This document shows, piece after piece, positions 1 to 64,000 of a stretch of 64,000 bases of DNA. Every line of letters begins with the position of its first letter. Position 1 is the stretch's first letter. The translations under genes were made by a program, and so were the position numbers. Origin of the DNA: Acidobacteriota bacterium (GTDB lineage Bacteria; Acidobacteriota; Holophagae; Thermotomaculales; Thermotomaculaceae); contig JAADGL010000030.1 of assembly GCA_013152385.1 (NCBI GenBank), positions 1 to 64,000 of the forward strand, in the 5' to 3' direction. The notes below the pieces were generated by a model that saw only the letters and a program-made list of their open reading frames with translations, was not told where the DNA came from and made no database searches.

Positions 1-138
1 CTCATTCAGTAAACCGTCAACCTTTATTGTCGTGTCAATAAAGGGAATTTTCCATTGCGGGACCGCTTCTTTTCCATACACGCTCACACAAAGAAGAATT
101 ACCCACCCGAAAATTACAAGAACGGTCCGTTTTTTCAT
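1..138 (-). CDS. Secreted CBM9-like protein, N-terminal part (runs off window)
   Basis: The minus strand reads open for 46 codons from an ATG at 138 to the window edge. A strong AGGAGG ribosome binding site lies about 10 bases upstream. Residues 1-22 (Lys-Lys-Arg, then a hydrophobic stretch ending near VYG) look like a signal peptide. The last visible residues, IKVDGLLNE, match the start of carbohydrate-binding-module-9-like domains, where an 'I-x-VDG-x-LxE' strand is typical. Proteins of that family are secreted or outer-membrane associated and often carry a C-terminal barrel (DUF5916). Everything past residue 46 is outside the window, so the class is a hint from one short motif. Confidence 0.5.
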   Translation of the reverse strand, partial: MKKRTVLVIFGWVILLCVSVYGKEAVPQWKIPFIDTTIKVDGLLNE

Positions 139-537
139 TTAACCTTCACCTCCTGTCAACAAAAACTGATTGACACTATCCATTTTTACTTTACCGGTTT
201 CTTTACTTTTCCCCTTCTTTGTTTAAATGTTAACTTTGTGGCATGAACACGAAAAAGCTTTCCTGCAATTGCATACAGGCCAGCAGCCATTCGTGGAATC
301 CACCATTTCTCCGGACATCAGCACATTCGATACGGAATCACAAATCCAATCCATTTATTACTTCCGCCTCTCTTGATAAAAAAGTTTTGTTTTTCATATT
401 TCATCTTCTTAAAGCTTTTTTAGATTCGTCCAAATCTGATATTTTTAAAGTAGCACGATTTGATATATTGAAAAAGGGGGGAATTTGTTCGATTCTTTTG
501 AAAGGATATCTTTCATAACCCACTCTTTCTGATGATG
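139..537. other. Intergenic stretch without a confident gene
   Basis: This stretch lies between the partial CBM9-like gene and the end of the AraC pseudogene. Its right part (from 420) is copy 1 of the long direct repeat. The left part contains only short open frames, including a cysteine-rich 43-codon one listed separately. No convincing promoter or terminator was found, apart from the ribosome binding site at 149-154 for the partial gene on the minus strand. Confidence 0.5.
223..354 (-). CDS. Possible 43-residue cysteine-rich peptide
   Basis: A minus-strand open frame runs from ATG (354) to TAA (223-225). It has a purine-rich GAGAGGCGGAAG about 6-8 bases upstream that could act as a ribosome binding site. 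The peptide has six cysteines, at 5, 24, 28, 30, 36 and 38, five of them in the last 20 residues (NGCWPVCNC, then SCSCHK). It lies just downstream of repeat copy 1, the same relative place that the cysteine-rich secreted protein has beside copy 2. It has no signal peptide and no recognised leader motif. A chance open frame is quite possible, so this is a suggestion rather than a gene call. Confidence 0.22.
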   Translation of the reverse strand: MDWICDSVSNVLMSGEMVDSTNGCWPVCNCRKAFSCSCHKVNI

Positions 538-655
538 TTACCGCCTTTCAGACACATTCACAGGGGAATGTTTTGTTCGATTGGGCAGCTCAGAGGGGCA
601 GAAGCCGAACGCCTCTTTGAATATCTTACGAAATTCTTTTGAACTGGAAAAACCA
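420..655 (+). repeat. Long direct repeat, copy 1 (AraC 3' end plus downstream DNA)
   Basis: This segment is nearly identical to 2986-3222. It covers the last ~118 bases of the AraC pseudogene (stop at 538) and ~118 bases beyond it. Within the coding part I count only about three or four differences by eye. Past 655 the similarity falls sharply, to protein-level resemblance only. Such a sharp edge suggests recent duplication or gene conversion rather than slow divergence of two paralogues. Confidence 0.85.
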
Positions 656-936
656 AGATAACCTGAGATATCTCCAATAGTTATATTGATATCTTCCCCG
701 GCCAGATGTCTCATTGCCCGACTCGGCTTTTCCGCTAAAATCAACTGATGGGGCGTTTTTCCGACAGATTGTTTCACGAGCATACTGAAATGGCATCAGC
801 TGTACCCCATATTCCCGGCCAAAGTTTGCACTGTCGAATTCCTTAGTTGTTTCGCATCCAAATTTTTCAAAACATCATGTAAGCGGTTTTGAAAACGTGT
901 CTCAGTCTCAGTGAATATCTTATTGTTTTTCATCAT
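538..936 (-). pseudogene. AraC-family regulator, broken copy
   Basis: The minus strand from ATG at 936 encodes the counterpart of the C-terminal half of the intact regulator at 3105-3782, starting at its TETET segment. The frame is stopped by TGA at 796-798, after MGYS. The intact paralogue has arginine there, so one CGA-to-TGA change explains it. After the stop the frame runs on without a shift to the second helix-turn-helix (GFSSSKEFRKIFKEAFGF) and ends at 538. The N-terminal ~110 residues of the paralogue are missing. An internal ATG at 783 could still yield an 81-residue fragment with one helix-turn-helix, but it has no clear ribosome binding site. Confidence 0.75.
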
Positions 937-966
937 CCATCTAATATCCGGCACTCCTCGGCACAG

Positions 967-1545
967 TTACGTCAGATCTTTTTTCAGCCAACGGAGATAG
1001 AGCCATACCGCCAATAGTGTCAATAATCCCGAAAGCACTGTCAAAACCAATCTGGAATTGTTTGAGAGGAAAGTTGAAATTCCGTAGAATTCCAGCCTCG
1101 GAATGAACAGAAAAAGCGGTATTATCAGAAATATAGGTACATAAAAAAAGGCGATAAGGCCAGACAGTCCAAAATTCCACCAGGAAAGAAAAATCACTAT
1201 ACCATACAGCCCGCCAAACAACAGGGACAGACCCTCGACCCCACTGGCAGGTGGCAGCATAAAAACCATAAGCAGAAAGCCGGCCAGCGCCCAGCCTCCG
1301 CTGAAAGCAAAAAGCAGACCAGTTCGGCTCATTCCCATATGCAGCCAATAGACCCACCCTTCCGGCGGAGACTCTCTCTGGTGAAACAGATAAATCCTGG
1401 TACTCCATAACCCCATCCAGAGAGAGACACCCATCCAATGCAAAGAACCCGTTATGCTGTTTTGCCATCTCAAATCAAGAAAAACCAGGAACATCACCGC
1501 AAACCAGATTAAATCACTTAAAAGGAGATGCCGTGTCCACTTCAT
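967..1545 (-). CDS. ABC transporter permease, six-helix
   Basis: This 192-residue protein is almost entirely hydrophobic with about six membrane segments (near residues 7-25, 35-55, 72-92, 100-118, 120-145 and 160-180). It begins at ATG 1545, seven bases after GGGAGG. That ATG overlaps the TAA of the ATPase gene by one base (TAATG), so the two are translationally coupled. I do not recognise the family from sequence alone. Position and topology make it the membrane partner of the upstream ATPase, in a simple two-gene exporter or immunity transporter of the kind found beside bacteriocin genes. The substrate is inferred to be the cysteine-rich product of 2371-2958. Confidence 0.75.
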   Translation of the reverse strand: MKWTRHLLLSDLIWFAVMFLVFLDLRWQNSITGSLHWMGVSLWMGLWSTRIYLFHQRESPPEGWVYWLHMGMSRTGLLFAFSGGWALAGFLLMVFMLPPASGVEGLSLLFGGLYGIVIFLSWWNFGLSGLIAFFYVPIFLIIPLFLFIPRLEFYGISTFLSNNSRLVLTVLSGLLTLLAVWLYLRWLKKDLT

Positions 1546-2339
1546 TATTCGGCCTCCCACTTCGTCAGCAATTGGTCAAAAACTTTGTTCAAATCCATCA
1601 CCTCATCCCCTTTCCCCGGCTTTTCAATGGCACGGATAAAACCCAGATTGCCAATGTCAATTCCTGGGCCATGTGAGGATTGAACCCAGACACATTCCCT
1701 CGCGGGTTTGGATAACTGCGCCTGAATCGTTCCGTTGTAAAGAAACCAGACCTCATCGGTTACCGGATCCAGTTCCAAAAGTCCGTGAGAACTTACCAGA
1801 CACGGGATTTGGTTTTCATGGACAAAAATTTGTAACCGCTTGTACAGAAAACTACGATAACGGACATCCACATGGAGAAAGGGTTCATCGAGAATCAACA
1901 GACGGTACCGGCCCGACAATGCCAATAGCCATTGGGCGAGAATTTGCTGGCCGCCGGACATTTTTCTGAATTTCTGGTTCGTCTTCATTTGAAACTTTTT
2001 CACCAATTCTGAAAAAATGGCCACGTCCAGGCGTTTCCCATAAATGCTCCGAATGCTGAAAAGCGTTTCATTAAGAGGCAATTGTCCAATACCCACAATC
2101 CCAATATCAGGAAAGGGGATGTCGGGAACTGCACCACCGGAAGGCTGGCGCAACCGAAGAAGGGTATGAAGCAGGGTCGTCTTGCCGGCGCCATTGGGGC
2201 CGATCAGCCCTATAATCCGACCACTTTTCAACGTGCCTGTGACCGGTCCCAGATGAAAATGTCGGTAGTTCTTGCAAACCCTGTCGATAAGAACTGATGT
2301 GTCTACATTGGCTAAATCTTCCACTTTGCGTAAAGACAA
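1545..2339 (-). CDS. ABC transporter ATP-binding protein
   Basis: This 264-residue nucleotide-binding subunit powers the adjacent permease at the inner membrane. It has Walker A GPNGAGKT (47-54), a signature MSGGQQ (127-132), Walker B LLILDEP (147-153) and an H-loop SSHG (183-186). A C-terminal extension of about 60 residues follows the ATPase core. The start is TTG at 2339, supported by an AGGAGGAG ribosome binding site about 8 bases upstream. The gene sits 31 bases after the cysteine-rich secreted protein gene and overlaps the permease gene, so all three probably form one transcript. The subfamily resembles single-domain exporters of the bacitracin/antibiotic type, but no specific assignment is possible. 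Confidence 0.85.
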
Positions 2340-2370
2340 GACGACTCTCCTCCTCTATTTAGAAATCAAT

Positions 2371-2958
2371 TTATTGGCAGGTCTCCCATTCATTATATAG
2401 GGCCCAGCCTGCCGCTACACAACTAAAAGGGCAAAACGCACATCCGAAGGAAGAAAGGATTGCGCCGACTTCGGCCCTATCGCATGGACTCATACTCTCT
2501 GATTTGCTCTCCGCCAGCGGTTTAATCATGTCAAGCGCACCTTGTCTGACAGAATTCAAACGAATTAACTGAGATGAATTGAGTGAACTATAAAATTCCT
2601 TAACAGCCTGACTGAATGCAGTTGAGTCATAAACAAAAGACCCCGATTGAATGATATATGGAATCATGATGGGATCTTCAACACTCGAAACAATGACAAT
2701 GTTACCTGAATCTCCATTGCTGTTTAACATGGCTCTCAAGTAAGATTGATCAACTTTTATAAGAAACCCACCTGTTTTATCCATGGATAATTCAACATTG
2801 TTTCGAACATACTGAAAACCAGTGCTATTCAAATGAAAACTTACGCCAGTCTCATTGATTACCCCACCATTGTCATTGACGATTCTCGGTATTGCAAAAA
2901 CAGAACTCACTCCAAACAAAAAGAAAACAGCAAACACGACCAAGGTACCTTTTCTCAT
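2371..2958 (-). CDS. Secreted cysteine-rich protein, SDP/halocin-like precursor candidate
   Basis: A 195-residue protein from ATG 2958 has a clear signal peptide (residues 1-22, ending SSVFA). A middle region of ~130 polar residues follows. The C-terminus has five cysteines at 159, 173, 176, 180 and 194, ending CAFCPFSCVAAGWALY and then NEWETCQ. The pentapeptide CVAAG, in a hydrophobic cysteine context near the end of a ~200-residue signal-peptide precursor, recalls Bacillus SdpC, whose peptide toxin SDP contains CVAAGYLY. It also recalls cysteine-rich halocin-C8-type domains. The ABC pair directly downstream fits export or self-protection, and an AraC-type regulator lies directly upstream. 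No SdpA/SdpB homologues are seen and the cysteine-rich tail is short. A TTG eight codons upstream (2982) is an alternative start, because the GAAAGG before ATG 2958 sits very close. Confidence 0.7.
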   Translation of the reverse strand: MRKGTLVVFAVFFLFGVSSVFAIPRIVNDNGGVINETGVSFHLNSTGFQYVRNNVELSMDKTGGFLIKVDQSYLRAMLNSNGDSGNIVIVSSVEDPIMIPYIIQSGSFVYDSTAFSQAVKEFYSSLNSSQLIRLNSVRQGALDMIKPLAESKSESMSPCDRAEVGAILSSFGCAFCPFSCVAAGWALYNEWETCQ

Positions 2959-2985
2959 CCTTTCATCATCTATACATTTCAAAAT

Positions 2986-3222
2986 TTAGATTCGGCCAAA
3001 TATGATATTTTTAAAGTAGAACGATTTGGCATATTGAAAAAGGGGGGAATTTGTTCGATTTTTCTGAAAGGATGATTTTTCATAACCCACTCTTTCTGAT
3101 GACGTTACCGCCTTTCAGACACATTCACAGGGGAATGTTTTGTTCGATTGGGCAGCTCAGAGGGGCAGAAGCCGAATGCCTCTTTGAATATCTTGCGAAA
3201 TTCTTTTGAACTGGAAAAACCC
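2986..3222 (+). repeat. Long direct repeat, copy 2 (AraC 3' end plus downstream DNA)
   Basis: This is the partner of 420-655, in the same orientation about 2,567 bases away. It covers the 3' end of the intact AraC gene and the spacer up to the cysteine-rich protein gene, so the spacer probably holds that gene's promoter. The two copies bracket the peptide-transporter unit exactly. Recombination between them would delete the unit, and unequal exchange would amplify it. Confidence 0.85.
2995..3030. promoter_or_regulatory. Inverted repeat upstream of the cysteine-rich protein gene
   Basis: GCCAAAT (2995-3001) and ATTTGGC (3024-3030) form a perfect 7-bp inverted repeat with an AT-rich 22-base spacer. 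It lies 37-72 bases upstream of the secreted-protein start. On the minus strand TTCAAT and TTTAAA, 17 bases apart, overlap it and could be a weak promoter. Copy 1 of the repeat keeps a shorter form (CAAAT/ATTTG). It is a plausible operator for the neighbouring AraC-type regulator; this is inference from position and symmetry. Confidence 0.4.
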
Positions 3223-3782
3223 AGGCATTCGGATATATTTGTAATGCTCATTCCCCCGTCTTCACCGGCAAGCCGCATCATTGCCCGGCGCAATTTTTCA
3301 GTCATGATCAATTGATGCGGTGTTCTCTTTATAATTTTTTTTACGCGCACAGTAAAATGACTCCGGCTATATTCCATACGTTCGGCAAGAGAATCAACAG
3401 ATAAGCTCCGCAGTTGTTTATCACCCATATCCCTTAGCACCTTGCCCAACCTGTCCCGGAAATGACTCTCAGTCTCAGTCTCAGTTAAAATGCTAATAAT
3501 CCCTTCCACCGCCGCATCAATCATTTGAGCTCTGGTTTCAGCAGGCTCCAATTTTTCTACAATAGAATGATATAAACTCAACAGTTTCAGTGAGTCCTGC
3601 AGCTCAGTTGCTGCAATAACCATTCGAATAACTCTTTCCAATGATTTCCTGATGCTATCCGATTTATTATTAAGCGACCTTGCCAGCAAGTTACGGATTT
3701 CCCTACGAAATTCTTCTGCGGTGTCCTGTTGAAAACGAAGATAAATATATGTTACCAACACATTACTTACACTTGAATTCAA
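3105..3782 (-). CDS. AraC-family transcriptional regulator
   Basis: This is a 225-residue DNA-binding regulator. The C-terminal ~100 residues hold the two helix-turn-helix motifs of AraC proteins: a first helix pair around SLSVDSLAERMEYSRSHFTV, then the conserved SITNISECLGFSSSKEFRKI and FKEAFGFCPSEL. The first ~120 residues are helical and match no ligand-binding domain I can name. The start is TTG at 3782, six bases after AAGGAG. The gene reads toward the cysteine-rich protein and its transporter and ends 146 bases before that gene. It most likely controls that unit, perhaps through the inverted repeat in the spacer. Confidence 0.85.
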   Translation of the reverse strand: MNSSVSNVLVTYIYLRFQQDTAEEFRREIRNLLARSLNNKSDSIRKSLERVIRMVIAATELQDSLKLLSLYHSIVEKLEPAETRAQMIDAAVEGIISILTETETESHFRDRLGKVLRDMGDKQLRSLSVDSLAERMEYSRSHFTVRVKKIIKRTPHQLIMTEKLRRAMMRLAGEDGGMSITNISECLGFSSSKEFRKIFKEAFGFCPSELPNRTKHSPVNVSERR

Positions 3783-3903
3783 TTTATCTCCTTCAAAATT
3801 TATGTGTTATCCGAACTGTTTATATTACAATCCAATTATCCGCTCCTACTGTAAAATGTCAATTTTTTCCCCTTCAATGTCTCCAAACGGAAATCGGGGG
3901 AAA

Positions 3904-3930
3904 GGGCATCCGATTTGAAACCGGATGCCC
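3904..3930. other. Perfect 9-bp hairpin
   Basis: GGGCATCCG (3904-3912) pairs with CGGATGCCC (3922-3930) around a 9-base loop. Neither strand has a clear T-run directly after it. It is therefore not a textbook terminator, though on the minus strand a TTTCCCCC follows. It lies upstream of the AraC gene on that gene's strand, and just beyond the region where its promoter should be. Confidence 0.5.
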
Positions 3931-4153
3931 GCAAATAAAACAGAGGCAAACTGTTTTACGGAAAAGACCGAAACCCCTTAAGGTTATCTCTCCCGAACTC
4001 AAAGTTCACTTCTGATACATGCAACAATAATGCCAGAGCTTTTGTAAAATACGGAAACTTTTCCCTCTTATTTTTCAGCAGATTAAAAAATTGAAGAATA
4101 TATAAAACAGATAAACGGCAGAAAAAGGGCGAAAACTGTTAAATAAAGTTTAC

Positions 4154-4260
4154 ACCGGCTGTTTTCAGGGAAAGGTTTCCCGGGCATTTCCACGGGAAAT
4201 GAATCCGGGAAGGTATATATTGTTGGGATAAAGCCGGATATCGAAACCGGCTCTTTTTTT
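4154..4260 (+). ncRNA. Possible small structured RNA ending in a terminator
   Basis: The segment ends in an intrinsic-terminator hairpin, AGCCGG/CCGGCT then CTTTTTTT. The same AGCCGG (4232-4237) could instead pair with an upstream CCGGCT (4155-4160), enclosing a TTTCCCG/CGGGAAA stem (4176-4199). Two exclusive pairings of this kind are typical of attenuators or of a closed small RNA. No gene follows the terminator within 260 bases, so a free-standing small RNA would fit better than a riboswitch. I recognise no known RNA family and saw no clear promoter. Confidence 0.22.
4232..4260 (+). terminator. Rho-independent terminator
   Basis: AGCCGG (4232-4237) and CCGGCT (4247-4252) form a 6-bp GC-rich stem with a 9-base loop, followed by CTTTTTTT. 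No coding gene lies upstream on the plus strand, which is the main hint of a non-coding transcript here. Confidence 0.65.
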
Positions 4261-4281
4261 GGGTGTTGAAAAATCCATCAG

Positions 4282-4303
4282 ATGATGAATTATACAACAT
4301 CAT
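4282..4303. promoter_or_regulatory. Inverted repeat, possible activator site
   Basis: ATGATG (4282-4287) and CATCAT (4298-4303) are inverted around 10 AT-rich bases, about 135-150 bases upstream of the sigma-54 promoter. Enhancer-binding activators of sigma-54 usually bind such dyads at this distance. This is a positional inference. Confidence 0.3.
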
Positions 4304-4434
4304 ACATAACTTGCAGAGAAAACAAATAGTTAAAATGATATGTTTTTCTCAATGTAGAAAAATGCATCATTTGTATTTTATTGCGCCGTTGCCGGATTTT
4401 TTGCATCTGTAAGAAAATAAAAGGAAATCAAAAG

Positions 4435-4450
4435 TTGGCACAGGGGTTGC
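4435..4450 (+). promoter_or_regulatory. Sigma-54 promoter
   Basis: TTGGCAC (4435-4441), five bases, then TTGC (4447-4450) matches the -24/-12 consensus of RpoN promoters, including the exact GG-to-GC spacing. It lies 76 bases before the start of the small membrane protein gene on the same strand. Confidence 0.8.
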
Positions 4451-4525
4451 AATGTAATAAGAGTGTCGGGCGAAAGCCCAGGATCATTGAAATAAAAAAC
4501 GGCGAAAGCCGATAGGAGGCACAAA

Positions 4526-4738
4526 ATGGTTGCTTTGTTAGTACTTTTTACGATTGTTGGATGTCTGGTAATGGATTCCATCGTATTGGCAGTGCGTGAG
4601 CATAGAGCGGTAACGGCAGGTCAGGTAGCAACGGTTGGCAAACATGCCATGGTATTCGCACAGGACGGCGGTAAACCCGTCAAAGCCGAGAAGGACGAAG
4701 ACCGCGAAGTAAAATGGGAAGACGTATCGAAGAAGTAG
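4526..4738 (+). CDS. Small single-pass membrane protein of unknown function
   Basis: This 70-residue protein has one hydrophobic N-terminal segment (about residues 3-23) and a charged, lysine- and glutamate-rich tail ending KWEDVSKK. The start ATG follows AGGAGG by six bases. The gene stands alone between a sigma-54 promoter and a strong terminator, so it forms a one-gene transcript under RpoN control. I do not recognise the family. The N-terminus resembles the membrane anchor seen at the front of some larger cytoplasmic-facing proteins, but no further domain follows here. The tail would face the cytoplasm if the positively charged residues after the helix stay inside. Confidence 0.75.
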   Translation: MVALLVLFTIVGCLVMDSIVLAVREHRAVTAGQVATVGKHAMVFAQDGGKPVKAEKDEDREVKWEDVSKK

Positions 4739-4756
4739 AGAGACAGCAGGAAGCAG

Positions 4757-4789
4757 GCCCGGAACCCGGAAAGGTTCCGGGCTTTTTTT
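4757..4789 (+). terminator. Rho-independent terminator
   Basis: GCCCGGAACC (4757-4766) and GGTTCCGGGC (4773-4782) form a perfect 10-bp stem with a 6-base loop, followed by seven T. It ends the sigma-54-driven transcript. On the minus strand there is no T-run, so it does less for the converging nifS. Confidence 0.9.
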
Positions 4790-4824
4790 ATTTGTCTGAA
4801 AACTGTTTTGAATTGAAACCGGAT

Positions 4825-6006
4825 TTATTTCTTCCTGCCCTTCCAGAGGGGTGACATATTCCGAAGCCTTGTAACGCTACGTTCCAGCGCGTCCACTGTG
4901 TAGGCCAGATCCTCTTTTGTGGTGGATCTGCCGAGGGAGAAACGGATTGAACTGTGGGCCCGGCCGTGGTCCATCCCCATTGCCAGAAGCACGTGGGAAG
5001 GCTCAAGGGAACCGGATGAGCATGCGGAACCGGTGGATACGGCTATACCGTCAAAGTCCAGATCGTAGAGGATGGATTCCCCTTCAATAAACCGGAATGA
5101 AATGTTGCTGGTGTGGGCGGTTCTTTCGACTTTTCCCCCGTTGACATAGCTTTCCGGAATCCGGCGGAGAACTTCCGATTCAAACCAGTCCCGGAGTTTG
5201 CCGAGACGCTGCCATTCACCGTCCATGTCGGCAATGGACAGTTCCACCGCCTTACCGAGCCCGGCGATGTGCACGGTGTTTTCCGTTCCCGCCCTTAAAT
5301 TGAATTCGTGGTGCCCGCCGTGAATCAGGGGGCAGACCTTCCTTGTCTTTTTCTTGTACAGCACCCCCACCCCTTTGGGGCCGTATATTTTGTGGCCGGA
5401 AAGGGAGAGAAAATCCAGATTCAGTTCTTTTACGTTGATGGGGATTTTACCGAACGCCTGTACCGCGTCTGTATGAAATATGATGCCTTTTCCCGCAAGG
5501 AGTTCCGAGATTTCTTTTATGGGCTGAATGGCGCCGGTTTCGTTATTTGCATACATGATGGAGACCAGGGCTGTTTTATGTGAAATGAGGGATTCCAGTA
5601 TGTCCAGCCTGATGATGCCGTTTTCATCCACCGGGCAGAGATGAACGGTTTTCCCTTCCCCCTGTAAGCATTTGGCTGTATTCAGAACAGAGGGGTGCTC
5701 AATTGCGGAGATGATGACTTCATTTTTTTCGCACCCGATTTTGCAGATACTGTTGCCGCAGGTTACCCCTTTGATTACGAGGTTATTGGATTCCGAGCCG
5801 CAGCTGGTGAAGATGATTTCATCCGGTTTCGCGCCGAGGGCGTCCGCGACTGTTTTTCTGGCATTTTCAATGAGTTCATGGGCTTCCCTGCCGAAAGCAT
5901 GATGACTGGAAGCGTTGCCGAATACTTCCATGGCGGCAATCATGGCTGCCTTTACTTCCGGATGAATGGGGGTGGTGGCATTATGGTCCAGATACACCCG
6001 TTTCAT
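4825..6006 (-). CDS. nifS: Cysteine desulfurase, NifS type
   Basis: This pyridoxal-phosphate enzyme takes sulfur from cysteine for iron-sulfur cluster assembly. The 393 residues show the class-V aminotransferase fold: His104 in the EHPSV motif, Asp180 and Gln183 for the cofactor ring, Lys206 in LSGHKIYGPKG for the Schiff base, and the sulfur-carrying Cys329 in STGSACSSG. The SSG loop and the NifU-like neighbour point to a NifS/IscS enzyme rather than SufS. Its ATG overlaps the end of nifU by four bases (ATGA), so the desulfurase and its scaffold are made together. The start of the protein (VYLDHNATTP) is standard for the family, which supports the chosen start. Confidence 0.95.
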   Translation of the reverse strand: MKRVYLDHNATTPIHPEVKAAMIAAMEVFGNASSHHAFGREAHELIENARKTVADALGAKPDEIIFTSCGSESNNLVIKGVTCGNSICKIGCEKNEVIISAIEHPSVLNTAKCLQGEGKTVHLCPVDENGIIRLDILESLISHKTALVSIMYANNETGAIQPIKEISELLAGKGIIFHTDAVQAFGKIPINVKELNLDFLSLSGHKIYGPKGVGVLYKKKTRKVCPLIHGGHHEFNLRAGTENTVHIAGLGKAVELSIADMDGEWQRLGKLRDWFESEVLRRIPESYVNGGKVERTAHTSNISFRFIEGESILYDLDFDGIAVSTGSACSSGSLEPSHVLLAMGMDHGRAHSSIRFSLGRSTTKEDLAYTVDALERSVTRLRNMSPLWKGRKK

Positions 6007-6575
6007 TTTTCGTCTCCGAAAAAGTCTTTCACCATTTTTTCAATCACCGGCCGGCATCTTTCCCCGCCGCAGGCACCGGTCATCGCCTCTGTCCGCTCCG
6101 CGATTTCATCAAGGTCTTCAATGCCGTGTTCAATAACATCAAGAATGGCACTCTTTTTTATTCCCATGCAGTGGCAGATTACCGGATCGGGAGCGTCCTC
6201 CACGGTTTCCCCGCGGTAGTCCGCAATTGCCCGGGCCAGCGCGTCCACCGCCAGAACGGAACAGTGGAGTTTGTGTTTGGGCATTCCGCCCAGGGCCTCG
6301 GCAATGGCTTTATTGGAAAGACGAATCGCCTCTTCCACCGGTTTTCCGATAATCATTTCGGTGGCAATGGAAGAAGATGCGATTGCGGATGCGCAGCCGA
6401 AAGTTTCAAAACGGGCATCTTCGATAATCCCGTCGTCATTTACTTTGATGTAGAGTTTCATGATGTCCCCGCAGGCCTCGTTTCCCACTTCACCGATACC
6501 GTTGGCATCGGAAAGCTCCCCTACGTTCCGGGGATTCCGGAAATGGTCCAGCAGAATTTCCGAATACTGGTTCAT
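6003..6575 (-). CDS. nifU: NifU-type iron-sulfur scaffold with BFD-like domain
   Basis: This is the scaffold on which NifS-derived sulfur and iron form clusters. Residues 1-125 are an IscU-like domain with ligand cysteines 35 (NEACGD), 61 (FGCAS) and 105 (LHCSV). Residues 130-180 are a bacterioferritin-associated-ferredoxin-like [2Fe-2S] domain with cysteines 134, 136, 169 and 174. The C-terminal Nfu domain of full-length NifU is missing. The two-domain form of ~190 residues is common outside nitrogen fixers. The start follows GGAGGTGAGGC. The gene leads a two-gene operon with nifS and is divergent from mscS. Confidence 0.93.
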   Translation of the reverse strand: MNQYSEILLDHFRNPRNVGELSDANGIGEVGNEACGDIMKLYIKVNDDGIIEDARFETFGCASAIASSSIATEMIIGKPVEEAIRLSNKAIAEALGGMPKHKLHCSVLAVDALARAIADYRGETVEDAPDPVICHCMGIKKSAILDVIEHGIEDLDEIAERTEAMTGACGGERCRPVIEKMVKDFFGDEK

Positions 6576-6691
6576 GCCTCACCTCCGAAGCTGAATATAT
6601 CGCGAAAGACAGGTGGAGTCAAACTTTCCGTCCCGGCAAGCTGGCGAAAATTGAAACCAAAAAAGAAAGCGCCGGGAAATGGGGATGATTC

Positions 6692-6720
6692 TTGCCAGTT
6701 CCGGAATTTTTGTCTATGAT
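6692..6720 (+). promoter_or_regulatory. Sigma-70-type promoter of the mscS gene
   Basis: TTGCCA (6692-6697) and TATGAT (6715-6720) are separated by exactly 17 bases. They lie 67 bases before the MscS start. A GCCGGG/CCCGGC hairpin (6742-6764) is in the leader. Confidence 0.7.
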
Positions 6721-6786
6721 TCTTTCAGATACTATTATTTTGCCGGGCGGGTGGGAAACCCGGCATGAAAAAAGGAGAGAAACAAA

Positions 6787-7845
6787 ATGGATTTATTAAC
6801 CGGAAAATTGTACTACGGAAATACTGTCAAGCAGTGGTTGATTGCCGCAGGTATTATCATCTGCACTGTTCTGCTGGCAAAACTTCTGTACTGGGTTTTC
6901 GGAAATGTGGTGAAGAAGATTACGGCAAAGACAAAGACCCGGATAGACGATATTCTTGTGGATATGCTGGAAGAACCGGTTGTTTTTTCCGTCATTATCA
7001 TCGGAGTGTGGTACGGGCTGGCAACCTTGAATATGTCCAACGCGGTCCACCGCTGGATTGCCACAGGATATTATTTTCTCATTATTTTCGCCATCGCATG
7101 GTCTGTCACCCGGGTACTGGACGCACTGGTGGAGGAATATCTGGTTCCCCTTGTGGAAAAAACGGAGGGCGACCTGGACGACCAGCTTCTGCCCATTGTC
7201 CGCAAGGGGGTGAAAATTACGGTCTGGGCCATTGCGGTAATTGTGGCATTGAATAACGCCGGATATGATGTGGGCGCCCTGCTGGCCGGCCTGGGAATCG
7301 GCGGTTTGGCTTTCGCTCTGGCGGCACAGGATTCGGTGGCCAATCTTTTCGGCGGATTCACTATTTTTGTGGACAAGCCTTTTACCATCCGGGACCGGGT
7401 GGTACTGGACGGCTACGACGGGACGGTGGAGGAAATCGGAATCCGCAGTACCCGGCTCAGGACACTGGCAGGCAGGCTGGTAACCATTCCCAACTCGAAG
7501 ATTGCCAACAATGTGGTGGAAAACATCTCGTCGGAACCGGCACGGAAGGTGATACTCGGTTTGGGCCTGACCTACGATATGGATGACAGAAAAATTCAGC
7601 AGGCTCTGTCACTGCTGGAAAAAATTGCCGGAGAAACAGCCGGAGTGGATAAAAGTAAAATTACCACTGCTTTCACCGGTTTCGGTGATTTTTCCCTGAA
7701 CATCCAGTTGATTTACTGGATTGAGAAAGGCGCGGACATCTTCGGCGTTCAGACAGCTCTGAATTTGAAAGTACTGAACGAATTCGCAAAAGAAGGGCTG
7801 GAAATGGCATTCCCGACCCAGGAAATTCACACAAAAGCGATTTAA
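6787..7845 (+). CDS. MscS-family mechanosensitive channel
   Basis: This is a small-conductance channel that opens on membrane tension to release solutes in osmotic downshock. The 352 residues contain three or four membrane helices before the pore. The conserved pore helix and its exit are at about 165-200, rich in Gly/Ala (GLGIGGLAFALAAQDSVANL) and then GGFTIFVDKPF. The cytoplasmic beta and alpha/beta vestibule follows (VTIPNSKIANNVVEN). The length is near that of E. coli YbdG/MscS-type channels. The start follows AAGGAG by eight bases and a good promoter is present. A purine permease gene follows 25 bases later and may share the transcript. Confidence 0.92.
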   Translation: MDLLTGKLYYGNTVKQWLIAAGIIICTVLLAKLLYWVFGNVVKKITAKTKTRIDDILVDMLEEPVVFSVIIIGVWYGLATLNMSNAVHRWIATGYYFLIIFAIAWSVTRVLDALVEEYLVPLVEKTEGDLDDQLLPIVRKGVKITVWAIAVIVALNNAGYDVGALLAGLGIGGLAFALAAQDSVANLFGGFTIFVDKPFTIRDRVVLDGYDGTVEEIGIRSTRLRTLAGRLVTIPNSKIANNVVENISSEPARKVILGLGLTYDMDDRKIQQALSLLEKIAGETAGVDKSKITTAFTGFGDFSLNIQLIYWIEKGADIFGVQTALNLKVLNEFAKEGLEMAFPTQEIHTKAI

Positions 7846-7870
7846 CAAAATAATTCGGGGAAACAGAAAG

Positions 7871-9184
7871 ATGAAAAGTAATCAATTACTGGAACGTTGG
7901 TTTCATCTGTCTGAGAACGGAACAACTGTCAAAACGGAAGCAATGGCGGGGCTGACCACTTTTATGACCATGTCCTATGTTATTTTCGTAAATCCCGCCA
8001 TTTTGTCCAAAACCGGAATGGATTTCGGGGCAGTACTGCTGGCCACGGTACTGGGCGCAGGGCTGACTACTATTTTCATGGGGCTCTACGCCAATTACCC
8101 CTTCGCGCTGGCGCCGGGGATGGGCCTCAACGCCTATTTCACCTACACCGTGGTAATGCAGATGGGCTATCGCTGGGAAACGGCACTGGGGGCAGTGTTT
8201 ATTTCCGGCTGTCTTTTTCTCCTCCTTACTTTTGTCAAACTGCGCCAGGTTATTGTTTATGCCATCCCGGACTCTCTGAAACTGGCAACCGCCGGGGGAA
8301 TCGGGCTGTTTATCGCACTGATCGGCCTGAAAGAATCGGGAATTATCGTGGCCAATAAAGACACCCTGATGGCATTGGGGGATGTCACCCGGCCGGAAGC
8401 CATTCTCACCATTCTCGGCGTCATTCTCACCGGGGCATTGTTGACCAGAAAGGTCAAAGGGGCCATTCTCATCGGTATTCTGGCCCTCTGGGTCGCCGGC
8501 CTTATCGGCGGACTCTGTCATTTTGACGGAATTTTCAGTATGCCGCCGTCGCTGGCCCCGACTTTCCTGAAACTGGACATTGCAGGCGCCCTTCACATTG
8601 GTTTTTTCGGTATCGTATTTGCCTTTCTTTTTGTGGATTTGTTTGATACCACCGGTACACTGGTGGGAATTGCGGAACATGGGGGCTTTATCAAAGAAAA
8701 CGGAGATTTTCCCCGTGTAGGGCGGGCACTGACGGTGGATGCCGCAGGTACCATTGCCGGAAGCCTGCTTGGAACCTCAACCGTAACCTCTTATGTGGAA
8801 AGTTCCGCAGGGGTAGCGGAAGGGGGACGGACCGGATTGACTTCGGTATTTACCGGAATTTTATTCCTGCTGGCGATTTTTATTGTTCCGATGGCAAAAT
8901 CAGTGCCTCTGTTCGCCGCTTCTCCGGCATTGATTATCATCGGTATCCTGATGATGAAATCAGCCGCCCGGATTCCATGGGATGATTTTACCGAAGCGAT
9001 ACCGGCCTTTCTTGCAATGATTGCAATCCCCTTTACATACAGCATTGCCACCGGAATCGCCGTGGGGTTCATCATTTATCCGCTGTCCAAGGTTTCCGCC
9101 GGGAAATGGCGGGAAGTTTCGGTACCGGTCTGGGTATTGATGATTCTGTTTATTATCCGATTTATCTATTTGGCGCATCGATAA
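7871..9184 (+). CDS. Purine (guanine/hypoxanthine) permease, AzgA/PbuG-like
   Basis: This inner-membrane permease takes up purine bases by proton symport. The 437 residues fit the AzgA branch of the NCS2/nucleobase transporter fold. The family's typical N-terminus is present (TEAMAGLTTFMTMSYVIFVNP), then APGMGLNAYFTYTVV and the conserved FLFVDLFDTTGTLVGIAEHGG, with about 12 membrane segments. The adenine deaminase gene begins one base after its stop, so uptake and deamination of adenine are coupled. The substrate could be adenine, guanine or hypoxanthine; the neighbour favours adenine or hypoxanthine. Confidence 0.9.
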   Translation: MKSNQLLERWFHLSENGTTVKTEAMAGLTTFMTMSYVIFVNPAILSKTGMDFGAVLLATVLGAGLTTIFMGLYANYPFALAPGMGLNAYFTYTVVMQMGYRWETALGAVFISGCLFLLLTFVKLRQVIVYAIPDSLKLATAGGIGLFIALIGLKESGIIVANKDTLMALGDVTRPEAILTILGVILTGALLTRKVKGAILIGILALWVAGLIGGLCHFDGIFSMPPSLAPTFLKLDIAGALHIGFFGIVFAFLFVDLFDTTGTLVGIAEHGGFIKENGDFPRVGRALTVDAAGTIAGSLLGTSTVTSYVESSAGVAEGGRTGLTSVFTGILFLLAIFIVPMAKSVPLFAASPALIIIGILMMKSAARIPWDDFTEAIPAFLAMIAIPFTYSIATGIAVGFIIYPLSKVSAGKWREVSVPVWVLMILFIIRFIYLAHR

Positions 9185-9185
9185 G

Positions 9186-10826
9186 ATGGACATTGCAATC
9201 AACCGCATCGCATACCCGGATTTCCGGGAAAACCGTCTGAAAACGGGACATGTCGGCATTCACAACGGAAAAATCAAGGTAATTTCCGACACTCCGCTGA
9301 ATGGGGAAAAAGTACTGGACGGCGCCGGAAGACTTCTGACACCCGGCCTGATGGACTGTCACGTACACATTGAAAGCTCTCTTTTAACCCCGGCCCGGTT
9401 CGGGGAAGTTGTGGCAGCCCACGGCACACTGCGCGTGGTGGCAGACTGCCACGAGATTGCCAATGTGGCGGGAATCAGAGGCCTTCTGTGGTTTATGGAA
9501 GACGCAAAAACCGCGCCATGCGACATCCGGTTTGCCGTTCCGTCCTGTGTTCCGGCCACTCCGTTTGCCACCTCAGGGGGAAAACTGGGGCCGGTGGAGA
9601 TTGTTGAGCTGCTCAACCGCCCGGCGGTGGTGTCCCTCGGTGAACTCATGAATGTTTCCGCGGTACTGAACCGGGACAAAAGCGTTCTGGAAATTATCGC
9701 GGCGGCAAAAGAGAGGGGAAAACGAATCAACGGACACGCCCCGGGACTCACAGGGAAGGCGCTTCGGGACTATTTTGCGGCCGGAATTGAAGATGACCAT
9801 GAAACCAGCTGTTACAGCGAGCTGAAAGAGCGAATTGAACTGGGGCTTCATGTTTTTTTAAGGGAAGGCTCTGCCGAGCATACGGAAAACGGTGCATACC
9901 GGATTCTTGACGAATTTCCGGACCGCGTTATGTTCTGTACCGATGATAAAGCGCTGAATGATATTTTTTCCACCGGGCATATTGATTTTCACATGAAAAA
10001 AGCCGCGGCACTGGGTATAAAAACAATGAACATCCTCCGTGCCGCGTGTTTCAACGGCCCGGGCTACTACGGGATTCGGGACAGCGGAGAAATCCGCCCG
10101 GGGTTCCGGGCAGACCTGGTCCTTTTCGACAACACACAAAATTTCAATATCAATAAAGTGATTGTCAATGGGCAATTCCTCGAAGATACTTCCGCTGTTG
10201 AGCCGGATTTACCGCCTTTTCTCGCTCAATCCATTCACATCAGCCAACCGCCGGCTATTCCCGAAATTCCGGAACAGGCCCGGGGAATCGCCATAGACGC
10301 GGCAAACGGGTCTCTGATTACCGGCAAACTGTCCGTAAACGCCGAACTGCCGGTTTTTGTTCCGGAGAAAGACCTGCTGAAACTGGTGGTGATAGAACGC
10401 TACGGCCGGGGGCATCAAGCTGCATGCCGGATTCATGGTTTCGGCCTGAAAAACGGTGCCCTCGCATCCTCCCTCTCCCACGACTGCCACAACATTGTCG
10501 CGGTGGGAAGCAGCGACGATGCAATCCGGCAAGCGATTGAAGCTGTCATTTCCGTTCACGGCGGGCTTTCGGTGGCAGGCCCTGCCGGGACTTACACCGT
10601 AACCCTTCCGGTGGGGGGAATTGTCTCCAACCTAATTCCCGCTCTTCTTGCAAAAAAGCTGAAAGAGCTGACCCTGCGTGCCCGGAAACTGGGGTCATCC
10701 CTCTCAAACCCGCATGCCACCCTCTCTTTCATGGCACTGGAAGTCATTCCGCATCTGAAACTCACAGACCGGGGCCTTTTTGACGTAGATGCATTCCGAT
10801 ATTTTATGTCGGAAAACAAACAATAA
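9186..10826 (+). CDS. ade: Adenine deaminase
   Basis: This enzyme converts adenine to hypoxanthine and ammonia for purine salvage. The 546 residues match the Ade family of metal-dependent amidohydrolases. The metal motif is HVHIESS (59-65) after LTPGLMD, HEIANVAG is near residue 89, a later DDHETSCYSELKERI segment is present, and a C-terminal domain carries the SLSHDCHNIVAVG motif unique to this family. Length and domain order are normal. It is the second gene of a two-gene salvage operon with the permease and ends before a strong hairpin. Confidence 0.95.
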   Translation: MDIAINRIAYPDFRENRLKTGHVGIHNGKIKVISDTPLNGEKVLDGAGRLLTPGLMDCHVHIESSLLTPARFGEVVAAHGTLRVVADCHEIANVAGIRGLLWFMEDAKTAPCDIRFAVPSCVPATPFATSGGKLGPVEIVELLNRPAVVSLGELMNVSAVLNRDKSVLEIIAAAKERGKRINGHAPGLTGKALRDYFAAGIEDDHETSCYSELKERIELGLHVFLREGSAEHTENGAYRILDEFPDRVMFCTDDKALNDIFSTGHIDFHMKKAAALGIKTMNILRAACFNGPGYYGIRDSGEIRPGFRADLVLFDNTQNFNINKVIVNGQFLEDTSAVEPDLPPFLAQSIHISQPPAIPEIPEQARGIAIDAANGSLITGKLSVNAELPVFVPEKDLLKLVVIERYGRGHQAACRIHGFGLKNGALASSLSHDCHNIVAVGSSDDAIRQAIEAVISVHGGLSVAGPAGTYTVTLPVGGIVSNLIPALLAKKLKELTLRARKLGSSLSNPHATLSFMALEVIPHLKLTDRGLFDVDAFRYFMSENKQ

Positions 10827-10848
10827 ATTCAAGATCACAATGGAAAAA

Positions 10849-10870
10849 CCGGGGAATGAATATTCCCCGG
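10849..10870 (-). terminator. Terminator hairpin between converging genes
   Basis: CCGGGGAAT and ATTCCCCGG form a perfect 9-bp stem with a 4-base loop. On the minus strand GGTTTTTCC follows, fitting a terminator for the gene at 10910-12127. On the plus strand the T-content is weaker, so it may also end the ade transcript less efficiently. Confidence 0.65.
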
Positions 10871-10909
10871 AATCTTCCTTTCATTCCGTTCCTGATTCTC
10901 TTCCTTCCT

Positions 10910-12127
10910 TCACTGGGCCGGTTCAAAAAACTGTACGGAAGCCGCAATCTGTTTTGCGAAATCCGGGTACTGGCTTGTGTACGATTCCGGTGTTACCGCC
11001 ACCAGGATGGAAACACCGCCGCCATAGGGAGAAATCAGCCCCAAGAGATAGGCTTTGGCCTGTTTTCCCTGAATTGTTCCTTCGAGAGGGCCGCCGAATC
11101 CGTTGTTCCCAACCCTTTCAAATCCGCCGGCAGGCAGAAGGCGGACATTTGACTTGGGGTCAATCAGGCCGCCGGCAGCTTCCGCTCTCATTTTTTCCAA
11201 ACTCTGATAAGCATGGCGGGAAACCAGAATGACTCCTTTGTGATTGGGAGACTGCATCAGATACCCCGCGCCGGGATTCGGTTTTGCAATCCAGCCTGCC
11301 GGAGGCTGAAAAGAAAAACCGTATTCCCTGCTTGTTACTCTGCTTCCGGCCGGTGCGACACCGGCACCTGCCCCTGCAAACACACCGCTTCTCTTCTGCA
11401 GGGGATTCGCCGGCGGCCGGTTTCCTGCTTTTGTCAAGCGGTAAGAGCTACCGCCGGTTTGGAATGATAAGGTATTTCCCCGGAGGGTACCGGAAAAAGG
11501 AAACCGGTCGGAACCACTTTGAAATGCCCCTCTCAACTGCCCGCCGCTGCCGGTGGCTGAAACCGGATACCGGGTACCGTTGAAAATCAGTGTGCCGGTA
11601 TAATTTCCGGCGGTTCCGTTCAATGTCAGTTTCAATCCCCCGCCGCGATAGGTTCCGGAAAGAGAGTCTCCCGTACTTCCTTTTGCCAGTGGATTTCCGG
11701 AAAGGGGATTTCCACGCCTACCGGCCAGAGGATTTCCGCCGCTTCCAAACGGTGTGCCGCTGCTTCTTTTGAACATCAATTCCTGAGCTTTGTTATAGTC
11801 CGGCATTCCTTTTGCGTCCGGTTGAATCAAAATCAGCCGCACACCGTTTCCCTCTTTCATCGCCTCAAAAAAAATAGTGCCGCCGGAACCGATAATGGTG
11901 CCGTTGCAGGAATCACCGTCGCTTTGACCGGAAACCTGCATCGGTTGGCCGGTGGATGAACTGGTCAGGGTACCGGAAACGCTTCCGTTTCCACTGTCCC
12001 GGATTACCAGCGTCAGGGTTACCTGTCCCGCTTTTGAGACATAAGTCCCCGACAATCCGGAACTTACAGCAGGAATAAAGCAGGACAGCATCAAAATAAA
12101 TATAGAAAATAATCGAACTTTCATCAT
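10910..12127 (-). CDS. Secreted repeat-containing protein of unknown function
   Basis: This 405-residue exported protein has a signal peptide (1-23). Two similar beta-rich modules begin LSGTY (about 25-110 and 155-230), each with a 'xLTLxxxGxxxGTLxxxG' pattern. A low-complexity linker between them repeats NPL-x-G-rich units (GNPLAGRRGNPLSGNPLAKG). The C-terminal ~140 residues (REYGFSFQPPAGW onward) resemble PsbP/DUF1795-like folds, which often begin with 'FSF-xx-PxGW'. No catalytic motif is visible. The start follows GGGGGG by five bases. The linker echoes the repeat-rich stalks of surface proteins. It stands as a single gene, converging with ade. Confidence 0.75.
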   Translation of the reverse strand: MMKVRLFSIFILMLSCFIPAVSSGLSGTYVSKAGQVTLTLVIRDSGNGSVSGTLTSSSTGQPMQVSGQSDGDSCNGTIIGSGGTIFFEAMKEGNGVRLILIQPDAKGMPDYNKAQELMFKRSSGTPFGSGGNPLAGRRGNPLSGNPLAKGSTGDSLSGTYRGGGLKLTLNGTAGNYTGTLIFNGTRYPVSATGSGGQLRGAFQSGSDRFPFSGTLRGNTLSFQTGGSSYRLTKAGNRPPANPLQKRSGVFAGAGAGVAPAGSRVTSREYGFSFQPPAGWIAKPNPGAGYLMQSPNHKGVILVSRHAYQSLEKMRAEAAGGLIDPKSNVRLLPAGGFERVGNNGFGGPLEGTIQGKQAKAYLLGLISPYGGGVSILVAVTPESYTSQYPDFAKQIAASVQFFEPAQ

Positions 12128-12257
12128 TACCCCCCGGGTTTTTCTTGAAAAAGTTAGCGGTATTTTAGCATATTTTTCCCCGGAATGTTGAATAAAACAG
12201 AATCAAAGGGCGTATTTACGGGTGAGGACATGATAAAATGGCAGGAGGAAATGAGAT

Positions 12258-12539
12258 ATGGCACCTGAAAACAGACAAACAGACAGACACAGGCTTTCCA
12301 CCTACGCGAGAGTTGAACGGTTTACCGGCGGCCTGCTTCTGGCTGTCGGTACAATTCTGTTGATTTTTGACAGTCTGCTGGAAGGGTTTCGTTCCATGGC
12401 GGCGGATGCGTCCATACCCTTTGGCTACAAACTTGCCGTGTTGGGTGTGGCAGTCGGCCTGGTGGTGCTGCTGATTTCCGTGTTCCGGGAACAGCTTTTC
12501 TTCCGGAATCATGAGCGGTACAAAGATATCGAACGGTAG
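12258..12539 (+). CDS. Small two-helix membrane protein resembling an anti-sigma membrane half
   Basis: The 93 residues hold two membrane helices (22-40 and 58-75) and a C-terminal tail, REQLFFRNHERYKDIER. The same tail, nearly residue for residue, ends the anti-sigma factor at 13152-13598 (REQLFLRKNERYREVRR), and the two helices align as well. This protein lacks the zinc-binding N-terminal half. It starts after AGGAGG and ends 91 bases before the ECF sigma gene. It looks like a duplicated membrane domain of the anti-sigma factor and may pair with it or compete with it. That role is inference. Confidence 0.75.
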   Translation: MAPENRQTDRHRLSTYARVERFTGGLLLAVGTILLIFDSLLEGFRSMAADASIPFGYKLAVLGVAVGLVVLLISVFREQLFFRNHERYKDIER

Positions 12540-12630
12540 CGGTAAAATGGAAGCGTCCCGATCCTGTACCGGATGGGCCGGATTCAGCCCCCCGGTTCGG
12601 GTAAACCGAATCGCAAAGGAGTTTTTACCT

Positions 12631-13155
12631 GTGCCAGTAGAAGACAGTGAATGTATAAAAGCGGTACTGGCCGGAGAGAAGGAAGCATTCTCCGGAATTG
12701 TGGAACGGTACAGAAAAAGGGCTTTTCTCACAGCTTATGCCATTGTCCATAATGAGCAGGATGCCTGGGATTTATCTCAGGAGGCTTTTATTCGAGCCTA
12801 TCGGAATCTGAAAAAATTCGATCTGAAACGGCCATTTTATCCCTGGTTTTACCGGATTCTGAAAAACCGCTGCCTCAGTTTTCTCCGGAAACGGAAACAG
12901 CTGGCGGAAGTCTCAATTGAAGGAATGTTTGGCCTGAAAACATCGGAAATTGACCATGACCAGGCCCGGCTGGTACGGGAATGCGTTGAAAAACTACCGG
13001 AAACTGCCCGGGAAATCCTGAAACTGCGCTACTACCAGGGCTATTCCTACCGGGAAATCGCGGACATGCTGGAAAAGCCCATGGGCAGTGTCATGTCCGG
13101 GCTTTTCTATGCCAGAAAAAAGCTGAAAGAACTGCTGGAGGAGAAGGGACTATGA
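12631..13155 (+). CDS. ECF sigma factor (RpoE-like)
   Basis: This 174-residue extracytoplasmic-function sigma factor has region 2 at about residues 20-85 (VHNEQDAWDLSQEAFIRAY, then FYPWFYRILKNRCLSF). Region 4 is at about 115-170, with the helix-turn-helix YYQGYSYREIADMLEKPMGS. I chose the GTG at 12631, nine bases after AAAGGAG. The frame stays open another 40 codons upstream, but that part has no sigma features. The stop overlaps the anti-sigma start by four bases. The target promoters are not known. The GPP34 and YbjQ-like genes downstream share its operon and hint at an envelope stress role. Confidence 0.92.
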   Translation: MPVEDSECIKAVLAGEKEAFSGIVERYRKRAFLTAYAIVHNEQDAWDLSQEAFIRAYRNLKKFDLKRPFYPWFYRILKNRCLSFLRKRKQLAEVSIEGMFGLKTSEIDHDQARLVRECVEKLPETAREILKLRYYQGYSYREIADMLEKPMGSVMSGLFYARKKLKELLEEKGL

Positions 13156-13598
13156 CACATCAGGAAGTACTGGAAAAAATCCCCCTCTACGTGGCCGGTG
13201 AACTCTCACAGGCTGACCGGGCGGAAATGGAACTCCACCTGAAAAATTGCGAATCCTGCCGCAGGGAAATAGAAGAGTTCAGAAAAATGGAAAATATGCT
13301 GGAACAGCTGCGTCTTCCAGACCCGCCGGATGAGCTATGGGAAGGCTACTGGTCCGGCATTTACAACCGGATGGAACGGAAAACAGGCTGGATTCTCTTT
13401 TCCGTCGGCGCCATTGTACTTTTATTTTTCGGCTTTTTCCGCATGGTGGAGGAAATGTTGAGTGACCCGGCAGTACCGCCTTTGATTAAATGGGGGACCC
13501 TCTGCATCGGGGGCGGACTGGCAATACTGCTGGTATCTGTTTTACGGGAACAATTATTTCTCAGAAAAAATGAACGGTACAGGGAGGTACGGCGATGA
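13152..13598 (+). CDS. Membrane anti-sigma factor with zinc finger
   Basis: This 148-residue partner holds the sigma factor at the membrane. Residues 1-50 are a zinc-binding anti-sigma domain (His29, Cys33, Cys36 in HLKNCESC). Two membrane helices follow (79-97, 112-131). Classic anti-sigma factors of this class have one helix and a periplasmic sensor domain. Here the periplasmic part is only a short loop of about 14 residues, so the signal is probably sensed in the membrane or by a partner such as the 93-residue look-alike upstream. It overlaps the sigma gene and the following gene by four bases each. Confidence 0.88.
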   Translation: MTHQEVLEKIPLYVAGELSQADRAEMELHLKNCESCRREIEEFRKMENMLEQLRLPDPPDELWEGYWSGIYNRMERKTGWILFSVGAIVLLFFGFFRMVEEMLSDPAVPPLIKWGTLCIGGGLAILLVSVLREQLFLRKNERYREVRR

Positions 13599-13909
13599 TT
13601 ATCGTAACAACGGATTTCATTCCGGGAAAGGAGATTGAAAAAGTGCTGGGCATGGCCCGGGGAAACACTGTCCGGGCGAGGGCAGTGGGAAAAGACATCA
13701 TGGCAGTCCTTCGAAACGTAATTGGAGGCGAAGTAACCGAATACACCAAAATGATTGCCGAATCCCGGGAACAGGCACTGGACAGGATGGTGGAAAACGC
13801 GAAAGAAATGGGGGCCAATGCCGTTCTGAACGTCCGGTTCGGTACTTCCATGGTGATGAAAGGAGCCGCCGAAATCCTGGCTTACGGCACTGCGGTTATC
13901 GTTAAATAA
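13595..13909 (+). CDS. YbjQ/UPF0145-family protein
   Basis: This 104-residue protein has the conserved YbjQ pattern. It opens with IIVTTDFIPGKEI, then GNTVRARAVGKDIMA, the central GGEVTEYTKMIAESREQALDRM and the end NAVLNVRFGTS. Members form small pentameric discs and have been called heavy-metal binding, without firm proof. It overlaps the anti-sigma gene by four bases (ATGA), so it belongs to the sigma operon and is probably a direct part of the response. The length is normal for the family. Confidence 0.88.
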   Translation: MIIVTTDFIPGKEIEKVLGMARGNTVRARAVGKDIMAVLRNVIGGEVTEYTKMIAESREQALDRMVENAKEMGANAVLNVRFGTSMVMKGAAEILAYGTAVIVK

Positions 13910-13976
13910 AAAAACAAGTTAAACCATTAATTTAACGATACGGAACATCGGGGTATTTCCCCCCGGGGGAGGATGT

Positions 13977-14672
13977 ATGAAACTGACAATAAGTGAACAA
14001 CTGTTGCTGCTGGCATTGAAAGACGAAAAAGGAACCGTCGTCTCCAAAGCCGGAACAGCTCTGGATTTCGGACTGGCCGGAGCCCTGATTCTGGAAATGG
14101 TGGCGGATGGAAGAATCACCATCCGGGAAGGGAAACTGCTGGTACAGCGGGATACGCCTTCCGGTGACCCGCTCCACGATGAAGTTCTTTCGGTACTGAC
14201 CGGGAAAAAAGGAAAATTGAAACCGGTAAAATACTGGGTGCCCCGGCTGGCCTCAAAGGTCAAAAAACTGCGGCATAAAATTGCAGACCGGCTGGTTTTG
14301 TCCGGAATTCTCCGGCGGGAAAAAAAACGGATACTGGGTATTTTCCCCTCTGTCCGGTACCCGGCTGTGAACCCGCTGCCGGAACTTGAGGTCCGGGAAC
14401 AGGTAAAACAAGCGGTTCTAGACGGAATTTCCCCCTCTATTGAAACCCGAATGATTCTGAACCTGATTCAGGCCTGTGATCTGTCCGATGAAATATTCGG
14501 AAAAGAAAAACGAAAAGCAGTAAAAATAAGGCTCAAAGAACTGGAAAAAGAACCGCCGGGCGACAGTGAACTTGTGGGAAAAGCAATATCGGAAGCGGTT
14601 CAGGCTGTCCAGGCTGCCGTTATTGCGGGGATTACCACTGCAGTCATTGCCGCTTCCGCATCCGGCCGTTGA
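13977..14672 (+). CDS. GPP34 (Golgi phosphoprotein 3-like) family protein
   Basis: The 231 residues match the GPP34 fold. The opening LTISEQLLLLALKDEKGTV is typical, then an alanine/leucine-rich GLAGALILEMV segment and the RITIREGKLLV hairpin. An all-helical middle and a C-terminal alanine-rich helix follow (about 195-228) that could touch the membrane. Eukaryotic relatives bind phosphatidylinositol-4-phosphate at the Golgi. Bacterial members are common in actinobacteria and myxobacteria and their role is unclear. It follows the YbjQ-like gene after 67 bases on the same strand, after GGGGGAGG. Membrane-surface binding is the reasonable guess. Confidence 0.85.
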   Translation: MKLTISEQLLLLALKDEKGTVVSKAGTALDFGLAGALILEMVADGRITIREGKLLVQRDTPSGDPLHDEVLSVLTGKKGKLKPVKYWVPRLASKVKKLRHKIADRLVLSGILRREKKRILGIFPSVRYPAVNPLPELEVREQVKQAVLDGISPSIETRMILNLIQACDLSDEIFGKEKRKAVKIRLKELEKEPPGDSELVGKAISEAVQAVQAAVIAGITTAVIAASASGR

Positions 14673-14697
14673 CAACAGCAACATCTGCCGGTTTTTT
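14662..14697 (+). terminator. Terminator at the end of the sigma-factor operon
   Basis: CCGGC (14662-14666) and GCCGG (14687-14691) enclose an inner GTTG/CAAC pair and are followed by six T. It overlaps the end of the GPP34 gene and lies just before the converging phosphatase gene. Confidence 0.55.
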
Positions 14698-14703
14698 ATT
14701 GTT

Positions 14704-15852
14704 TCAGCCGTTCCTGTCCAGAATTTCCAGCTGAACCAGCGTGAAATCGTCCTGATACTGTCCTCCTGCCCAGCGGTTCGCCAACTCCCTCAACCCGCTC
14801 AATGTTGCATTCGGGCGGGAAAAGTACTGGCGAATCCGGCCGGTTCCGAATAATTCCCCGTCCGGGCCTTCCGCTTCGGAAATACCGTCGGTGAACATGA
14901 CAATTCTGTCCCCCGGAGAAAGGGCAACGGCTTGTTCGGGAAACCGGGCATTCGGATCAATTCCAAAGAGAAATCCCTTCGGGGCAAGGGGAACAATTTC
15001 TCCGTTTCTGCGGCAGAGATAGGGTGCGGGATGCCCGCCCCGGACAAAGGAAAGACTGGAATTGTCCCCGGCAAGCGAGCCGAGAAAGACGGAAGCAAAA
15101 TGCTCTTCGGAGGTTGTACTTACAATATCCCGGTTAATTTTTTCTGCGATTTCGGTGGCGGAAGAGGTGTGGGCCGCCGCCTGAATGAACGACAATTTAA
15201 TCATGGCGGATATAACGGCAGCTACAATGCCGTGGCCGGTAACATCCGCCACGAAAAAGACTATTTTCCCGTCTCCGGCAGCACGCACATCAAAAATATC
15301 TCCGCCGATATGGATTGTGGGCTGATAAATGGAGGTCAGCCGGACACCGGAACCGATATTGCCATCCGGGGGAATCAGAGATTCCTGAAACCGGGCGGCA
15401 AGATGCAGCTCATTTTCCATTGCCGCTTTGTAACGTTCCAACTCTTTGTTTTTTTCCAGAATCTCGTTTTGAAGCGCTTTTATCCGCATGGCGGAGTTCA
15501 CCCTCGCCACCAGCTCTTTCACATTGAAGGGTTTTGTAATGTAATCATCCGCACCGATTTTCAGCCCTTCCACCTTGCTGTCCACAGTGGCTTTGGCTGT
15601 CAGCATGATAAAATAGGGATTGTTGAATTCGGAACGTGTTTTCACCTGTTTGCAGAACTCGATTCCATCCATGTTGGGCATCATCAAATCGGAAATGATC
15701 AGATCCGGCACTGTTTCCGCCATTGACTTCAATGCTTCCGCTCCGTCAGCGGCGGTAAAGGTACGATAGCCCTGCTTTTTCAGGTACAGATTCAAAATGT
15801 CTGTAATCCGCACCTCGTCATCCACAATGAGGATGATGCCTTTTTCATCCAC
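14704..15852 (-). CDS. Response regulator with PP2C-type (RsbU/SpoIIE) phosphatase
   Basis: This 382-residue signalling protein has a receiver domain at 1-120 (Asp11, Asp12, phospho-acceptor Asp55, Thr85, Lys107). A helical linker follows (about 125-165) and then a SpoIIE/RsbU serine phosphatase domain (165-380) with metal-site motifs GGDIFDV, VADVTGHG and FTDGISEAEG, ending DDFTLVQLEI. When the receiver is phosphorylated it should remove phosphate from the STAS antagonist encoded just upstream. The three genes STAS, kinase and phosphatase form a compact partner-switching module. No matching histidine kinase is adjacent. Confidence 0.93.
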   Translation of the reverse strand: MDEKGIILIVDDEVRITDILNLYLKKQGYRTFTAADGAEALKSMAETVPDLIISDLMMPNMDGIEFCKQVKTRSEFNNPYFIMLTAKATVDSKVEGLKIGADDYITKPFNVKELVARVNSAMRIKALQNEILEKNKELERYKAAMENELHLAARFQESLIPPDGNIGSGVRLTSIYQPTIHIGGDIFDVRAAGDGKIVFFVADVTGHGIVAAVISAMIKLSFIQAAAHTSSATEIAEKINRDIVSTTSEEHFASVFLGSLAGDNSSLSFVRGGHPAPYLCRRNGEIVPLAPKGFLFGIDPNARFPEQAVALSPGDRIVMFTDGISEAEGPDGELFGTGRIRQYFSRPNATLSGLRELANRWAGGQYQDDFTLVQLEILDRNG

Positions 15853-15856
15853 CGCC

Positions 15857-16162
15857 TTAAATCTCGAAATACCTGTCCAGCCCGGTCTGATTCATTATGT
15901 TGCGGACCGTTTCGGCAATGTTGATGATTTTGAAGCTTCCGTTCCGTTTTGCCATGGTGTTTTTGATAGACACCAGCAGGCCCAGGCCGCTGGAATCCAC
16001 AAAACGGACACCGGCCAAATCAAATGTCAGCTGCTTCAACGGAAATTCCGACAGAATCGCTTTAACCCGATTCCGCAATTCCCCTGAATTTTCAAAGGTG
16101 ATTTTGCCGCTCAGGCTGAGGGTTGCCTGTTCACCGGCAATGTTTTCGGTCCATTCAATCAT
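15857..16162 (-). CDS. STAS-domain anti-sigma factor antagonist
   Basis: The 101-residue STAS protein is of the SpoIIAA/RsbV type. The phosphorylation site is in FVDSSGLGLL, at Ser57 or Ser58. The start ATG at 16162 follows GGAGG by five bases and overlaps the TGA of the kinase gene (ATGA). A TTG four codons upstream is less likely. The protein would be phosphorylated by the adjacent kinase and dephosphorylated by the PP2C protein encoded four bases downstream. Its target could be a sigma factor or another output such as a diguanylate cyclase. Confidence 0.93.
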   Translation of the reverse strand: MIEWTENIAGEQATLSLSGKITFENSGELRNRVKAILSEFPLKQLTFDLAGVRFVDSSGLGLLVSIKNTMAKRNGSFKIINIAETVRNIMNQTGLDRYFEI

Positions 16163-16782
16163 GGTTGCCTCCAATTTTTCCTGACATGCAGGGTTTTTCC
16201 GTTATCCTGAAAATCAATCTCATCTGCCGTTTGTTTTAAAATATAAATTCCCCGCCCCATTTCTCTGTCCGGGGACGGCGGGGCATCCCGGTTCAGTTCC
16301 CGTTGATAGTTAAACCCGTCTCCGCTGTCCGTAATGGTCAACTCACCGTAATCCCGGAAAAGACGCAGTGTGAGCGTTGCCTGCCGTTCCAATAATTTCG
16401 GCTGTGCCACCGCCAGTTCTTCTTCATATTCGTGAAAGGTTTTCCGGGTCCGAATACTATTCGGAACAGAAAGGTTGCCATGATAAACCGCATTTGAAAC
16501 CGCTTCATGAATAATCAGAAGCATGGGACTTAAAAATTCAGGGGGAACCATGGGAACTTTATACAGAATATGCTCGGAAAAAGACATGAGCCACTCAATA
16601 TGGCGGCGACGGCTTTCGAAGGTACTGTTTAATGTCAGTGTTTGAAGCTCAGGGTCGTGAAGGTAATCCACAATCCGGTTGAAAAAATGCGTATAATTCG
16701 CAAGATGGTCAGTGAAATTCAGTTTTTTCGGGCCGTACTTCCCGGTCATTTCAAGTTGCAGCGCAACAGTGGCTATATTCAT
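16159..16782 (-). CDS. RsbW-like serine kinase (GHKL ATPase)
   Basis: The 207 residues carry the ATP-binding fold of anti-sigma kinases in the C-terminal half: N-box HEAVSNAVYHGN, G1 DSGDGF and G2 MGRGIYILKQ. The first ~60 residues are an added segment not found in SpoIIAB or RsbW (usually ~145-160 residues). There is also an insertion between the N- and G1-boxes. The gene leads the three-gene module on the minus strand and overlaps the STAS gene by four bases. No partner sigma factor of the SigF/SigB class is in the window, so the output is unknown. Confidence 0.88.
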   Translation of the reverse strand: MNIATVALQLEMTGKYGPKKLNFTDHLANYTHFFNRIVDYLHDPELQTLTLNSTFESRRRHIEWLMSFSEHILYKVPMVPPEFLSPMLLIIHEAVSNAVYHGNLSVPNSIRTRKTFHEYEEELAVAQPKLLERQATLTLRLFRDYGELTITDSGDGFNYQRELNRDAPPSPDREMGRGIYILKQTADEIDFQDNGKTLHVRKNWRQP

Positions 16783-16890
16783 ACTGTTTATTATATGGGA
16801 TGGATGCCATGTAAATCAATAGATGTTTCCATTTTAAAAGTGCTGTGTTAAACTGTTTCCACTGGGTAACGTCTTGATGTGGAGGTCCTC

Positions 16891-18972
16891 ATGAAAATTT
16901 ACGAATCCAAAGATATCAGAAATCTCGCGCTGGCCGGACACGGTGACACAGGTAAAACTTCCCTGACAGCTGCAATGTTGCACAATGCAGGCGTAACCAA
17001 CCGTCTGACCCGCGTAGATGACGGAAACACGCTTACGGACTATGACGCGGAAGAAGTGAAACGGAAAATTTCACTGAGTACCGGCATCTGCCATTTTGAA
17101 ATGAACAAGAAAAAAGTAAATGTGCTGGATACACCGGGATACGGAAACTTTTTCCCGGAAGCCAGAGGTTCTTTCCGGGTCTGCGACCTGATGGGATTCA
17201 TGGTATGCGGTGTTTCCGGCGTGGAAGTACAGACGGAAAAGGCATGGAAAATTGCCGCTGAGTTGAATAAACCGGGAATCGTCATCATCAACAAACTGGA
17301 CCGGGACCGTTCCGATTTCGCAAAATCCCTGGAAGCTGTCCAGAAGAAAATGGCCAGAGAAGCTGTTCCGGTGGCACTGCCGGTGGGAAAAGAAGGCGAG
17401 TTCAGCGGAATGGTGGATTTGCTGGGAGGAAAAGCCTATATCTACAAGGATGACAGCGGAAAATTTGAAACCGCCGATGTGCCCGCCGATATGGCGGACG
17501 CAGTGGCAGGCGCCCGTGAACAGCTGATGGAAATGATCGCCGAAAGCAGTGAAGAACTGATGGATGCCTATCTTGAAAACGGGGAGCTTTCGGAAAACGA
17601 ACTGAAAGAAGGTATGAGAAAAGCAATTGCCGCACGGGAACTCTTCCCGGTCTTCCCCTGTTCCGCAACCAAAAACATCAATGTAAAACAAATTATGGAC
17701 TTCATTACAACTGTAATTGACGGCGCTGACACCCACAGCAACGAATGTATGGTGGGAGAAGAAAAAATTGACCTTCCGGTGGATGAATCCGCCGCACCGG
17801 CAATGTTCTGCTTCAAAACCGTATCCGATCCCCATGCCGGCCGCATTAACCTGTTTAAAGTAATGTCCGGTGTTGTCACACCGGATTTGATTCTGTACAA
17901 CCCCCGCAGTGATGTGTCTGAAAAACCCGGCGCCATGTTCCTTCTTCAGGGCAAAGACCACACCTCTGTTGACGGGGCCCATGCCGGAGATATCATCGGG
18001 GTGGCAAAACTGAAAGACACCATGATCAGTGACACCCTGACAGACAAAGACGCCGGTTTTGTTTTCCCGCCGGTAAAATATCCGGAAGCTGCCATTTCTT
18101 TTGCTATAGAACCGAAATCCAAGGGAGACGAGGAAAAAATCTCCACCGCATTGAAGAGAATTGCGGAAGAAGACCCGCTGCTCAAACTGGGCAGAGATGC
18201 CCGGACCCACCAGATTCTGATTTCCGGTTCCGGACAGCTTCACGTGGAAGTTGCCCTTTCCAAAATGAAAGAACGGTATAAGGTGGATGCCATTTTACAA
18301 CCGCCGCAGGTTCCCTACCAGGAGACCATCAAGAAAAAAGTTGATGTGGAAGCAAAATACAAGAAACAAACCGGTGGAAAAGGCCAGTACGGCCACTGCA
18401 AAATCAGCATGATTCCGCTGGAAAGGGGAGAAGATTTCCAGTTTGAAGATAAAATCTTCGGAGGCTCCATTCCCAAAACTTATATCCCTGCTGTAGAAAA
18501 AGGTATTCAGGAAGCCCGGATGAAGGGATATCTCGCAGGTTATCCGGTGGTGGATTTTAAAGTCACCCTGAATGACGGCTCCTACCACGAAGTGGACTCC
18601 TCGGAAATGGCATTCAAGATTGCCGGCTCCATGGCATTCAAAAAAGGCATGGAACAGGCCCGCCCCACGCTGCTGGAACCGATCATGCAGGTGGAAATCT
18701 ATTCTCCGGAAGAATTCATGGGTGACCTCATGGGCGACCTCAACTCCCGGCGGGGCCGGATTCAGGGCATGGAATCCAGCGGAGACAGCCAGCTGATTAA
18801 AGCGCAGGTCCCCATGGCGGAAATGCTGACGTATGAGTCCACCCTCCGGTCCATCACCGGCGGACGGGCATCCTTCCATATGGAATTTTCCCACTATGAT
18901 GAAGTTCCATCCAACATCAAGGAAAAAATCATCGCGGAATCCAAACGGGATGCCGGAGACGAAGAAGAATAA
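16891..18972 (+). CDS. Elongation factor G-like translational GTPase
   Basis: The 693 residues follow EF-G domain order: GTPase (1-~275), domain II, III, IV (~475-595) and V. The P-loop is GHGDTGKTS (16-24), in place of the usual AHIDAGKTT of translocating EF-G. Switch and base motifs DTPGYGNFF and NKLDRD are present. This P-loop form marks the EF-G-like paralogue found in Acidobacteria, deltaproteobacteria and others beside a normal FusA. The start at 16891 follows GGAGG by five bases. A specialised or recycling role is likely, but not shown by the sequence. Confidence 0.88.
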   Translation: MKIYESKDIRNLALAGHGDTGKTSLTAAMLHNAGVTNRLTRVDDGNTLTDYDAEEVKRKISLSTGICHFEMNKKKVNVLDTPGYGNFFPEARGSFRVCDLMGFMVCGVSGVEVQTEKAWKIAAELNKPGIVIINKLDRDRSDFAKSLEAVQKKMAREAVPVALPVGKEGEFSGMVDLLGGKAYIYKDDSGKFETADVPADMADAVAGAREQLMEMIAESSEELMDAYLENGELSENELKEGMRKAIAARELFPVFPCSATKNINVKQIMDFITTVIDGADTHSNECMVGEEKIDLPVDESAAPAMFCFKTVSDPHAGRINLFKVMSGVVTPDLILYNPRSDVSEKPGAMFLLQGKDHTSVDGAHAGDIIGVAKLKDTMISDTLTDKDAGFVFPPVKYPEAAISFAIEPKSKGDEEKISTALKRIAEEDPLLKLGRDARTHQILISGSGQLHVEVALSKMKERYKVDAILQPPQVPYQETIKKKVDVEAKYKKQTGGKGQYGHCKISMIPLERGEDFQFEDKIFGGSIPKTYIPAVEKGIQEARMKGYLAGYPVVDFKVTLNDGSYHEVDSSEMAFKIAGSMAFKKGMEQARPTLLEPIMQVEIYSPEEFMGDLMGDLNSRRGRIQGMESSGDSQLIKAQVPMAEMLTYESTLRSITGGRASFHMEFSHYDEVPSNIKEKIIAESKRDAGDEEE

Positions 18973-18982
18973 TTCTGTTCTG

Positions 18983-19017
18983 ATGCGCGCGGGGGGCAAT
19001 ATCATCCCCCTGCGCAT
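18983..19017. terminator. GC-rich hairpin after the EF-G-like gene
   Basis: ATGCGC and GCGCAT close a stem that continues as GGGGG/CCCCC around a short AT-rich loop. The T-run after it is poor, so it may be a weak terminator or a processing site before the next genes. Confidence 0.45.
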
Positions 19018-19037
19018 TTGATAAAGGGAGGCAAAAG

Positions 19038-19208
19038 ATGGATTATCTGACCGTTACATTTGTTCTGATCGCAATTTTGTATCTTTTTTCCATCGAGTGG
19101 AAAGAGCTGGCCCTTAAATTGAAAGCCGGCGGCTGGTTTTTTGTTCTCGTGTATGTCGTGATGGGCATTGCAATATTCAAATTCTTTACAGGGGGAGCCG
19201 GGCATTGA
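19038..19208 (+). CDS. Small two-helix membrane protein (56 residues)
   Basis: The frame starts with ATG seven bases after GGGAGG and ends in TGA at 19206-19208. The product has two hydrophobic helices (about 3-19 and 33-51) joined by a charged loop with SIEWKELALKLK. The stop overlaps the TTG start of the following lipoprotein gene (TTGA), a typical coupling sign that supports it being real. I recognise no family. It may be a partner of the lipoprotein or methyltransferase in the same operon. Confidence 0.7.
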   Translation: MDYLTVTFVLIAILYLFSIEWKELALKLKAGGWFFVLVYVVMGIAIFKFFTGGAGH

Positions 19209-19738
19209 GATGGATTGCGGCATTGCTGATCGGAGCCGCACTTCTGCTGACATCCTGCGGTTCCAACGAAAACCCTGAAGCCGCGTTCCTGCTGGACGAA
19301 GCGCATCAGGCCAGCAACCGGGGAGATTTTACCCAGGCTGTCAAATTACTGGGGCAAATTATCAACCAGTATCCCGGAACCAAAGAAGCCGCCATTGCTT
19401 CCGAAGAATACGATACCTTTAAAGACCTGTTCCGCTATGAAATGAAAGCAAGAAAGCAGGCTGTTATTGATGCTGTAAAAAAAGTCGGCCGTGCGGTGGA
19501 AATTTTTCACCAGAAAAAGAAACGATACCCGTTAAACCTGGATGTCCTGATTCCAAGATACCTCCCGAACCGGGTAAAAGATCCCTGGGGAAATCCCATT
19601 TTATACAAAAAAAGCCGAAACGGATATATGATTGCCTGTTTCGGAAAAGATGGCGTTCCAGGGGGGTCAGAAGAAAATCGGGACATCTTTATTCAAAACG
19701 GACAATTCGTCCCTCGGTTGATATTGCCTTCTAAATGA
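19205..19738 (+). CDS. Lipoprotein with GspG-like C-terminal domain
   Basis: The 177-residue protein has a lipoprotein signal with lipobox LLTSC (Cys18). A helical part follows (about 25-80) that could be one or two TPR-like hairpins. The C-terminal ~80 residues resemble the soluble domain of type II secretion pseudopilin GspG: LIPRYLPNRVKDPWGNPIL, then a 'Y-x-IACFGKDGVPGG' loop and DIFIQNG. The pilin N-terminal helix is absent, so this is a pseudopilin domain moved to a lipoprotein. The start is a TTG overlapping the upstream stop. The gene overlaps the methyltransferase gene by four bases. Confidence 0.75.
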   Translation: MRWIAALLIGAALLLTSCGSNENPEAAFLLDEAHQASNRGDFTQAVKLLGQIINQYPGTKEAAIASEEYDTFKDLFRYEMKARKQAVIDAVKKVGRAVEIFHQKKKRYPLNLDVLIPRYLPNRVKDPWGNPILYKKSRNGYMIACFGKDGVPGGSEENRDIFIQNGQFVPRLILPSK

Positions 19739-20787
19739 ATAAATTACAGAAAAAAATCGTTGAAAAAATCCAAGCCGAAGGTGCCATCTCCTTCCGGGAA
19801 TTTATGGCAATGTGCCTGTATGACAAAAAATACGGGTACTATCAAACCCGATCTGCCATCGGCCGAAAAGGAGATTTTTTTACCTCCGCTCACCTTGGCA
19901 GCATTCTGGGACGCATACTGGGAAAACGGGTTATGGCCCTTGCCCCGGAAAACGGCCCGGTCCATGTGGTGGAGCTGGGGGGGGGCGAAGGCTACCTGGC
20001 ATTGGACATGCTGGATTATATCGCAAAAGAGGATTTATCCCTCTATCAGCGGCTGCAATACCATTTTGTAGAACAGAACCCCGCTGTTTTCAACGAAAAT
20101 CAAAAACGCCTTCAAACGCATCTGAACCGGATCATTTTTTACAGCAGCCTTTTTGAACTGAATCCGCTACCCTCTGCCTTTGTTTTTTCCAACGAATTCT
20201 TTGATGCCTTCCCGGTGCATCTTCTCACCCGGAGAGAAGACATTCTGTCTGAAATTTACATCGGATACAAAGCTCCAAACTATCTGAGAATATTCAAAGA
20301 ACCTTCCCGGGAAGCCTGGCGGGAACTGGAAGAACTGGGAATTTCCGTGGGGGAGGGATGCACCATTGAAGTCAATGCCGACATTGAAGAAATTTACCAT
20401 GTGTTAGGGGAAAAAATCGAACAGTTCCATATGGTAACCATTGACTACGGGTACACCCAGGATGAACTCTATCATCCGGACAGGAAACAGGGTACCCTTA
20501 TGGGCTACCACAAACACGCGGCATATGACAATGTCTTTCAGCTGGAAGGGGAAATGGATCTCACCTGCCATGTCAATTTTGATGCGTTGATCCACTATGG
20601 AGAAAAATACGGAATTGATCCGAAGTATTTCAAAAACCAGCGGACTTATCTCATGGATTTCGGTCTCTTTGACCTTTTTCAGGAGGGGAAAGAACCCACA
20701 ACCACCGAGGCATTCCAACTGAAAACGCTGCTGCTCCCCGGCTCAATGGGGGATGTGTTTAAAATACTGGTTCAGGAGAAAAATTAA
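19735..20787 (+). CDS. SAM-dependent methyltransferase, MidA/NDUFAF7 family
   Basis: The 350 residues show the DUF185 pattern. It opens AISFREFMAMCLYDKKYGYY, then GRKGDFFTSAHLGSILGRIL, the SAM-binding VVELGGGEGYLALDML (about residues 78-93), FVFSNEFFDAFPVH and TIDYGYTQDELY. The mitochondrial relative NDUFAF7 methylates an arginine of complex I subunit NDUFS2. Bacterial substrates are mostly unknown. ATGA overlap with the lipoprotein gene and a one-base gap to the DUF1858 gene make one operon. No complex I genes are in the window. Confidence 0.9.
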   Translation: MNKLQKKIVEKIQAEGAISFREFMAMCLYDKKYGYYQTRSAIGRKGDFFTSAHLGSILGRILGKRVMALAPENGPVHVVELGGGEGYLALDMLDYIAKEDLSLYQRLQYHFVEQNPAVFNENQKRLQTHLNRIIFYSSLFELNPLPSAFVFSNEFFDAFPVHLLTRREDILSEIYIGYKAPNYLRIFKEPSREAWRELEELGISVGEGCTIEVNADIEEIYHVLGEKIEQFHMVTIDYGYTQDELYHPDRKQGTLMGYHKHAAYDNVFQLEGEMDLTCHVNFDALIHYGEKYGIDPKYFKNQRTYLMDFGLFDLFQEGKEPTTTEAFQLKTLLLPGSMGDVFKILVQEKN

Positions 20788-20788
20788 A

Positions 20789-20995
20789 ATGAAAATCAAA
20801 GCGGAAGACCTTGTGGAAGACGTTGTTCAAAAATATCCGGCCACTGTCCGGGTATTTATGGATCATGATTTTCCCTGCCTTGTCTGTGGCGAACCTGTCT
20901 GGGGAACTGTTGCGGAAAACGCCGAACGGAACGGCATCACAGGGGACAAATTCAAGGAGCTGATGATCGCGCTCAACAAAACCGTTTCCGGCTGA
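20789..20995 (+). CDS. DUF1858 domain protein
   Basis: This 68-residue protein is a single DUF1858 domain. It opens IKAEDLVEDVVQKYPATVRV, then the CLVCG cysteine pair and a C-terminal helix. The domain occurs alone or attached to hybrid-cluster and other redox proteins and may bind a metal or partner through the cysteines. The ATG at 20789 begins the conserved part and sits one base after the methyltransferase stop. The frame stays open 12 codons upstream within the methyltransferase gene, which is unlikely to be used. Confidence 0.85.
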   Translation: MKIKAEDLVEDVVQKYPATVRVFMDHDFPCLVCGEPVWGTVAENAERNGITGDKFKELMIALNKTVSG

Positions 20996-21016
20996 TTTGT
21001 CTTCGGGGCCGGCCAA

Positions 21017-21045
21017 TTGACAGCCCCTCCGGATTCGGGTACCAT
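21017..21045 (+). promoter_or_regulatory. Promoter of the tRNA-Arg gene
   Basis: TTGACA (21017-21022) and TACCAT (21040-21045) are 17 bases apart and end ten bases before the mature tRNA start. The perfect -35 box makes up for a moderate -10 box. Confidence 0.7.
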
Positions 21046-21055
21046 TTGTCTGCGT

Positions 21056-21132
21056 GCGCCTTTAGCTCAGGTGGATAGAGCACAGGATTCCTAATCCTGG
21101 TGTCGCAGGTTCGAGTCCTGCAAGGCGCGCCA
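21056..21132 (+). tRNA. tRNA-Arg (anticodon CCU)
   Basis: The cloverleaf is complete. It has acceptor GCGCCTT/AAGGCGC, D-arm GCTC/GAGC, anticodon arm CAGGA/TCCTG with loop TTCCTAA (anticodon CCT at 21090-21092), variable GTGTC, and T-arm GCAGG/CCTGC with TTCGAGT. The discriminator is G and the CCA end is encoded. It reads AGG codons. Confidence 0.97.
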
Positions 21133-21220
21133 TTTCCCCTTTTTCGTAGCGGGATTCTGTATTTGTATTTTCCCCGGAGCCGGAAATGATTCAACATAGC
21201 GATAAAATTAAAATCCCCCG

Positions 21221-21946
21221 ATGACACAGTCCGGATATTTTCTGACAGTGGCGGGAATTCCTGTCCTTTTAGAACGAAAACCGGTTAAACATCTTCGAAT
21301 TAAAGTCCGACCGCCGGAGGGCCGGATACAGCTTTCCGTTCCGCTGCAAATGAGTGATGACGCAGTTCGCAAAGCGGTTTTGTCGAAAATAAACTGGATT
21401 CGGAAACAGCGCCTTCATTTCTCCGCACAATTGAGAACCCTGCCGCTCGAATACAAAGATGGTGAAAAGATCCCTTTCAAAGGCCGGGAGTATGAATTAA
21501 CCCTCATTGAACAACAGGGACGTTCCTGCGTTGAAGTAACGGAACCCCGGCTGATCCGGCTTTGTGTGAGGCCGGGAAGCAGCCGGGATGCGCGACGGAA
21601 GGTAATGGATGACTGGTACCGCAGGGAATTAAAAAAAACCGCAGCGCCACTGATGGGCAAGTGGCAGCAAATTATGGGAGTGCAGGCAGGAGAATGGCGT
21701 ATAAAACGGATGAAAACCCGATGGGGAAGCTGTAATACCCGGGCCAGAAGAATCTGGATTAACCTGGAACTGATTAAACTTCCGGTTTATTTACTTGAAG
21801 TTATTGTTGTGCATGAATTGACGCATCTGCTGGAACCATCCCATAACAAACGATTCAAAACACTGATGAGCCGCTTTCTTCCTGACTGGCAGAAGCGGCA
21901 GAAGGCGTTGAAAAGCCACAGCCCCCGGCCGGCGAAGCTGCCGTAA
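21221..21946 (+). CDS. YgjP-like (DUF45) zinc metallopeptidase-fold protein
   Basis: The 241 residues fit the YgjP/DUF45 family. An N-terminal beta-rich half is followed by the conserved RMKTRWGSCNTRARRI segment and the zinc motif HELTH (about 197-201), with a third ligand in EPSHNKRF. The family is widespread, often near restriction or repair genes, and its substrate is unknown. No strong ribosome binding site precedes the ATG. It is a stand-alone gene 89 bases after the tRNA, converging with the dimethylargininase-like gene. Confidence 0.9.
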   Translation: MTQSGYFLTVAGIPVLLERKPVKHLRIKVRPPEGRIQLSVPLQMSDDAVRKAVLSKINWIRKQRLHFSAQLRTLPLEYKDGEKIPFKGREYELTLIEQQGRSCVEVTEPRLIRLCVRPGSSRDARRKVMDDWYRRELKKTAAPLMGKWQQIMGVQAGEWRIKRMKTRWGSCNTRARRIWINLELIKLPVYLLEVIVVHELTHLLEPSHNKRFKTLMSRFLPDWQKRQKALKSHSPRPAKLP

Positions 21947-21968
21947 TTGACAACGGTTTCCGTCTGAG

Positions 21969-22730
21969 TCAGAACAACAGCGAAAGGCAGGAAACACCGC
22001 CGTCCATTTTCCTGAATTCGGAAAGTTCGACTTCAAGAATCCGGAAACCGTTCCCGGCAAGCATGCGGGAAACTGCGGGAAAACCGGCCGGGAGAATTAC
22101 AAAATCATTGACCCTGCGACAGTTGCAGGCGTACGTGTTCTCCGGTGGGACTGTGAAACGGTTCAAACCGGCAAATTCCGGCCGGTTGCTGAAACTGTCC
22201 AGTACAACAATGTCGCTGTCCCCCGCAACACCCATGAAGGTTTTCAGATGGAGCCCCGCCTGAACCGGAATAAATTCTGCCCGGAAACCTTCCCCCTCCA
22301 CAATCTGTTTCAACTGTTCCGCCCCCGCCGGATTGGTTCGCTGTGAAAGGCCGATAAAAAAGGTGCCCCCCACCTTCATTACATCCCCTCCGTCCAGGGT
22401 TCCCGGTGCTGTAATTTTTTCGATTCGCTTGAAAAAACGGGAAAGGACAGGTGAAATGAGTTCGGTTTCTCCCGCCCGCCGGGGGTCACCGGGCCGGGCA
22501 ACAACCGCGATATTTCCCACGATGACGGCTTCGTCTTCTATGAATGTGCTGTCTGGAAAACGGTTTTCACCGGAAAGTACCGTAACTTCCACACCGCATT
22601 TCCGAAGCGCTTCCACATACCGCATGTGCTGCTGAAGTGCGGTTTCAATAACAGGGGCACCCAATGCCGAACTTGTAATTCCACTGGCAAAATCTTCGGA
22701 CGGTTCCCGTACAACGGCATGTTGAAACAT
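21969..22730 (-). CDS. Dimethylargininase-like amidinotransferase-superfamily enzyme
   Basis: The 253 residues match the DDAH branch of the guanidino-modifying superfamily, which hydrolyses N-methylated arginines (or arginine) to citrulline. Visible are substrate/catalytic-pocket residues in RFPDSTFIEDEAV (Asp60, Glu65), GTLDGGDV (110-117), catalytic His161 in AGLHLKTF and catalytic Cys248 in GGVSCLSL near the end. The ATG follows GGGAGG by ten bases. An arginine deiminase is the main alternative, but its length is usually above 400 residues. The gene is alone between YgjP and the propeller protein. Confidence 0.9.
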   Translation of the reverse strand: MFQHAVVREPSEDFASGITSSALGAPVIETALQQHMRYVEALRKCGVEVTVLSGENRFPDSTFIEDEAVIVGNIAVVARPGDPRRAGETELISPVLSRFFKRIEKITAPGTLDGGDVMKVGGTFFIGLSQRTNPAGAEQLKQIVEGEGFRAEFIPVQAGLHLKTFMGVAGDSDIVVLDSFSNRPEFAGLNRFTVPPENTYACNCRRVNDFVILPAGFPAVSRMLAGNGFRILEVELSEFRKMDGGVSCLSLLF

Positions 22731-22769
22731 ATGGCGTTTTCCTCCCGGTATCAGGCCGCATTGGCAGTA

Positions 22770-23606
22770 TCAAAAACGGTATGCCGCAGCAGTATTGTGA
22801 AAGAAAGTAGGGACAATAAAAAGTTTTTTCCCGGAAATATACCCCAGATCAGCGGCATTGATATGCTGCCCGGCGGTGTCCAGAAGCAGGGTATATGCGC
22901 TGTCGGGGCCCGCAATACCGGTATGCCCCTTCCAGTCGGAGGTGAGAAAACGCCGGTTTCCCAGCGGAATCAGCCCATCCACACCGTATTTTGACCGGGC
23001 AATAACCCGCATTCTGCCGGTTTTGAAGCTGACAGCGGCAATGGTGCCGTTCCGGCCGCTGCCCACAATGAGGGTATTTCCGGAAACTGCCAGTCCGTTG
23101 GGGCCGGGAACCCGCTTGTCCTTAAACCAGAGAGAAAGCGATTTTCCGTTAAAACGGTAAACGGCGCTGACTGCCGAAGAATCCGAGACATAGATAGTGC
23201 CATCCGGGCCCAGAACAACATCATTGAGAAATTGGGCCCCCGGCGCGGGGTAGCGGGCAATGATTTTCCCTGTTTCAATGTTAATTTCCACCAATACATC
23301 AATATCAGAGACAAACAGTCTGCTGCCTGCGACAGCAGCCCCTTTCGGAGCGTTGAGGCCGGAAACCCATTTGAGCCGCAGAACGGTCCCGTCCGGCTTT
23401 AACTTTGAGATAAACCCGTTTCCGTCCTTCGCCGCAGGGGAACCGTTAATACAGGAAGCATAAAGAACATTTCGCCTCGCATCATAGTTGACCGATTCAA
23501 CAGTGGTCAGAACAGGGGCGGTTTCCCAGACTTTTGTTACCTTGTTCCCGGTAAATCCCGGAACGGTTAAAAAAACAAGCAACAAGGGTACAATGCTCTT
23601 CTTCAT
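22770..23606 (-). CDS. Exported beta-propeller protein, SMP-30/gluconolactonase-like
   Basis: The 278 residues begin with a signal peptide (1-19) and form repeated four-strand blades. Blade motifs include FLNDVVLGPDGTIYVSDS and GPNGLAVSGNTLIVG, the style of SMP-30/gluconolactonase and NHL propellers. Proteins of this fold bind calcium or hydrolyse lactones, but no diagnostic active-site set is certain here. The start follows AGAGGAGG. It lies 33 bases downstream of the M48 protease gene and may share its transcript. Confidence 0.8.
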   Translation of the reverse strand: MKKSIVPLLLVFLTVPGFTGNKVTKVWETAPVLTTVESVNYDARRNVLYASCINGSPAAKDGNGFISKLKPDGTVLRLKWVSGLNAPKGAAVAGSRLFVSDIDVLVEINIETGKIIARYPAPGAQFLNDVVLGPDGTIYVSDSSAVSAVYRFNGKSLSLWFKDKRVPGPNGLAVSGNTLIVGSGRNGTIAAVSFKTGRMRVIARSKYGVDGLIPLGNRRFLTSDWKGHTGIAGPDSAYTLLLDTAGQHINAADLGYISGKKLFIVPTFFHNTAAAYRF

Positions 23607-23639
23607 TTTTTCCTCCTCTTTCGGATGGATACCGGCACA

Positions 23640-24998
23640 TCAGCTTCCCGACGCTGTCCGCTGTTTTATAAATCCCCAGCTCACAAGACGGTTTCTGGCA
23701 TAATCCGCCTGTTCCCCGGAACGCACCACCGACAGAAAACGCTGGTATTCGGCGGCGGCAAGCCGCCGGTGCCCCATTCCTTCCTGAGACAATCCCATGA
23801 AGAATACCGTATTGGGGTTACCGGGCAGTAATTTCTCATACTGATCAAAATCAGCATATGCTCTGGCGTACTGTTTCATGGAAAGTGCCGCCACACCGGC
23901 GACATGATGAGCCTGAGCCTCACCGGGATACACAGACTCCGCTTTTTTGGCATAGAGTTCCGCACGGGCAAAATTCTTTTTCGCCAACTGCAATTTTGCC
24001 ATCAGGGTCAGTCCGGCATAGTCCCGGGGTGCCAGTTTCAACCCTTTTTTTATCTGGTTTTCCGCTTCATTATAGTTTTTCCGGGTCATTGCCAGTGCAC
24101 CGTTTTCAAATGATTCGATGGCGGGTTTTAATCTCCGGAGTTTTACGGTATGGTCCATAAAGCGTTCCCGGAAAAACGGAAGTTTTGTTTTATCCGCATA
24201 CAATGCCGCCACACGTTCTTTTGCCGTTGCCAACCGCTCCGAACTCATGGGGTGGGAGGCGAACATCCGTTCGATAAAACCGGGATTCCGTTTAGACATG
24301 TTTTGAAGTACGTCCATCAGCTGCACCATCCCCTCCGGGTTATATCCGCTTCGAACCATATATTCCATTCCCAGCCGGTCTGCCTGCCGTTCATCGTTCC
24401 GGCTGTAATGGGCCAGCAGTGCGCCGGCACCCACCGCGCCGAGGCCGGCGGCCAGCGGCGCATATTTTTTGTTCTTTTCCGCAACCACAACAGTTCCGAT
24501 TGCCAGGGCAACGCCGAGCAGCATTTTTTTCGTCATCTGCTGTGCCGTGTGCCTGGCATTGACATGGCCGATTTCATGGCCAAGAAGAGCCGCCAGTTCG
24601 GCTTCGTTCCCCAGCGTCACCAGCAGCCCCCGTGTGGTGGCGATGCTGCCGCCGGGGAAAGCGTAGGCATTGGCATAACAGGCATTGACGCAGCGAAAGG
24701 AATAGGGCATATCGGGGCGGTGGGAATGGGATGCAATTTTCAACCCCACTCCGGAAATGTAGCGGTTTAAGCTATTGTCCTGTACCGCCCCGTAATCAGC
24801 TGAAAACTGGTGCGGAGAACTCTCTTTATCCAGAGCGATCTCCTGTTCCCTTGATACCAACATCAGCTGCTGTTTTCCAGTCACCGGATTCACCACACAG
24901 CCCACTGCGAAAGCGGTGCCGGCAAGGGCCGAAACGCAAAGAAATTCCCGCCGGGTCAACTTCCCGGAAGCTGAAAAAGACTCCAAACAGACCGGCAT
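23640..24998 (-). CDS. M48-family metalloprotease with TPR domain (BepA-like lipoprotein)
   Basis: The 452-residue protease has the zinc motif HEIGH (141-145), with the distal glutamate in NDERQADRLGMEYM. The N-terminus has twin arginines before a hydrophobic run (TRREFL) ending AFAVGC, so it is probably a Tat- or Sec-exported lipoprotein with Cys34. Residues ~300-440 are TPR-like repeats. BepA in E. coli degrades or assembles outer-membrane proteins such as LptD, and this arrangement suggests the same role. It lies 81 bases after tolB on the same strand. The start follows GGAGGGG. Confidence 0.88.
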   Translation of the reverse strand: MPVCLESFSASGKLTRREFLCVSALAGTAFAVGCVVNPVTGKQQLMLVSREQEIALDKESSPHQFSADYGAVQDNSLNRYISGVGLKIASHSHRPDMPYSFRCVNACYANAYAFPGGSIATTRGLLVTLGNEAELAALLGHEIGHVNARHTAQQMTKKMLLGVALAIGTVVVAEKNKKYAPLAAGLGAVGAGALLAHYSRNDERQADRLGMEYMVRSGYNPEGMVQLMDVLQNMSKRNPGFIERMFASHPMSSERLATAKERVAALYADKTKLPFFRERFMDHTVKLRRLKPAIESFENGALAMTRKNYNEAENQIKKGLKLAPRDYAGLTLMAKLQLAKKNFARAELYAKKAESVYPGEAQAHHVAGVAALSMKQYARAYADFDQYEKLLPGNPNTVFFMGLSQEGMGHRRLAAAEYQRFLSVVRSGEQADYARNRLVSWGFIKQRTASGS

Positions 24999-25079
24999 TT
25001 TCCCCTCCGTTCACTCACGTTTTTCACAGTATACAACAAAAACAGCCAAAACAGGCGAAGACGGGGCACATGGCGTCGC

Positions 25080-26357
25080 TCAACGGACCCAGAACGGGCA
25101 GGTATTGTTTCCCTTTTTCGTAAGCTGAAGCAAGCCGGTGCCATTCACATTCATAGAGTAAAGCTGCCAGGAACCGCTGCGGTTGGATGAAAAGACAATT
25201 CGCCGCCCGTCGGGACTCCACGCCGGATATTCATTGGAGCCATCTCCGTGGGTCAAACGGATATTTTTGTCCGCCGCAATGTTGTAAATAAAGATATCAA
25301 ATTTGTTGTTGAACATGGCAACATAGGCAACCCGGCTTCCGTCCGGTGACCAGGCCGGAGAATCATTGTATGAACCCATTGTGTTCAAACGCCGGATATT
25401 CAGGCCATCCCGGTCCATTACGTAAATCCGCGGCGCACCATAACGATCGGAGGTAAATACGATTTCCTTTCCGTTTGGAGAAAAACGGGGAGAGGTGTCA
25501 ATGGCAATATGGTGGGTAAGCCTTGTTGTTGTCTTGGTTGCAATGTTATAGACATAGATATCGGTATTTCCGTCTTTTGAAGCACTGAACAGCAGCCATT
25601 TTCCGTCCGGAGAAAAATCCGGTGTGGAACCGATTCCCTCTGCATGGTAAATGGTTTCAATTCCTTTTCCCACCGTCATAAGAAACAGGTCGGGGTTGTG
25701 GTTCCGGAAAGAAGTAAACGCGATTCGTTTCCGGTCAGGGGAAATGGCCGGAAAAATCGTCGTACTGTTGATTTTTGTCAGTTGTCGTAAATCATCTCCG
25801 TTGTAGTCCATGATAAAAATTTCCCGGTGTCCGGTTCGGTCGGAGACAAATGCGATGCGGGAATTGGTTATCCCGCGTTTTCCGGTAAACACAAAAATGA
25901 CATCATCGGCAAAAGAATGAATCAGTTTTTTCAGCAGGCCGGTTTCCCCCCGATAGCGGCGGGTGATGATCTTTTTGCAGGTTTTCGCGTCGGTAACCAC
26001 ACCGGTGAAGAGAATCTGCCCGCCTTTCTCGGAACGGATTTCTCCGGTGATCAGAACTTTGGCCCCAACCGATAGAAAAGCTTCACAATTTTTTACATTT
26101 TCCGGTGCGGCCGGAGAGGGGACAAGGTTCATATTTTTTTCCGGTATCACATGAAAAACACCGGTAAGCTGAAGGTCACGGGAGAGGAGTTTCCGGCAAT
26201 TTTCTTTTGTGACGGCATCCGCTCCGTCTCCGGTAAAGCCGGCAATGCCGATTTCAATGAGGTCAAGGCCTTTTGTGGACAATGTCAATTCAAATTCCTG
26301 CTGGGCAAGAACCGGTAATCCGATTATGAGCATCAGAAAAACAATTGTACGTTTCAT
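25080..26357 (-). CDS. tolB: TolB periplasmic propeller protein
   Basis: The 425 residues match TolB: signal peptide (1-18, ending VLA), an N-terminal alpha/beta domain (to ~165) and a six-bladed propeller of PD40 repeats. The repeats show SPDGKWLLFSASKDGNTDIY and NPDLFLM-like blade motifs and end near residue 420. TolB passes between Pal and the TolA system during cell constriction. It is the last gene of tolQ-tolR-tolA-tolB. No pal follows; the M48 protease gene is next. Confidence 0.95.
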   Translation of the reverse strand: MKRTIVFLMLIIGLPVLAQQEFELTLSTKGLDLIEIGIAGFTGDGADAVTKENCRKLLSRDLQLTGVFHVIPEKNMNLVPSPAAPENVKNCEAFLSVGAKVLITGEIRSEKGGQILFTGVVTDAKTCKKIITRRYRGETGLLKKLIHSFADDVIFVFTGKRGITNSRIAFVSDRTGHREIFIMDYNGDDLRQLTKINSTTIFPAISPDRKRIAFTSFRNHNPDLFLMTVGKGIETIYHAEGIGSTPDFSPDGKWLLFSASKDGNTDIYVYNIATKTTTRLTHHIAIDTSPRFSPNGKEIVFTSDRYGAPRIYVMDRDGLNIRRLNTMGSYNDSPAWSPDGSRVAYVAMFNNKFDIFIYNIAADKNIRLTHGDGSNEYPAWSPDGRRIVFSSNRSGSWQLYSMNVNGTGLLQLTKKGNNTCPFWVR

Positions 26358-26359
26358 AT

Positions 26360-27124
26360 TTACTCCTCGTAGTTGAACAGGATGTGAATCCCCAAATTTT
26401 TTCCGGTATAGCCCTCGGGAAGCGGCGGCAGCGGGCTGGACGCGGTTACCGCCCGCAGTGCCAGTCTGTCCAGGCCCACATCCCCGCTGGATATTTCAAT
26501 CATGGCGCCGACAATGCTGCCGTCCCGTTCTATCCGGAAAAAAACCTTAACCTTTCCCTTTCCAATATAACTCCGCTCCCAGTTTCGGCCAATCCTGTCC
26601 TGAACAATGGACAGGTAGTAGGAATATTCAAAATTCGCGCCGTCCACATCGAAAACAGTACCGTGCCCGCTGAATCCCACCCGTTTCGGCCCACCGGAAG
26701 CAACCGGCTGCAGACGACTCTCAACCTTTGTCGCCGGGGCCGGCTTGATTTTTTTCTGATGTTTTTCCGTGTTCAGTCCCACAATTTTTTTTCGGGCTGG
26801 TTTCACCGGATGTTTTTTCCGAACCACTGTTTTAACCGCCGGTTTTGTCTGTTGTTTTTCAGGTATTTTCTTCTGTGGTTTTTCCGTCACAACCTTTGCT
26901 TTTTTTACTTCGGTATTGGTGTTGTCGACAGTGGCAAGCGTGGCAATGGACACACGGTATACTTTTGGTTCCCGAAGAACCCGGTTTCTTGCCACCAGCA
27001 CTCCCAGAACCACAATCAATCCCACCACAATGTGCAGCAGAACGGAAATAACGGAAAATGTCCGGCCGCCGGGTTCAAGTGTTTTTCTTTTTTCAATAAT
27101 GATATTAACGCCGATTCTGGCCAT
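26360..27124 (-). CDS. TolA/TonB-like energy-transducing protein
   Basis: The 254 residues have a short cytoplasmic head, one membrane helix (about 22-45) and a lysine/proline-rich periplasmic stretch (~70-150, for example [11 protein letters not shown]). The C-terminal TonB/TolA-type domain (160-254) contains [18 protein letters not shown] and [12 protein letters not shown]. The C-domain sequence is TonB-like, while the Tol gene order argues for a TolA role. It overlaps tolR by 20 bases and ends two bases before tolB. In two-membrane bacteria of many phyla such TonB-type proteins serve as TolA. Confidence 0.88.
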
Positions 27125-27536
27125 TTTCTTCTTCCTCCGTCGGGAGGGTCACCAGCGCCACGTTTTCAATCCCCGCTTTTTTCAGCCGTCCGATAAGGGC
27201 GATCACGTCCCCGTAGGGAAGCGATTTGTCTGCTTTAAGAAACACTTCTTTTTTCATCATTGCCAGCTTACTCATCTTCTCGGTAAAAAGTTTCGGATGA
27301 ATAATATCGTTGTTGATGTACAGTTTTTTATCCGCTGTCAGGGTAATCACCACCCGCTGCCCTTCCAGCGCCGCTCCGGTAGTGGTTTCCGGAAGGTTTA
27401 CATCAATCCCGCTTTGCATCATGGGGGCAGAGACCATGAAAATAATCAGGAGAACCAGAATCACGTCCACCAGAGGGGTAACGTTGATTTCTGCCAGTCC
27501 GCGATGTTCACCGGATTGACGGATATGTCCTGTCAT
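27105..27536 (-). CDS. tolR: TolR/ExbD biopolymer transport protein
   Basis: The 143 residues show the ExbD/TolR layout: a short N-terminus, one helix with the key Asp ([19 protein letters not shown], about 18-36) and a periplasmic domain. The aspartate in PLVDV is the proton-path residue. It follows tolQ directly and overlaps the tolA-like gene by 20 bases. Confidence 0.94.
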
Positions 27537-28208
27537 TTAACTGAAATTCCGTTCCACTATCCCGAGAAATTCCAACGTGAAATCCTCGATTTCAGCGGAA
27601 ATGGTACGAATTTTGTTGACATAATGATTGTAGCCCCAGAGTGCGGGAATGGCCACCGCCAGTCCGGCGGCAGTGGCAATGAGGGCTTCGGAAATTCCCG
27701 GCGCCACCGCAACCAGAGACGCGGTTTTCTGAATTCCAATCCGTTGAAAAGCGTCAATTACTCCCCAAACCGTTCCGAACAGGCCGACAAACGGTGCCGC
27801 GGCGGCGGTGGTGGCAAGGAAGTTCAGCGTTTTTTCAAACCGGCCCAGTTCCACAATCTTCGCCCTGTCCAGTACACGGGCAATGGCTTCCAGATTCCGG
27901 ATTTTGGGTTTCCCCGGATCTCCCGGATTCTGGTACTTCAACTGGTAATTCAGCTCGCTGAATCCCGCAAGAAAGAGGCCGGCTTCCGGGCTGTAAAGAT
28001 GTTCCCGGCATGCCTCTTTTACTTCCAGAAATTTATTCGAGTTGCGGAAAAGGTTTAAAAAGGAGTCGGAATGACGCTTTGCCCGGCGAATCTGAAAACT
28101 CTTTTGAACAATCACCTTCCACGAGCCGATGGACAAAATCAGCAGTATCAGAATCACCAGCTGAGAAACCGGGCCCGCACTTTTCAGCATTGACAGAATA
28201 TCAAACAT
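27537..28208 (-). CDS. tolQ: TolQ/ExbB proton channel protein
   Basis: The 223 residues have three membrane helices (about 13-35, 125-150 and 165-190). The family motif region ATTAAAAPFVGLFGTVWGV is followed by GISEALIATAAGLAVAIPA. It forms the proton channel with TolR. Its ATG lies inside the end of coaD (8-base overlap) after GGAGGG, so coaD and the Tol genes share a transcript. Confidence 0.95.
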   Translation of the reverse strand: MFDILSMLKSAGPVSQLVILILLILSIGSWKVIVQKSFQIRRAKRHSDSFLNLFRNSNKFLEVKEACREHLYSPEAGLFLAGFSELNYQLKYQNPGDPGKPKIRNLEAIARVLDRAKIVELGRFEKTLNFLATTAAAAPFVGLFGTVWGVIDAFQRIGIQKTASLVAVAPGISEALIATAAGLAVAIPALWGYNHYVNKIRTISAEIEDFTLEFLGIVERNFS

Positions 28209-28698
28209 GGGACTTCCCTCCGCATTTTGCTTTCAGCCGGTCTTCCACAAAGCCCGGGACAAAAGCAGAAACATCTCCTCCGAAGCTGGCCACTTCCCGA
28301 ACCAGCTTAGACGAGAGATAAGAAAACCGTTCATCCGGCATCATGAAAACAGTATCCACCTGCTTCAGCAGTTTGCGGTTCATCAATGCCATCTGAAATT
28401 CATATTCAAAATCAGAGATTGCCCGAATTCCCCGTAAAATGGCATCGGCACCGCATTCCTGAACATAGTTTACCAGAAGTCCATTAAAACTCGTCACTTC
28501 AATCCGGGAAGGCAGGGTGTTCTTTGTTGCTTCGGAAATCATATCCATTCGTTCCCGAACCGAGAACATGGTGTTTTTCTGCCTGTTCACCAGCACTGCC
28601 ACAATCACCCGGTCAAAGAGTTTCAGACCCCTTGAAATAATGTCCAGATGCCCATTGGTCACCGGGTCAAAAGTGCCGGGGTAAACGGCAGTTCTCAT
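28201..28698 (-). CDS. coaD: Phosphopantetheine adenylyltransferase
   Basis: This enzyme makes dephospho-CoA from 4'-phosphopantetheine and ATP. The 165 residues open RTAVYPGTFDPVTNGHLDII with the GTFDPxTxGH nucleotide motif. The FNGLLVNY and RGIRAISDFEYEFQMA motifs follow, then YLSSKLVREVASFGG. The ATG at 28698 is used, five bases after GGAGAG. A TTG five codons before it has no support. It overlaps tolQ. Confidence 0.96.
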   Translation of the reverse strand: MRTAVYPGTFDPVTNGHLDIISRGLKLFDRVIVAVLVNRQKNTMFSVRERMDMISEATKNTLPSRIEVTSFNGLLVNYVQECGADAILRGIRAISDFEYEFQMALMNRKLLKQVDTVFMMPDERFSYLSSKLVREVASFGGDVSAFVPGFVEDRLKAKCGGKSHV

Positions 28699-28726
28699 GG
28701 TATCTCTCCGCAACCGGCAGAGTTTC

Positions 28727-29815
28727 TCATTTTGTCCCTTCCTTTACCGGCGTCTTTACCGGCTTTGCCCCGGCAGGTTTCCTTTCCGCTTTCGGAACAT
28801 CCATTTTTTCAAGTGCTTTTGAAGCTGCCAGATTTTCCAGAAACCGGTTAATGTCAATCATGGAAAGTGTTCCGTTATCCGACATGGGAACAATGGATAT
28901 TTTCTTTCCCTTCAGTGCGTCAGCCAGGCGCTTTGCCACCACATTGCGGCCACCGGTTCCGGTAAGGGCCCGGTTCAGTTCAGCCAAAGAAACAGCCAGT
29001 GCTTTTTTCTGCGCGAAAACCGCTTCCGCCTGTTTCTCCGCCGCATAGAGAATGGCATCCCCTTTCAACTTTGCCCGGTTCATCTCTCCCTTTGCATCTT
29101 CAATTACCCGGTTGGCCCCGGCGCTGGCATCAAACACCCTGCGTTTAACATCTTCTTTTGCCGCCGCGGCGAGGGAGGTATATTCCCGGGCTTTCTGGTC
29201 ATACAATTTCCGGTCTTCAATGGCTTTCTGATAGTCCGGGGCAAAACGGTAATCATTCACCAGCACATCCGTCACCTCAATTCCAAACGGGGCCAACGCC
29301 TGATTCAACAGCTTCTTCCCTTCTTTTACCTCTTTTTCCCGCTTTTCCGCATCATAAAACTCTTCCGATGACAATTTACCGAATGCAAAACGCAGAATTC
29401 CCCGGGCAATGGGGCGAACCGCTGTCTCTTCAATTACCGGAATACGCTCTCCGACGTTTTTCACCGTCCGCCAGGCATTTTCCGGGTCCACCCGCCAGCT
29501 CACCGTAATGTCCACCCAGAGATTGTTCCCGTCGGAGGTTTTCAGTTTTAAGTCGTCGGCACGGGGGATTGACCCCTCTCCGGATTTTCTTGTCATTTCC
29601 AGCTTATGTTCCGTTTTGTTCAGCACACTGAATCCGCTGAACGGCGGAATGTAGACATGGTAACCGGTTCCATACACCTGTCTGTCCACACCGGTTTCCC
29701 CGGTAAAGGAAAAATAGGTCGTTTTTACCCCGACTTCATTGGTATCCACCCGGGCACATCCCGTTGCCAATGACAGCAACAGCAAAACAACAAAGAAAAG
29801 AACCGCCTGTTTCAT
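28727..29815 (-). CDS. SPFH/prohibitin-domain lipoprotein
   Basis: The 362 residues have a lipoprotein-type signal (LATGC, Cys20), an SPFH domain (about 25-220) and a long charged helix with an AAAKEDVKRRVFDASAG stretch. The C-terminal tail is lysine- and proline-rich. It resembles HflC/prohibitin proteins, which scaffold membrane domains and control proteases such as FtsH, but a lipobox is unusual for HflC. Its start overlaps the neighbouring SPFH gene by four bases. The two are probably partners, like HflK and HflC. Confidence 0.85.
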   Translation of the reverse strand: MKQAVLFFVVLLLLSLATGCARVDTNEVGVKTTYFSFTGETGVDRQVYGTGYHVYIPPFSGFSVLNKTEHKLEMTRKSGEGSIPRADDLKLKTSDGNNLWVDITVSWRVDPENAWRTVKNVGERIPVIEETAVRPIARGILRFAFGKLSSEEFYDAEKREKEVKEGKKLLNQALAPFGIEVTDVLVNDYRFAPDYQKAIEDRKLYDQKAREYTSLAAAAKEDVKRRVFDASAGANRVIEDAKGEMNRAKLKGDAILYAAEKQAEAVFAQKKALAVSLAELNRALTGTGGRNVVAKRLADALKGKKISIVPMSDNGTLSMIDINRFLENLAASKALEKMDVPKAERKPAGAKPVKTPVKEGTK

Positions 29816-30816
29816 TTCTCCACCCCTGTCAATTTCAACAGGGATTTCAAATCCAGCGGATTCACCCCCTGTTTTCCTCCGGACTGAACGACAATTTTAT
29901 CCAGCCCCTTCAGAACATCCACCATTTCAAGGGCAACAATCCGCTGCCCGCCGGGGCCGGCCATGGCCTTCGCAATGAGGGCGTCCCCTTTTGCTTTTGC
30001 AGTTTGAATCAACTGATCCGCCTTTGCCTGTTTCAGTTCCAGATAAAGCCTGGCATCCGCCCGAATCTTCTTAGCTTCCGCATCGCCCCGGGCAGCTTCC
30101 ACCTTCGCCATTGCCTTCCCCATAGCCTGAATCCGTGCAACCTCGGCAGCCGCTTTACTGGAAGCGGAACGGGACTTATTCAACAATGCGGTCTGGTCCG
30201 CCAGTTTACGGTCTTCAATGGCTTTTTCATATTCCGGCTGATAGTGAAAGTCCCGAATCAAAAGCTGAACCGCTTCTATTCCATTTGATTTAAGCCTGCG
30301 GTTGAATTCAGCCATTGCTTCTTTTGCTTTGCTTTCCCGTTCCTCCGCATTGTAAAAACCCTCGGCGTTGAGTTCCCCCAGTTTGTATTTCAAAACCGCG
30401 ATAAACTCCGGCCGTACCTTGCGCCGGAGAAAGTCATGCCCCAGGGAAGACAGCAGCCGGGGCGCACCGGACGGCGCAACTCTGTAAAGCAGTGTCGCAT
30501 CCACATAAATGGTTGTACCGTCACTGGTCTGAATGTCCACATTGTCATTGCCGGGACGATCTCCCCGCCCCGGAACGGATGTCAGCTCCAATTTCTGAAT
30601 GCGGCCGGGGAAAATGTCCAGTTTTTCCGCAACCGGAAGAATCAGATAAAGACCGGGATTCAACGCCTTTTGCTCAATTCCTTTTTTCCCGGTAACAGGG
30701 AAAAGCCGGGTTTTCACTCCGATCTCTCCACGCTCCACCTTTTTCAGGCCCAGCACAAGGACCGGTACAATAATCAATAACAGTATCAGAAAGAAGCCAA
30801 GCACTTTCTTACGCAT
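29812..30816 (-). CDS. SPFH/prohibitin-domain membrane protein
   Basis: The 334 residues have one N-terminal membrane helix (about 3-22), an SPFH domain (GEIGVKTRLFPVTGKKG onward) and an alanine-rich coiled helix (~200-265). The chosen ATG at 30816 overlaps the recN stop by eight bases. A TTG four codons earlier is possible. It is a paralogue of the next gene; both share the DFHYQPEYEKAIEDRKL-type segment before the coil. Together they should build a membrane-anchored ring on one face of the inner membrane. Confidence 0.88.
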   Translation of the reverse strand: MRKKVLGFFLILLLIIVPVLVLGLKKVERGEIGVKTRLFPVTGKKGIEQKALNPGLYLILPVAEKLDIFPGRIQKLELTSVPGRGDRPGNDNVDIQTSDGTTIYVDATLLYRVAPSGAPRLLSSLGHDFLRRKVRPEFIAVLKYKLGELNAEGFYNAEERESKAKEAMAEFNRRLKSNGIEAVQLLIRDFHYQPEYEKAIEDRKLADQTALLNKSRSASSKAAAEVARIQAMGKAMAKVEAARGDAEAKKIRADARLYLELKQAKADQLIQTAKAKGDALIAKAMAGPGGQRIVALEMVDVLKGLDKIVVQSGGKQGVNPLDLKSLLKLTGVEK

Positions 30817-32509
30817 CGTTTCCCCCAATCAATTCAGCGGCGTGTTTTAATGCGGTTTCGGTAATCTCGCGGCCGCCGGTCATCCGCGCGATCTCCTGAA
30901 GGCGCTGTTCTTTTGATAGAAATTGTACCATTGTACAGGTACGTCCTTCAACAACCGTTTTTGTTACGGAAAAATGAAAGCGGGCCGCTGCCGCCACCTG
31001 TCCGAGGTGTGTCACGCAAAAGACCTGTTTTCTTCCGGATAATTCCTTTAACTTTGCAGCCAGTGAAACCGCGGCATGGCCTCCGATTCCGGCATCCACC
31101 TCATCAAATACCGCGGTGCTCCGGTCGTCATCATCCACACAAATCACTTTTACCGCCAGCATAATACGGGAAATCTCACCGCCGGAAGCGACTTTTACCA
31201 GCGGTTTCAACTCCTCCCCCACATTGGGGGAAATCAACAGCTCCCCGTCGTCCAGCCCCCCGTTTCCGTGGGGAAACGAGAGGATCTCTTCCGGCGAAAG
31301 CGGCTGTGCCGGGGCAGGCTGAAATTGAAATTGAATTCTAATATCCGGCATCGCCAAATCCGACAATTCCCTCTTCAATTTTCCGGCAAACGCCGCAACG
31401 GATTTTCTCCGTTTTTCAGAAATTCTGCCTGCAAGGTCCCACCATTCTTTATGGGCCGCCACCAGGCGTTCTTCCTGTTCTTTAATACGGAATTCCAGTT
31501 CTTCCAAATCACTTAACCGTTTCCGGCAGGCCTCAAGGTGGCCCATTATTTCTTCGTAACTGTCTCCGTATTTCCGCTGAATCCGCTCGATTTCCACCAG
31601 ACGGTTTTCAATTTCATCCAGGGACAACCCGGTCTCCTCCATCTCCATCCCCATTTCCGAAATATCCTGTTCCAGTTCAGTCAACAGTGTTACCGCCTGA
31701 TTCAATGGTTCGAGGTAGGGTTGAAAACGGGATTGAAGGGAAGCCACCTCCGCCACCTGATCAGCCAGACGGGGCAGAAGAGAAGTCAGGCCGCCCTGGT
31801 CTCCATCTGAAAACAGATCCTGCATTTCACGAAGCAATTCACTGATTTTCCCCGCGTTTTTCAAAAAAGATTTCCTCTCCAGCAATGTGGAAAGTTCATC
31901 CGCCTGAAGTCCGGCTTCTTCAATTTCTTTAATTTGAAACCGGAGCATATCAATTTCCTGATTTTTTTCCTTTTCATTGAGCAAAAGGGCTTGATAATCC
32001 TGTTTTGCCTTTCGAAGTCCTGAAGTCAATTTCCCCAGAACTTCCAGCTCTCCCCCGACCTTCGCGAACGCGTCCAGAAAGCCGAGATGATTTTCCGGTT
32101 GAAGCAGCAGCTGCTGGTCATTCTGGGAATGAATCTGAACCAGTTCCCGGCCAATCTCCGCCAAACGGGTCAGGGGAACCAGCTCACCGTTGATAAACGC
32201 ACGGCTTTGCGCCGTCCGATGGATAACCCGCTTTACTTCCAGCCTGTCCCCGACAGGAAAACCTCCGGCTTCAAGAACGGCACGCACGCCCTTTGAGATG
32301 TCGGTAAAAATCCCTTCAACAACAGCTCTGTCCTCTCCGGTTCGTATCATCTCCCGATAAGCACGCCCACCTGACAACAGCCCCAAAGCATCCACAATAA
32401 TTGATTTCCCGGCACCGGTCTCTCCTGTCATTACATTGAAGCCCGGGCCCGGTTCAATTTCAAGATCATCGGCTATCGCCAGACCGCGGATATGCAGATA
32501 GCTCAGCAT
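30809..32509 (-). CDS. recN: DNA repair protein RecN
   Basis: The 566 residues fit RecN, an SMC-like ATPase for double-strand break repair. It has Walker A GETGAGKS (29-36), a coiled-coil middle (about 160-370) and the C-terminal ATPase half with VASGGEISRIMLAVKV and FDEVDAGIGGHAA. Both ends are complete and the length is normal. It overlaps the histidine kinase gene by seven bases and the SPFH gene by eight, so all are co-transcribed. Confidence 0.96.
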   Translation of the reverse strand: MLSYLHIRGLAIADDLEIEPGPGFNVMTGETGAGKSIIVDALGLLSGGRAYREMIRTGEDRAVVEGIFTDISKGVRAVLEAGGFPVGDRLEVKRVIHRTAQSRAFINGELVPLTRLAEIGRELVQIHSQNDQQLLLQPENHLGFLDAFAKVGGELEVLGKLTSGLRKAKQDYQALLLNEKEKNQEIDMLRFQIKEIEEAGLQADELSTLLERKSFLKNAGKISELLREMQDLFSDGDQGGLTSLLPRLADQVAEVASLQSRFQPYLEPLNQAVTLLTELEQDISEMGMEMEETGLSLDEIENRLVEIERIQRKYGDSYEEIMGHLEACRKRLSDLEELEFRIKEQEERLVAAHKEWWDLAGRISEKRRKSVAAFAGKLKRELSDLAMPDIRIQFQFQPAPAQPLSPEEILSFPHGNGGLDDGELLISPNVGEELKPLVKVASGGEISRIMLAVKVICVDDDDRSTAVFDEVDAGIGGHAAVSLAAKLKELSGRKQVFCVTHLGQVAAAARFHFSVTKTVVEGRTCTMVQFLSKEQRLQEIARMTGGREITETALKHAAELIGGNDA

Positions 32510-33966
32510 GATTCCGCCTCCAGAGGCAGTTTCAAACGCACCAGTGTTCCCTTCCCCGGCTTGGAAAAAATATCCACATCCCCGTTGTGCTCTTTCAAAA
32601 TCATCCGGGTAATGTGCATTCCCAGCCCGCTTCCGGTAAGTTTGGTCGTATAAAACAACTCAAAAACGCGTTCCTGTTCTTTTTCCGGTATTCCCGGGCC
32701 AAAGTCCCGGATATTGACATACAGACACTGCCGGCTTTTGGAAACCGAACACCAGATCCGGATAATACCCTCCTCTTCACTGGCTTCAACTGCATTTTTC
32801 AATACATTCAAAACCGCCCGGCGAAGCTGATTGCGGTCTCCTTTTATCAGCGGCACTTCCCTTTTCATCCGGTCAAGGTGAATCCTTTTCCGGTTAATGG
32901 ATTGCCGGAGCAGTTCCACAACTTCATCCACGACCGAATTCGACGAAAGTTCTTCCGTCTTGAGCATCGGCATCCGGACAAAAGACAAATAATCATCCGT
33001 AATATTGTTGAGATGGCTCACTTCAGTATCCACAATTCGCAGCAGCCTGCGAATGGCGGTCACCTGCCTCAATTTCACTTCATTCAATTCTTCCAGCTCA
33101 TCTTCAACCAATTCAAGGTTCAGCATGATGGAGCTCAGCGGATTTCGAATTTCATGGGCAACCTGTGCCGCCATCTGCCCCACAACCGAAAGCCGCTCAT
33201 TCTGAATCACCTGCTTTTGAAGGGCCTTCTCCCGGGTAATATCCCGAACAATAGCAGAAAATCCCACCGGCTCTCCGGCAGCATTCTGTACCAGAGTCCT
33301 GGTGATATTAACTACAATCCGCCGGCCGTCTTTCCTTAACCGCTCGGTTTCATAATTGCGGATAAAGCCTTTCTCCATTGCCTCGCGGGTAAAATAATCC
33401 AATTCTTCCTGCCTTTGAACATCATCCGGTATCAGGATGTCAAGGGGACTGTCCGTCATCTCCTCCCGTGTATAACCGAAGATGTCTTCCGCCCCCCGGT
33501 TCCAGAGAAAAATACGGTTTTCCAGCGTAATCCCCATTATTGCATCAGCGGAATCATTGAGGATGTTAACCAGAATATTCGTGGTTTCCCGGATCCTGTC
33601 ATCACTTATTTTCCGTTTCGTAATATCTTTCAGAAAAATCAGATACCCTTCATCTCCTTCCGCAAGGACAAATGGAGTTACGCAAAGTTCTGCCCAGAGA
33701 GAACGAATCCGGCTGCCTATAATCCGAATCTGAACGTCGGAAATTCCGGTGGGACTTTCCTGAATCATCTCCACAATCCGGTCAAATGCTTTTTTGCCTT
33801 CTTTTAAAAATTCCCAGACATGCTGGCCCAGCGCCTCTTTTTCCGGAACACCCAGCAGATTTGTGGCGGCATGATTCAAATAATTAACCTTGCCGTTTTT
33901 TCCCACTTCCAGAATCGCCAGCCCGGCATTCCGGAAAAGTTGTTTAATCCGGCTTGCCTGCTTCAT
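32503..33966 (-). CDS. PAS-domain sensor histidine kinase (NtrB-like, soluble)
   Basis: The 487 residues hold two PAS domains (about 1-120 and 125-245) and a HisKA domain with His271 in VAHEIRNPLSSI. A GHKL ATPase domain follows, with N-box LRRAVLNVLKNAVEA, DFGPGIPEKE and GSGLGMHITRMI. No membrane helix is present, so it senses inside the cell. The kinase core is of the NtrB type that usually pairs with sigma-54 activators. No response regulator is adjacent. It overlaps the YibQ-like gene by 23 bases. Confidence 0.93.
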   Translation of the reverse strand: MKQASRIKQLFRNAGLAILEVGKNGKVNYLNHAATNLLGVPEKEALGQHVWEFLKEGKKAFDRIVEMIQESPTGISDVQIRIIGSRIRSLWAELCVTPFVLAEGDEGYLIFLKDITKRKISDDRIRETTNILVNILNDSADAIMGITLENRIFLWNRGAEDIFGYTREEMTDSPLDILIPDDVQRQEELDYFTREAMEKGFIRNYETERLRKDGRRIVVNITRTLVQNAAGEPVGFSAIVRDITREKALQKQVIQNERLSVVGQMAAQVAHEIRNPLSSIMLNLELVEDELEELNEVKLRQVTAIRRLLRIVDTEVSHLNNITDDYLSFVRMPMLKTEELSSNSVVDEVVELLRQSINRKRIHLDRMKREVPLIKGDRNQLRRAVLNVLKNAVEASEEEGIIRIWCSVSKSRQCLYVNIRDFGPGIPEKEQERVFELFYTTKLTGSGLGMHITRMILKEHNGDVDIFSKPGKGTLVRLKLPLEAESC

Positions 33967-35140
33967 TCACCAACTCCCTGACAAATACAAAATTTACCTT
34001 CCGGTCCAGAAGAGGCATCTCGGCTGCCAGCACATCAATGGTTTCCGGATAATTATGGCCGATTGCTACGGCATAACCATTCTTGCAGGCTTCTTTCACC
34101 ACTTTTTGCAACTGGTTGCGAATATCCTTTTCCTTCCTGCTGTTATCCAGAAAAACATTCCGTGGCAGGCTGGGCACCCCGGCCCGCCGGGCTTCGTGAA
34201 GCGCCACTGACTCCGCGGTGGTACGGGAATCAATGAAAAACAACCCTTTTTCTTTCAACTTGTGCATTACAACCCGCATGGTAAAAGGAATTGAGGTCGC
34301 TTTGGAACCCATGTGGTTGTTCATCCCCACGGCATACTGAATATTGTCAATTGCCGCCTGAATCTTTTTGTCAATCAGTTTCCGGCTGTCTTTTTCAAAA
34401 ATAGCACCGGGGCCCGGGTCCTCCATCGGATAACGTTCCGGCTCCATGGGCATATGAACCATCATGTCAAAACCGGACCCCCTCGCCATTGACGCGCACT
34501 CCCGGGAATACCGCCGAAACGGAATAATGGCAAAGGTCAGAGGATAGGGGATTGTCAATGCCTTCCGGAAGGCATTCATGTGGCCAAGGCCGACATCGTC
34601 CAGAATAATGGCAACCAGCGGTTCCCCTCTATGCATTTTCCTGAATTTCACCTTTCCGGCAGGTTTGACAGGAACAGGCGATTTTGTGAAATTTCTGCGG
34701 GTAATCTTTTCGGCTCTCTTCTTTCGGGCGGCACCATAAAGAATGATCCGCCAGCTTTTTTTCCCCGATTCCAAAAGGATAATCCGACGGCTACCCGTGT
34801 CCTTGCCCAAAATAACCGCATCTGTTTTTTTGAGTTTCTCTTTCAAAATCCGTTGAAAACGGCCAGCGGCAAGAGGTTTTAATTTCGCACTGAACACCGT
34901 CTGCCCGTTTCCATTCACCTCTATCCGAACCGCGGTTGCGGGCACCCCTGACAGGGAAAAAGACAGCAAAACAACCTCTTTTGCCCGATTGGAAGAAAGT
35001 GAGGGACGGAATGAAAAAAGAAAAAGGGCAATCACTGCGCCCAGCACCGACAAAACCAGCACCGTAAGTATGATCCGGAGAATCAGCGGAGATTTCGAAA
35101 CCTTCTTTGAAGAACGTCTATGCCGCCGTTTTATTGCCAT
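33944..35140 (-). CDS. Divergent polysaccharide deacetylase (YibQ-like)
   Basis: The 398 residues have a short basic N-terminus, one membrane helix (about 18-48) and a ~100-residue unassigned part. The C-terminal ~220 residues form the 'divergent polysaccharide deacetylase' domain: PLVAIILDDVGLGHMNAF, HMPMEPE, MNNHMGS and AIGHNYPETID. E. coli yibQ lies next to envC, and here the same fold is encoded two genes from an EnvC-like protein, a conserved pairing. Substrate is unknown but probably a cell-wall or surface glycan. It overlaps the CtpA-like gene by 23 bases. Confidence 0.9.
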   Translation of the reverse strand: MAIKRRHRRSSKKVSKSPLILRIILTVLVLSVLGAVIALFLFSFRPSLSSNRAKEVVLLSFSLSGVPATAVRIEVNGNGQTVFSAKLKPLAAGRFQRILKEKLKKTDAVILGKDTGSRRIILLESGKKSWRIILYGAARKKRAEKITRRNFTKSPVPVKPAGKVKFRKMHRGEPLVAIILDDVGLGHMNAFRKALTIPYPLTFAIIPFRRYSRECASMARGSGFDMMVHMPMEPERYPMEDPGPGAIFEKDSRKLIDKKIQAAIDNIQYAVGMNNHMGSKATSIPFTMRVVMHKLKEKGLFFIDSRTTAESVALHEARRAGVPSLPRNVFLDNSRKEKDIRNQLQKVVKEACKNGYAVAIGHNYPETIDVLAAEMPLLDRKVNFVFVRELVNEAGKPD

Positions 35141-36245
35141 CCGCTTTGTGGCTCTCTTTTTTCAGAATGTTTTCAATTTTTGACGAAATTTCCGAATCGT
35201 CTATATAGGAACGAACATCCGGTTTTATCCCCTTTTTCAACAGAGGACGATAAAATACAGTCGCCAGCTCCACATATGCACCGTCATCCAGCTTCAGCAC
35301 CTGAGAATCAAACGCCTTGCCGGAAGTCCGGGTTCCCACCAGAATGACACCGGGCTGCCCTTTTAATAAATTCGCCATCACCGCACCGGCATTCATGGTA
35401 AACCCGGAAGTCAAAACAAACAGATGGGGTACGCAAAGCCCCGGAACACCTTCCACAGGGCGGGCAGTGAAGGTTTTGACTGCATCTCTGCGCCGAGCCG
35501 TCACAGTCACCTTTTTACCAATGATGAATGCGGCCAGTTTCAGCATATTCCGATAATGATCATCCTGAGTATAACGCAGATCAAGAAGGGCCGGTTTTCC
35601 AGTTACCGCATAGCGATTAAATTGATCCACGACATCGTCAGAAAAAGATTCAATGCGGAAAGCCTTATACTCCTCCACCTTGTAAATTGAGCTGGCAGGG
35701 GGGGCCAATTCCGTATATCGAAAGCTATGTTCAACATCTTTGCCCTGATCCATGGAATAATAAGTTAAATTTACCGGTTTTCCCACCGGGCCTTTCAGCA
35801 TTGCCTTGATTGCGAAAAGGGACAAATCCCAGGTATATTTGCCATTGATTTTCTGAAGAATCGTACCGGCAACAATACCGGCCTTTTCCGCTTCACTCCC
35901 GGGTTCCACATGCACGACCTGTGCATAGCCGCCCCGCTTAATGACCCGGATCCCCACTCTGCCTTTTTCCGCCAAACGGGGCTGAATCTTTGCCATAATG
36001 TCGGCAGGAATATAACTGTTCTGGTCAAAAACACTCTCCACCGCGCCCCGGTACGCGCCTTCCATTGCTCTTTCCTCGTTTACCGGTTCCACATAACGGG
36101 CCTTGACAATATTGTAAACCTTCGCAAAGATACCGAAAGCATTATAGGCATCCGCCTGTTTTTTCTGCCGGTTGCTGATGCCAACCGCCGCCGCAATGGC
36201 TACCACGGTCAAAATCATTGTCAATTGAACCAATCTTTTCAGCAT
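35118..36245 (-). CDS. CtpA-like S41 family protein, probably inactive
   Basis: The 375 residues have an N-terminal membrane anchor (about 7-24), a PDZ domain (~90-175) and an S41 tail-protease domain. In active members the serine sits in a G-S-A-S-A-S-E loop and the lysine in F-G-K-G. Here the lysine motif is kept (TSGKA, Lys310), but the serine loop reads LTSGFTMNAGAVMA (278-291), with no serine at the aligned site, and the preceding NPGG motif is lost (LDLRYTQDD). It is probably a structural or adaptor protein. It sits between the EnvC-like and YibQ-like genes, as active CtpA does in many bacteria. Confidence 0.82.
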   Translation of the reverse strand: MLKRLVQLTMILTVVAIAAAVGISNRQKKQADAYNAFGIFAKVYNIVKARYVEPVNEERAMEGAYRGAVESVFDQNSYIPADIMAKIQPRLAEKGRVGIRVIKRGGYAQVVHVEPGSEAEKAGIVAGTILQKINGKYTWDLSLFAIKAMLKGPVGKPVNLTYYSMDQGKDVEHSFRYTELAPPASSIYKVEEYKAFRIESFSDDVVDQFNRYAVTGKPALLDLRYTQDDHYRNMLKLAAFIIGKKVTVTARRRDAVKTFTARPVEGVPGLCVPHLFVLTSGFTMNAGAVMANLLKGQPGVILVGTRTSGKAFDSQVLKLDDGAYVELATVFYRPLLKKGIKPDVRSYIDDSEISSKIENILKKESHKADGNKTAA

Positions 36246-36307
36246 TTTTTAACTCCAAAACCCGGCCTATTCCCGGCAAAATATCGAAAAAACCACCGGT
36301 TACCGGG

Positions 36308-37429
36308 TTAATTCCCCTTCCGAACCCATTTTAACGGATTCAGAGGTGTCCGTCCGTGCCACAATTCAAAGTGAAGCACATCGTGTTCCAGCGATGCCGT
36401 ATCGCCGGATCTGGCGATGATATCTCCTGTTGTGACAACCTGGTTGATTGTAACAGAAAACGAGTCCAGGTGCGCGTAAAAACTATAGTAATCATTGCCG
36501 TGGTTCAGGATAACCAGACGGCCATAAGATTTGTACCAACCGGCATACACCACCACACCGTCATAAACAGCCCGAACCGGTGACCCCTGAGGAACATGGA
36601 TTGTAATCCCGTTGTTTTTCAACCAGGTTCCGAATTTTCGATTCCGCACCCGGCCGAAGCGTTCCGTAATTCTTCCCTTTACCGGCAGAGAAAGCAGGCC
36701 TTTAAACCGGCTGATCGGTACCCGGGAAGGATTCATGGCAGTGGGTTTTGCCGTGATAACAGCCATCAAATCGGCAAGCAGTGCCTTTCGCTGAGCAAGC
36801 AATTCCATGTAAAGCTTTTTCTTTGAACGAATCCTCCTGTAAAGGGCCCGCTTCTCCCGATAAGTATTCCGATATTGGCGATGGAGAGTTGTTAACTGAG
36901 TAATTTTCTGCTCCAGAAAAAGGGTCTTCCCGGAGAGGCGGGCTTCCAAATCCGTTTTCTCCCGATGCAAAAGAGACAGGCGGTCCAGTGCTTCCCTGTC
37001 TTTTTCGGCGAGAAAGAGAAAAAGATTGACAGAGTGTATCAGCTCCGCTTCATCTTCCGGTACCATTACGGTTTCAAACAGGAAATATCCCTCTTTCCGG
37101 TACAGGACTCTGAGACGGCCGGCAAGGTAGGCCCGTTTCTTTTTTATTTCCAGTGCCACCAATTTCAGATTTTTTTTTAAAACTTTCAGTTCCGATTCGG
37201 CCTGTCGCTTACTTTTGACAGCAGCGGCCCGCTCCGCCAGCAGCACCTGCAGCTTTGCGGACAGAAATTCCACATCCTCACTGAGGGAACGGCTCCGGTT
37301 CGAAAGAACCGCCAACCTCGACTTCAACTGATGGATATCTGCCTGAACAATTTCCAGATTCCGGTTCCGGGGAAAAACGGGACCCACAGCAAGCATACAG
37401 AAAAAAAAGAAAAAGAATATCCTTTTCAT
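36308..37429 (-). CDS. envC: EnvC-like murein hydrolase activator (degenerate M23 domain)
   Basis: The 373 residues have a signal peptide (1-20), a long coiled coil (about 25-225) and a LytM/M23 domain (250-370). Active M23 enzymes need HxxxD in the first zinc motif. Here this reads NNGITI (272-277), without the His and Asp, while YAHLDS (His320) and LHFEL (His353) remain. Loss of zinc ligands plus the coiled coil is exactly the EnvC pattern, a protein that activates amidases at the division site. It overlaps the small membrane protein gene by four bases. Confidence 0.9.
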   Translation of the reverse strand: MKRIFFFFFFCMLAVGPVFPRNRNLEIVQADIHQLKSRLAVLSNRSRSLSEDVEFLSAKLQVLLAERAAAVKSKRQAESELKVLKKNLKLVALEIKKKRAYLAGRLRVLYRKEGYFLFETVMVPEDEAELIHSVNLFLFLAEKDREALDRLSLLHREKTDLEARLSGKTLFLEQKITQLTTLHRQYRNTYREKRALYRRIRSKKKLYMELLAQRKALLADLMAVITAKPTAMNPSRVPISRFKGLLSLPVKGRITERFGRVRNRKFGTWLKNNGITIHVPQGSPVRAVYDGVVVYAGWYKSYGRLVILNHGNDYYSFYAHLDSFSVTINQVVTTGDIIARSGDTASLEHDVLHFELWHGRTPLNPLKWVRKGN

Positions 37430-37812
37430 TGCCAGGGCACCGCCTGCCAGACAGCCGCGAGAACAGCGGCAATTTCAAGGAAAACCAGAAAAATGCTTGC
37501 AACCGTAAACCACACTGCACGGCGGGCGGAACAGGTCGAAATAACAGCGCTGCCGCTTTTCAGAATGGAAAAAACATGAAAAACCAGCACAAGAACAAAA
37601 CAGATCAGCGGAAACAGCAGTACGGACAGAAGATTGCCGAAATGAATTCCCCCGCTCCGGACAGAGTGCCATACCAGGGCGGTACCGAGAAACAAAAACC
37701 CCACCGCCCCGCCGCCGAAAATCAGAGAACGGAAAAAATCACCGGCATACACAAACCCCATCCCCGGGAAAACAATGTTGTAATACATCACTTTCCGGTG
37801 GACACTGTCCAT
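37426..37812 (-). CDS. Small polytopic membrane protein of unknown function
   Basis: The 128 residues from ATG 37812 hold three or four membrane segments: about 10-28 (NIVFPGMGFVYAGDFF), 30-48, 60-80 and 100-122. The first part resembles proteins with a 'PGxGxxYxG' loop near the N-terminus, seen in TM2/DUF5683-like small membrane proteins. The start is uncertain: the AAGGG before this ATG is very close, and TTG at 37866 would add 18 residues and overlap the kinase gene. It is coupled to the envC-like gene (ATGA), so a link to envelope growth is likely. Confidence 0.65.
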   Translation of the reverse strand: MDSVHRKVMYYNIVFPGMGFVYAGDFFRSLIFGGGAVGFLFLGTALVWHSVRSGGIHFGNLLSVLLFPLICFVLVLVFHVFSILKSGSAVISTCSARRAVWFTVASIFLVFLEIAAVLAAVWQAVPWQ

Positions 37813-37837
37813 ACCCTTCAGGTTCAGTTCTTTTCCG

Positions 37838-38734
37838 TCAGGAAATAATTTTCCGGTATTCAACAAGACGCCTGTCTATTTCCTCCATTGTAATGGTTTT
37901 TAACCGCTCCACACTGAAATTCTCAATTTCCAGAGAAGAAAGCACCGTCCCCACTTTCACCGCCTCCCGGCAGACAGAAAAATCCAAACTGCCCTGTCCG
38001 GCCGCATAGCCGAGAAAACCGGCGGCAAAAGTATCCCCCGCTCCGGTGGGATCAATCACCTTCTCCACCGGAAAAGCCGGTGCCATGGCAATATTCTCCC
38101 TGTCCATCAGGATGGAACCGAACTCTCCCCGCTTAATGCAGACCATTTCCGGTCCCATTTCCAGAATCTTCCTGCCGGTACGGATGGTATTGGGCTCCCC
38201 GGTAAGAAGTTTCGCCTCCCCTTCATTTACAAAAAGAAGGTTGGTTTCTTTCAATACCTTCATCAAATCGTCCCGGGTTTCATTAATCCACAGGTTCATG
38301 GTATCACAGGCGACAAAACGCCCTTTCCCCACTTCATCAATCACCTTTCCCTGCAAAGCCGGGTGGATATTGCCGAGAAATACAAAATCGGAATCCAGAT
38401 AGGAATCCGGAATTTCCGGATCAAATTCTGCAAAAACATTTAACTGGGTATCATGGGTAATGGCCTCATTCAGGTTGGAACCGTACTCCCCTTTCCAGAA
38501 AAAAGTCTTCCCCGGCCGGCGGACCAGCCCTTCCAGCGACACATCCCTGGATTTCAGCAGATTCAAATCCGCATCATCGAAATCCTCTCCGACAACACCG
38601 ACAAGGTTGACGTGAGTGAACAGAGACGCACCGATTGAAAAATATGTGGCAGAACCGCCGAGAACCCGTTCCCGTTCTCCGTAAGGGGTTTTCAATGAGT
38701 CATAGGCCACGGAACCAACTGCAATGATTGACAT
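37838..38734 (-). CDS. PfkB-family sugar or nucleoside kinase
   Basis: The 298 residues show the PfkB fold. The N-terminal GGSATYFSIGASLF motif (about 26-39) is followed by VGVVGEDF and the C-terminal DPTGAGDTFAAGFLGY with the catalytic Asp (about residue 235). The substrate is not clear from the sequence; adenosine, ribose or another sugar is possible. I chose the ATG at 38734, eight bases after AGGAG. It is the first gene of the minus-strand run into the envC-like cluster. Confidence 0.9.
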   Translation of the reverse strand: MSIIAVGSVAYDSLKTPYGERERVLGGSATYFSIGASLFTHVNLVGVVGEDFDDADLNLLKSRDVSLEGLVRRPGKTFFWKGEYGSNLNEAITHDTQLNVFAEFDPEIPDSYLDSDFVFLGNIHPALQGKVIDEVGKGRFVACDTMNLWINETRDDLMKVLKETNLLFVNEGEAKLLTGEPNTIRTGRKILEMGPEMVCIKRGEFGSILMDRENIAMAPAFPVEKVIDPTGAGDTFAAGFLGYAAGQGSLDFSVCREAVKVGTVLSSLEIENFSVERLKTITMEEIDRRLVEYRKIIS

Positions 38735-38930
38735 TAACATTCTCCTTTCCAAACCAGTTTCCTTTTACCGATGGATTTTATCATATTCACGATTTAAATC
38801 ACCACACACATCCCGAAACGGATTGACCGGAAAAAGGAAGACAAGCATGAGGGGATGAGTCCTGAAAGTTGCCGGCAGCCTGTCTTTCATCTCAAATATT
38901 CCCTTTATTCATTCCCCGGCAATACGGCAT

Positions 38931-38958
38931 AAAAAAAGCGGGGATTGCTCCCCGCTTT
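38931..38958 (-). terminator. Terminator of the TCA-cycle operon
   Basis: On the minus strand AAAGCGGGGA and TCCCCGCTTT form a 10-bp stem with a 4-base loop, running into a T-tract. It lies 22 bases after the sdhB stop. Confidence 0.88.
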
Positions 38959-38979
38959 GTGTTATCCCGTAAAGACCGG

Positions 38980-39729
38980 TTATTTTCGAAACCAGTCCTT
39001 CATTACCTGCAGGGTCACCTGCTTCCCCACTTCCGCAATGGAGGTGGTCAGCGGAATTTCCTTCGGGCAGGCTTCCACACAATTCTGTGCGTTGCCGCAC
39101 TCGGCGATTCCCCCTTTTCCCATCACCGCATGGAGCCGGTCTTCTTTCAACGCGGATCCTGTAGGATGGAAGTTAAACAGACGAACCTGCGAAATAATCT
39201 GTGCTCCCATGAAATCATTGTCTTTCTCAAACTGGGGGCAGACTTCAAGACAGCAGCCGCAAGTCATGCACTTGGACAGTTCATAGTGTACCGCCCGTTC
39301 AGCTTCGGGAATTTTCGGTCCGGGGCCCATATCGAAAGAGCCGTCCACAGGTACCCATGCCTGCACTTTTTTCAAGTTATCAAACATACGCTGACGATTG
39401 ACCACCAAGTCCCGGACAACGGGAAATTTGGTCATAGGTTCCAGCACAATGGGCTGATCCAGATTATCTACCAGCGCGGAACAGGCCTGACGAACCATTC
39501 CGTTGATAATCATCGTGCAGGCACCGCAGACTTCTTCAAGGCAGCTGCATTCCCATGCCACAGCGGTTGTTTTCTTTCCGCCCCGCGTCACCGGATTTTC
39601 CTGAATTGCCACAAGACAGGAAATCACATTCATCGAAGGCCCGTACGGGATTTCAAACTCTTCCCAGAACGGGGATGACTCCGCATTCAACTGCCGTTTA
39701 ATTTTCAGGCGAATCGTTTTCTCAGCCAT
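38980..39729 (-). CDS. sdhB: Succinate dehydrogenase / fumarate reductase iron-sulfur subunit
   Basis: The 249-residue subunit passes electrons between the flavin and haem subunits. Cluster motifs are all present: [2Fe-2S] CSCLEEVCGAC near 63-73, [4Fe-4S] CMTCGCCLEVCP and [3Fe-4S] CGNAQNCVEACPKEIPL. The ATG at 39729 overlaps the sdhA stop and follows GGGGAGG. The sequence style is that of the Bacillus/Wolinella/Geobacter type. The direction of the reaction in vivo (succinate oxidation or fumarate reduction) cannot be told from sequence. Confidence 0.95.
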   Translation of the reverse strand: MAEKTIRLKIKRQLNAESSPFWEEFEIPYGPSMNVISCLVAIQENPVTRGGKKTTAVAWECSCLEEVCGACTMIINGMVRQACSALVDNLDQPIVLEPMTKFPVVRDLVVNRQRMFDNLKKVQAWVPVDGSFDMGPGPKIPEAERAVHYELSKCMTCGCCLEVCPQFEKDNDFMGAQIISQVRLFNFHPTGSALKEDRLHAVMGKGGIAECGNAQNCVEACPKEIPLTTSIAEVGKQVTLQVMKDWFRK

Positions 39730-41501
39730 CACTTATCCTCCCCTTCCGTTTCCGTTGCGTGTTTGTCCACCGCATAGTTCCGGGCTCTCGGTTTAATTAA
39801 GGAGGTATCGACTTCTTCGTAGCTGATTTTCGGGCCATCTTCACTGACGGTGGCAATGGTTGTTTTCAGGAAATTCTCATCGTCCCGATCGGGAAATTCC
39901 GGTTTGTAGTGGGCACCGCGGCTTTCGTTCCGGTGCAATGCACTGACAGTCAATACCCGTGCCAGTTCCAGCATCCGCTGGAGGTCTTTCACGTAAATAA
40001 CTTCCTGATTCAGCACCTTGGAATGGTCAACGATTCCGATGTGATTCCAGCGTTCCCGGAGTTCCACCAACTTCTTTTCCAACTCTTCCAGTTTGTCATT
40101 GTGACGGACAACCGTCATCCGCTCTGTCATCCATTTGGCCATTTCCTGATGGATTTTCCGGGCATTTTCATCGCCGCTCATACCATAAATCTGCTCAAAG
40201 AGTGTTTCACTCTGGCCGAGGAATTTCTCCGCCAGCACATCGAAATCCGAAGCCGGTTCCACCGAATTGGCAAACTCAACTGCGTTGGGGCCGGTTACAA
40301 AGCCGTCATAGATACAGGACAGCAGTGAGTTGGCGCCGAGGCGGTTGGCACCGTGGTACTGGTAATTGACCTCACCGGCCGCAAACAGGCCGTTGATACT
40401 GGTCATGTCCGTTTCCGCGTCCACCCAGAGTCCGCCCATGGAGTAATGGACCGAGGGAAAAACTTTCATCGGTACCTTCCGCGGATCATCCCCGACAAAT
40501 TTCTCGTAGATTTCCATGATGCCGCCCAACTTCACGTCCAGGAAATCCGGATCCATAAAGGAAAGGTCCAGATAAACCTTGTTTTCACCGTCCAGGCCCA
40601 GGCCCTGGTTAATACAAATGTCATAAATCGCCCGGGTGGCGATGTCACGGGGAACAAGGTTTCCGTAAGCCGGATACATTTCTTCAAGAAAGTACCAGGG
40701 TTTTCCGTCTTTATACGTCCACATCCGGCCGCCTTCGCCGCGGGCGGATTCCGACATCAGCCGGTTTTTATCGGAACCCGGTATCGCTGTCGGATGAATC
40801 TGGATAAATTCGCCGTTGGCATACTTCGCCCCCTGCATATAGCAGGCGGTGGCAACAGAACCGGTATTGATGAAAGAGTTTGTGGACTTGCCGTAGATGT
40901 AGCCGGGGCCGCCGGTTGCCACTACAACCGCCGCGGCGGGAACGGTCTGCAGCTTCATGGTGTTCATGTCCATTACCACCACACCGCGGACTGTTTTAGT
41001 GTCATCCACAATCAGTTCCTGAAAATCGTAGCCGATCCACTTTTTCACCTGGCCGGCCGCTTCGAAACGCCGGACCTGTTCATCCAGCGCGTAAATAATC
41101 TGCTGGCCGGTGGTGGCGCCTGCAAAGGCGGTTCGTTTCTGCTTCGCGCCGCCGAAGGCCCGGACATCCAGTGTTTTTTCCAATGTCCGGTTGAACATGA
41201 CACCCATCCGGTCCAGCATGTAAACAACTTCCGGCGCCTTTTCGCACATCCGCTTTGCCGGGCCCTGGTTTGCCAGAAAGTCTCCGCCGTACACGGTATC
41301 GTCAAAGTGTTCCCAGGGAGTATCCCCCTTTCCCTGCACATCCAACGCGGCATTGATTCCGCCCTGTGCGCACACGGAGTGGGAACGTTTCACCGGCACA
41401 AAGGAAATCAGGTCAACGTTCATTCCCTCTTCACAGATTCTAATGGTGGTCATCAGGCCGGCAAGGCCGCCCCCCACCACAACAATTCGTTTATCACTCA
41501 C
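39729..41501 (-). CDS. sdhA: Succinate dehydrogenase / fumarate reductase flavoprotein
   Basis: The 590-residue flavoprotein carries the active site. It has a Rossmann motif VVGGGLAGLMTTIR (8-21), covalent FAD His in RSHSVCAQGGINA (about 39-51), substrate-loop HPTAIPGSDKNRLMSE and GGLWVD, and the C-terminal capping domain. The start is GTG at 41501, six bases after AGGAGG. It is the middle gene of sdhCAB; its TGA overlaps the sdhB ATG. Length and gene order match the Bacillus-type enzyme. Confidence 0.96.
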   Translation of the reverse strand: MSDKRIVVVGGGLAGLMTTIRICEEGMNVDLISFVPVKRSHSVCAQGGINAALDVQGKGDTPWEHFDDTVYGGDFLANQGPAKRMCEKAPEVVYMLDRMGVMFNRTLEKTLDVRAFGGAKQKRTAFAGATTGQQIIYALDEQVRRFEAAGQVKKWIGYDFQELIVDDTKTVRGVVVMDMNTMKLQTVPAAAVVVATGGPGYIYGKSTNSFINTGSVATACYMQGAKYANGEFIQIHPTAIPGSDKNRLMSESARGEGGRMWTYKDGKPWYFLEEMYPAYGNLVPRDIATRAIYDICINQGLGLDGENKVYLDLSFMDPDFLDVKLGGIMEIYEKFVGDDPRKVPMKVFPSVHYSMGGLWVDAETDMTSINGLFAAGEVNYQYHGANRLGANSLLSCIYDGFVTGPNAVEFANSVEPASDFDVLAEKFLGQSETLFEQIYGMSGDENARKIHQEMAKWMTERMTVVRHNDKLEELEKKLVELRERWNHIGIVDHSKVLNQEVIYVKDLQRMLELARVLTVSALHRNESRGAHYKPEFPDRDDENFLKTTIATVSEDGPKISYEEVDTSLIKPRARNYAVDKHATETEGEDK

Positions 41502-41515
41502 CTGTCACCTCCTAA

Positions 41516-42130
41516 TCAGAACGCCAGCAGGGCTTTCACGCCGACGATAGCCAGAATAACGAACAGTCCCATGGTAATGTATCCCATCCGCTTCTGGGCT
41601 TTCGGGCCGATGGTGATCCCCCACACAATGCAGAAGCTCCAGATTCCGTTGGCAAAGTGGAAGGCAACACAGATAATCCCCACAACCATCCACCAGAAGA
41701 CCAGCGGAGATGCCAGCATCTTGTGCATCATCTCAAACGAAACTTCTTTTCCGTAGAACAGCGCGGAGAGCCGGGTCACCCACACGTGCCAGCCGATGTA
41801 GAACAGCAGAATCACACCGGTCACCCGCTGAATCAGATACATCCAGTTCCGGTAATAACCGTACTGAAGCTGATTGGCCTGGCCGGTATATACAATGTAA
41901 AGGCCGTAAATTCCATGAATCAGAAGCGGAATAAAAATAAAAACAAGTTCAATCACAATCAGGTAGGGCAGCGTGGCAAAAAAAGCGATTTTGTCATTGT
42001 AGGCCGCCGCACCGTGAACAGCGAAAGAGTTGGTAAAAAAGTGCTCCAGAATGAACAGGCCCAGCGGGATAATCCCGAGGAGTGAGTGGAGCCGTCTGTA
42101 AAAGAAACTGTTGTCTTTTACGCTTTCCAT
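41516..42130 (-). CDS. sdhC: Succinate dehydrogenase cytochrome b subunit (b558 type)
   Basis: The 204-residue membrane anchor has five helices and the histidines expected for two haems b (HSLLGIIPLG, LEHFF, LIHGIYGL and GWHVWVTRL). A single anchor subunit with di-haem b558 is the class found in Bacillus, Geobacter and epsilonproteobacteria. It reduces menaquinone or runs as a fumarate reductase. The start follows AAGGGGG. It leads the sdhCAB trio and follows mdh by 18 bases. Confidence 0.93.
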   Translation of the reverse strand: MESVKDNSFFYRRLHSLLGIIPLGLFILEHFFTNSFAVHGAAAYNDKIAFFATLPYLIVIELVFIFIPLLIHGIYGLYIVYTGQANQLQYGYYRNWMYLIQRVTGVILLFYIGWHVWVTRLSALFYGKEVSFEMMHKMLASPLVFWWMVVGIICVAFHFANGIWSFCIVWGITIGPKAQKRMGYITMGLFVILAIVGVKALLAF

Positions 42131-42148
42131 TTTTCCCCCTTTGAAGAA

Positions 42149-43141
<993 letters not shown>

Positions 43142-43166
43142 TCAGCTTTCCCCCTCGCAATCTCCA

Positions 43167-44561
43167 TTACATATTGGCAATAATCCTGTCTCCGAACTCG
43201 GAGCACTTCACCAGCGTCGCACCGTCCATCAAACGATGGAAATCATAGGTAACTGTTTTATCGAGAATGGATTTTTCAATCCCCTTCACAATCATATCCG
43301 CTGCTTCCTGCCAACCCATGTATTCCAGCATCATCACACCGGAGAGAATTTCGGAGCTGGGATTCACCTTGTCAAGATTGGTGTATTTGGGCGCCGTGCC
43401 GTGGGTGGCTTCAAACACCGCAATACCGGTAATGTAGTTGATGTTCGCACCCGGGGCAATACCAATGCCGCCCACCTGTGCCGCCAGTGCATCAGACTGA
43501 TAATCTCCGTTGAGATTCATGGTGGCCACCACATCAAACTCTTTCGGCCGGGTCAGGAACTGCTGAAGGGAAATGTCCGCAATATTGTCTTTAATCAGAA
43601 TCATTTCTTTCCATTTCCCGTTTCCGTGGCTCTCCCAGAGTTTCATGGTCTCTTCCACTTCGGAAAGGATCTTCTTCTGTTTCGCCTCATCCAGCTGGTC
43701 ATACCAGGGTTCAATCATTTTGGCGTTTTCTTCCAGTGTCAAATCCGGATTCTTTTCCTTATTTTCCAGTGCCCAGGCTTCCCGGAGGGTCACAACCTTG
43801 GCCCGGTACGCGGGCTCCGCCGCAACCTGATAGCCCCAATCCCGGAAGCCGCCTTCCGTGAATTTCATGATATTGCCCTTGTGGACAATGGTCACACTCT
43901 TGCGGCCATGCTTCAAAGCATAATCAATGGCGGAACGAACCAGCCGTTTGGAACCTTCCTCCGAAACCGGTTTGACACCGATGGAAGAGCTTTCCGGAAA
44001 ACGAATGTTCTTTACCCCCATTTCATTGATAAAAAAGTCAACAACCTTTTTGGCTTCAGGGGTATATGCCATCCATTCGATACCGGCATAAATATCTTCC
44101 GTATTTTCACGGAAAATAACCACGTCCACATCCTCCGGCCGTTTCACCGGAGAAGGAACTCCCTTGAAATACCGGACCGGGCGGACACATGCGAACAAAT
44201 CCAGGTTCTGCCGGATTGCCACATTCAGGGAACGGAATCCGCCGCCCACAGGAGTGGTCAACGGCCCTTTAATGGAAACCTTAAACTCTTTCAGCGCATC
44301 CAGACTCTCCTGGGGCAACCATTCTCCCAATTTATTAAATGCTTTTTCGCCGACAAATACTTCCATCCATTGGATTTTCCGTTTGCCGCCGTATGCCTTC
44401 TCCACCGCACTGTCCAACACCCGCTTTGTGGCCCGCCAGATATCAGGGCCGGTACCATCCCCTTCAATGAAAGGAATAACTGGGTTGTCCGGAACATTCA
44501 ACTCGCCATTGGAAACCGTAATCTTCTCTCCGTTCTCAGGTACGGACAGGTTTTTAAACAT
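43167..44561 (-). CDS. icd: Isocitrate dehydrogenase (NADP-type)
   Basis: The 464 residues match dimeric bacterial NADP-IDH. It has [14 protein letters not shown], the substrate loop [36 protein letters not shown] and the nucleotide site [19 protein letters not shown]. Compared with E. coli Icd (416 residues) there is an added helical segment of about 45 residues near 240-310 ([16 protein letters not shown], then [14 protein letters not shown]), as in cyanobacterial IDH. It is the first gene of the icd-mdh-sdhCAB operon with its own promoter and AGGAGG site. Confidence 0.96.
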
Positions 44562-44589
44562 AGAGGATCCTCCTATCAGAATTCAAACA

Positions 44590-44618
44590 ATTCTATCACC
44601 AGTAACGGGCAGCGTCAA
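44590..44618 (-). promoter_or_regulatory. Promoter of the icd-mdh-sdhCAB operon
   Basis: On the minus strand TTGACG (44618-44613) and TAGAAT (44595-44590) are separated by exactly 17 bases, 28 bases before the icd ATG. It is a good sigma-70-type match. Confidence 0.75.
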
Positions 44619-44634
44619 CGAAAGACAGGGATTG

Positions 44635-44662
44635 AAAAAAGACAATCCGGCGACAAACCGGA
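44635..44662 (-). terminator. Terminator after the Mla-type operon
   Basis: On the minus strand TCCGG and CCGGA form a 5-bp stem with a 7-base loop, followed by TTGTCTTTTTTC. It separates the lipid-transport operon from the icd promoter. Confidence 0.55.
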
Positions 44663-44733
44663 GAAATTAGAATTCCGTTTGTCTTTTTCAAATATCCTTC
44701 TCCTGCAATGAACACCCCGGACAGCCCCTGACA

Positions 44734-45786
44734 TTACTTTCCCGCCCCCTTCTTTCGGTAGTGACGGATGATTTTTCGGGTAACCGCGCTCTTTTGGGCA
44801 CCACGAAACACCTGATCGGCATCGTTGTAGAGGGCGGCATCATTGACAAGCCTGCCCATTGTACCTTCTCCGTTGTCAATTTTTTCAAGAATAGACCGCA
44901 GGTGGTGGATGGCGGCTTTCAGATCCTCCCCCGCCTGCTCATCCTGCAGGGCAATCGCAACCATGCTTTTCTCAGATGATTTGGATAACAGCTTTCCGAG
45001 GGTATTCAAGCCGTTCATCGCGGACAGAGTGTCTGTTTTAAGCTTATCCGCAAACACCTGATCTTTCAGTAATAATCCCGCAGTCCCCTTACCTGCGTTA
45101 ACATTGTCAAGAATCCGAGTCAAATCAAAACTGATCCGGTCAAGGGCTGTAATCACAGTCCGGCAAAAAGCTTTGTCGTTAATCAGTTTCCCCATCAGGC
45201 CGGTTCCTTCGCTTAAGTTCCGGGAAACAATGGAAATGCTGTCAACAAGATTTTCCCCGATTTTCGGGTTGTTAATCAGGACCCCGATCAGGCCTTTTCC
45301 GTTTTTTACATGGGTCACCAGCTGATTCATATCGTGGGTCAGAGAAGCCACATCATTGACAATCCCTTCCCCCTTGGTCAGCATTCCCTCCACATTAAGG
45401 GTTTTTTTGCTTCGGATAACTGAATTCTCCGGAAGAGGGGGCAATGAAAAGTCTTTTGTTTCCATTGAAATAAATTTATCGCCCAAAACGCCCATGGTGT
45501 TAATATCAGCAATTGTGGACTTGTTGATCCGGCTTTTTGCCGAAGCAAAAAGGTTCAATTTCACACAGACCAGATTACTTTTTACATCTTTTGAGAATTC
45601 AATACTGCTGACCCGCCCCACCTGAACCCCGTTGAGCTGTACCGGGGCATCAATATTCAACCCCACAACCTTCGGAAATTTTACAATGTAGGTTACCCTG
45701 TCTCCGAATTCCCCGAGCATCAGAATCGTCACGACAAACACAACCAGCGCGAGGAAGACCATCATTCCTGTTTTCAGTTCCTTCAC
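44734..45786 (-). CDS. mlaD: MlaD-type (MCE domain) lipid transport protein
   Basis: The 350 residues have one membrane anchor (about 8-28) and an MCE domain (~35-115, with FPKVVGLNIDAPVQLNGVQV). A long helical part of ~230 residues follows, in place of the short tail of E. coli MlaD (183 residues). In this it resembles the extended MCE proteins of Acidobacteria or chloroplast TGD2. It binds phospholipids in the periplasm and works with the ATPase and permease encoded just upstream. It follows the ATPase gene after 27 bases. Confidence 0.9.
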   Translation of the reverse strand: MKELKTGMMVFLALVVFVVTILMLGEFGDRVTYIVKFPKVVGLNIDAPVQLNGVQVGRVSSIEFSKDVKSNLVCVKLNLFASAKSRINKSTIADINTMGVLGDKFISMETKDFSLPPLPENSVIRSKKTLNVEGMLTKGEGIVNDVASLTHDMNQLVTHVKNGKGLIGVLINNPKIGENLVDSISIVSRNLSEGTGLMGKLINDKAFCRTVITALDRISFDLTRILDNVNAGKGTAGLLLKDQVFADKLKTDTLSAMNGLNTLGKLLSKSSEKSMVAIALQDEQAGEDLKAAIHHLRSILEKIDNGEGTMGRLVNDAALYNDADQVFRGAQKSAVTRKIIRHYRKKGAGK

Positions 45787-45813
45787 AATCCCCTCCCGTT
45801 CTTATCCGTATTT

Positions 45814-46602
45814 TCAGTTATTCTCATTTTTTCTTCCCGTCATGCCATCCCTGTAAAAAGTGCCAATGAAGCCGCACACCCCCTCATGGGTGCATTTTCG
45901 CAGCTCTTCCACCGGCCCCACAAATGCCATTTTACCGTCTTTCAGGAAGGCGATTCGATCCGCAATGGTAAATGCCAATTCAATATCATGGGAAACCACC
46001 ACCGAGGTCACAGACAGATGCTGTTTCATATCCCGAATTAAATGATAAATGGACCGGGCGGTTTCCGGGTCAAGGCCGGTTGTCGGTTCATCGTAAAAAA
46101 TTACTCCGGGTTTCAATGCCACAGCCCGGGCCAATGCCACCCGTTTCTGCATACCGCCCGAGAGTTCCGCCGGCATCCGGTCACAAACATCCGGCAGTTT
46201 TACGACCTTCAACAGCCGCATTACTTCAGCCGCCACCTGTTCTTCCGGCATATCTTTTTCATGTTCCCGGAACCCGAACGCGATGTTGTCAAAGACATTC
46301 ATGGAATCAAACAACGCGCCCCCCTGAAACAGAATTCCCATCTTTTTCCGAAGCGGCAGAAGTTCCCGCTCTCCTTTACCTATCATCTCCTCACCGAGGA
46401 GACGAATGGAACCGGAATCCGCTGCCATTAAACCGGTAATACATTTCAGCAGAACCGATTTTCCGGAACCGCTCCCCCCGAGCACCACCAGGGTTTCCCC
46501 TCTGCAAACCTCAAAATCCACACCGGAAAGTACCTGATTGGTACCGAATGATTTATGGAGGTTTTGGACTTCAACTACGATTTCTTTCATTGTCACAACC
46601 AC
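45814..46602 (-). CDS. mlaF: MlaF-type ABC ATPase
   Basis: The 262 residues have Walker A GGSGSGKS (about 34-41), signature LSGGMQKRVALARA, Walker B VIFYDEPTTGLDPETA and an H-loop (VVSHD). The LSGGMQKR signature is characteristic of the MlaF/Ttg2A/Mkl group that moves phospholipids across the envelope. It overlaps the permease gene by ten bases. The start follows weak Shine-Dalgarno sequence, which suits coupling to the permease. Confidence 0.93.
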   Translation of the reverse strand: MVVTMKEIVVEVQNLHKSFGTNQVLSGVDFEVCRGETLVVLGGSGSGKSVLLKCITGLMAADSGSIRLLGEEMIGKGERELLPLRKKMGILFQGGALFDSMNVFDNIAFGFREHEKDMPEEQVAAEVMRLLKVVKLPDVCDRMPAELSGGMQKRVALARAVALKPGVIFYDEPTTGLDPETARSIYHLIRDMKQHLSVTSVVVSHDIELAFTIADRIAFLKDGKMAFVGPVEELRKCTHEGVCGFIGTFYRDGMTGRKNENN

Positions 46603-47363
46603 ATAAACAGGCGGGTAAGAAAAAAATCCGCCACTAAAATCGTGATGGAGGAAGCCACCACCGCCTTGGTCGCCGCATGGCCCACTTCAGCTGCACCGCG
46701 CCGGACGGAAAAACCGTGATAACAGGCGACAATGGCAATAAAAAAACCGAAAAACAGGGATTTGGCCAGTCCGCTGGTCACATCGTGAATCGCCAGCATC
46801 TGAAACACTTTGTGGAGATAAAAATGAACACTGATTTTCAACTGAAACCGGGAAATCAGCAAGCCTCCGGCAATCCCGACAAAGTCCGCGTACGCAGTCA
46901 ATACCGGAACCATAATCACCATGGCGAGAATCCGGGGTACCATGAGATACTCCGAAGGGCTGATTCCCATTGCACGGAGCGCATCCACCTGCTCGGTCAC
47001 CCGCATGGAACCGATTTCAGCGGCGATCCCGGAACCTGCCCTTCCCGCCACAAGGAGTGCCGTCACCACCGGCCCCAGTTCCCGGACAATGGAAATGCCG
47101 AGAATTGTACCGAGGTAATACTTTGCGCCGAGAAAGCTCAGGGAATAGGAAATCTGCACCGCAAACACCATTCCGATAAACAGAGCCGTCACATTGATAA
47201 GGGTCAGGGATTGTGTTCCGAGCTTATACATTTCATCCAGCACCAGCCCATAACGGATGTGTCCTCTGAAAATATGATAAAACACGTTCTTCAATTGAAG
47301 GGACAGGCCGCCGAGGCTCCTGAGCTTGTGAGCAAATCTCCATTCGGTCCATTGCACATTCAT
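46593..47363 (-). CDS. mlaE: MlaE-type ABC permease
   Basis: The 256-residue MlaE permease has about five helices. Its conserved core is GTILGISIVRELGPVVTALL, then AGRAGSGIAAEIGSMRVTEQ and DALRAMGISPSEYLMVPR. I start at ATG 47363, in line with the usual family length. An upstream ATG at 47435, after AGGG, would add 24 atypical residues. It leads the three-gene lipid-transport operon (E-F-D order) and is divergent from the EamA gene. No MlaB or MlaC homologue is nearby. Confidence 0.92.
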   Translation of the reverse strand: MNVQWTEWRFAHKLRSLGGLSLQLKNVFYHIFRGHIRYGLVLDEMYKLGTQSLTLINVTALFIGMVFAVQISYSLSFLGAKYYLGTILGISIVRELGPVVTALLVAGRAGSGIAAEIGSMRVTEQVDALRAMGISPSEYLMVPRILAMVIMVPVLTAYADFVGIAGGLLISRFQLKISVHFYLHKVFQMLAIHDVTSGLAKSLFFGFFIAIVACYHGFSVRRGAAEVGHAATKAVVASSITILVADFFLTRLFMWL

Positions 47364-47466
47364 AATTTCAGTATAGCTCAAAAAAATGTGAATTGGCAGA
47401 TGGCTTGTCGGGTTTTTTGAATCGAAATGTGGCATAATTTGCCCTGTTGTAATCCGGGAGGGGATT

Positions 47467-48378
47467 TTGAAGCGGATTTTCGTCTACGCGGCTGCGACAT
47501 TGCCCATGATTTTCTGGGGTATGTCTTTTGTCTGGACAAAGATTGTTTTTAAAAGCTACGGGCCAATCACCACAATAACGCTGCGTCTGATCATTGCCAC
47601 AATTTTTCTATACGTCTTTATGATAATGCGTAAGAAAAAAGAAAAAGTCCGTCGAAAGGATTTGAAATATTTTATACTGCTGGCTTTCATGGAACCATTC
47701 TGTTATTTCATCGGTGAAAGTTTCGGATTAAAGCTGGTTTCCGCCACACTTGCCGCCGTTGTAATCACCACAATCCCGGTGGTCACACCGGTTTTTGCCT
47801 GGCTGATTCTGAAAGAGCGGTTGACCCCGATGAATGTTGTCGGCCTGCTTTTTTCCTTTTCCGGAGTCCTGGTCATTGTAATCGGCCCCGGGTTTCAGCT
47901 GACCGCCTCCCCCGCCGGGCTTCTCCTCCTCGGCTTTGCCGTTCTTTCCACTGTGGGGTACGGCATTCTCGTAAAGAAAATTGCAGACCGCTATTCCTCA
48001 TTGACCATTGTAACCCTGCAGAATTTTATTGCGATTCTCTTCTTTCTTCCCGTCTTTTTTCTCACGGAATTTCACAGTTTCATCTCGGCACGTCCCGGTG
48101 CCGGTGTCATTGAGGCACTCATCGCCCTGGCTGTCCTCTGCTCAGCAGTGGCCTTCGTGCTGATGACTGTGGCAATCCGGGAAATCGGCGTCAGCCGGTT
48201 CAACGTATTTATCAACATCATCCCGGTTTTCACGGCACTGTTCGCATGGATGCTGCTGGGAGAAACGCTATCGGCCCGGAAACTCATCGGTATCGCAATT
48301 GTCGTGGCCGGCCTCTTCCTTTCCCAGCTCGCAGGCGGAAAACAACCGGGAAAAGAAATCTATTTTGCCGAAGGGTAA
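47467..48378 (+). CDS. EamA/DMT-family exporter
   Basis: The 303 residues contain ten membrane helices in two EamA halves. The first includes IFWGMSFVWTKIVFKSYGP and the second ends with GVSRFNVFINIIPVFTALF and WMLLGETLSARKLIGI. Such transporters export small metabolites, but the substrate is not predictable. The start is TTG at 47467, supported by GGGAGGGG directly upstream. It stands alone, divergent from the Mla-type operon. Confidence 0.9.
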   Translation: MKRIFVYAAATLPMIFWGMSFVWTKIVFKSYGPITTITLRLIIATIFLYVFMIMRKKKEKVRRKDLKYFILLAFMEPFCYFIGESFGLKLVSATLAAVVITTIPVVTPVFAWLILKERLTPMNVVGLLFSFSGVLVIVIGPGFQLTASPAGLLLLGFAVLSTVGYGILVKKIADRYSSLTIVTLQNFIAILFFLPVFFLTEFHSFISARPGAGVIEALIALAVLCSAVAFVLMTVAIREIGVSRFNVFINIIPVFTALFAWMLLGETLSARKLIGIAIVVAGLFLSQLAGGKQPGKEIYFAEG

Positions 48379-48627
48379 AGCAGGCAAATCTGAGTTCAGG
48401 AAAAACCAAAACGACGCAAAACAGAGAAAACCCCATACTCCTCTGTCAGATCCTGATCAAAAATTGATAATTCAGGAATCCTAATCATTCAGACTCTTCT
48501 CAATTGACTGCTCTTGTCTTATTTTATCACAAGAAAATATACATATTTCTCATTTTTAACACTTTTACGCCCAGTTGGCCAGCTCCCGGCAAAGTTATCC
48601 TCCCCTTCCGGAAGAGTTTCGGGTAAA

Positions 48628-49056
48628 ATGATATTTATGAAGTACGCGCTGCTGTTTCGTGTGGACAAAACCCTGATGGCACTGGATGTCCAGTCTGTTT
48701 CCCATGTGCTGAAAAAGACAGAGGTGACACCGGTACCGGATGCCCCGAATTTTGTGGAGGGGGTGTTTCCGTATAAAGAACACATTATCTCCGTGATTAA
48801 GCTCAGTGAAAAATATGGATTAAACCCTGTAAAAGGGGGGCGCCTCTTCCTTGCAATGGCGGATGAAATGCTGGTTGCTTTCCGGGTAACGGAGATACTG
48901 GATGTAATTGAGGTAAAAAAAGAAGACATTGAAATCAGCGACCCGAAACTGCCGGTATCCGGTGTATTGATCAGAGACGGAAAGCCGGTAATGCTTCTGG
49001 ATTTGAACCGCATTCTCCCTGAAAAAGACAGGAAATTGATCCGTGCCCTCTATTGA
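48628..49056 (+). CDS. cheW: CheW-like protein
   Basis: The 142 residues form one CheW domain: YALLFRVDKTLMALDVQSVS at the start, APNFVEGVFPYKEHIISVI in the middle and the ending GVLIRDGKPVMLLDLNRIL. CheW links chemoreceptors to CheA. No other chemotaxis genes are here, so it may serve a distant array or a pilus-control pathway. Two ATGs (48628 and 48637) are possible starts and neither has a strong ribosome binding site. It overlaps the phosphoesterase gene. Confidence 0.85.
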   Translation: MIFMKYALLFRVDKTLMALDVQSVSHVLKKTEVTPVPDAPNFVEGVFPYKEHIISVIKLSEKYGLNPVKGGRLFLAMADEMLVAFRVTEILDVIEVKKEDIEISDPKLPVSGVLIRDGKPVMLLDLNRILPEKDRKLIRALY

Positions 49057-49774
49057 ACCCCGGTTCCGAATTGTTATTTTTGCAGACTGTCATTTACCGG
49101 TGGAAACAAATCATCCGGATTTTACAGCTTTTCTCCAGAATTTCAAACAGGCAGCAAAAGAAACGGAAGTCCTTGTCCTGCTGGGAGATGTGTTCCGGGT
49201 ATGGGCCGCAATACCGGCATTCGATCACGAAAACGGGCAGACACTGCTGAAAACCGTCAGCTCCCTTTCCGGAAAGTGCCGGGTCATCATGGTGGAAGGA
49301 AACTGGGACTTTTATATCCGGAAAACCTATGCCGAATATTTTGATGAAATTTCCGAAGACGCCGTGGAAATCAAATCACACGGAGAACGCATTGTTTTTG
49401 TTCACGGACATATGGACCACCTGTTTTCAGACCGCATGTTGATGCGTATCCTGAAATCCCGTCCCGCATATGCCATGTTTAAGACAAAACTGTTTTCCGG
49501 ACTGGCCCGCGGATTAAACCGTAAATTCAAAGAAGGAGAATTCAGCAAAACAGTTCAACCGGAAGAACTCCCCGCCGTTACCCGGAAACTCAGCCGGCGA
49601 TTCCCCAACAGTGACCGCATTTTTTCCGGACATTTCCATACCTCTTTTCAGAACGGTATTGTCACAATCATTCCGGATTACCGCAGTACCGGAACCTTCC
49701 TCTGTGTCTCCGACAGTATTTCCCTCTGCCGGTTTCACAATGGACAGATTGTTCCGGATAATTTTACAGGGTGA
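49043..49774 (+). CDS. Calcineurin-like phosphoesterase, LpxH-like
   Basis: The 243 residues carry all metal motifs of the family in order: FADCH (Asp14, His16), LLGDVF, VEGNWDFY, VHGHMDH and SGHFHTS. The arrangement and length are close to LpxH, which cleaves UDP-2,3-diacylglucosamine to lipid X in lipid A synthesis. GNWDF in place of GNRDF is a difference, so the substrate is not certain. The GTG start lies 14 bases inside the end of cheW, with AGGAA upstream. Confidence 0.78.
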   Translation: MPSIEPRFRIVIFADCHLPVETNHPDFTAFLQNFKQAAKETEVLVLLGDVFRVWAAIPAFDHENGQTLLKTVSSLSGKCRVIMVEGNWDFYIRKTYAEYFDEISEDAVEIKSHGERIVFVHGHMDHLFSDRMLMRILKSRPAYAMFKTKLFSGLARGLNRKFKEGEFSKTVQPEELPAVTRKLSRRFPNSDRIFSGHFHTSFQNGIVTIIPDYRSTGTFLCVSDSISLCRFHNGQIVPDNFTG

Positions 49775-49781
49775 TTCTTCC

Positions 49782-52016
49782 CTATTCTTCAATCTGCAGG
49801 TTGGTATAGCAGCCGGTGACGGCAAAGTTATATTCGGGATATTCATACACCGCCTCACCGGGTTCTGTCTCTCCGATTGAGTATCCCCATACTGTCTCAT
49901 ATTCGTCAATGTTCTCACCCATCTCTTCCAGCTGCGCCAGATACTGCCGGATTGTTTTTGATTCAACAATCACCACCCGGCCCATCTTTTCGATAATGGG
50001 GCTGTGATCCCGGGTCATATCATGGTCAAATTCAAGAATGCGGCGGCCCCACCGGGTAATGCCGATTACCCTGAAAGTCAGAGATTTGCCGACAGCCGGC
50101 AGATTTAACACATTCCGGTCAGTCGCCAGAAACGGCAGATTCGCCCTGTCCAGCAATTTTCTGATATTTTCAACCATCCGTGCCGCCTGTTCCGGAAAAC
50201 TGCGGATTTCGTCATGAAATGATTCCGGCACCTGTCCGAACACCTTTTCTTCCATCTGCTCCTGAACCGCCCGGGCATTGGTGGCAAAATTCCGGAAATT
50301 TTCCATGTATCCCTTCACCGTAAATGTGTAATACGAAAGAATTCCGATGTCATTCAATACCCGGCGTAATTTTGCCGCGTGCCCCCGCCTGGATGCGGCA
50401 GCGGTGAAAACCATCTGATTGGTCACTGTCCAGCCGGCTTCGATTAACATCTGGATCGCCTGTACGGTTTCCGGTGTCAATTCCATAGCTGTCTCAAAAT
50501 GAGTCTGAATGATAAACTGCCGGATTCCGACTTTCATCGCCTTTTCTTTGAATTCCCGCAGCACCTGAATCAATCCCGAAGTAATCCGCTGGGGCAGATA
50601 GGCGGGAAGGCGGGTACCGAGACGGACCCGTACCATTTCCGCAAACTTTTCACCGTCAGGGCGGTTGCGGTTTGCACGGCGTTTGTTCCGAGCCATCTCA
50701 ACCACTGCATCCAGCACTTTTTCCAATGAGCGGTTGGAACTCATCAACGCGTCCCCTCCGGTGATGAGAATATCCCGGATCTGGCTGTCGTTCTCAAAGT
50801 ACTGCATTAATCTGGGCAATTGTTCCGACCAGGATTTCTGAGGTTTCAGCCGATCCAGGTCAAAGTTCAAATGTTTGCGCTGAAAATCATACATCCGCTG
50901 ACAGGACACACAGAGTCCGCCGCAGGCCCGGCCCACAGTCTCCGGAATGAGAATGGCCACTTCCGGATAGCGCCGGTGGACACAATCCGACGTGGGCAGC
51001 AACCAACCTGCCGCGTTGGGTTTTCCCGGCTCTACCTGGTCTTCTTTCTCCCATGCGGAAATTCTGCCGAATTCATTAACAAGCTGCCGGCTGCATAAAA
51101 CATAATCCCGGATTGCCAAATCGGCGCCAACGGCAAAACCGGGTTCATGCACATTGAGAAGTGTCAGATAGTACGGGTTCACGAAAATGGGAATTCCGGC
51201 TTCTTTCGCATCATGTAAAACCCGCATGGTTTCGGGGGACAGAGTAAAATCCAGCATTTCGTTGAGCAACGCCGGGCTGCGGACGGCAAACCGCAGATGA
51301 AACTGATAATCGTTCCACCATTCCAGCGCCCGCCGGAATTTCTGTGCCCGGGTCATTCCCGGAACAAACCTGAACCGCTGATCACTGATTTCACCCCGCT
51401 CCATCCGGTTGATAATGATTCCGAGGATCCGTTCCCGGTTCAGCTTCCGCATCTCCACAATATCCGGATCCAAACCGGAAGGATGGCGCTCCATCCACTC
51501 GAAAAGACGGTTCCGGTCCGGGCGGGGCGGTTTCAATTTACCGCTGAGCTGGCGGAACAGCATCAGCAAATCCTCGAAAAAATCTTCATTGGCTCCGCCG
51601 GTACCGTCCTTCACCGCAAGCCACAGGGTTTTGAACGGGGCACTGACTGCCATATCCCCATGGAGATTGGGATCGGAGAATTCCCGCCCGCTGTTATCAA
51701 TATAATCCAGAATCCGGATAAGGGCATAATCGGACCAGCTCAATTTTTCAAATGTCTCCCTGCCGTTTCTTTCCCGGCGATAAAAAGCAGCAGCAACCGG
51801 CCGCTCCTTCATCAGTTCCGCCATCCAGCGGGAAACAGCGTCAACAGCTTCCGCAGCGGTTGATGATTTTTCCAGAATGTCTTTCAGCCGGGGGGTCTCA
51901 TCCAGCAGCTGCCGCAGCAGTCTGCGGGAACGCACATTGATGGCCACTTTATCCAATTCTTTTTTATTCCACGCATAACTGCGGTCAGGGAAGGGGGGTG
52001 TCATTTTTCCAGGCAT
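49782..52016 (-). CDS. Long KamA-family radical SAM protein
   Basis: The 744 residues centre on a radical SAM domain (about 355-640) with the cluster motif CGGLCVSC (365-372). Typical KamA features follow: ITGGDALMSS, VRLGTRLPAYLPQRIT, FIIQTHFE and MVFTAAASRRGHA. Lysine 2,3-aminomutase is ~410-470 residues. Here an extra ~340-residue helical N-terminus and a ~100-residue tail are added. A lysine in NLPAVGKS occupies the region where KamA has its pyridoxal-phosphate lysine (GGGGK), so cofactor use is possible but not assured. The ATG at 52016 follows GAGGAG by ten bases. Function unknown, probably an amino-acid mutase or relative. Confidence 0.85.
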   Translation of the reverse strand: MPGKMTPPFPDRSYAWNKKELDKVAINVRSRRLLRQLLDETPRLKDILEKSSTAAEAVDAVSRWMAELMKERPVAAAFYRRERNGRETFEKLSWSDYALIRILDYIDNSGREFSDPNLHGDMAVSAPFKTLWLAVKDGTGGANEDFFEDLLMLFRQLSGKLKPPRPDRNRLFEWMERHPSGLDPDIVEMRKLNRERILGIIINRMERGEISDQRFRFVPGMTRAQKFRRALEWWNDYQFHLRFAVRSPALLNEMLDFTLSPETMRVLHDAKEAGIPIFVNPYYLTLLNVHEPGFAVGADLAIRDYVLCSRQLVNEFGRISAWEKEDQVEPGKPNAAGWLLPTSDCVHRRYPEVAILIPETVGRACGGLCVSCQRMYDFQRKHLNFDLDRLKPQKSWSEQLPRLMQYFENDSQIRDILITGGDALMSSNRSLEKVLDAVVEMARNKRRANRNRPDGEKFAEMVRVRLGTRLPAYLPQRITSGLIQVLREFKEKAMKVGIRQFIIQTHFETAMELTPETVQAIQMLIEAGWTVTNQMVFTAAASRRGHAAKLRRVLNDIGILSYYTFTVKGYMENFRNFATNARAVQEQMEEKVFGQVPESFHDEIRSFPEQAARMVENIRKLLDRANLPFLATDRNVLNLPAVGKSLTFRVIGITRWGRRILEFDHDMTRDHSPIIEKMGRVVIVESKTIRQYLAQLEEMGENIDEYETVWGYSIGETEPGEAVYEYPEYNFAVTGCYTNLQIEE

Positions 52017-52260
52017 AGTGAGAACTCTCCTCACGCATATAATTTGAATGATTGTTTTCCGAACGGATCGGAAGACGGACAACCGCAATAACTTGCAGTG
52101 CAGGCGGACACTCAAAGCGCCATAGTTTTTTATATGTTAGCACAATGAATAATACACGGCAAATTTTGTTTTCCGGATTCCCTTGCCCGGAAAGTGAAAA
52201 AACAGAATTGCCGGCAGAAACATTGTTAAACGATGAAAACAAAAATCCGCCTCTTCTTCA

Positions 52261-52269
52261 TGATATAAT
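52261..52269 (+). promoter_or_regulatory. Extended -10 promoter element
   Basis: TGATATAAT is a perfect TGn-TATAAT box. No good -35 box sits 17 bases upstream, which fits an extended -10 promoter. It precedes the GGDEF gene by about 145 bases. Confidence 0.5.
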
Positions 52270-52302
52270 TTGAAAGGTCAAAACATCAGAGGTGTTTTAT
52301 CC

Positions 52303-52428
52303 GTGAAAACAGCATGGTTCCAAAGACAATACCACCCCCTTCCCCTCAATTTCCGGGAAACAGGCATTCCCGGCAAATTAAACCCCAATTGTTCGTCCGG
52401 GAGGAAAATCGCTGATGAAGGCCATTGA
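52303..52428 (+). CDS. Possible 41-residue leader peptide
   Basis: A GTG-started frame, eight bases after GAGGTG, runs to a TGA at 52426-52428, inside the start of the GGDEF gene (ATG at 52415). The peptide is polar with several prolines and has no recognisable motif. The overlap would allow translational coupling. It could equally be untranslated leader. Confidence 0.25.
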   Translation: MKTAWFQRQYHPLPLNFRETGIPGKLNPNCSSGRKIADEGH

Positions 52429-53662
52429 CGAAACCACTCTGCTTTACTGGATCGGGCTCATTGTAGAAGTGGTCAGTGTCGGTTTAACCGCTCTGCTCTT
52501 CCAGCTCCTCCGCCATCAGTCCGGCAGACGGCGGTATTTCCGGATCTGGGCGGACGCGTGGGTCATTCTCACCGTTTCTCTGCTGGCACTGCTCCCGTTT
52601 ATGGGCCATCGAAGCGAGGTGCTTTTCGACCGTTCCTCCCTGCCCTTCGGCCTGATTCTCAGTTACTCCACTTACCAGATCGGGAAATTGATTTTTCTCT
52701 GGCTGATTGTCGGCGGCACCTACCTCTTCGCTCACGGAGGCAGATGGCGCCGACGGCTGATTTTCGGCCTCATTGCCACCGTCCTGTACAGCATTCTGTC
52801 TCTGGCCCTTTCTGCCGGTTTTCCGGAAGTTCTGGTATGGCAGACAGCTGTGCTGGTCCCGGCCATGTTTTTCTGCGCGTACAACATGTTCCGGCTTCCT
52901 GCGGAACGGCGGACCATCGGCTCCCGGCTGACAGGAAGCGTCTTTCTGATAAAAGGCCTGATCTGGGCAGTGGAATTCCGCTATTTTCTGAATGTCGCAC
53001 TTTTCAAAGAACAAGCTTTATCCGGTGCCCTGAACTCAGTGGCACAATTCGGTTCCTTTGCGGATCAAATGCTTCAGGTCATCCTCTCCATCGGATTCGT
53101 ACTCATCCTGATGGAAGAAATCACACGGGAAAAAGACAGCGCCATCGCAGAACTTGCCATTTCCCGGGATCAGCTGGAACAGAAATCATTCACAGATGCC
53201 CTTACCGGTGCGTTAAACCGGCGGGCGTTTTTCGAAGGGGTCGGGGTTCAGGCTGCCAGAGCCACCTACGGAAGCGTCTGCCTCTTCGACCTGGACAATC
53301 TCAAAGTCACCAACGACCGGTACGGGCACAAGGCGGGGGATGAACTGATTCGTGCCTTTGTAAAAGTGATTTCGACAGCGCTTTCCTCCGAAGACCGGCT
53401 CTACCGCTGGGGAGGAGACGAGTTCCTCGCCACCTTTCCCAACTGTTCCGCGATTGAGGCGGCAGAAACCCTGAACACATGCCTGAACAGGCACAAAACC
53501 TTCACAACAGATACCGGGACAACTCTTCCCCTTGAAGCAAGCTTCGGGGTTGCCAATTATGGCGGCGGCACATCCCTTGAAGAGGCACTGGAAGAAGCGG
53601 ACCGCAAAATGTACGCTTCCAAGCGGGCCCGAAAAAAATCCTCTGTGAGACAGGAAAGGTAA
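52415..53662 (+). CDS. Membrane-anchored diguanylate cyclase (GGDEF)
   Basis: The 415 residues have about seven N-terminal membrane helices (10-235), a short coil and a GGDEF domain (~250-405). That domain has FTDALTGALNRRAF, FDLDNLKVTNDRYGH and the active loop RWGGDEF. It makes cyclic di-GMP in response to an unknown membrane signal. The usual RxxD inhibitory site, five residues before the GG, is not evident. The ATG follows GGGAGG by about ten bases. It is a single gene between divergent and converging neighbours. Confidence 0.93.
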   Translation: MKAIDETTLLYWIGLIVEVVSVGLTALLFQLLRHQSGRRRYFRIWADAWVILTVSLLALLPFMGHRSEVLFDRSSLPFGLILSYSTYQIGKLIFLWLIVGGTYLFAHGGRWRRRLIFGLIATVLYSILSLALSAGFPEVLVWQTAVLVPAMFFCAYNMFRLPAERRTIGSRLTGSVFLIKGLIWAVEFRYFLNVALFKEQALSGALNSVAQFGSFADQMLQVILSIGFVLILMEEITREKDSAIAELAISRDQLEQKSFTDALTGALNRRAFFEGVGVQAARATYGSVCLFDLDNLKVTNDRYGHKAGDELIRAFVKVISTALSSEDRLYRWGGDEFLATFPNCSAIEAAETLNTCLNRHKTFTTDTGTTLPLEASFGVANYGGGTSLEEALEEADRKMYASKRARKKSSVRQER

Positions 53663-53695
53663 AAACTCCGTTGACCCGCCTCATATCCGAAACCG

Positions 53696-55171
53696 TCAGG
53701 CGCCGCCCATGCCACTGCCGTCCAGACGGCTGGGAACATTGAGACGGGCAAGGCCGTCCAACGCGGCAACCCGATAGGCTTCCGCCCAGGTCGGATAATT
53801 GAAAACATTGTGAACAAAGTAATCTACCCTGCCGCCGAGGCTCATCACCGCCTGGCCGATATGAATCAGCTCGGCAGCCTGGTCACCGACCACATGAACG
53901 CCGAGAATCTTCCAGCTGTCCGGGGCAAAGAGCAGTTTCAGCATTCCCACGGACCCCCCCTTGATGGTTGCCTTGGAAACTTCCCTGTAACGGGCCAGCC
54001 CTTTTACGAAAGGAATTCTTTTTTTCACCAGGTCTTCCTCGGTACTTCCGATAAAAGATGCTTCCGGAATGGAGTAAATCGCAAAAGGAAACAGCTCCGG
54101 GCGATGGTCGCGAACCGCATAGCCAAGTACATTCCGCCCCGCCACCCTGCCCTGCTCCGCACTGGTGGACGCCAAAGCCGGCGGTCCGATAACATCTCCG
54201 GCAGCAAAAATATGAGAAGCTGTGGTACGGAAACCATCATCAACTCTGATAACGGAACGCTCACCCAGTTTTACCGACGCGGGAAGATCCAGGCGTTCCA
54301 CACAGGGAACCCTGCCCAGGGAAACCAGCACGGCATCAGCGGTGAGCGTTTCGCCGGTATCGGTTTCCACCATGCCCTTCCCGTTTTCCAGCCGCCGGAT
54401 AACCCGGTACCCTCTGCCGAGAACCATAGTGACCCCCATTTTCTCCATCTCACTCAACAAAAGGCGCCGGATATCGCCGTCAAGATAGGGGAGAATATGA
54501 TCGTGGCGATCCACCAGCGTAACCCGGCAGCCCAATGCCGCAAACATGGCGGCATATTCGGTGCCAATCACCCCTGCCCCGACCACAATCAGGCTTTTTG
54601 GCAATTCCCGTATGCAGCTTTTATGGGAAAAAACGAAGTTGCTGTCAAAAATCACCTGATAATCAAAATCAATGTCCTCCGGGTGGCGCGGAACCGTTCC
54701 CGGCGCCAGCACAATCTGCTTTGCCTCCACAATGGTTCTGCTTTTTTTTATGCGGTTGTGGATTTCAAGGGTGTGGGAATCCGCGAAACAGGCTTCCCCG
54801 TACAACACCTTCACTCCCGCCGCCATGAATTGGGACTCCAGCACCGCCAGTTCCCGTTTCAGGGTCAATTCCACCCGTTCGGTGAGGTCTTTCAGGCAAA
54901 TGTGCTGCCGGACCTGGTATTGGTCTCCGTAAAGGTGCTTGTGACGGTAACCGATCAAGTGAAGCACCGCTTCCCGGAGCGTTTTGCTGGGAATGGTCCC
55001 CACGTGGAGAGAAACCCCGCCTACTTTCCGGTTCCGCCGGTCAATGATAACGGTATCAAGGCCCTCCCTGCCGCATTCCATTGCCGCCCGCTGCCCCGCC
55101 GGCCCGCTGCCCACCACCGCCACGTCGCAGCGGATAATTTTTCTGTTCTGAATCAAATCGCTGTCTGACAT
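53696..55171 (-). CDS. sthA: Soluble pyridine nucleotide transhydrogenase-like flavoprotein
   Basis: The 491 residues follow the dihydrolipoamide-dehydrogenase fold: FAD motif VVGSGPAGQRAA, NAD motif VVGAGVIGTEYAAMFAAL, and the late FAD site IFAAGDVIG. The redox-active C-x4-C loop is missing. The segment reads GGVSLHVGTIPSKTLREAV, close to SthA, which has GGGCTHxGTIPSKALR. This supports transhydrogenase (balancing NADH and NADPH) rather than lipoamide dehydrogenase; here even the single Cys is lost. The ATG at 55171 follows GGGAG by six bases. Confidence 0.85.
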   Translation of the reverse strand: MSDSDLIQNRKIIRCDVAVVGSGPAGQRAAMECGREGLDTVIIDRRNRKVGGVSLHVGTIPSKTLREAVLHLIGYRHKHLYGDQYQVRQHICLKDLTERVELTLKRELAVLESQFMAAGVKVLYGEACFADSHTLEIHNRIKKSRTIVEAKQIVLAPGTVPRHPEDIDFDYQVIFDSNFVFSHKSCIRELPKSLIVVGAGVIGTEYAAMFAALGCRVTLVDRHDHILPYLDGDIRRLLLSEMEKMGVTMVLGRGYRVIRRLENGKGMVETDTGETLTADAVLVSLGRVPCVERLDLPASVKLGERSVIRVDDGFRTTASHIFAAGDVIGPPALASTSAEQGRVAGRNVLGYAVRDHRPELFPFAIYSIPEASFIGSTEEDLVKKRIPFVKGLARYREVSKATIKGGSVGMLKLLFAPDSWKILGVHVVGDQAAELIHIGQAVMSLGGRVDYFVHNVFNYPTWAEAYRVAALDGLARLNVPSRLDGSGMGGA

Positions 55172-55244
55172 CGGTTGCTCCCGTGTTTTGTTTTTCAATT
55201 TCATTGTGTCGGAAAGCGTTCTCCCGCGCAAGGGGAAAGATAAA

Positions 55245-56279
55245 TCAGAGGCGAAACCAGCGCCGGGGAACAAAGAATTCTTCAAAAAGGTTGATGGCAT
55301 AGAGGTCTGTCATACCGGAAATGTAGTCCGCCGTCACTCTGTCCCGTTTACTCTTCCGTTGAAAATAAAATGAGGGAATCTGCGCTTCCGCATTCTCCAT
55401 CAGGTATTCAAAGAGAAATTCAATGATTTTCTCGGATTTGCTGAATTCTTTTTTAACCTTTTCGTTGAAATAAATTTCTTCGTACATAAAATCTTTGTAC
55501 CGCAGAAATGCCTGCTCAATTTCCGGGCTCATCCGGATATCCGTCCCCCCGGCGGCCCGGCTGTTCCGTATCAAATCACGAACCAGCCGGTTGATACGTT
55601 CACGGGGAGAACGCCCGATAACTTTTGCCACCGGGTCCGGCACATCCTCTTCCCGGATTATTCCCGCACGGATGGCGTCGTCACAATCATGATTCAGATA
55701 CGCCACCACATCGGAGACCCGGACCACCCGCGCCTCCAGCGTGCGGATACCGAGATGCGCCCCGGAAGGGTCTCCCGAACGCCCTTTGGAATGTTTTCCG
55801 ATTCCTTCCACCACTTCTTCCGTCAGGTTGAGGCCCCTTCCCTTTCTTTCCAGAAAATTCACCACCCGGACACTTTGAACAAAATGACGGAACCCGCCGT
55901 CCACAAGCCTGTTCAGCACCGCTTCACCGGCATGGCCGAAGGGGGTATGGCCCAGGTCATGGCCCAGGGCAATGGCTTCGGTCAAGTCTTCGTTGAGACG
56001 CAGTGCCCGGGCAATGGTCCGGGCGATTTGGGAAACTTCCAGGGTGTGGGTAAGTCGTGTGCGGTAATGATCGCCCACAGGTGCCAGAAAAACCTGTGTC
56101 TTATGTTTCAGGCGGCGGAAAGATTTGCAGTGGAGAATCCGGTCCCTGTCCCGCTGAAAACAGGTGCGGATATCGCAGGGAACCTCCGGCAGATGCCGGC
56201 CCCGGCTTTCTGCCGCGAAGCAGGCATTGGGAGACAGAGTTTCCCGTTCCAGTTTTTCACTTTCTTCCCGGATATTCAT
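55245..56279 (-). CDS. dgt: dGTPase-like HD-domain phosphohydrolase
   Basis: The 344 residues match the short dGTPase-like family: FRRLKHKTQVFLAPVGDHYRTRLTHTLEV, the HD motif LGHDLGHTPFGHAGE (about 105-119), and the later Asp in VVRVSDVVAYLNHD. It splits dNTPs into nucleoside and triphosphate; preference for dGTP is not certain in this group. It overlaps the symporter gene by four bases (ATGA). Confidence 0.93.
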   Translation of the reverse strand: MNIREESEKLERETLSPNACFAAESRGRHLPEVPCDIRTCFQRDRDRILHCKSFRRLKHKTQVFLAPVGDHYRTRLTHTLEVSQIARTIARALRLNEDLTEAIALGHDLGHTPFGHAGEAVLNRLVDGGFRHFVQSVRVVNFLERKGRGLNLTEEVVEGIGKHSKGRSGDPSGAHLGIRTLEARVVRVSDVVAYLNHDCDDAIRAGIIREEDVPDPVAKVIGRSPRERINRLVRDLIRNSRAAGGTDIRMSPEIEQAFLRYKDFMYEEIYFNEKVKKEFSKSEKIIEFLFEYLMENAEAQIPSFYFQRKSKRDRVTADYISGMTDLYAINLFEEFFVPRRWFRL

Positions 56280-57709
56280 GCCTCTCGCCCTCCGGTCATT
56301 ACCGATACCAGCAATCCGACTGCAAGTGACAGGAAAAATGCGGGAATCAACTCGTAAACTGCCTTATCCAGCAGCGGAATATTGTTCCAGACCACCACAA
56401 CCAGCGGCCCGGTAATGAGGTTTGCCAGCGCACCCCACCTGTTAAAACGCCTGAAGTAAATCATAGACAGAATCATCGGGGAAAACGCCGCCCCCAGCGC
56501 ACCCCACGCATAGAGAACAAAGGTATAAATGACCTTGACATTGAGAAGTGCAACAAGAATCGCCACAACCGTCATCGTAAGAATCACAAGACGCGTTGCC
56601 AGTACAAGATAACGGCCCTCAACCTTCCGCTTTGTCAATTTCAGCCACAAGTCGTTGACCAGCGAGGTGGCGGCATACATCAGCTGTGAATCCGCCGTGG
56701 ACATGATGGCGGCGGTAATTGCAGCCAGAACCACCCCTGCCAGCACCGGCGGCAGATGTTCGGCGGCAAACCTCGGCAGAATGTGTTCCGCATCTTTCAA
56801 AGCGGGATACAGCGCCCGTCCCGCAATCCCCAGCGTCACCGACCCGGCAAGTACCAGCACCCCCCACAGGGTGGCAATCATACCGGAACGGCGGCCCTCT
56901 TCTTCGTTTTTCACCGTGATATAGCGAACCACCACATGGGGCATGCCCTGATAACCGAGTCCGATTCCCAGCTGGCCCACAATAAACCCGGCACTCCCCC
57001 AGACAGACAGGCCCCGCAGAGACCAGAACCCTTCCAGCCCGGCACTTTTCAGCACCTCGTGGATATGCAGCGGCCCCCCGGCATCCACCACGGCGAGAAT
57101 GGGCAGAGACACCATAATAACCGCCATTAAAATCCCCTGTAAAGCATCGGTCCAGCACACCGCCGCATAGCCCCCCATCAGCACATAAACTCCAATGATA
57201 ATACTGCCCAGCAGCACTCCCTGGCGATAATCCATCAGCCCCATACCGTGAAGGGTTTTACCTGCACCCACAAACTGGGACACCACGTAAACCCCCATAA
57301 AAAACACAATAACAATACTTCCGATGATGCGGAGCATCTTTTTCCGGTCATTCAGTTCATCCTCCACCATATCCGCCAGTGTCAGAGAACCGTGGGCACC
57401 GGAAATCCGGCGCACCGGAACAATAACGAAAAACCAGTTCACCGCGTAACCCGCCACACAGCCGATAACGGCCCAATAGGCAGCCAGCCCTTTCGTGTAT
57501 CCCAGCCCGGAAAGCCCCAGCATCACCCAGGCGCTTTCGGAGCTTGCCGCGGCACTTAACGCCGTGACAATGGAACCCAGCGATTTTCCCGCTGAAACAA
57601 AATCATCGTAGCTTTTCGAAAACTTCCGTTCTCCGAGAAATCCAATTATAATCAGTGCCACAAGATAAAGCCCGAAAGTTATCATCAGCGCCGTTTCATG
57701 TGCCGCCAT
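56276..57709 (-). CDS. Sodium:solute symporter (PutP-like)
   Basis: The 477 residues have about 13 membrane segments and SSS-family motifs. The sodium-site region is ALSAAASSESAWVMLGLSGLGY, and later GQLGIGLGYQGMPHVVVRY and ITAAIMSTADSQLMYAATSL follow. The last is a family signature. The pattern is closest to proline/sodium symporters, but substrate is not settled by sequence. It is encoded directly upstream of the dGTPase-like gene in one operon. Confidence 0.92.
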   Translation of the reverse strand: MAAHETALMITFGLYLVALIIIGFLGERKFSKSYDDFVSAGKSLGSIVTALSAAASSESAWVMLGLSGLGYTKGLAAYWAVIGCVAGYAVNWFFVIVPVRRISGAHGSLTLADMVEDELNDRKKMLRIIGSIVIVFFMGVYVVSQFVGAGKTLHGMGLMDYRQGVLLGSIIIGVYVLMGGYAAVCWTDALQGILMAVIMVSLPILAVVDAGGPLHIHEVLKSAGLEGFWSLRGLSVWGSAGFIVGQLGIGLGYQGMPHVVVRYITVKNEEEGRRSGMIATLWGVLVLAGSVTLGIAGRALYPALKDAEHILPRFAAEHLPPVLAGVVLAAITAAIMSTADSQLMYAATSLVNDLWLKLTKRKVEGRYLVLATRLVILTMTVVAILVALLNVKVIYTFVLYAWGALGAAFSPMILSMIYFRRFNRWGALANLITGPLVVVVWNNIPLLDKAVYELIPAFFLSLAVGLLVSVMTGGREA

Positions 57710-57807
57710 TCATTTCCTCCCGTAACCCGATTCTGTATTGATTCAGTTATACCAGAAACAGCCGCAAACCGCCACAGTTGGAATATCCGGAAATACCGCG
57801 GCAGAAA

Positions 57808-59331
57808 TCAGGGCGTTTGGTTCTTCTCTCTACTGAGGAGAACCAGCTTATCCGGTTGATACGGTTCCCCTTTCCAGCCGATAGTGCCGTTGAATGATTT
57901 CAGGATACGGTAATCGGTTCTTTTCAAAATTTCTTCCAAAAGCCCCCGGGATTCCCGGTCAAAAACACCCACAAGGACATAGGAAGGGGATATCGTATTC
58001 AGTTTATCAATTTCTTTTTCGGATTTTCCGGATTCGGTCATTTCAAGAGCCAGTGGATTTTTAACACTCCAGAACCAGAAAGCACCATCTCCCGGTGTCG
58101 GATTATTGATAAAAATATTCCGGTCAAAATAGGGTTGTACCCCCACTGTGTTGTAGCCGATCATGTACAGGTCGCCCTGGTCCAGTCCCGCTTTTTTCAA
58201 AGCCGCCGCACAGCTTTTTGAACCGGAAAAAGAATTCTCCAAATCATAACGGACAGCATCCGCTCCCCAAATCATGTGAACCGACAAAATGCATCCGAAT
58301 ACCGCAAGAAAAACAACCCGGAACCGGCGCAATAACTTACTGGCGGCAAAACTCTCTTCTTCCCCGGCCGGATAACTGACCCAGAGTACAAAAATCAAAA
58401 GTAAAAATAAAAGCCCCCCGTGCCAGATCTTGTACACCCGGGAAAACAGCATCAAAAGACCGACAAAAGGGAAAAAGAACAGCAATACGGCTTTTCGGAA
58501 AATCAGCCATAGAAAAATCAGCAGTAAAAAAACCAAAGAAAATCCCCAAACCCCCGTGATCGAATAATTGACAATTTGAAAAAGATTCTTCTCCGGAGGC
58601 CCAATCATATAAATCAACCCGGCCGGAAATGAAAGCTGTACAAACAGCAAAAGCCCATTCAATGCCACAACCAATAAAAACCAGCGGGAAAAACGCCGAT
58701 GCCGGACACCCCCTCCCTCCGGCCACCAGGCTGCATTAATAAACTCAGCCAAAGCGAACCCGGCAGCCATAACAGCACCGTGAAGGCTTACGTGCATCAA
58801 CAGCGTAATCAGCAGGAGAAAGAGAATCGGGCGGTTCATTCTGTTCCGGTACAAAACGGCAAGAGCGGACAAAAGAAAGGGAATCAGAACATAATTCCGG
58901 GCAATAACCGCGTACTGAAAAACAAAAAAATAACCAAAAGGAATCATCCAATTGATAAAGGGAGGGAAGGGAGCGTAGCGCAGCACCAGCCAGACAGTGG
59001 CAACCGCAACCGTTACCGGAATCAGGGCAAAGAAACGGTAGGGCAGGCCCATGTGAACCGGCAGCCACAACAGCAGATACCATAAAGACGGATGCCCCTC
59101 ATACCGGAGATAATGCGCCAGCAAGTCCCACAGGCTCAAATCTCTTACCAGAAGCCACGCCTGAGCTTCGTCAAACCACGGTTCATGAAACCGGGCCGCA
59201 TATAAAACAAGAATGGCATACAGGAAGGTTCCGGTTATCGCAGCAAAAATCCGGCGTTGCTCCTTTTTTGTCAAGGGTGCCTTCCGCAAAAACGGCACCA
59301 TTGGCACAGAATTATTCCCGGTCAATTTCAT
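57808..59331 (-). CDS. Membrane glycosyltransferase-like protein (GT39/GT-C fold)
   Basis: The 507-residue protein has about ten membrane helices. The first periplasmic loop holds FHEPWFDEAQAWLLVRD (49-65), whose DE pair is the GT-C signature acid position, and then YEGHPSLWYLLLW. The C-terminal ~110 residues are soluble. Such enzymes move sugars from lipid carriers to glycans or proteins in the periplasm. It belongs to the run of surface-glycan genes up to 63 kb. Acceptor and sugar unknown. Confidence 0.8.
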   Translation of the reverse strand: MKLTGNNSVPMVPFLRKAPLTKKEQRRIFAAITGTFLYAILVLYAARFHEPWFDEAQAWLLVRDLSLWDLLAHYLRYEGHPSLWYLLLWLPVHMGLPYRFFALIPVTVAVATVWLVLRYAPFPPFINWMIPFGYFFVFQYAVIARNYVLIPFLLSALAVLYRNRMNRPILFLLLITLLMHVSLHGAVMAAGFALAEFINAAWWPEGGGVRHRRFSRWFLLVVALNGLLLFVQLSFPAGLIYMIGPPEKNLFQIVNYSITGVWGFSLVFLLLIFLWLIFRKAVLLFFFPFVGLLMLFSRVYKIWHGGLLFLLLIFVLWVSYPAGEEESFAASKLLRRFRVVFLAVFGCILSVHMIWGADAVRYDLENSFSGSKSCAAALKKAGLDQGDLYMIGYNTVGVQPYFDRNIFINNPTPGDGAFWFWSVKNPLALEMTESGKSEKEIDKLNTISPSYVLVGVFDRESRGLLEEILKRTDYRILKSFNGTIGWKGEPYQPDKLVLLSREKNQTP

Positions 59332-59371
59332 ATATCTATTGTATCAGATTCCAACATGGCCATGCCGGTCT

Positions 59372-61054
59372 TTACGGTTTACGGCTATGGCCTGTATAGC
59401 CCTTTAAGCGGCAGAAACGGGCAGTGGACCAAACCAGCCTTTCGGGGTGAAGACAGGGGAGCCTCTTCTGACTGCTCACTTCGCGGAAAGGGATATGGTA
59501 ATCGTGTAAACGATTGCGAATTGACTTGAGCAAACCCGGAGACATGATAATGGGAACATTCTCCAGTGAATGAAGCTGCTGTTTGAGCTTCCGGTTCACA
59601 GCGGCATATTGTGTTGTGTATGACCAGGTAATTCCCGCAATATTGCCCAGCAACAGCAATACGACAGCAAAACCGAATCCCTTTGCAATCTTTTTTTTCA
59701 GAGAAAAAAGATACCCCGCCAGAATCAGCGGAAAGAGCCAGAGCTGTGGCGCCAACCGTGCCCACCACCCATCCGGATTGATAATGACGGAAAGAATCAG
59801 GCCTGCAAGAAACAGCATTAGTTCCGGCCGTTCTTTCCGGTAAAGCAGCATCATCCCGAAAAATGAAAGAAGTGACAAAATAAGAATGCCGCCGAAAAGA
59901 GGGCCGAAACCACCGATCCGAAGGGAAGATTGAACAAACCAACGAAACTCGGTTTCAGTGAAGGTAAAGGGATTTTTGGAATGAGTAAACTGAAACAAAA
60001 GGCCCTGGGAATTCTCACTCCTGGAAAAAAGGGAAAGGTATAGTTTCGAAAACCGGTTTTTATTGATAAAATTTACCGGTCGCTGTAAACGCAAAACATC
60101 AATTTTGTGGGGCCCGAGAATCGGATAGAACGGATTGCCGTAACAGGCGGTATTGGTTACATAGGGGTTAAAGCCCACAAGAAAAACAGCAATCAACCCG
60201 GCATACACTGTTATGCGAATCCGCTTCCATGTGAAACGGCTGCGATAAAAAAACCATGCGCCGAGAAAAAGAAAAAACACCACCAGCCCGATATATGCCA
60301 CCCCATTAAACTTTACGTTAAAACCAAGGACAATTGCCGCGGAAAAACCCGCATCAATAAGGTAATTTTCTTCTATAAAAAATAATAAGCCGAGACTGAT
60401 CGCAATCACAATCAGTGCGGCCAGCTGCCCGTCCACAAGAAAGCTGAACATCTGGCACACCGACACCGGATTCAATGCGGCAAGGAGGGCGAAAAGAACC
60501 GAATAGCGCCCGAACCCCCGCAAGCGCAGCAACAGTACCAGTGACAACAGAAAAGCCGACATCATCAACAGCAGATTAAACATCTTCCCGGTTTCAATAT
60601 TCCCGGTGAGCCGAAACACGGATGCCGCGCAGACCCAGGGGCCTTTGCTGTAATAATTCGCATATTTCAGCAGACGGTTTTCGCCGGTTTTGACATAAGT
60701 GGTCACCGGGTCCCAGCCGTTCGCCAATTTCAGAATCGCGCTCTGGTGATATCCCTGCCCGTCCCATGTCACATCCAGAAAATGAACCGCCAGTCCGTAA
60801 CTGACTGTCAGCATCAGTACAATTCCGAAAAGAGCCGCAGCCATCTCCGGCAGACGTCCGAAATTCCGGCCAAACAAAAAAAGCAGAAACAGAGAAACCA
60901 CAATTGAAACCGGAACATATGCACCGGAAACAGGAAACCCGAAGAAAAAACCCAGTGATGCCAGAACCTCAATACTTCCCATTAAAAACACAGGGAACAG
61001 TCCGCAAAACAGCAGAATGGCACTTATTTTCGCTTTTCCTTCCCTCTGCTTCAT
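59372..61054 (-). CDS. Polytopic membrane protein, glycosyltransferase-like
   Basis: The 560 residues contain at least 11 membrane helices. A periplasmic loop after helix 3 has HFLDVTWDGQGYHQSAILKL, with an aspartate (TWDGQ) in the place of the GT-C acidic motif. It is a distant relative of the neighbouring GT39-like protein in topology, but I do not recognise a family. The ATG at 61054 follows AAAGGTG; the open frame extends 22 codons upstream. It lies 41 bases before the GT39-like gene and is probably co-transcribed. Confidence 0.75.
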   Translation of the reverse strand: MKQREGKAKISAILLFCGLFPVFLMGSIEVLASLGFFFGFPVSGAYVPVSIVVSLFLLFLFGRNFGRLPEMAAALFGIVLMLTVSYGLAVHFLDVTWDGQGYHQSAILKLANGWDPVTTYVKTGENRLLKYANYYSKGPWVCAASVFRLTGNIETGKMFNLLLMMSAFLLSLVLLLRLRGFGRYSVLFALLAALNPVSVCQMFSFLVDGQLAALIVIAISLGLLFFIEENYLIDAGFSAAIVLGFNVKFNGVAYIGLVVFFLFLGAWFFYRSRFTWKRIRITVYAGLIAVFLVGFNPYVTNTACYGNPFYPILGPHKIDVLRLQRPVNFINKNRFSKLYLSLFSRSENSQGLLFQFTHSKNPFTFTETEFRWFVQSSLRIGGFGPLFGGILILSLLSFFGMMLLYRKERPELMLFLAGLILSVIINPDGWWARLAPQLWLFPLILAGYLFSLKKKIAKGFGFAVVLLLLGNIAGITWSYTTQYAAVNRKLKQQLHSLENVPIIMSPGLLKSIRNRLHDYHIPFREVSSQKRLPCLHPERLVWSTARFCRLKGYTGHSRKP

Positions 61055-61164
61055 TTTCACCTTTCCCTCTTTCGGATTTTTAAATTCACCCGGCGGAATC
61101 AATCCGTTCAACCCGCGCACAAAACAGCCGAACCCCAGCCGGGTATTCCCACCAATGCTTCAGG

Positions 61165-62403
61165 CTACCGTGCCGATTCATGGTAATCCTCTTCGGCATT
61201 TACCGCCCACAGTGCAGACTTATCCGATGTCCCTGAAACAACCGCATCCACCGCAGCCATGGCACTCAGCATGGAATGATCCTGATTGTTGTAACGGTGC
61301 ATCCCGTTGCGTCCGATGAGAAACAAATTCTCAAACGGATCCAGAAATTCCCGAATCCGGCCAAACTCCCCATAGGTGCCGAAATACGCAGGATACGCTT
61401 TAGGCATCCGTACCACCACCCCGTCCACAAAAGCATCTTCCGCCGCCATGCCGATTTTTGCCAGTTCAAAGCGTCCCAGGCGAATCAACTCATCATCTGT
61501 CATCCGCCACAAGGCGTCCCTTTCATTGCAGAAATATTCCAGGCCCAGCCAGACATATTCCGGATTCCGCACCATAAACGGACTCCAGTTGTTAAAAATC
61601 TGCACCCGGCCCAGTGACACATCCGGTTCCTGAATATATATCCAGTTATCGGAAATCAGCCGGCCCTTCCGACCCGACACACTCATCTCTTTCAGCAGCA
61701 ATCCCACTGTAATAAAATCCCGGTACATCAAGCCTTCACTAACCGAAATAACCGGCTTTGGGACAGATGCCCCCATTGCCCGGATTAGATCCTTCACCGG
61801 CATGGTTGAAAAGACAAAATCCGCCTTAATCTGCCGCACAGCTCCGGAAAAGGGGTTCACCGCCGCCACTTCCCGGATATGCTTCCCTTCTGTCAACAGA
61901 CGGCTGACCCGGTAACCGGTCTGAATCTCCCCGCCCATTTCCCTGATTTTCTCCGCCACCGTTTCCCACATCTGGCCCGGCCCCAGCTTCGGATAAAGAA
62001 ACTGTTCAATCAGCGAGGTTTCCGTTCCTTTCTGGGAAATATTCCTTCCAAACTGAAACAGCCTTTTCACGGTATGCAGCAGTGCTTTCCCGACTGACAA
62101 CCCTTTAATCCGCTGAGCGCCCCATTCTGCACTGATCTCCCGGCAGGGCACGCCCCACACCTTTTCCGTGTAGGAATGGAAGAACGTTTCGTACAGTTCT
62201 TTTCCGAACCGGTTGATAAAAAACTCTTCCAGATTGCTTTCGGGAGAAAGGGGAGACAGCACACTCTTCATATAGCTGCATCCGATTTTTGCCATCCGGA
62301 AAATCCCGAGGTTCCGGACAGTACGAAAATTCAAACGAACCGGGTAATCAAAGAATTTCCGCCTGAAATAAATCCTCGATTTTCGTTTTCTCAACAGCAT
62401 CAC
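61165..62403 (-). pseudogene. FAD oxidoreductase (UDP-galactopyranose-mutase-like), 3' part after frameshift
   Basis: This frame encodes the C-terminal ~410 residues of an NAD(P)/FAD-dependent oxidoreductase of the UGM/protoporphyrinogen-oxidase type. It includes [60 protein letters not shown] and the terminal [19 protein letters not shown]. It lacks the FAD-binding start, which lies in another frame at 62348-62755. The sequence just before it runs into TAA at about 62425 in this frame. One extra base upstream would explain the break. Translation could only restart inside, at a codon near 62400. Confidence 0.75.
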
Positions 62404-62755
62404 GGCATCTTCGGCATAAAGTTAGGGTAGAATTGGGAGAAGAAACGGAATCGCTTTCTTCGGCAATGAATGGATTTTGTCTATCCTGATAGTCAGTGGG
62501 AAAAGAACCGGAAACAGCAGGCTCCAGGGGCAGAATATTCAGCCACCAGTCCATTACCCGGTCGGATTTTGAAAAAAAACGGTGGCCGCCGATATCAATT
62601 CTGTTTCCCTTGAAATTAATCGTTGCCGAAATCCCGCCGATTTCATCGTTCAATTCAATGACAAGGGGATGAATATCCGTCCGTTTCAACAACTCATATG
62701 CCGCGGTTAACCCCGCCGGCCCCGCCCCGATGATGACCGCCTGCTTTTTTTTCAT
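62348..62755 (-). pseudogene. FAD oxidoreductase (UDP-galactopyranose-mutase-like), 5' part before frameshift
   Basis: The 135-codon frame from ATG 62755 begins [20 protein letters not shown], a clear FAD-binding motif. [20 protein letters not shown] and [17 protein letters not shown] follow, typical of the same family. After about residue 110 the frame departs from the family. The next frame continues it with [16 protein letters not shown], so the gene is split by a one-base shift between about 62405 and 62480. No slippery heptamer is evident. A sequencing error, a recent mutation or phase change are all possible. It overlaps the GtrA-like gene by four bases, so it was part of a working operon. 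Confidence 0.75.
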
Positions 62756-63213
62756 TCTACCGATTCTCCCTCGCTGTTCCGGCTCCGGCGGGGAGGCGAA
62801 AACAACACAATACGCCGGGCAAAAAAGTTCCACAGAAATACCAGCGGCGTCGCGGCCAGTTTTGACAACAGATAATACCAGCCCATTAAGCCGGTAAATA
62901 TCCAGAGAAGAAGCTCATTCAGCCCTAACCCTGCCAAACCGATAAAAGTGAACACGGAAAACTCTGCCATCCGGTTCTCAACGGAGCGGGTTTTAAACAC
63001 CCATAAAATACTGAGAAGATAATTCACCGTCAGCCCGGCAAGGAAGGAAAGGGCAGCGGAAAAAAGATAAGAGATTCCGGCATATTCCGTAAAAACAAAC
63101 AGCAATCCGAAATCCACAAGATACGCGATTCCACCGACAAGCCCGTAACGGAAAAACTGAATTGACATGCTGTCTGTTTTCTTCTTTAAAACCGCGGAAA
63201 CCACTTGTTTCAT
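62752..63213 (-). CDS. GtrA-like membrane protein
   Basis: The 153 residues have four membrane helices in the GtrA pattern: [20 protein letters not shown] near the start and [18 protein letters not shown], then [15 protein letters not shown] and [17 protein letters not shown]. GtrA-type proteins are thought to flip or hand on polyprenyl-linked sugars during glycan decoration. The ATG at 63213 follows GAGG. It heads the glycan operon on the minus strand. Confidence 0.88.
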
Positions 63214-63263
63214 AAACACCTCAGGAACCTGAACCGCTTCAATTCACCGGCACAAAAAGAGAG

Positions 63264-63287
63264 AAAAAAAGCCCGCCGGAGGCGGGC
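63264..63287 (-). terminator. Terminator of pilA
   Basis: On the minus strand GCCCGCC and GGCGGGC form a 7-bp stem with a 3-base loop, followed by seven T. It lies 27 bases after the pilin stop and isolates pilA from the glycan operon. Confidence 0.9.
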
Positions 63288-63313
63288 CTTCTTTTACTTG
63301 CAATTGGCAGTTG

Positions 63314-63823
63314 TTATTCGACGGAAACAGTCTGCTTGAATACAACGTAGGGATTGTGGCTGCTGTCTTCCGCAACGCCCACAACAGTAATTGTCCGATT
63401 TGTATCGTTGGGGCAAAGCTCAACGGTACCGGCTGTTCCGCCGGCAGCCGCACCGACATTAACCGCAATATCAGTACAATCGTTCTGCATCATCATAGTG
63501 CTTCCGCTGTACGGGTTCTGAATGTGGCCATAATTGGTGTGAGCCAATGCAGCTGTTACCAAGTTGGTGGGAGTGGAGCCGCCGATGTTTGTCATAACGC
63601 CGTCACCGGTAGTGTCGGCGAACTGATCATTGGTGTCTGTCGCATAGGCGGAAGCCATCCAGTTCTGCAATTCTTTTGCAATATTGGCGGCATTTTCTTT
63701 TACCGCACTTCTTTTGGATTTTGCCTGCGCGCCGAGGTAACCCGGAATAGCGATGGCAGCCAGAATACCGATGATCGCAACAACGATCAGCAATTCAATC
63801 AGTGTAAAACCTTTTTTGTTCAT
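63314..63823 (-). CDS. pilA: Type IV pilin major subunit
   Basis: The 169-residue prepilin has a short leader MNKKG, cleaved before Phe6 with Glu10 at mature position 5. The hydrophobic helix TLIELLIVVAIIGILAAIAI follows. The head domain (about 60-169) has two cysteines (116, 137) likely to form a loop, and a TTGDGVM segment. It is assembled into pili for twitching, attachment or DNA uptake. The ATG follows AAGGAGG. Its own promoter and terminator make it a single-gene unit with strong expression expected. Confidence 0.95.
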   Translation of the reverse strand: MNKKGFTLIELLIVVAIIGILAAIAIPGYLGAQAKSKRSAVKENAANIAKELQNWMASAYATDTNDQFADTTGDGVMTNIGGSTPTNLVTAALAHTNYGHIQNPYSGSTMMMQNDCTDIAVNVGAAAGGTAGTVELCPNDTNRTITVVGVAEDSSHNPYVVFKQTVSVE

Positions 63824-63866
63824 ATCTTTCCTCCTTATGGAAAAATTAATAGACGGGTATTCACAA

Positions 63867-63882
63867 TGCCAGCTTCATGCCA
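63867..63882 (-). promoter_or_regulatory. Sigma-54-like promoter of pilA
   Basis: On the minus strand TGGCAT, five bases, then TGGCA keeps the GG (-24) and GC (-12) with exact sigma-54 spacing, though the -12 box is TGGC in place of TTGC. pilA genes of many bacteria depend on RpoN. The start of transcription would be about 30 bases before the ATG. Confidence 0.6.
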
Positions 63883-63936
63883 GAAAATGTATCTGTTTTA
63901 TTTTCAGCAGTTAATCTTTTGAAGCCCCGCTGCAAT

Positions 63937-63971
63937 TGACAATTTTTGTCAGTCAGTGACAATTTTTGTCA
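63937..63971. promoter_or_regulatory. Twin palindromes, likely activator sites for pilA
   Basis: The 15-base palindrome TGACAATTTTTGTCA occurs twice, at 63937-63951 and 63957-63971, exactly 20 bases apart (about two helix turns). It lies 55-105 bases upstream of the sigma-54-like promoter. Tandem dyads on one helix face at this distance are the usual layout for a sigma-54 enhancer-binding activator; the TGTC core also occurs in known PilR sites. Confidence 0.75.
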
Positions 63972-64000
63972 CTCCATTCGCCCCGGGGCGGAGAAATATG

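Follow-up and report, generated by a model that had tools for sequence, protein, structure and literature searches.

Upstream of pilA, on the minus strand of the analyzed 64-kb stretch of DNA (hereafter the window) from an uncultured Acidobacteriota bacterium, probably placed in or near Holophagae, two exact 15-bp palindromes of the form TGACAA-N3-TTGTCA lie 20 bp apart, centre to centre. Sequence comparison suggests, at a probability of roughly 0.82, that these twin palindromes are paired PilR dimer sites activating sigma-54 transcription of pilA, and that pilA and two further genes form one small regulon. The two exact copies of TGACAATTTTTGTCA proposed by the initial annotation were recovered at 63937-63951 and 63957-63971, their starts being 20 bp apart. 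The distal palindrome TGACAAAAATTGTCA (63957..63971, minus strand) is centred at approximately -108 and the proximal one (63937..63951, minus strand) at approximately -88 from the predicted transcription start, and the arms of both are kept in relatives. With positions counted from this predicted start, both fall within the region of approximately -80 to -150 where upstream activator dyads are expected. Each palindrome consists of two 6-bp arms around a 3-bp centre, where, due to the TTT, the 15-mer as written is not fully self-complementary. The gap between them measures 5 bp, and the 20-bp register places the distal and proximal sites on roughly one helix face. Read along the minus strand, the order ahead of pilA is TGACAAAAATTGTCA-CTGAC-TGACAAAAATTGTCA, 54 bp, TGGCATGAAGCTGGCA, and a leader ending in AAGGAGGAAAGAT-ATG. 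Exact TGACAANNNTTGTCA sites were found twice in the window, compared with 0.01 expected from shuffled sequences.

The sigma-54-type -24/-12 element TGGCATGAAGCTGGCA (63867..63882, minus strand) follows the proximal palindrome at a distance of approximately 55 bp. Its GG and GC are correctly spaced and it carries one deviation at -12, CTGGCA in place of TTGCA; the promoter with sigma-54 spacing described earlier below the palindromes stands, with a non-canonical -12 part. Allowing one mismatch, three sigma-54-like matches were found in the 64 kb versus 2.5 expected, so that TGGCATGAAGCTGGCA taken alone is not significant; its support comes from conservation of its position in four relatives, and TGGCA..GCA does not vary among five genomes representing two genera. 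Transcription of pilA is predicted to start near 63856. The end of the leader, a conserved ribosome-binding site AAGGAGGAAAGAT before the ATG, covers 63824..63840 (minus strand) and is followed by the gene itself (63314..63823, minus strand), encoding a 169-aa type IV pilin (MNKKGFTLIELLIVVAIIGILAAIAIPGYL) whose N-terminus matches the N_methyl model at 1.1e-9, confirming its earlier designation as pilA. Elsewhere in the window, a clean sigma-54-like sequence, TGGCACAGGGGTTGCA, is present at 4436-4451 on the plus strand, with no obvious plus-strand gene directly behind it.

The palindrome had also been put forward as a motif for finding further targets near other sigma-54 promoters, and a scan of the organism's own genome returned matches only before pilins and before one further sigma-54-type promoter. 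Within the 2,574,910 bases (2.57 Mb), it occurs at five places, two at pilA, two on contig C48 and one on contig C9, and the reversed-pattern control gave zero matches across the same bases. The two C48 palindromes (C48:13567 and 13587) share the 20-bp register seen at pilA and lie approximately 102 bp upstream of a canonical sigma-54 site, TGGCACCTTTATTGCA. The gene behind them continues past the contig end and encodes a DUF11 repeat surface protein of at least 1540 aa; genes for a pilin and a prepilin peptidase are located just upstream of this locus. The single C9 palindrome (C9:2249) precedes a second pilin; at a distance of exactly 20 bp lies a degenerate partner, and 56 bp beyond the palindromes follows a sigma-54-like sequence, CGGTACTTTTCTTGC. 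The leader of the DUF11 gene extends approximately 150 bases behind the sigma-54 element (L037:13703-13868, L115) and contains a long block common to genomes G000 and G003, not G001. A riboswitch in this leader was ruled out, there being no credible Rfam match and no unusual folding.

Extension of the search to relatives showed the exact pair before pilA in two further species of the genus (G001 and G002). G001 and G003 carry the twin site of the DUF11 gene with one mismatch, and G003 that of the second pilin with three mismatches. When up to three mismatches to the 35-bp twin pattern were tolerated, nine genomes of the family yielded eight sites (three at pilA, two at the second pilin, three at the DUF11 gene) and none elsewhere, with zero matches of the reversed-pattern control at the same threshold. 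The sister genus (G004, G005) carries one palindrome and a looser partner before pilA, together with canonical sigma-54 elements. When five pilA regions were aligned, most arm positions and TGGCA/GCA proved invariant and the flanks variable. The strict twin pattern is absent from all sampled genomes of the phylum outside the genus, so the exact form is local; the looser form TGAC-N7-GTCA extends to family f2. Located near -170 and with changed inner bases, this looser form was detected in eight of the 24 class loci outside family f1 (shuffles give 0.05), and none of these 24 loci had TGAC and GTCA separated by any other gap from 3 to 13. The exact site was not found in many class relatives of families f2 and f3. 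Many f2 pilA promoters (L014, L015, L018-L021, L024, L033, L034) carry a conserved TTGGCAC-N5-TTGATA, which is sigma-54-like with GA for GC at -12.

A search of 84,980 species genomes detected the twin pattern in its exact form in 18 stretches, with a chance expectation well below one by rough base-composition arithmetic. In 15 of the 18, a type IV pilin start lies downstream with a sigma-54-like element in between (the pilin of one of these, L128, breaks off after approximately 19 codons); L129, L131 and L140 do not follow this pattern. In L131, from a Desulfobulbaceae metagenome-assembled genome (MAG), the twin site and a sigma-54-like element, TGGCATGATTCTTGC (near 3244, minus strand), precede a small non-pilin frame without Pfam match. 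The 15 pilin sites are not independent and were counted as about six lineages: the genus of the window; Desulfobulbaceae including Electronema; a near-identical MAG pair labelled Flavobacteriales and Gammaproteobacteria; Magnetococcales; an AT-rich group; and L130. In the uncultured AT-rich lineage of MAGs, a second pilin copy flanks the twin-site promoter of the pilin on the opposite side (L132:3405-4025, L135:4298-4849, L141:3860-3999), starting at residue 36 and missing the conserved N-terminal helix. Identity of this copy amounts to 46% in L132 and 41% in L135, and L141 holds broken pieces. Judged by their layout, these flanking copies resemble silent pilin cassettes for antigenic variation.

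Bacterial enhancer-binding proteins bind as dimers to adjacent dyads, nucleate a hexamer there and reach RNA polymerase-sigma-54 by DNA looping. In the proposed mechanism, each palindrome would be bound by one dimer of PilR, an NtrC-type response regulator, the pair serving as upstream activating sequence. With PilS as sensor kinase partner, phosphorylated PilR dimers would sit on the two adjacent dyads and, side by side on one DNA face, assemble the AAA+ hexamer ring. This hexamer would touch RNA polymerase-sigma-54 by looping and open the closed complex approximately 55 bp downstream at the -24/-12 element, turning pilA on; we infer activation as the outcome of binding. The same twin site would turn on the second pilin and the giant DUF11 surface protein as members of one small pilus regulon with pilA.

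The own genome encodes what such a promoter needs, rpoN as a single copy as well as pilS and pilR, the latter two in a row with the pilus genes (pilB-pilT-pilC-pilS-pilR, C18). The predicted PilR (L073:8992-10386) combines receiver, sigma-54 AAA+ and Fis-type HTH domains; since NCBIfam showed no PilR model for the protein, it was named by synteny and domains. Approximately 12 sigma-54 activators are present in this genome, which leaves room for the twin site acting as enhancer at a sigma-54 pilin promoter while being bound by another NtrC-family protein, or by activators that differ between lineages. Two observations point in this direction: in Desulfobulbaceae the activator adjoining the site has a helix not of the PilR type, ISYPSLL, and no FRSxRY activator was found in several AT-rich MAGs carrying the site, in a recognition-helix search that was mostly weak there. 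The Desulfobulbaceae twin site is situated between the pilin and a divergent pair (L127, L138 and L139, from Electronema and other Desulfobulbaceae), comprising a kinase and, in L127 and L138, a sigma-54 activator. Against another activator stand the classical role of PilR as regulator of sigma-54 pilA promoters, its encoding next to pilBTC and pilS, and L130, where the twin site has the pilin on one side and, on the other, a divergent pilS-pilR-like pair, a sensor kinase and an activator with an FRSLRY helix. Among the own activators whose C-termini were inspected, PilR is the sole one with an FRSxRY recognition helix, and PilR matches with FRS/FRAxRY were found across the class. Moreover, site and helix change together between families f1 and f2: the best f2 PilR match has FRAYRY, and the inner bases of TGAC-N7-GTCA are changed there. 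We therefore consider a different activator unlikely, and PilR the probable ligand of the palindromes.

Readings that dispense with an enhancer fare worse. As many repressors recognize 15-bp dyads and the pilA sigma-54 element is imperfect, the palindromes could instead serve a repressor or some other homodimeric regulator as operators, next to a coincidental sigma-54 element. However, nearly all loci have the sites approximately 42 to 300 bp upstream of the element instead of over it, and canonical sigma-54 elements recur behind independent twin-site copies, making this very improbable. The probability of chance palindromes, a plus-strand sigma-70 promoter or an RNA hairpin is close to nil. 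A TTGACA-16-GACAAT match on the plus strand does overlap the palindromes, but a sigma-70 promoter was ruled out there, no plus-strand gene being evident behind it and the upstream gene running in the same direction as pilA; a chance origin is refuted by counts far above shuffles and by conservation in relatives.

PilR and RpoN control of sigma-54 pilA promoters is already well known (PMC2725144, PMC6058289, PMC6211767), with PilR sites given as short half-sites, GTCT elements (PMC6058289). The arrangement described here resembles the PilS-PilR/RpoN-pilA systems of Pseudomonas aeruginosa, Geobacter sulfurreducens and Myxococcus xanthus in the sigma-54-type element at pilA, the upstream activator sites and the encoding of PilSR with pilus genes; TTGTCA also contains TGTC, a half-site of PilR in such systems. 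It differs in the strictness of the dyad TGACAA-N3-TTGTCA and its fixed 20-bp pairing, in pilA and pilSR lying on separate contigs, and in the sharing of the operator by the giant DUF11 protein gene. NmpR, an NtrC-like regulator of M. xanthus, recognizes pairs of 15-bp GCGCA-N5-TGCGC palindromes (PMC11841059). Paired 15-bp palindromes, sigma-54 promoters and an NtrC-family regulator (here a candidate) are common to both; in contrast, the NmpR palindrome has a different sequence with 5-bp arms and a 5-bp centre, its inter-site gap is 14-15 bp versus 5 bp here, and NmpR controls pilR and oxygen-use genes, whereas the present twin site precedes a pilin. The palindrome TGACAA-N3-TTGTCA was not found in the mostly open-access literature searched. 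In our best reading, the type of control is already known, and the novelty lies in an unusually sharp operator and the unexpected DUF11 target.

More tentatively, and with the odds somewhat against it, the 20-bp pair may be a pilin operator that is ancient, or that arose repeatedly, across several phyla, and which in this genus would couple the pilus to a giant DUF11 protein acting with it, e.g., as a pilus-linked adhesin. Set against the loosely described PilR sites in the literature examined, the palindrome pair provides a sharply defined operator that can be searched for in studies of pilus control, both in uncultured Acidobacteriota and in other lineages. From sequence alone, it outlines a regulon of three genes and nominates the giant DUF11 surface protein as a pilus-co-regulated factor.
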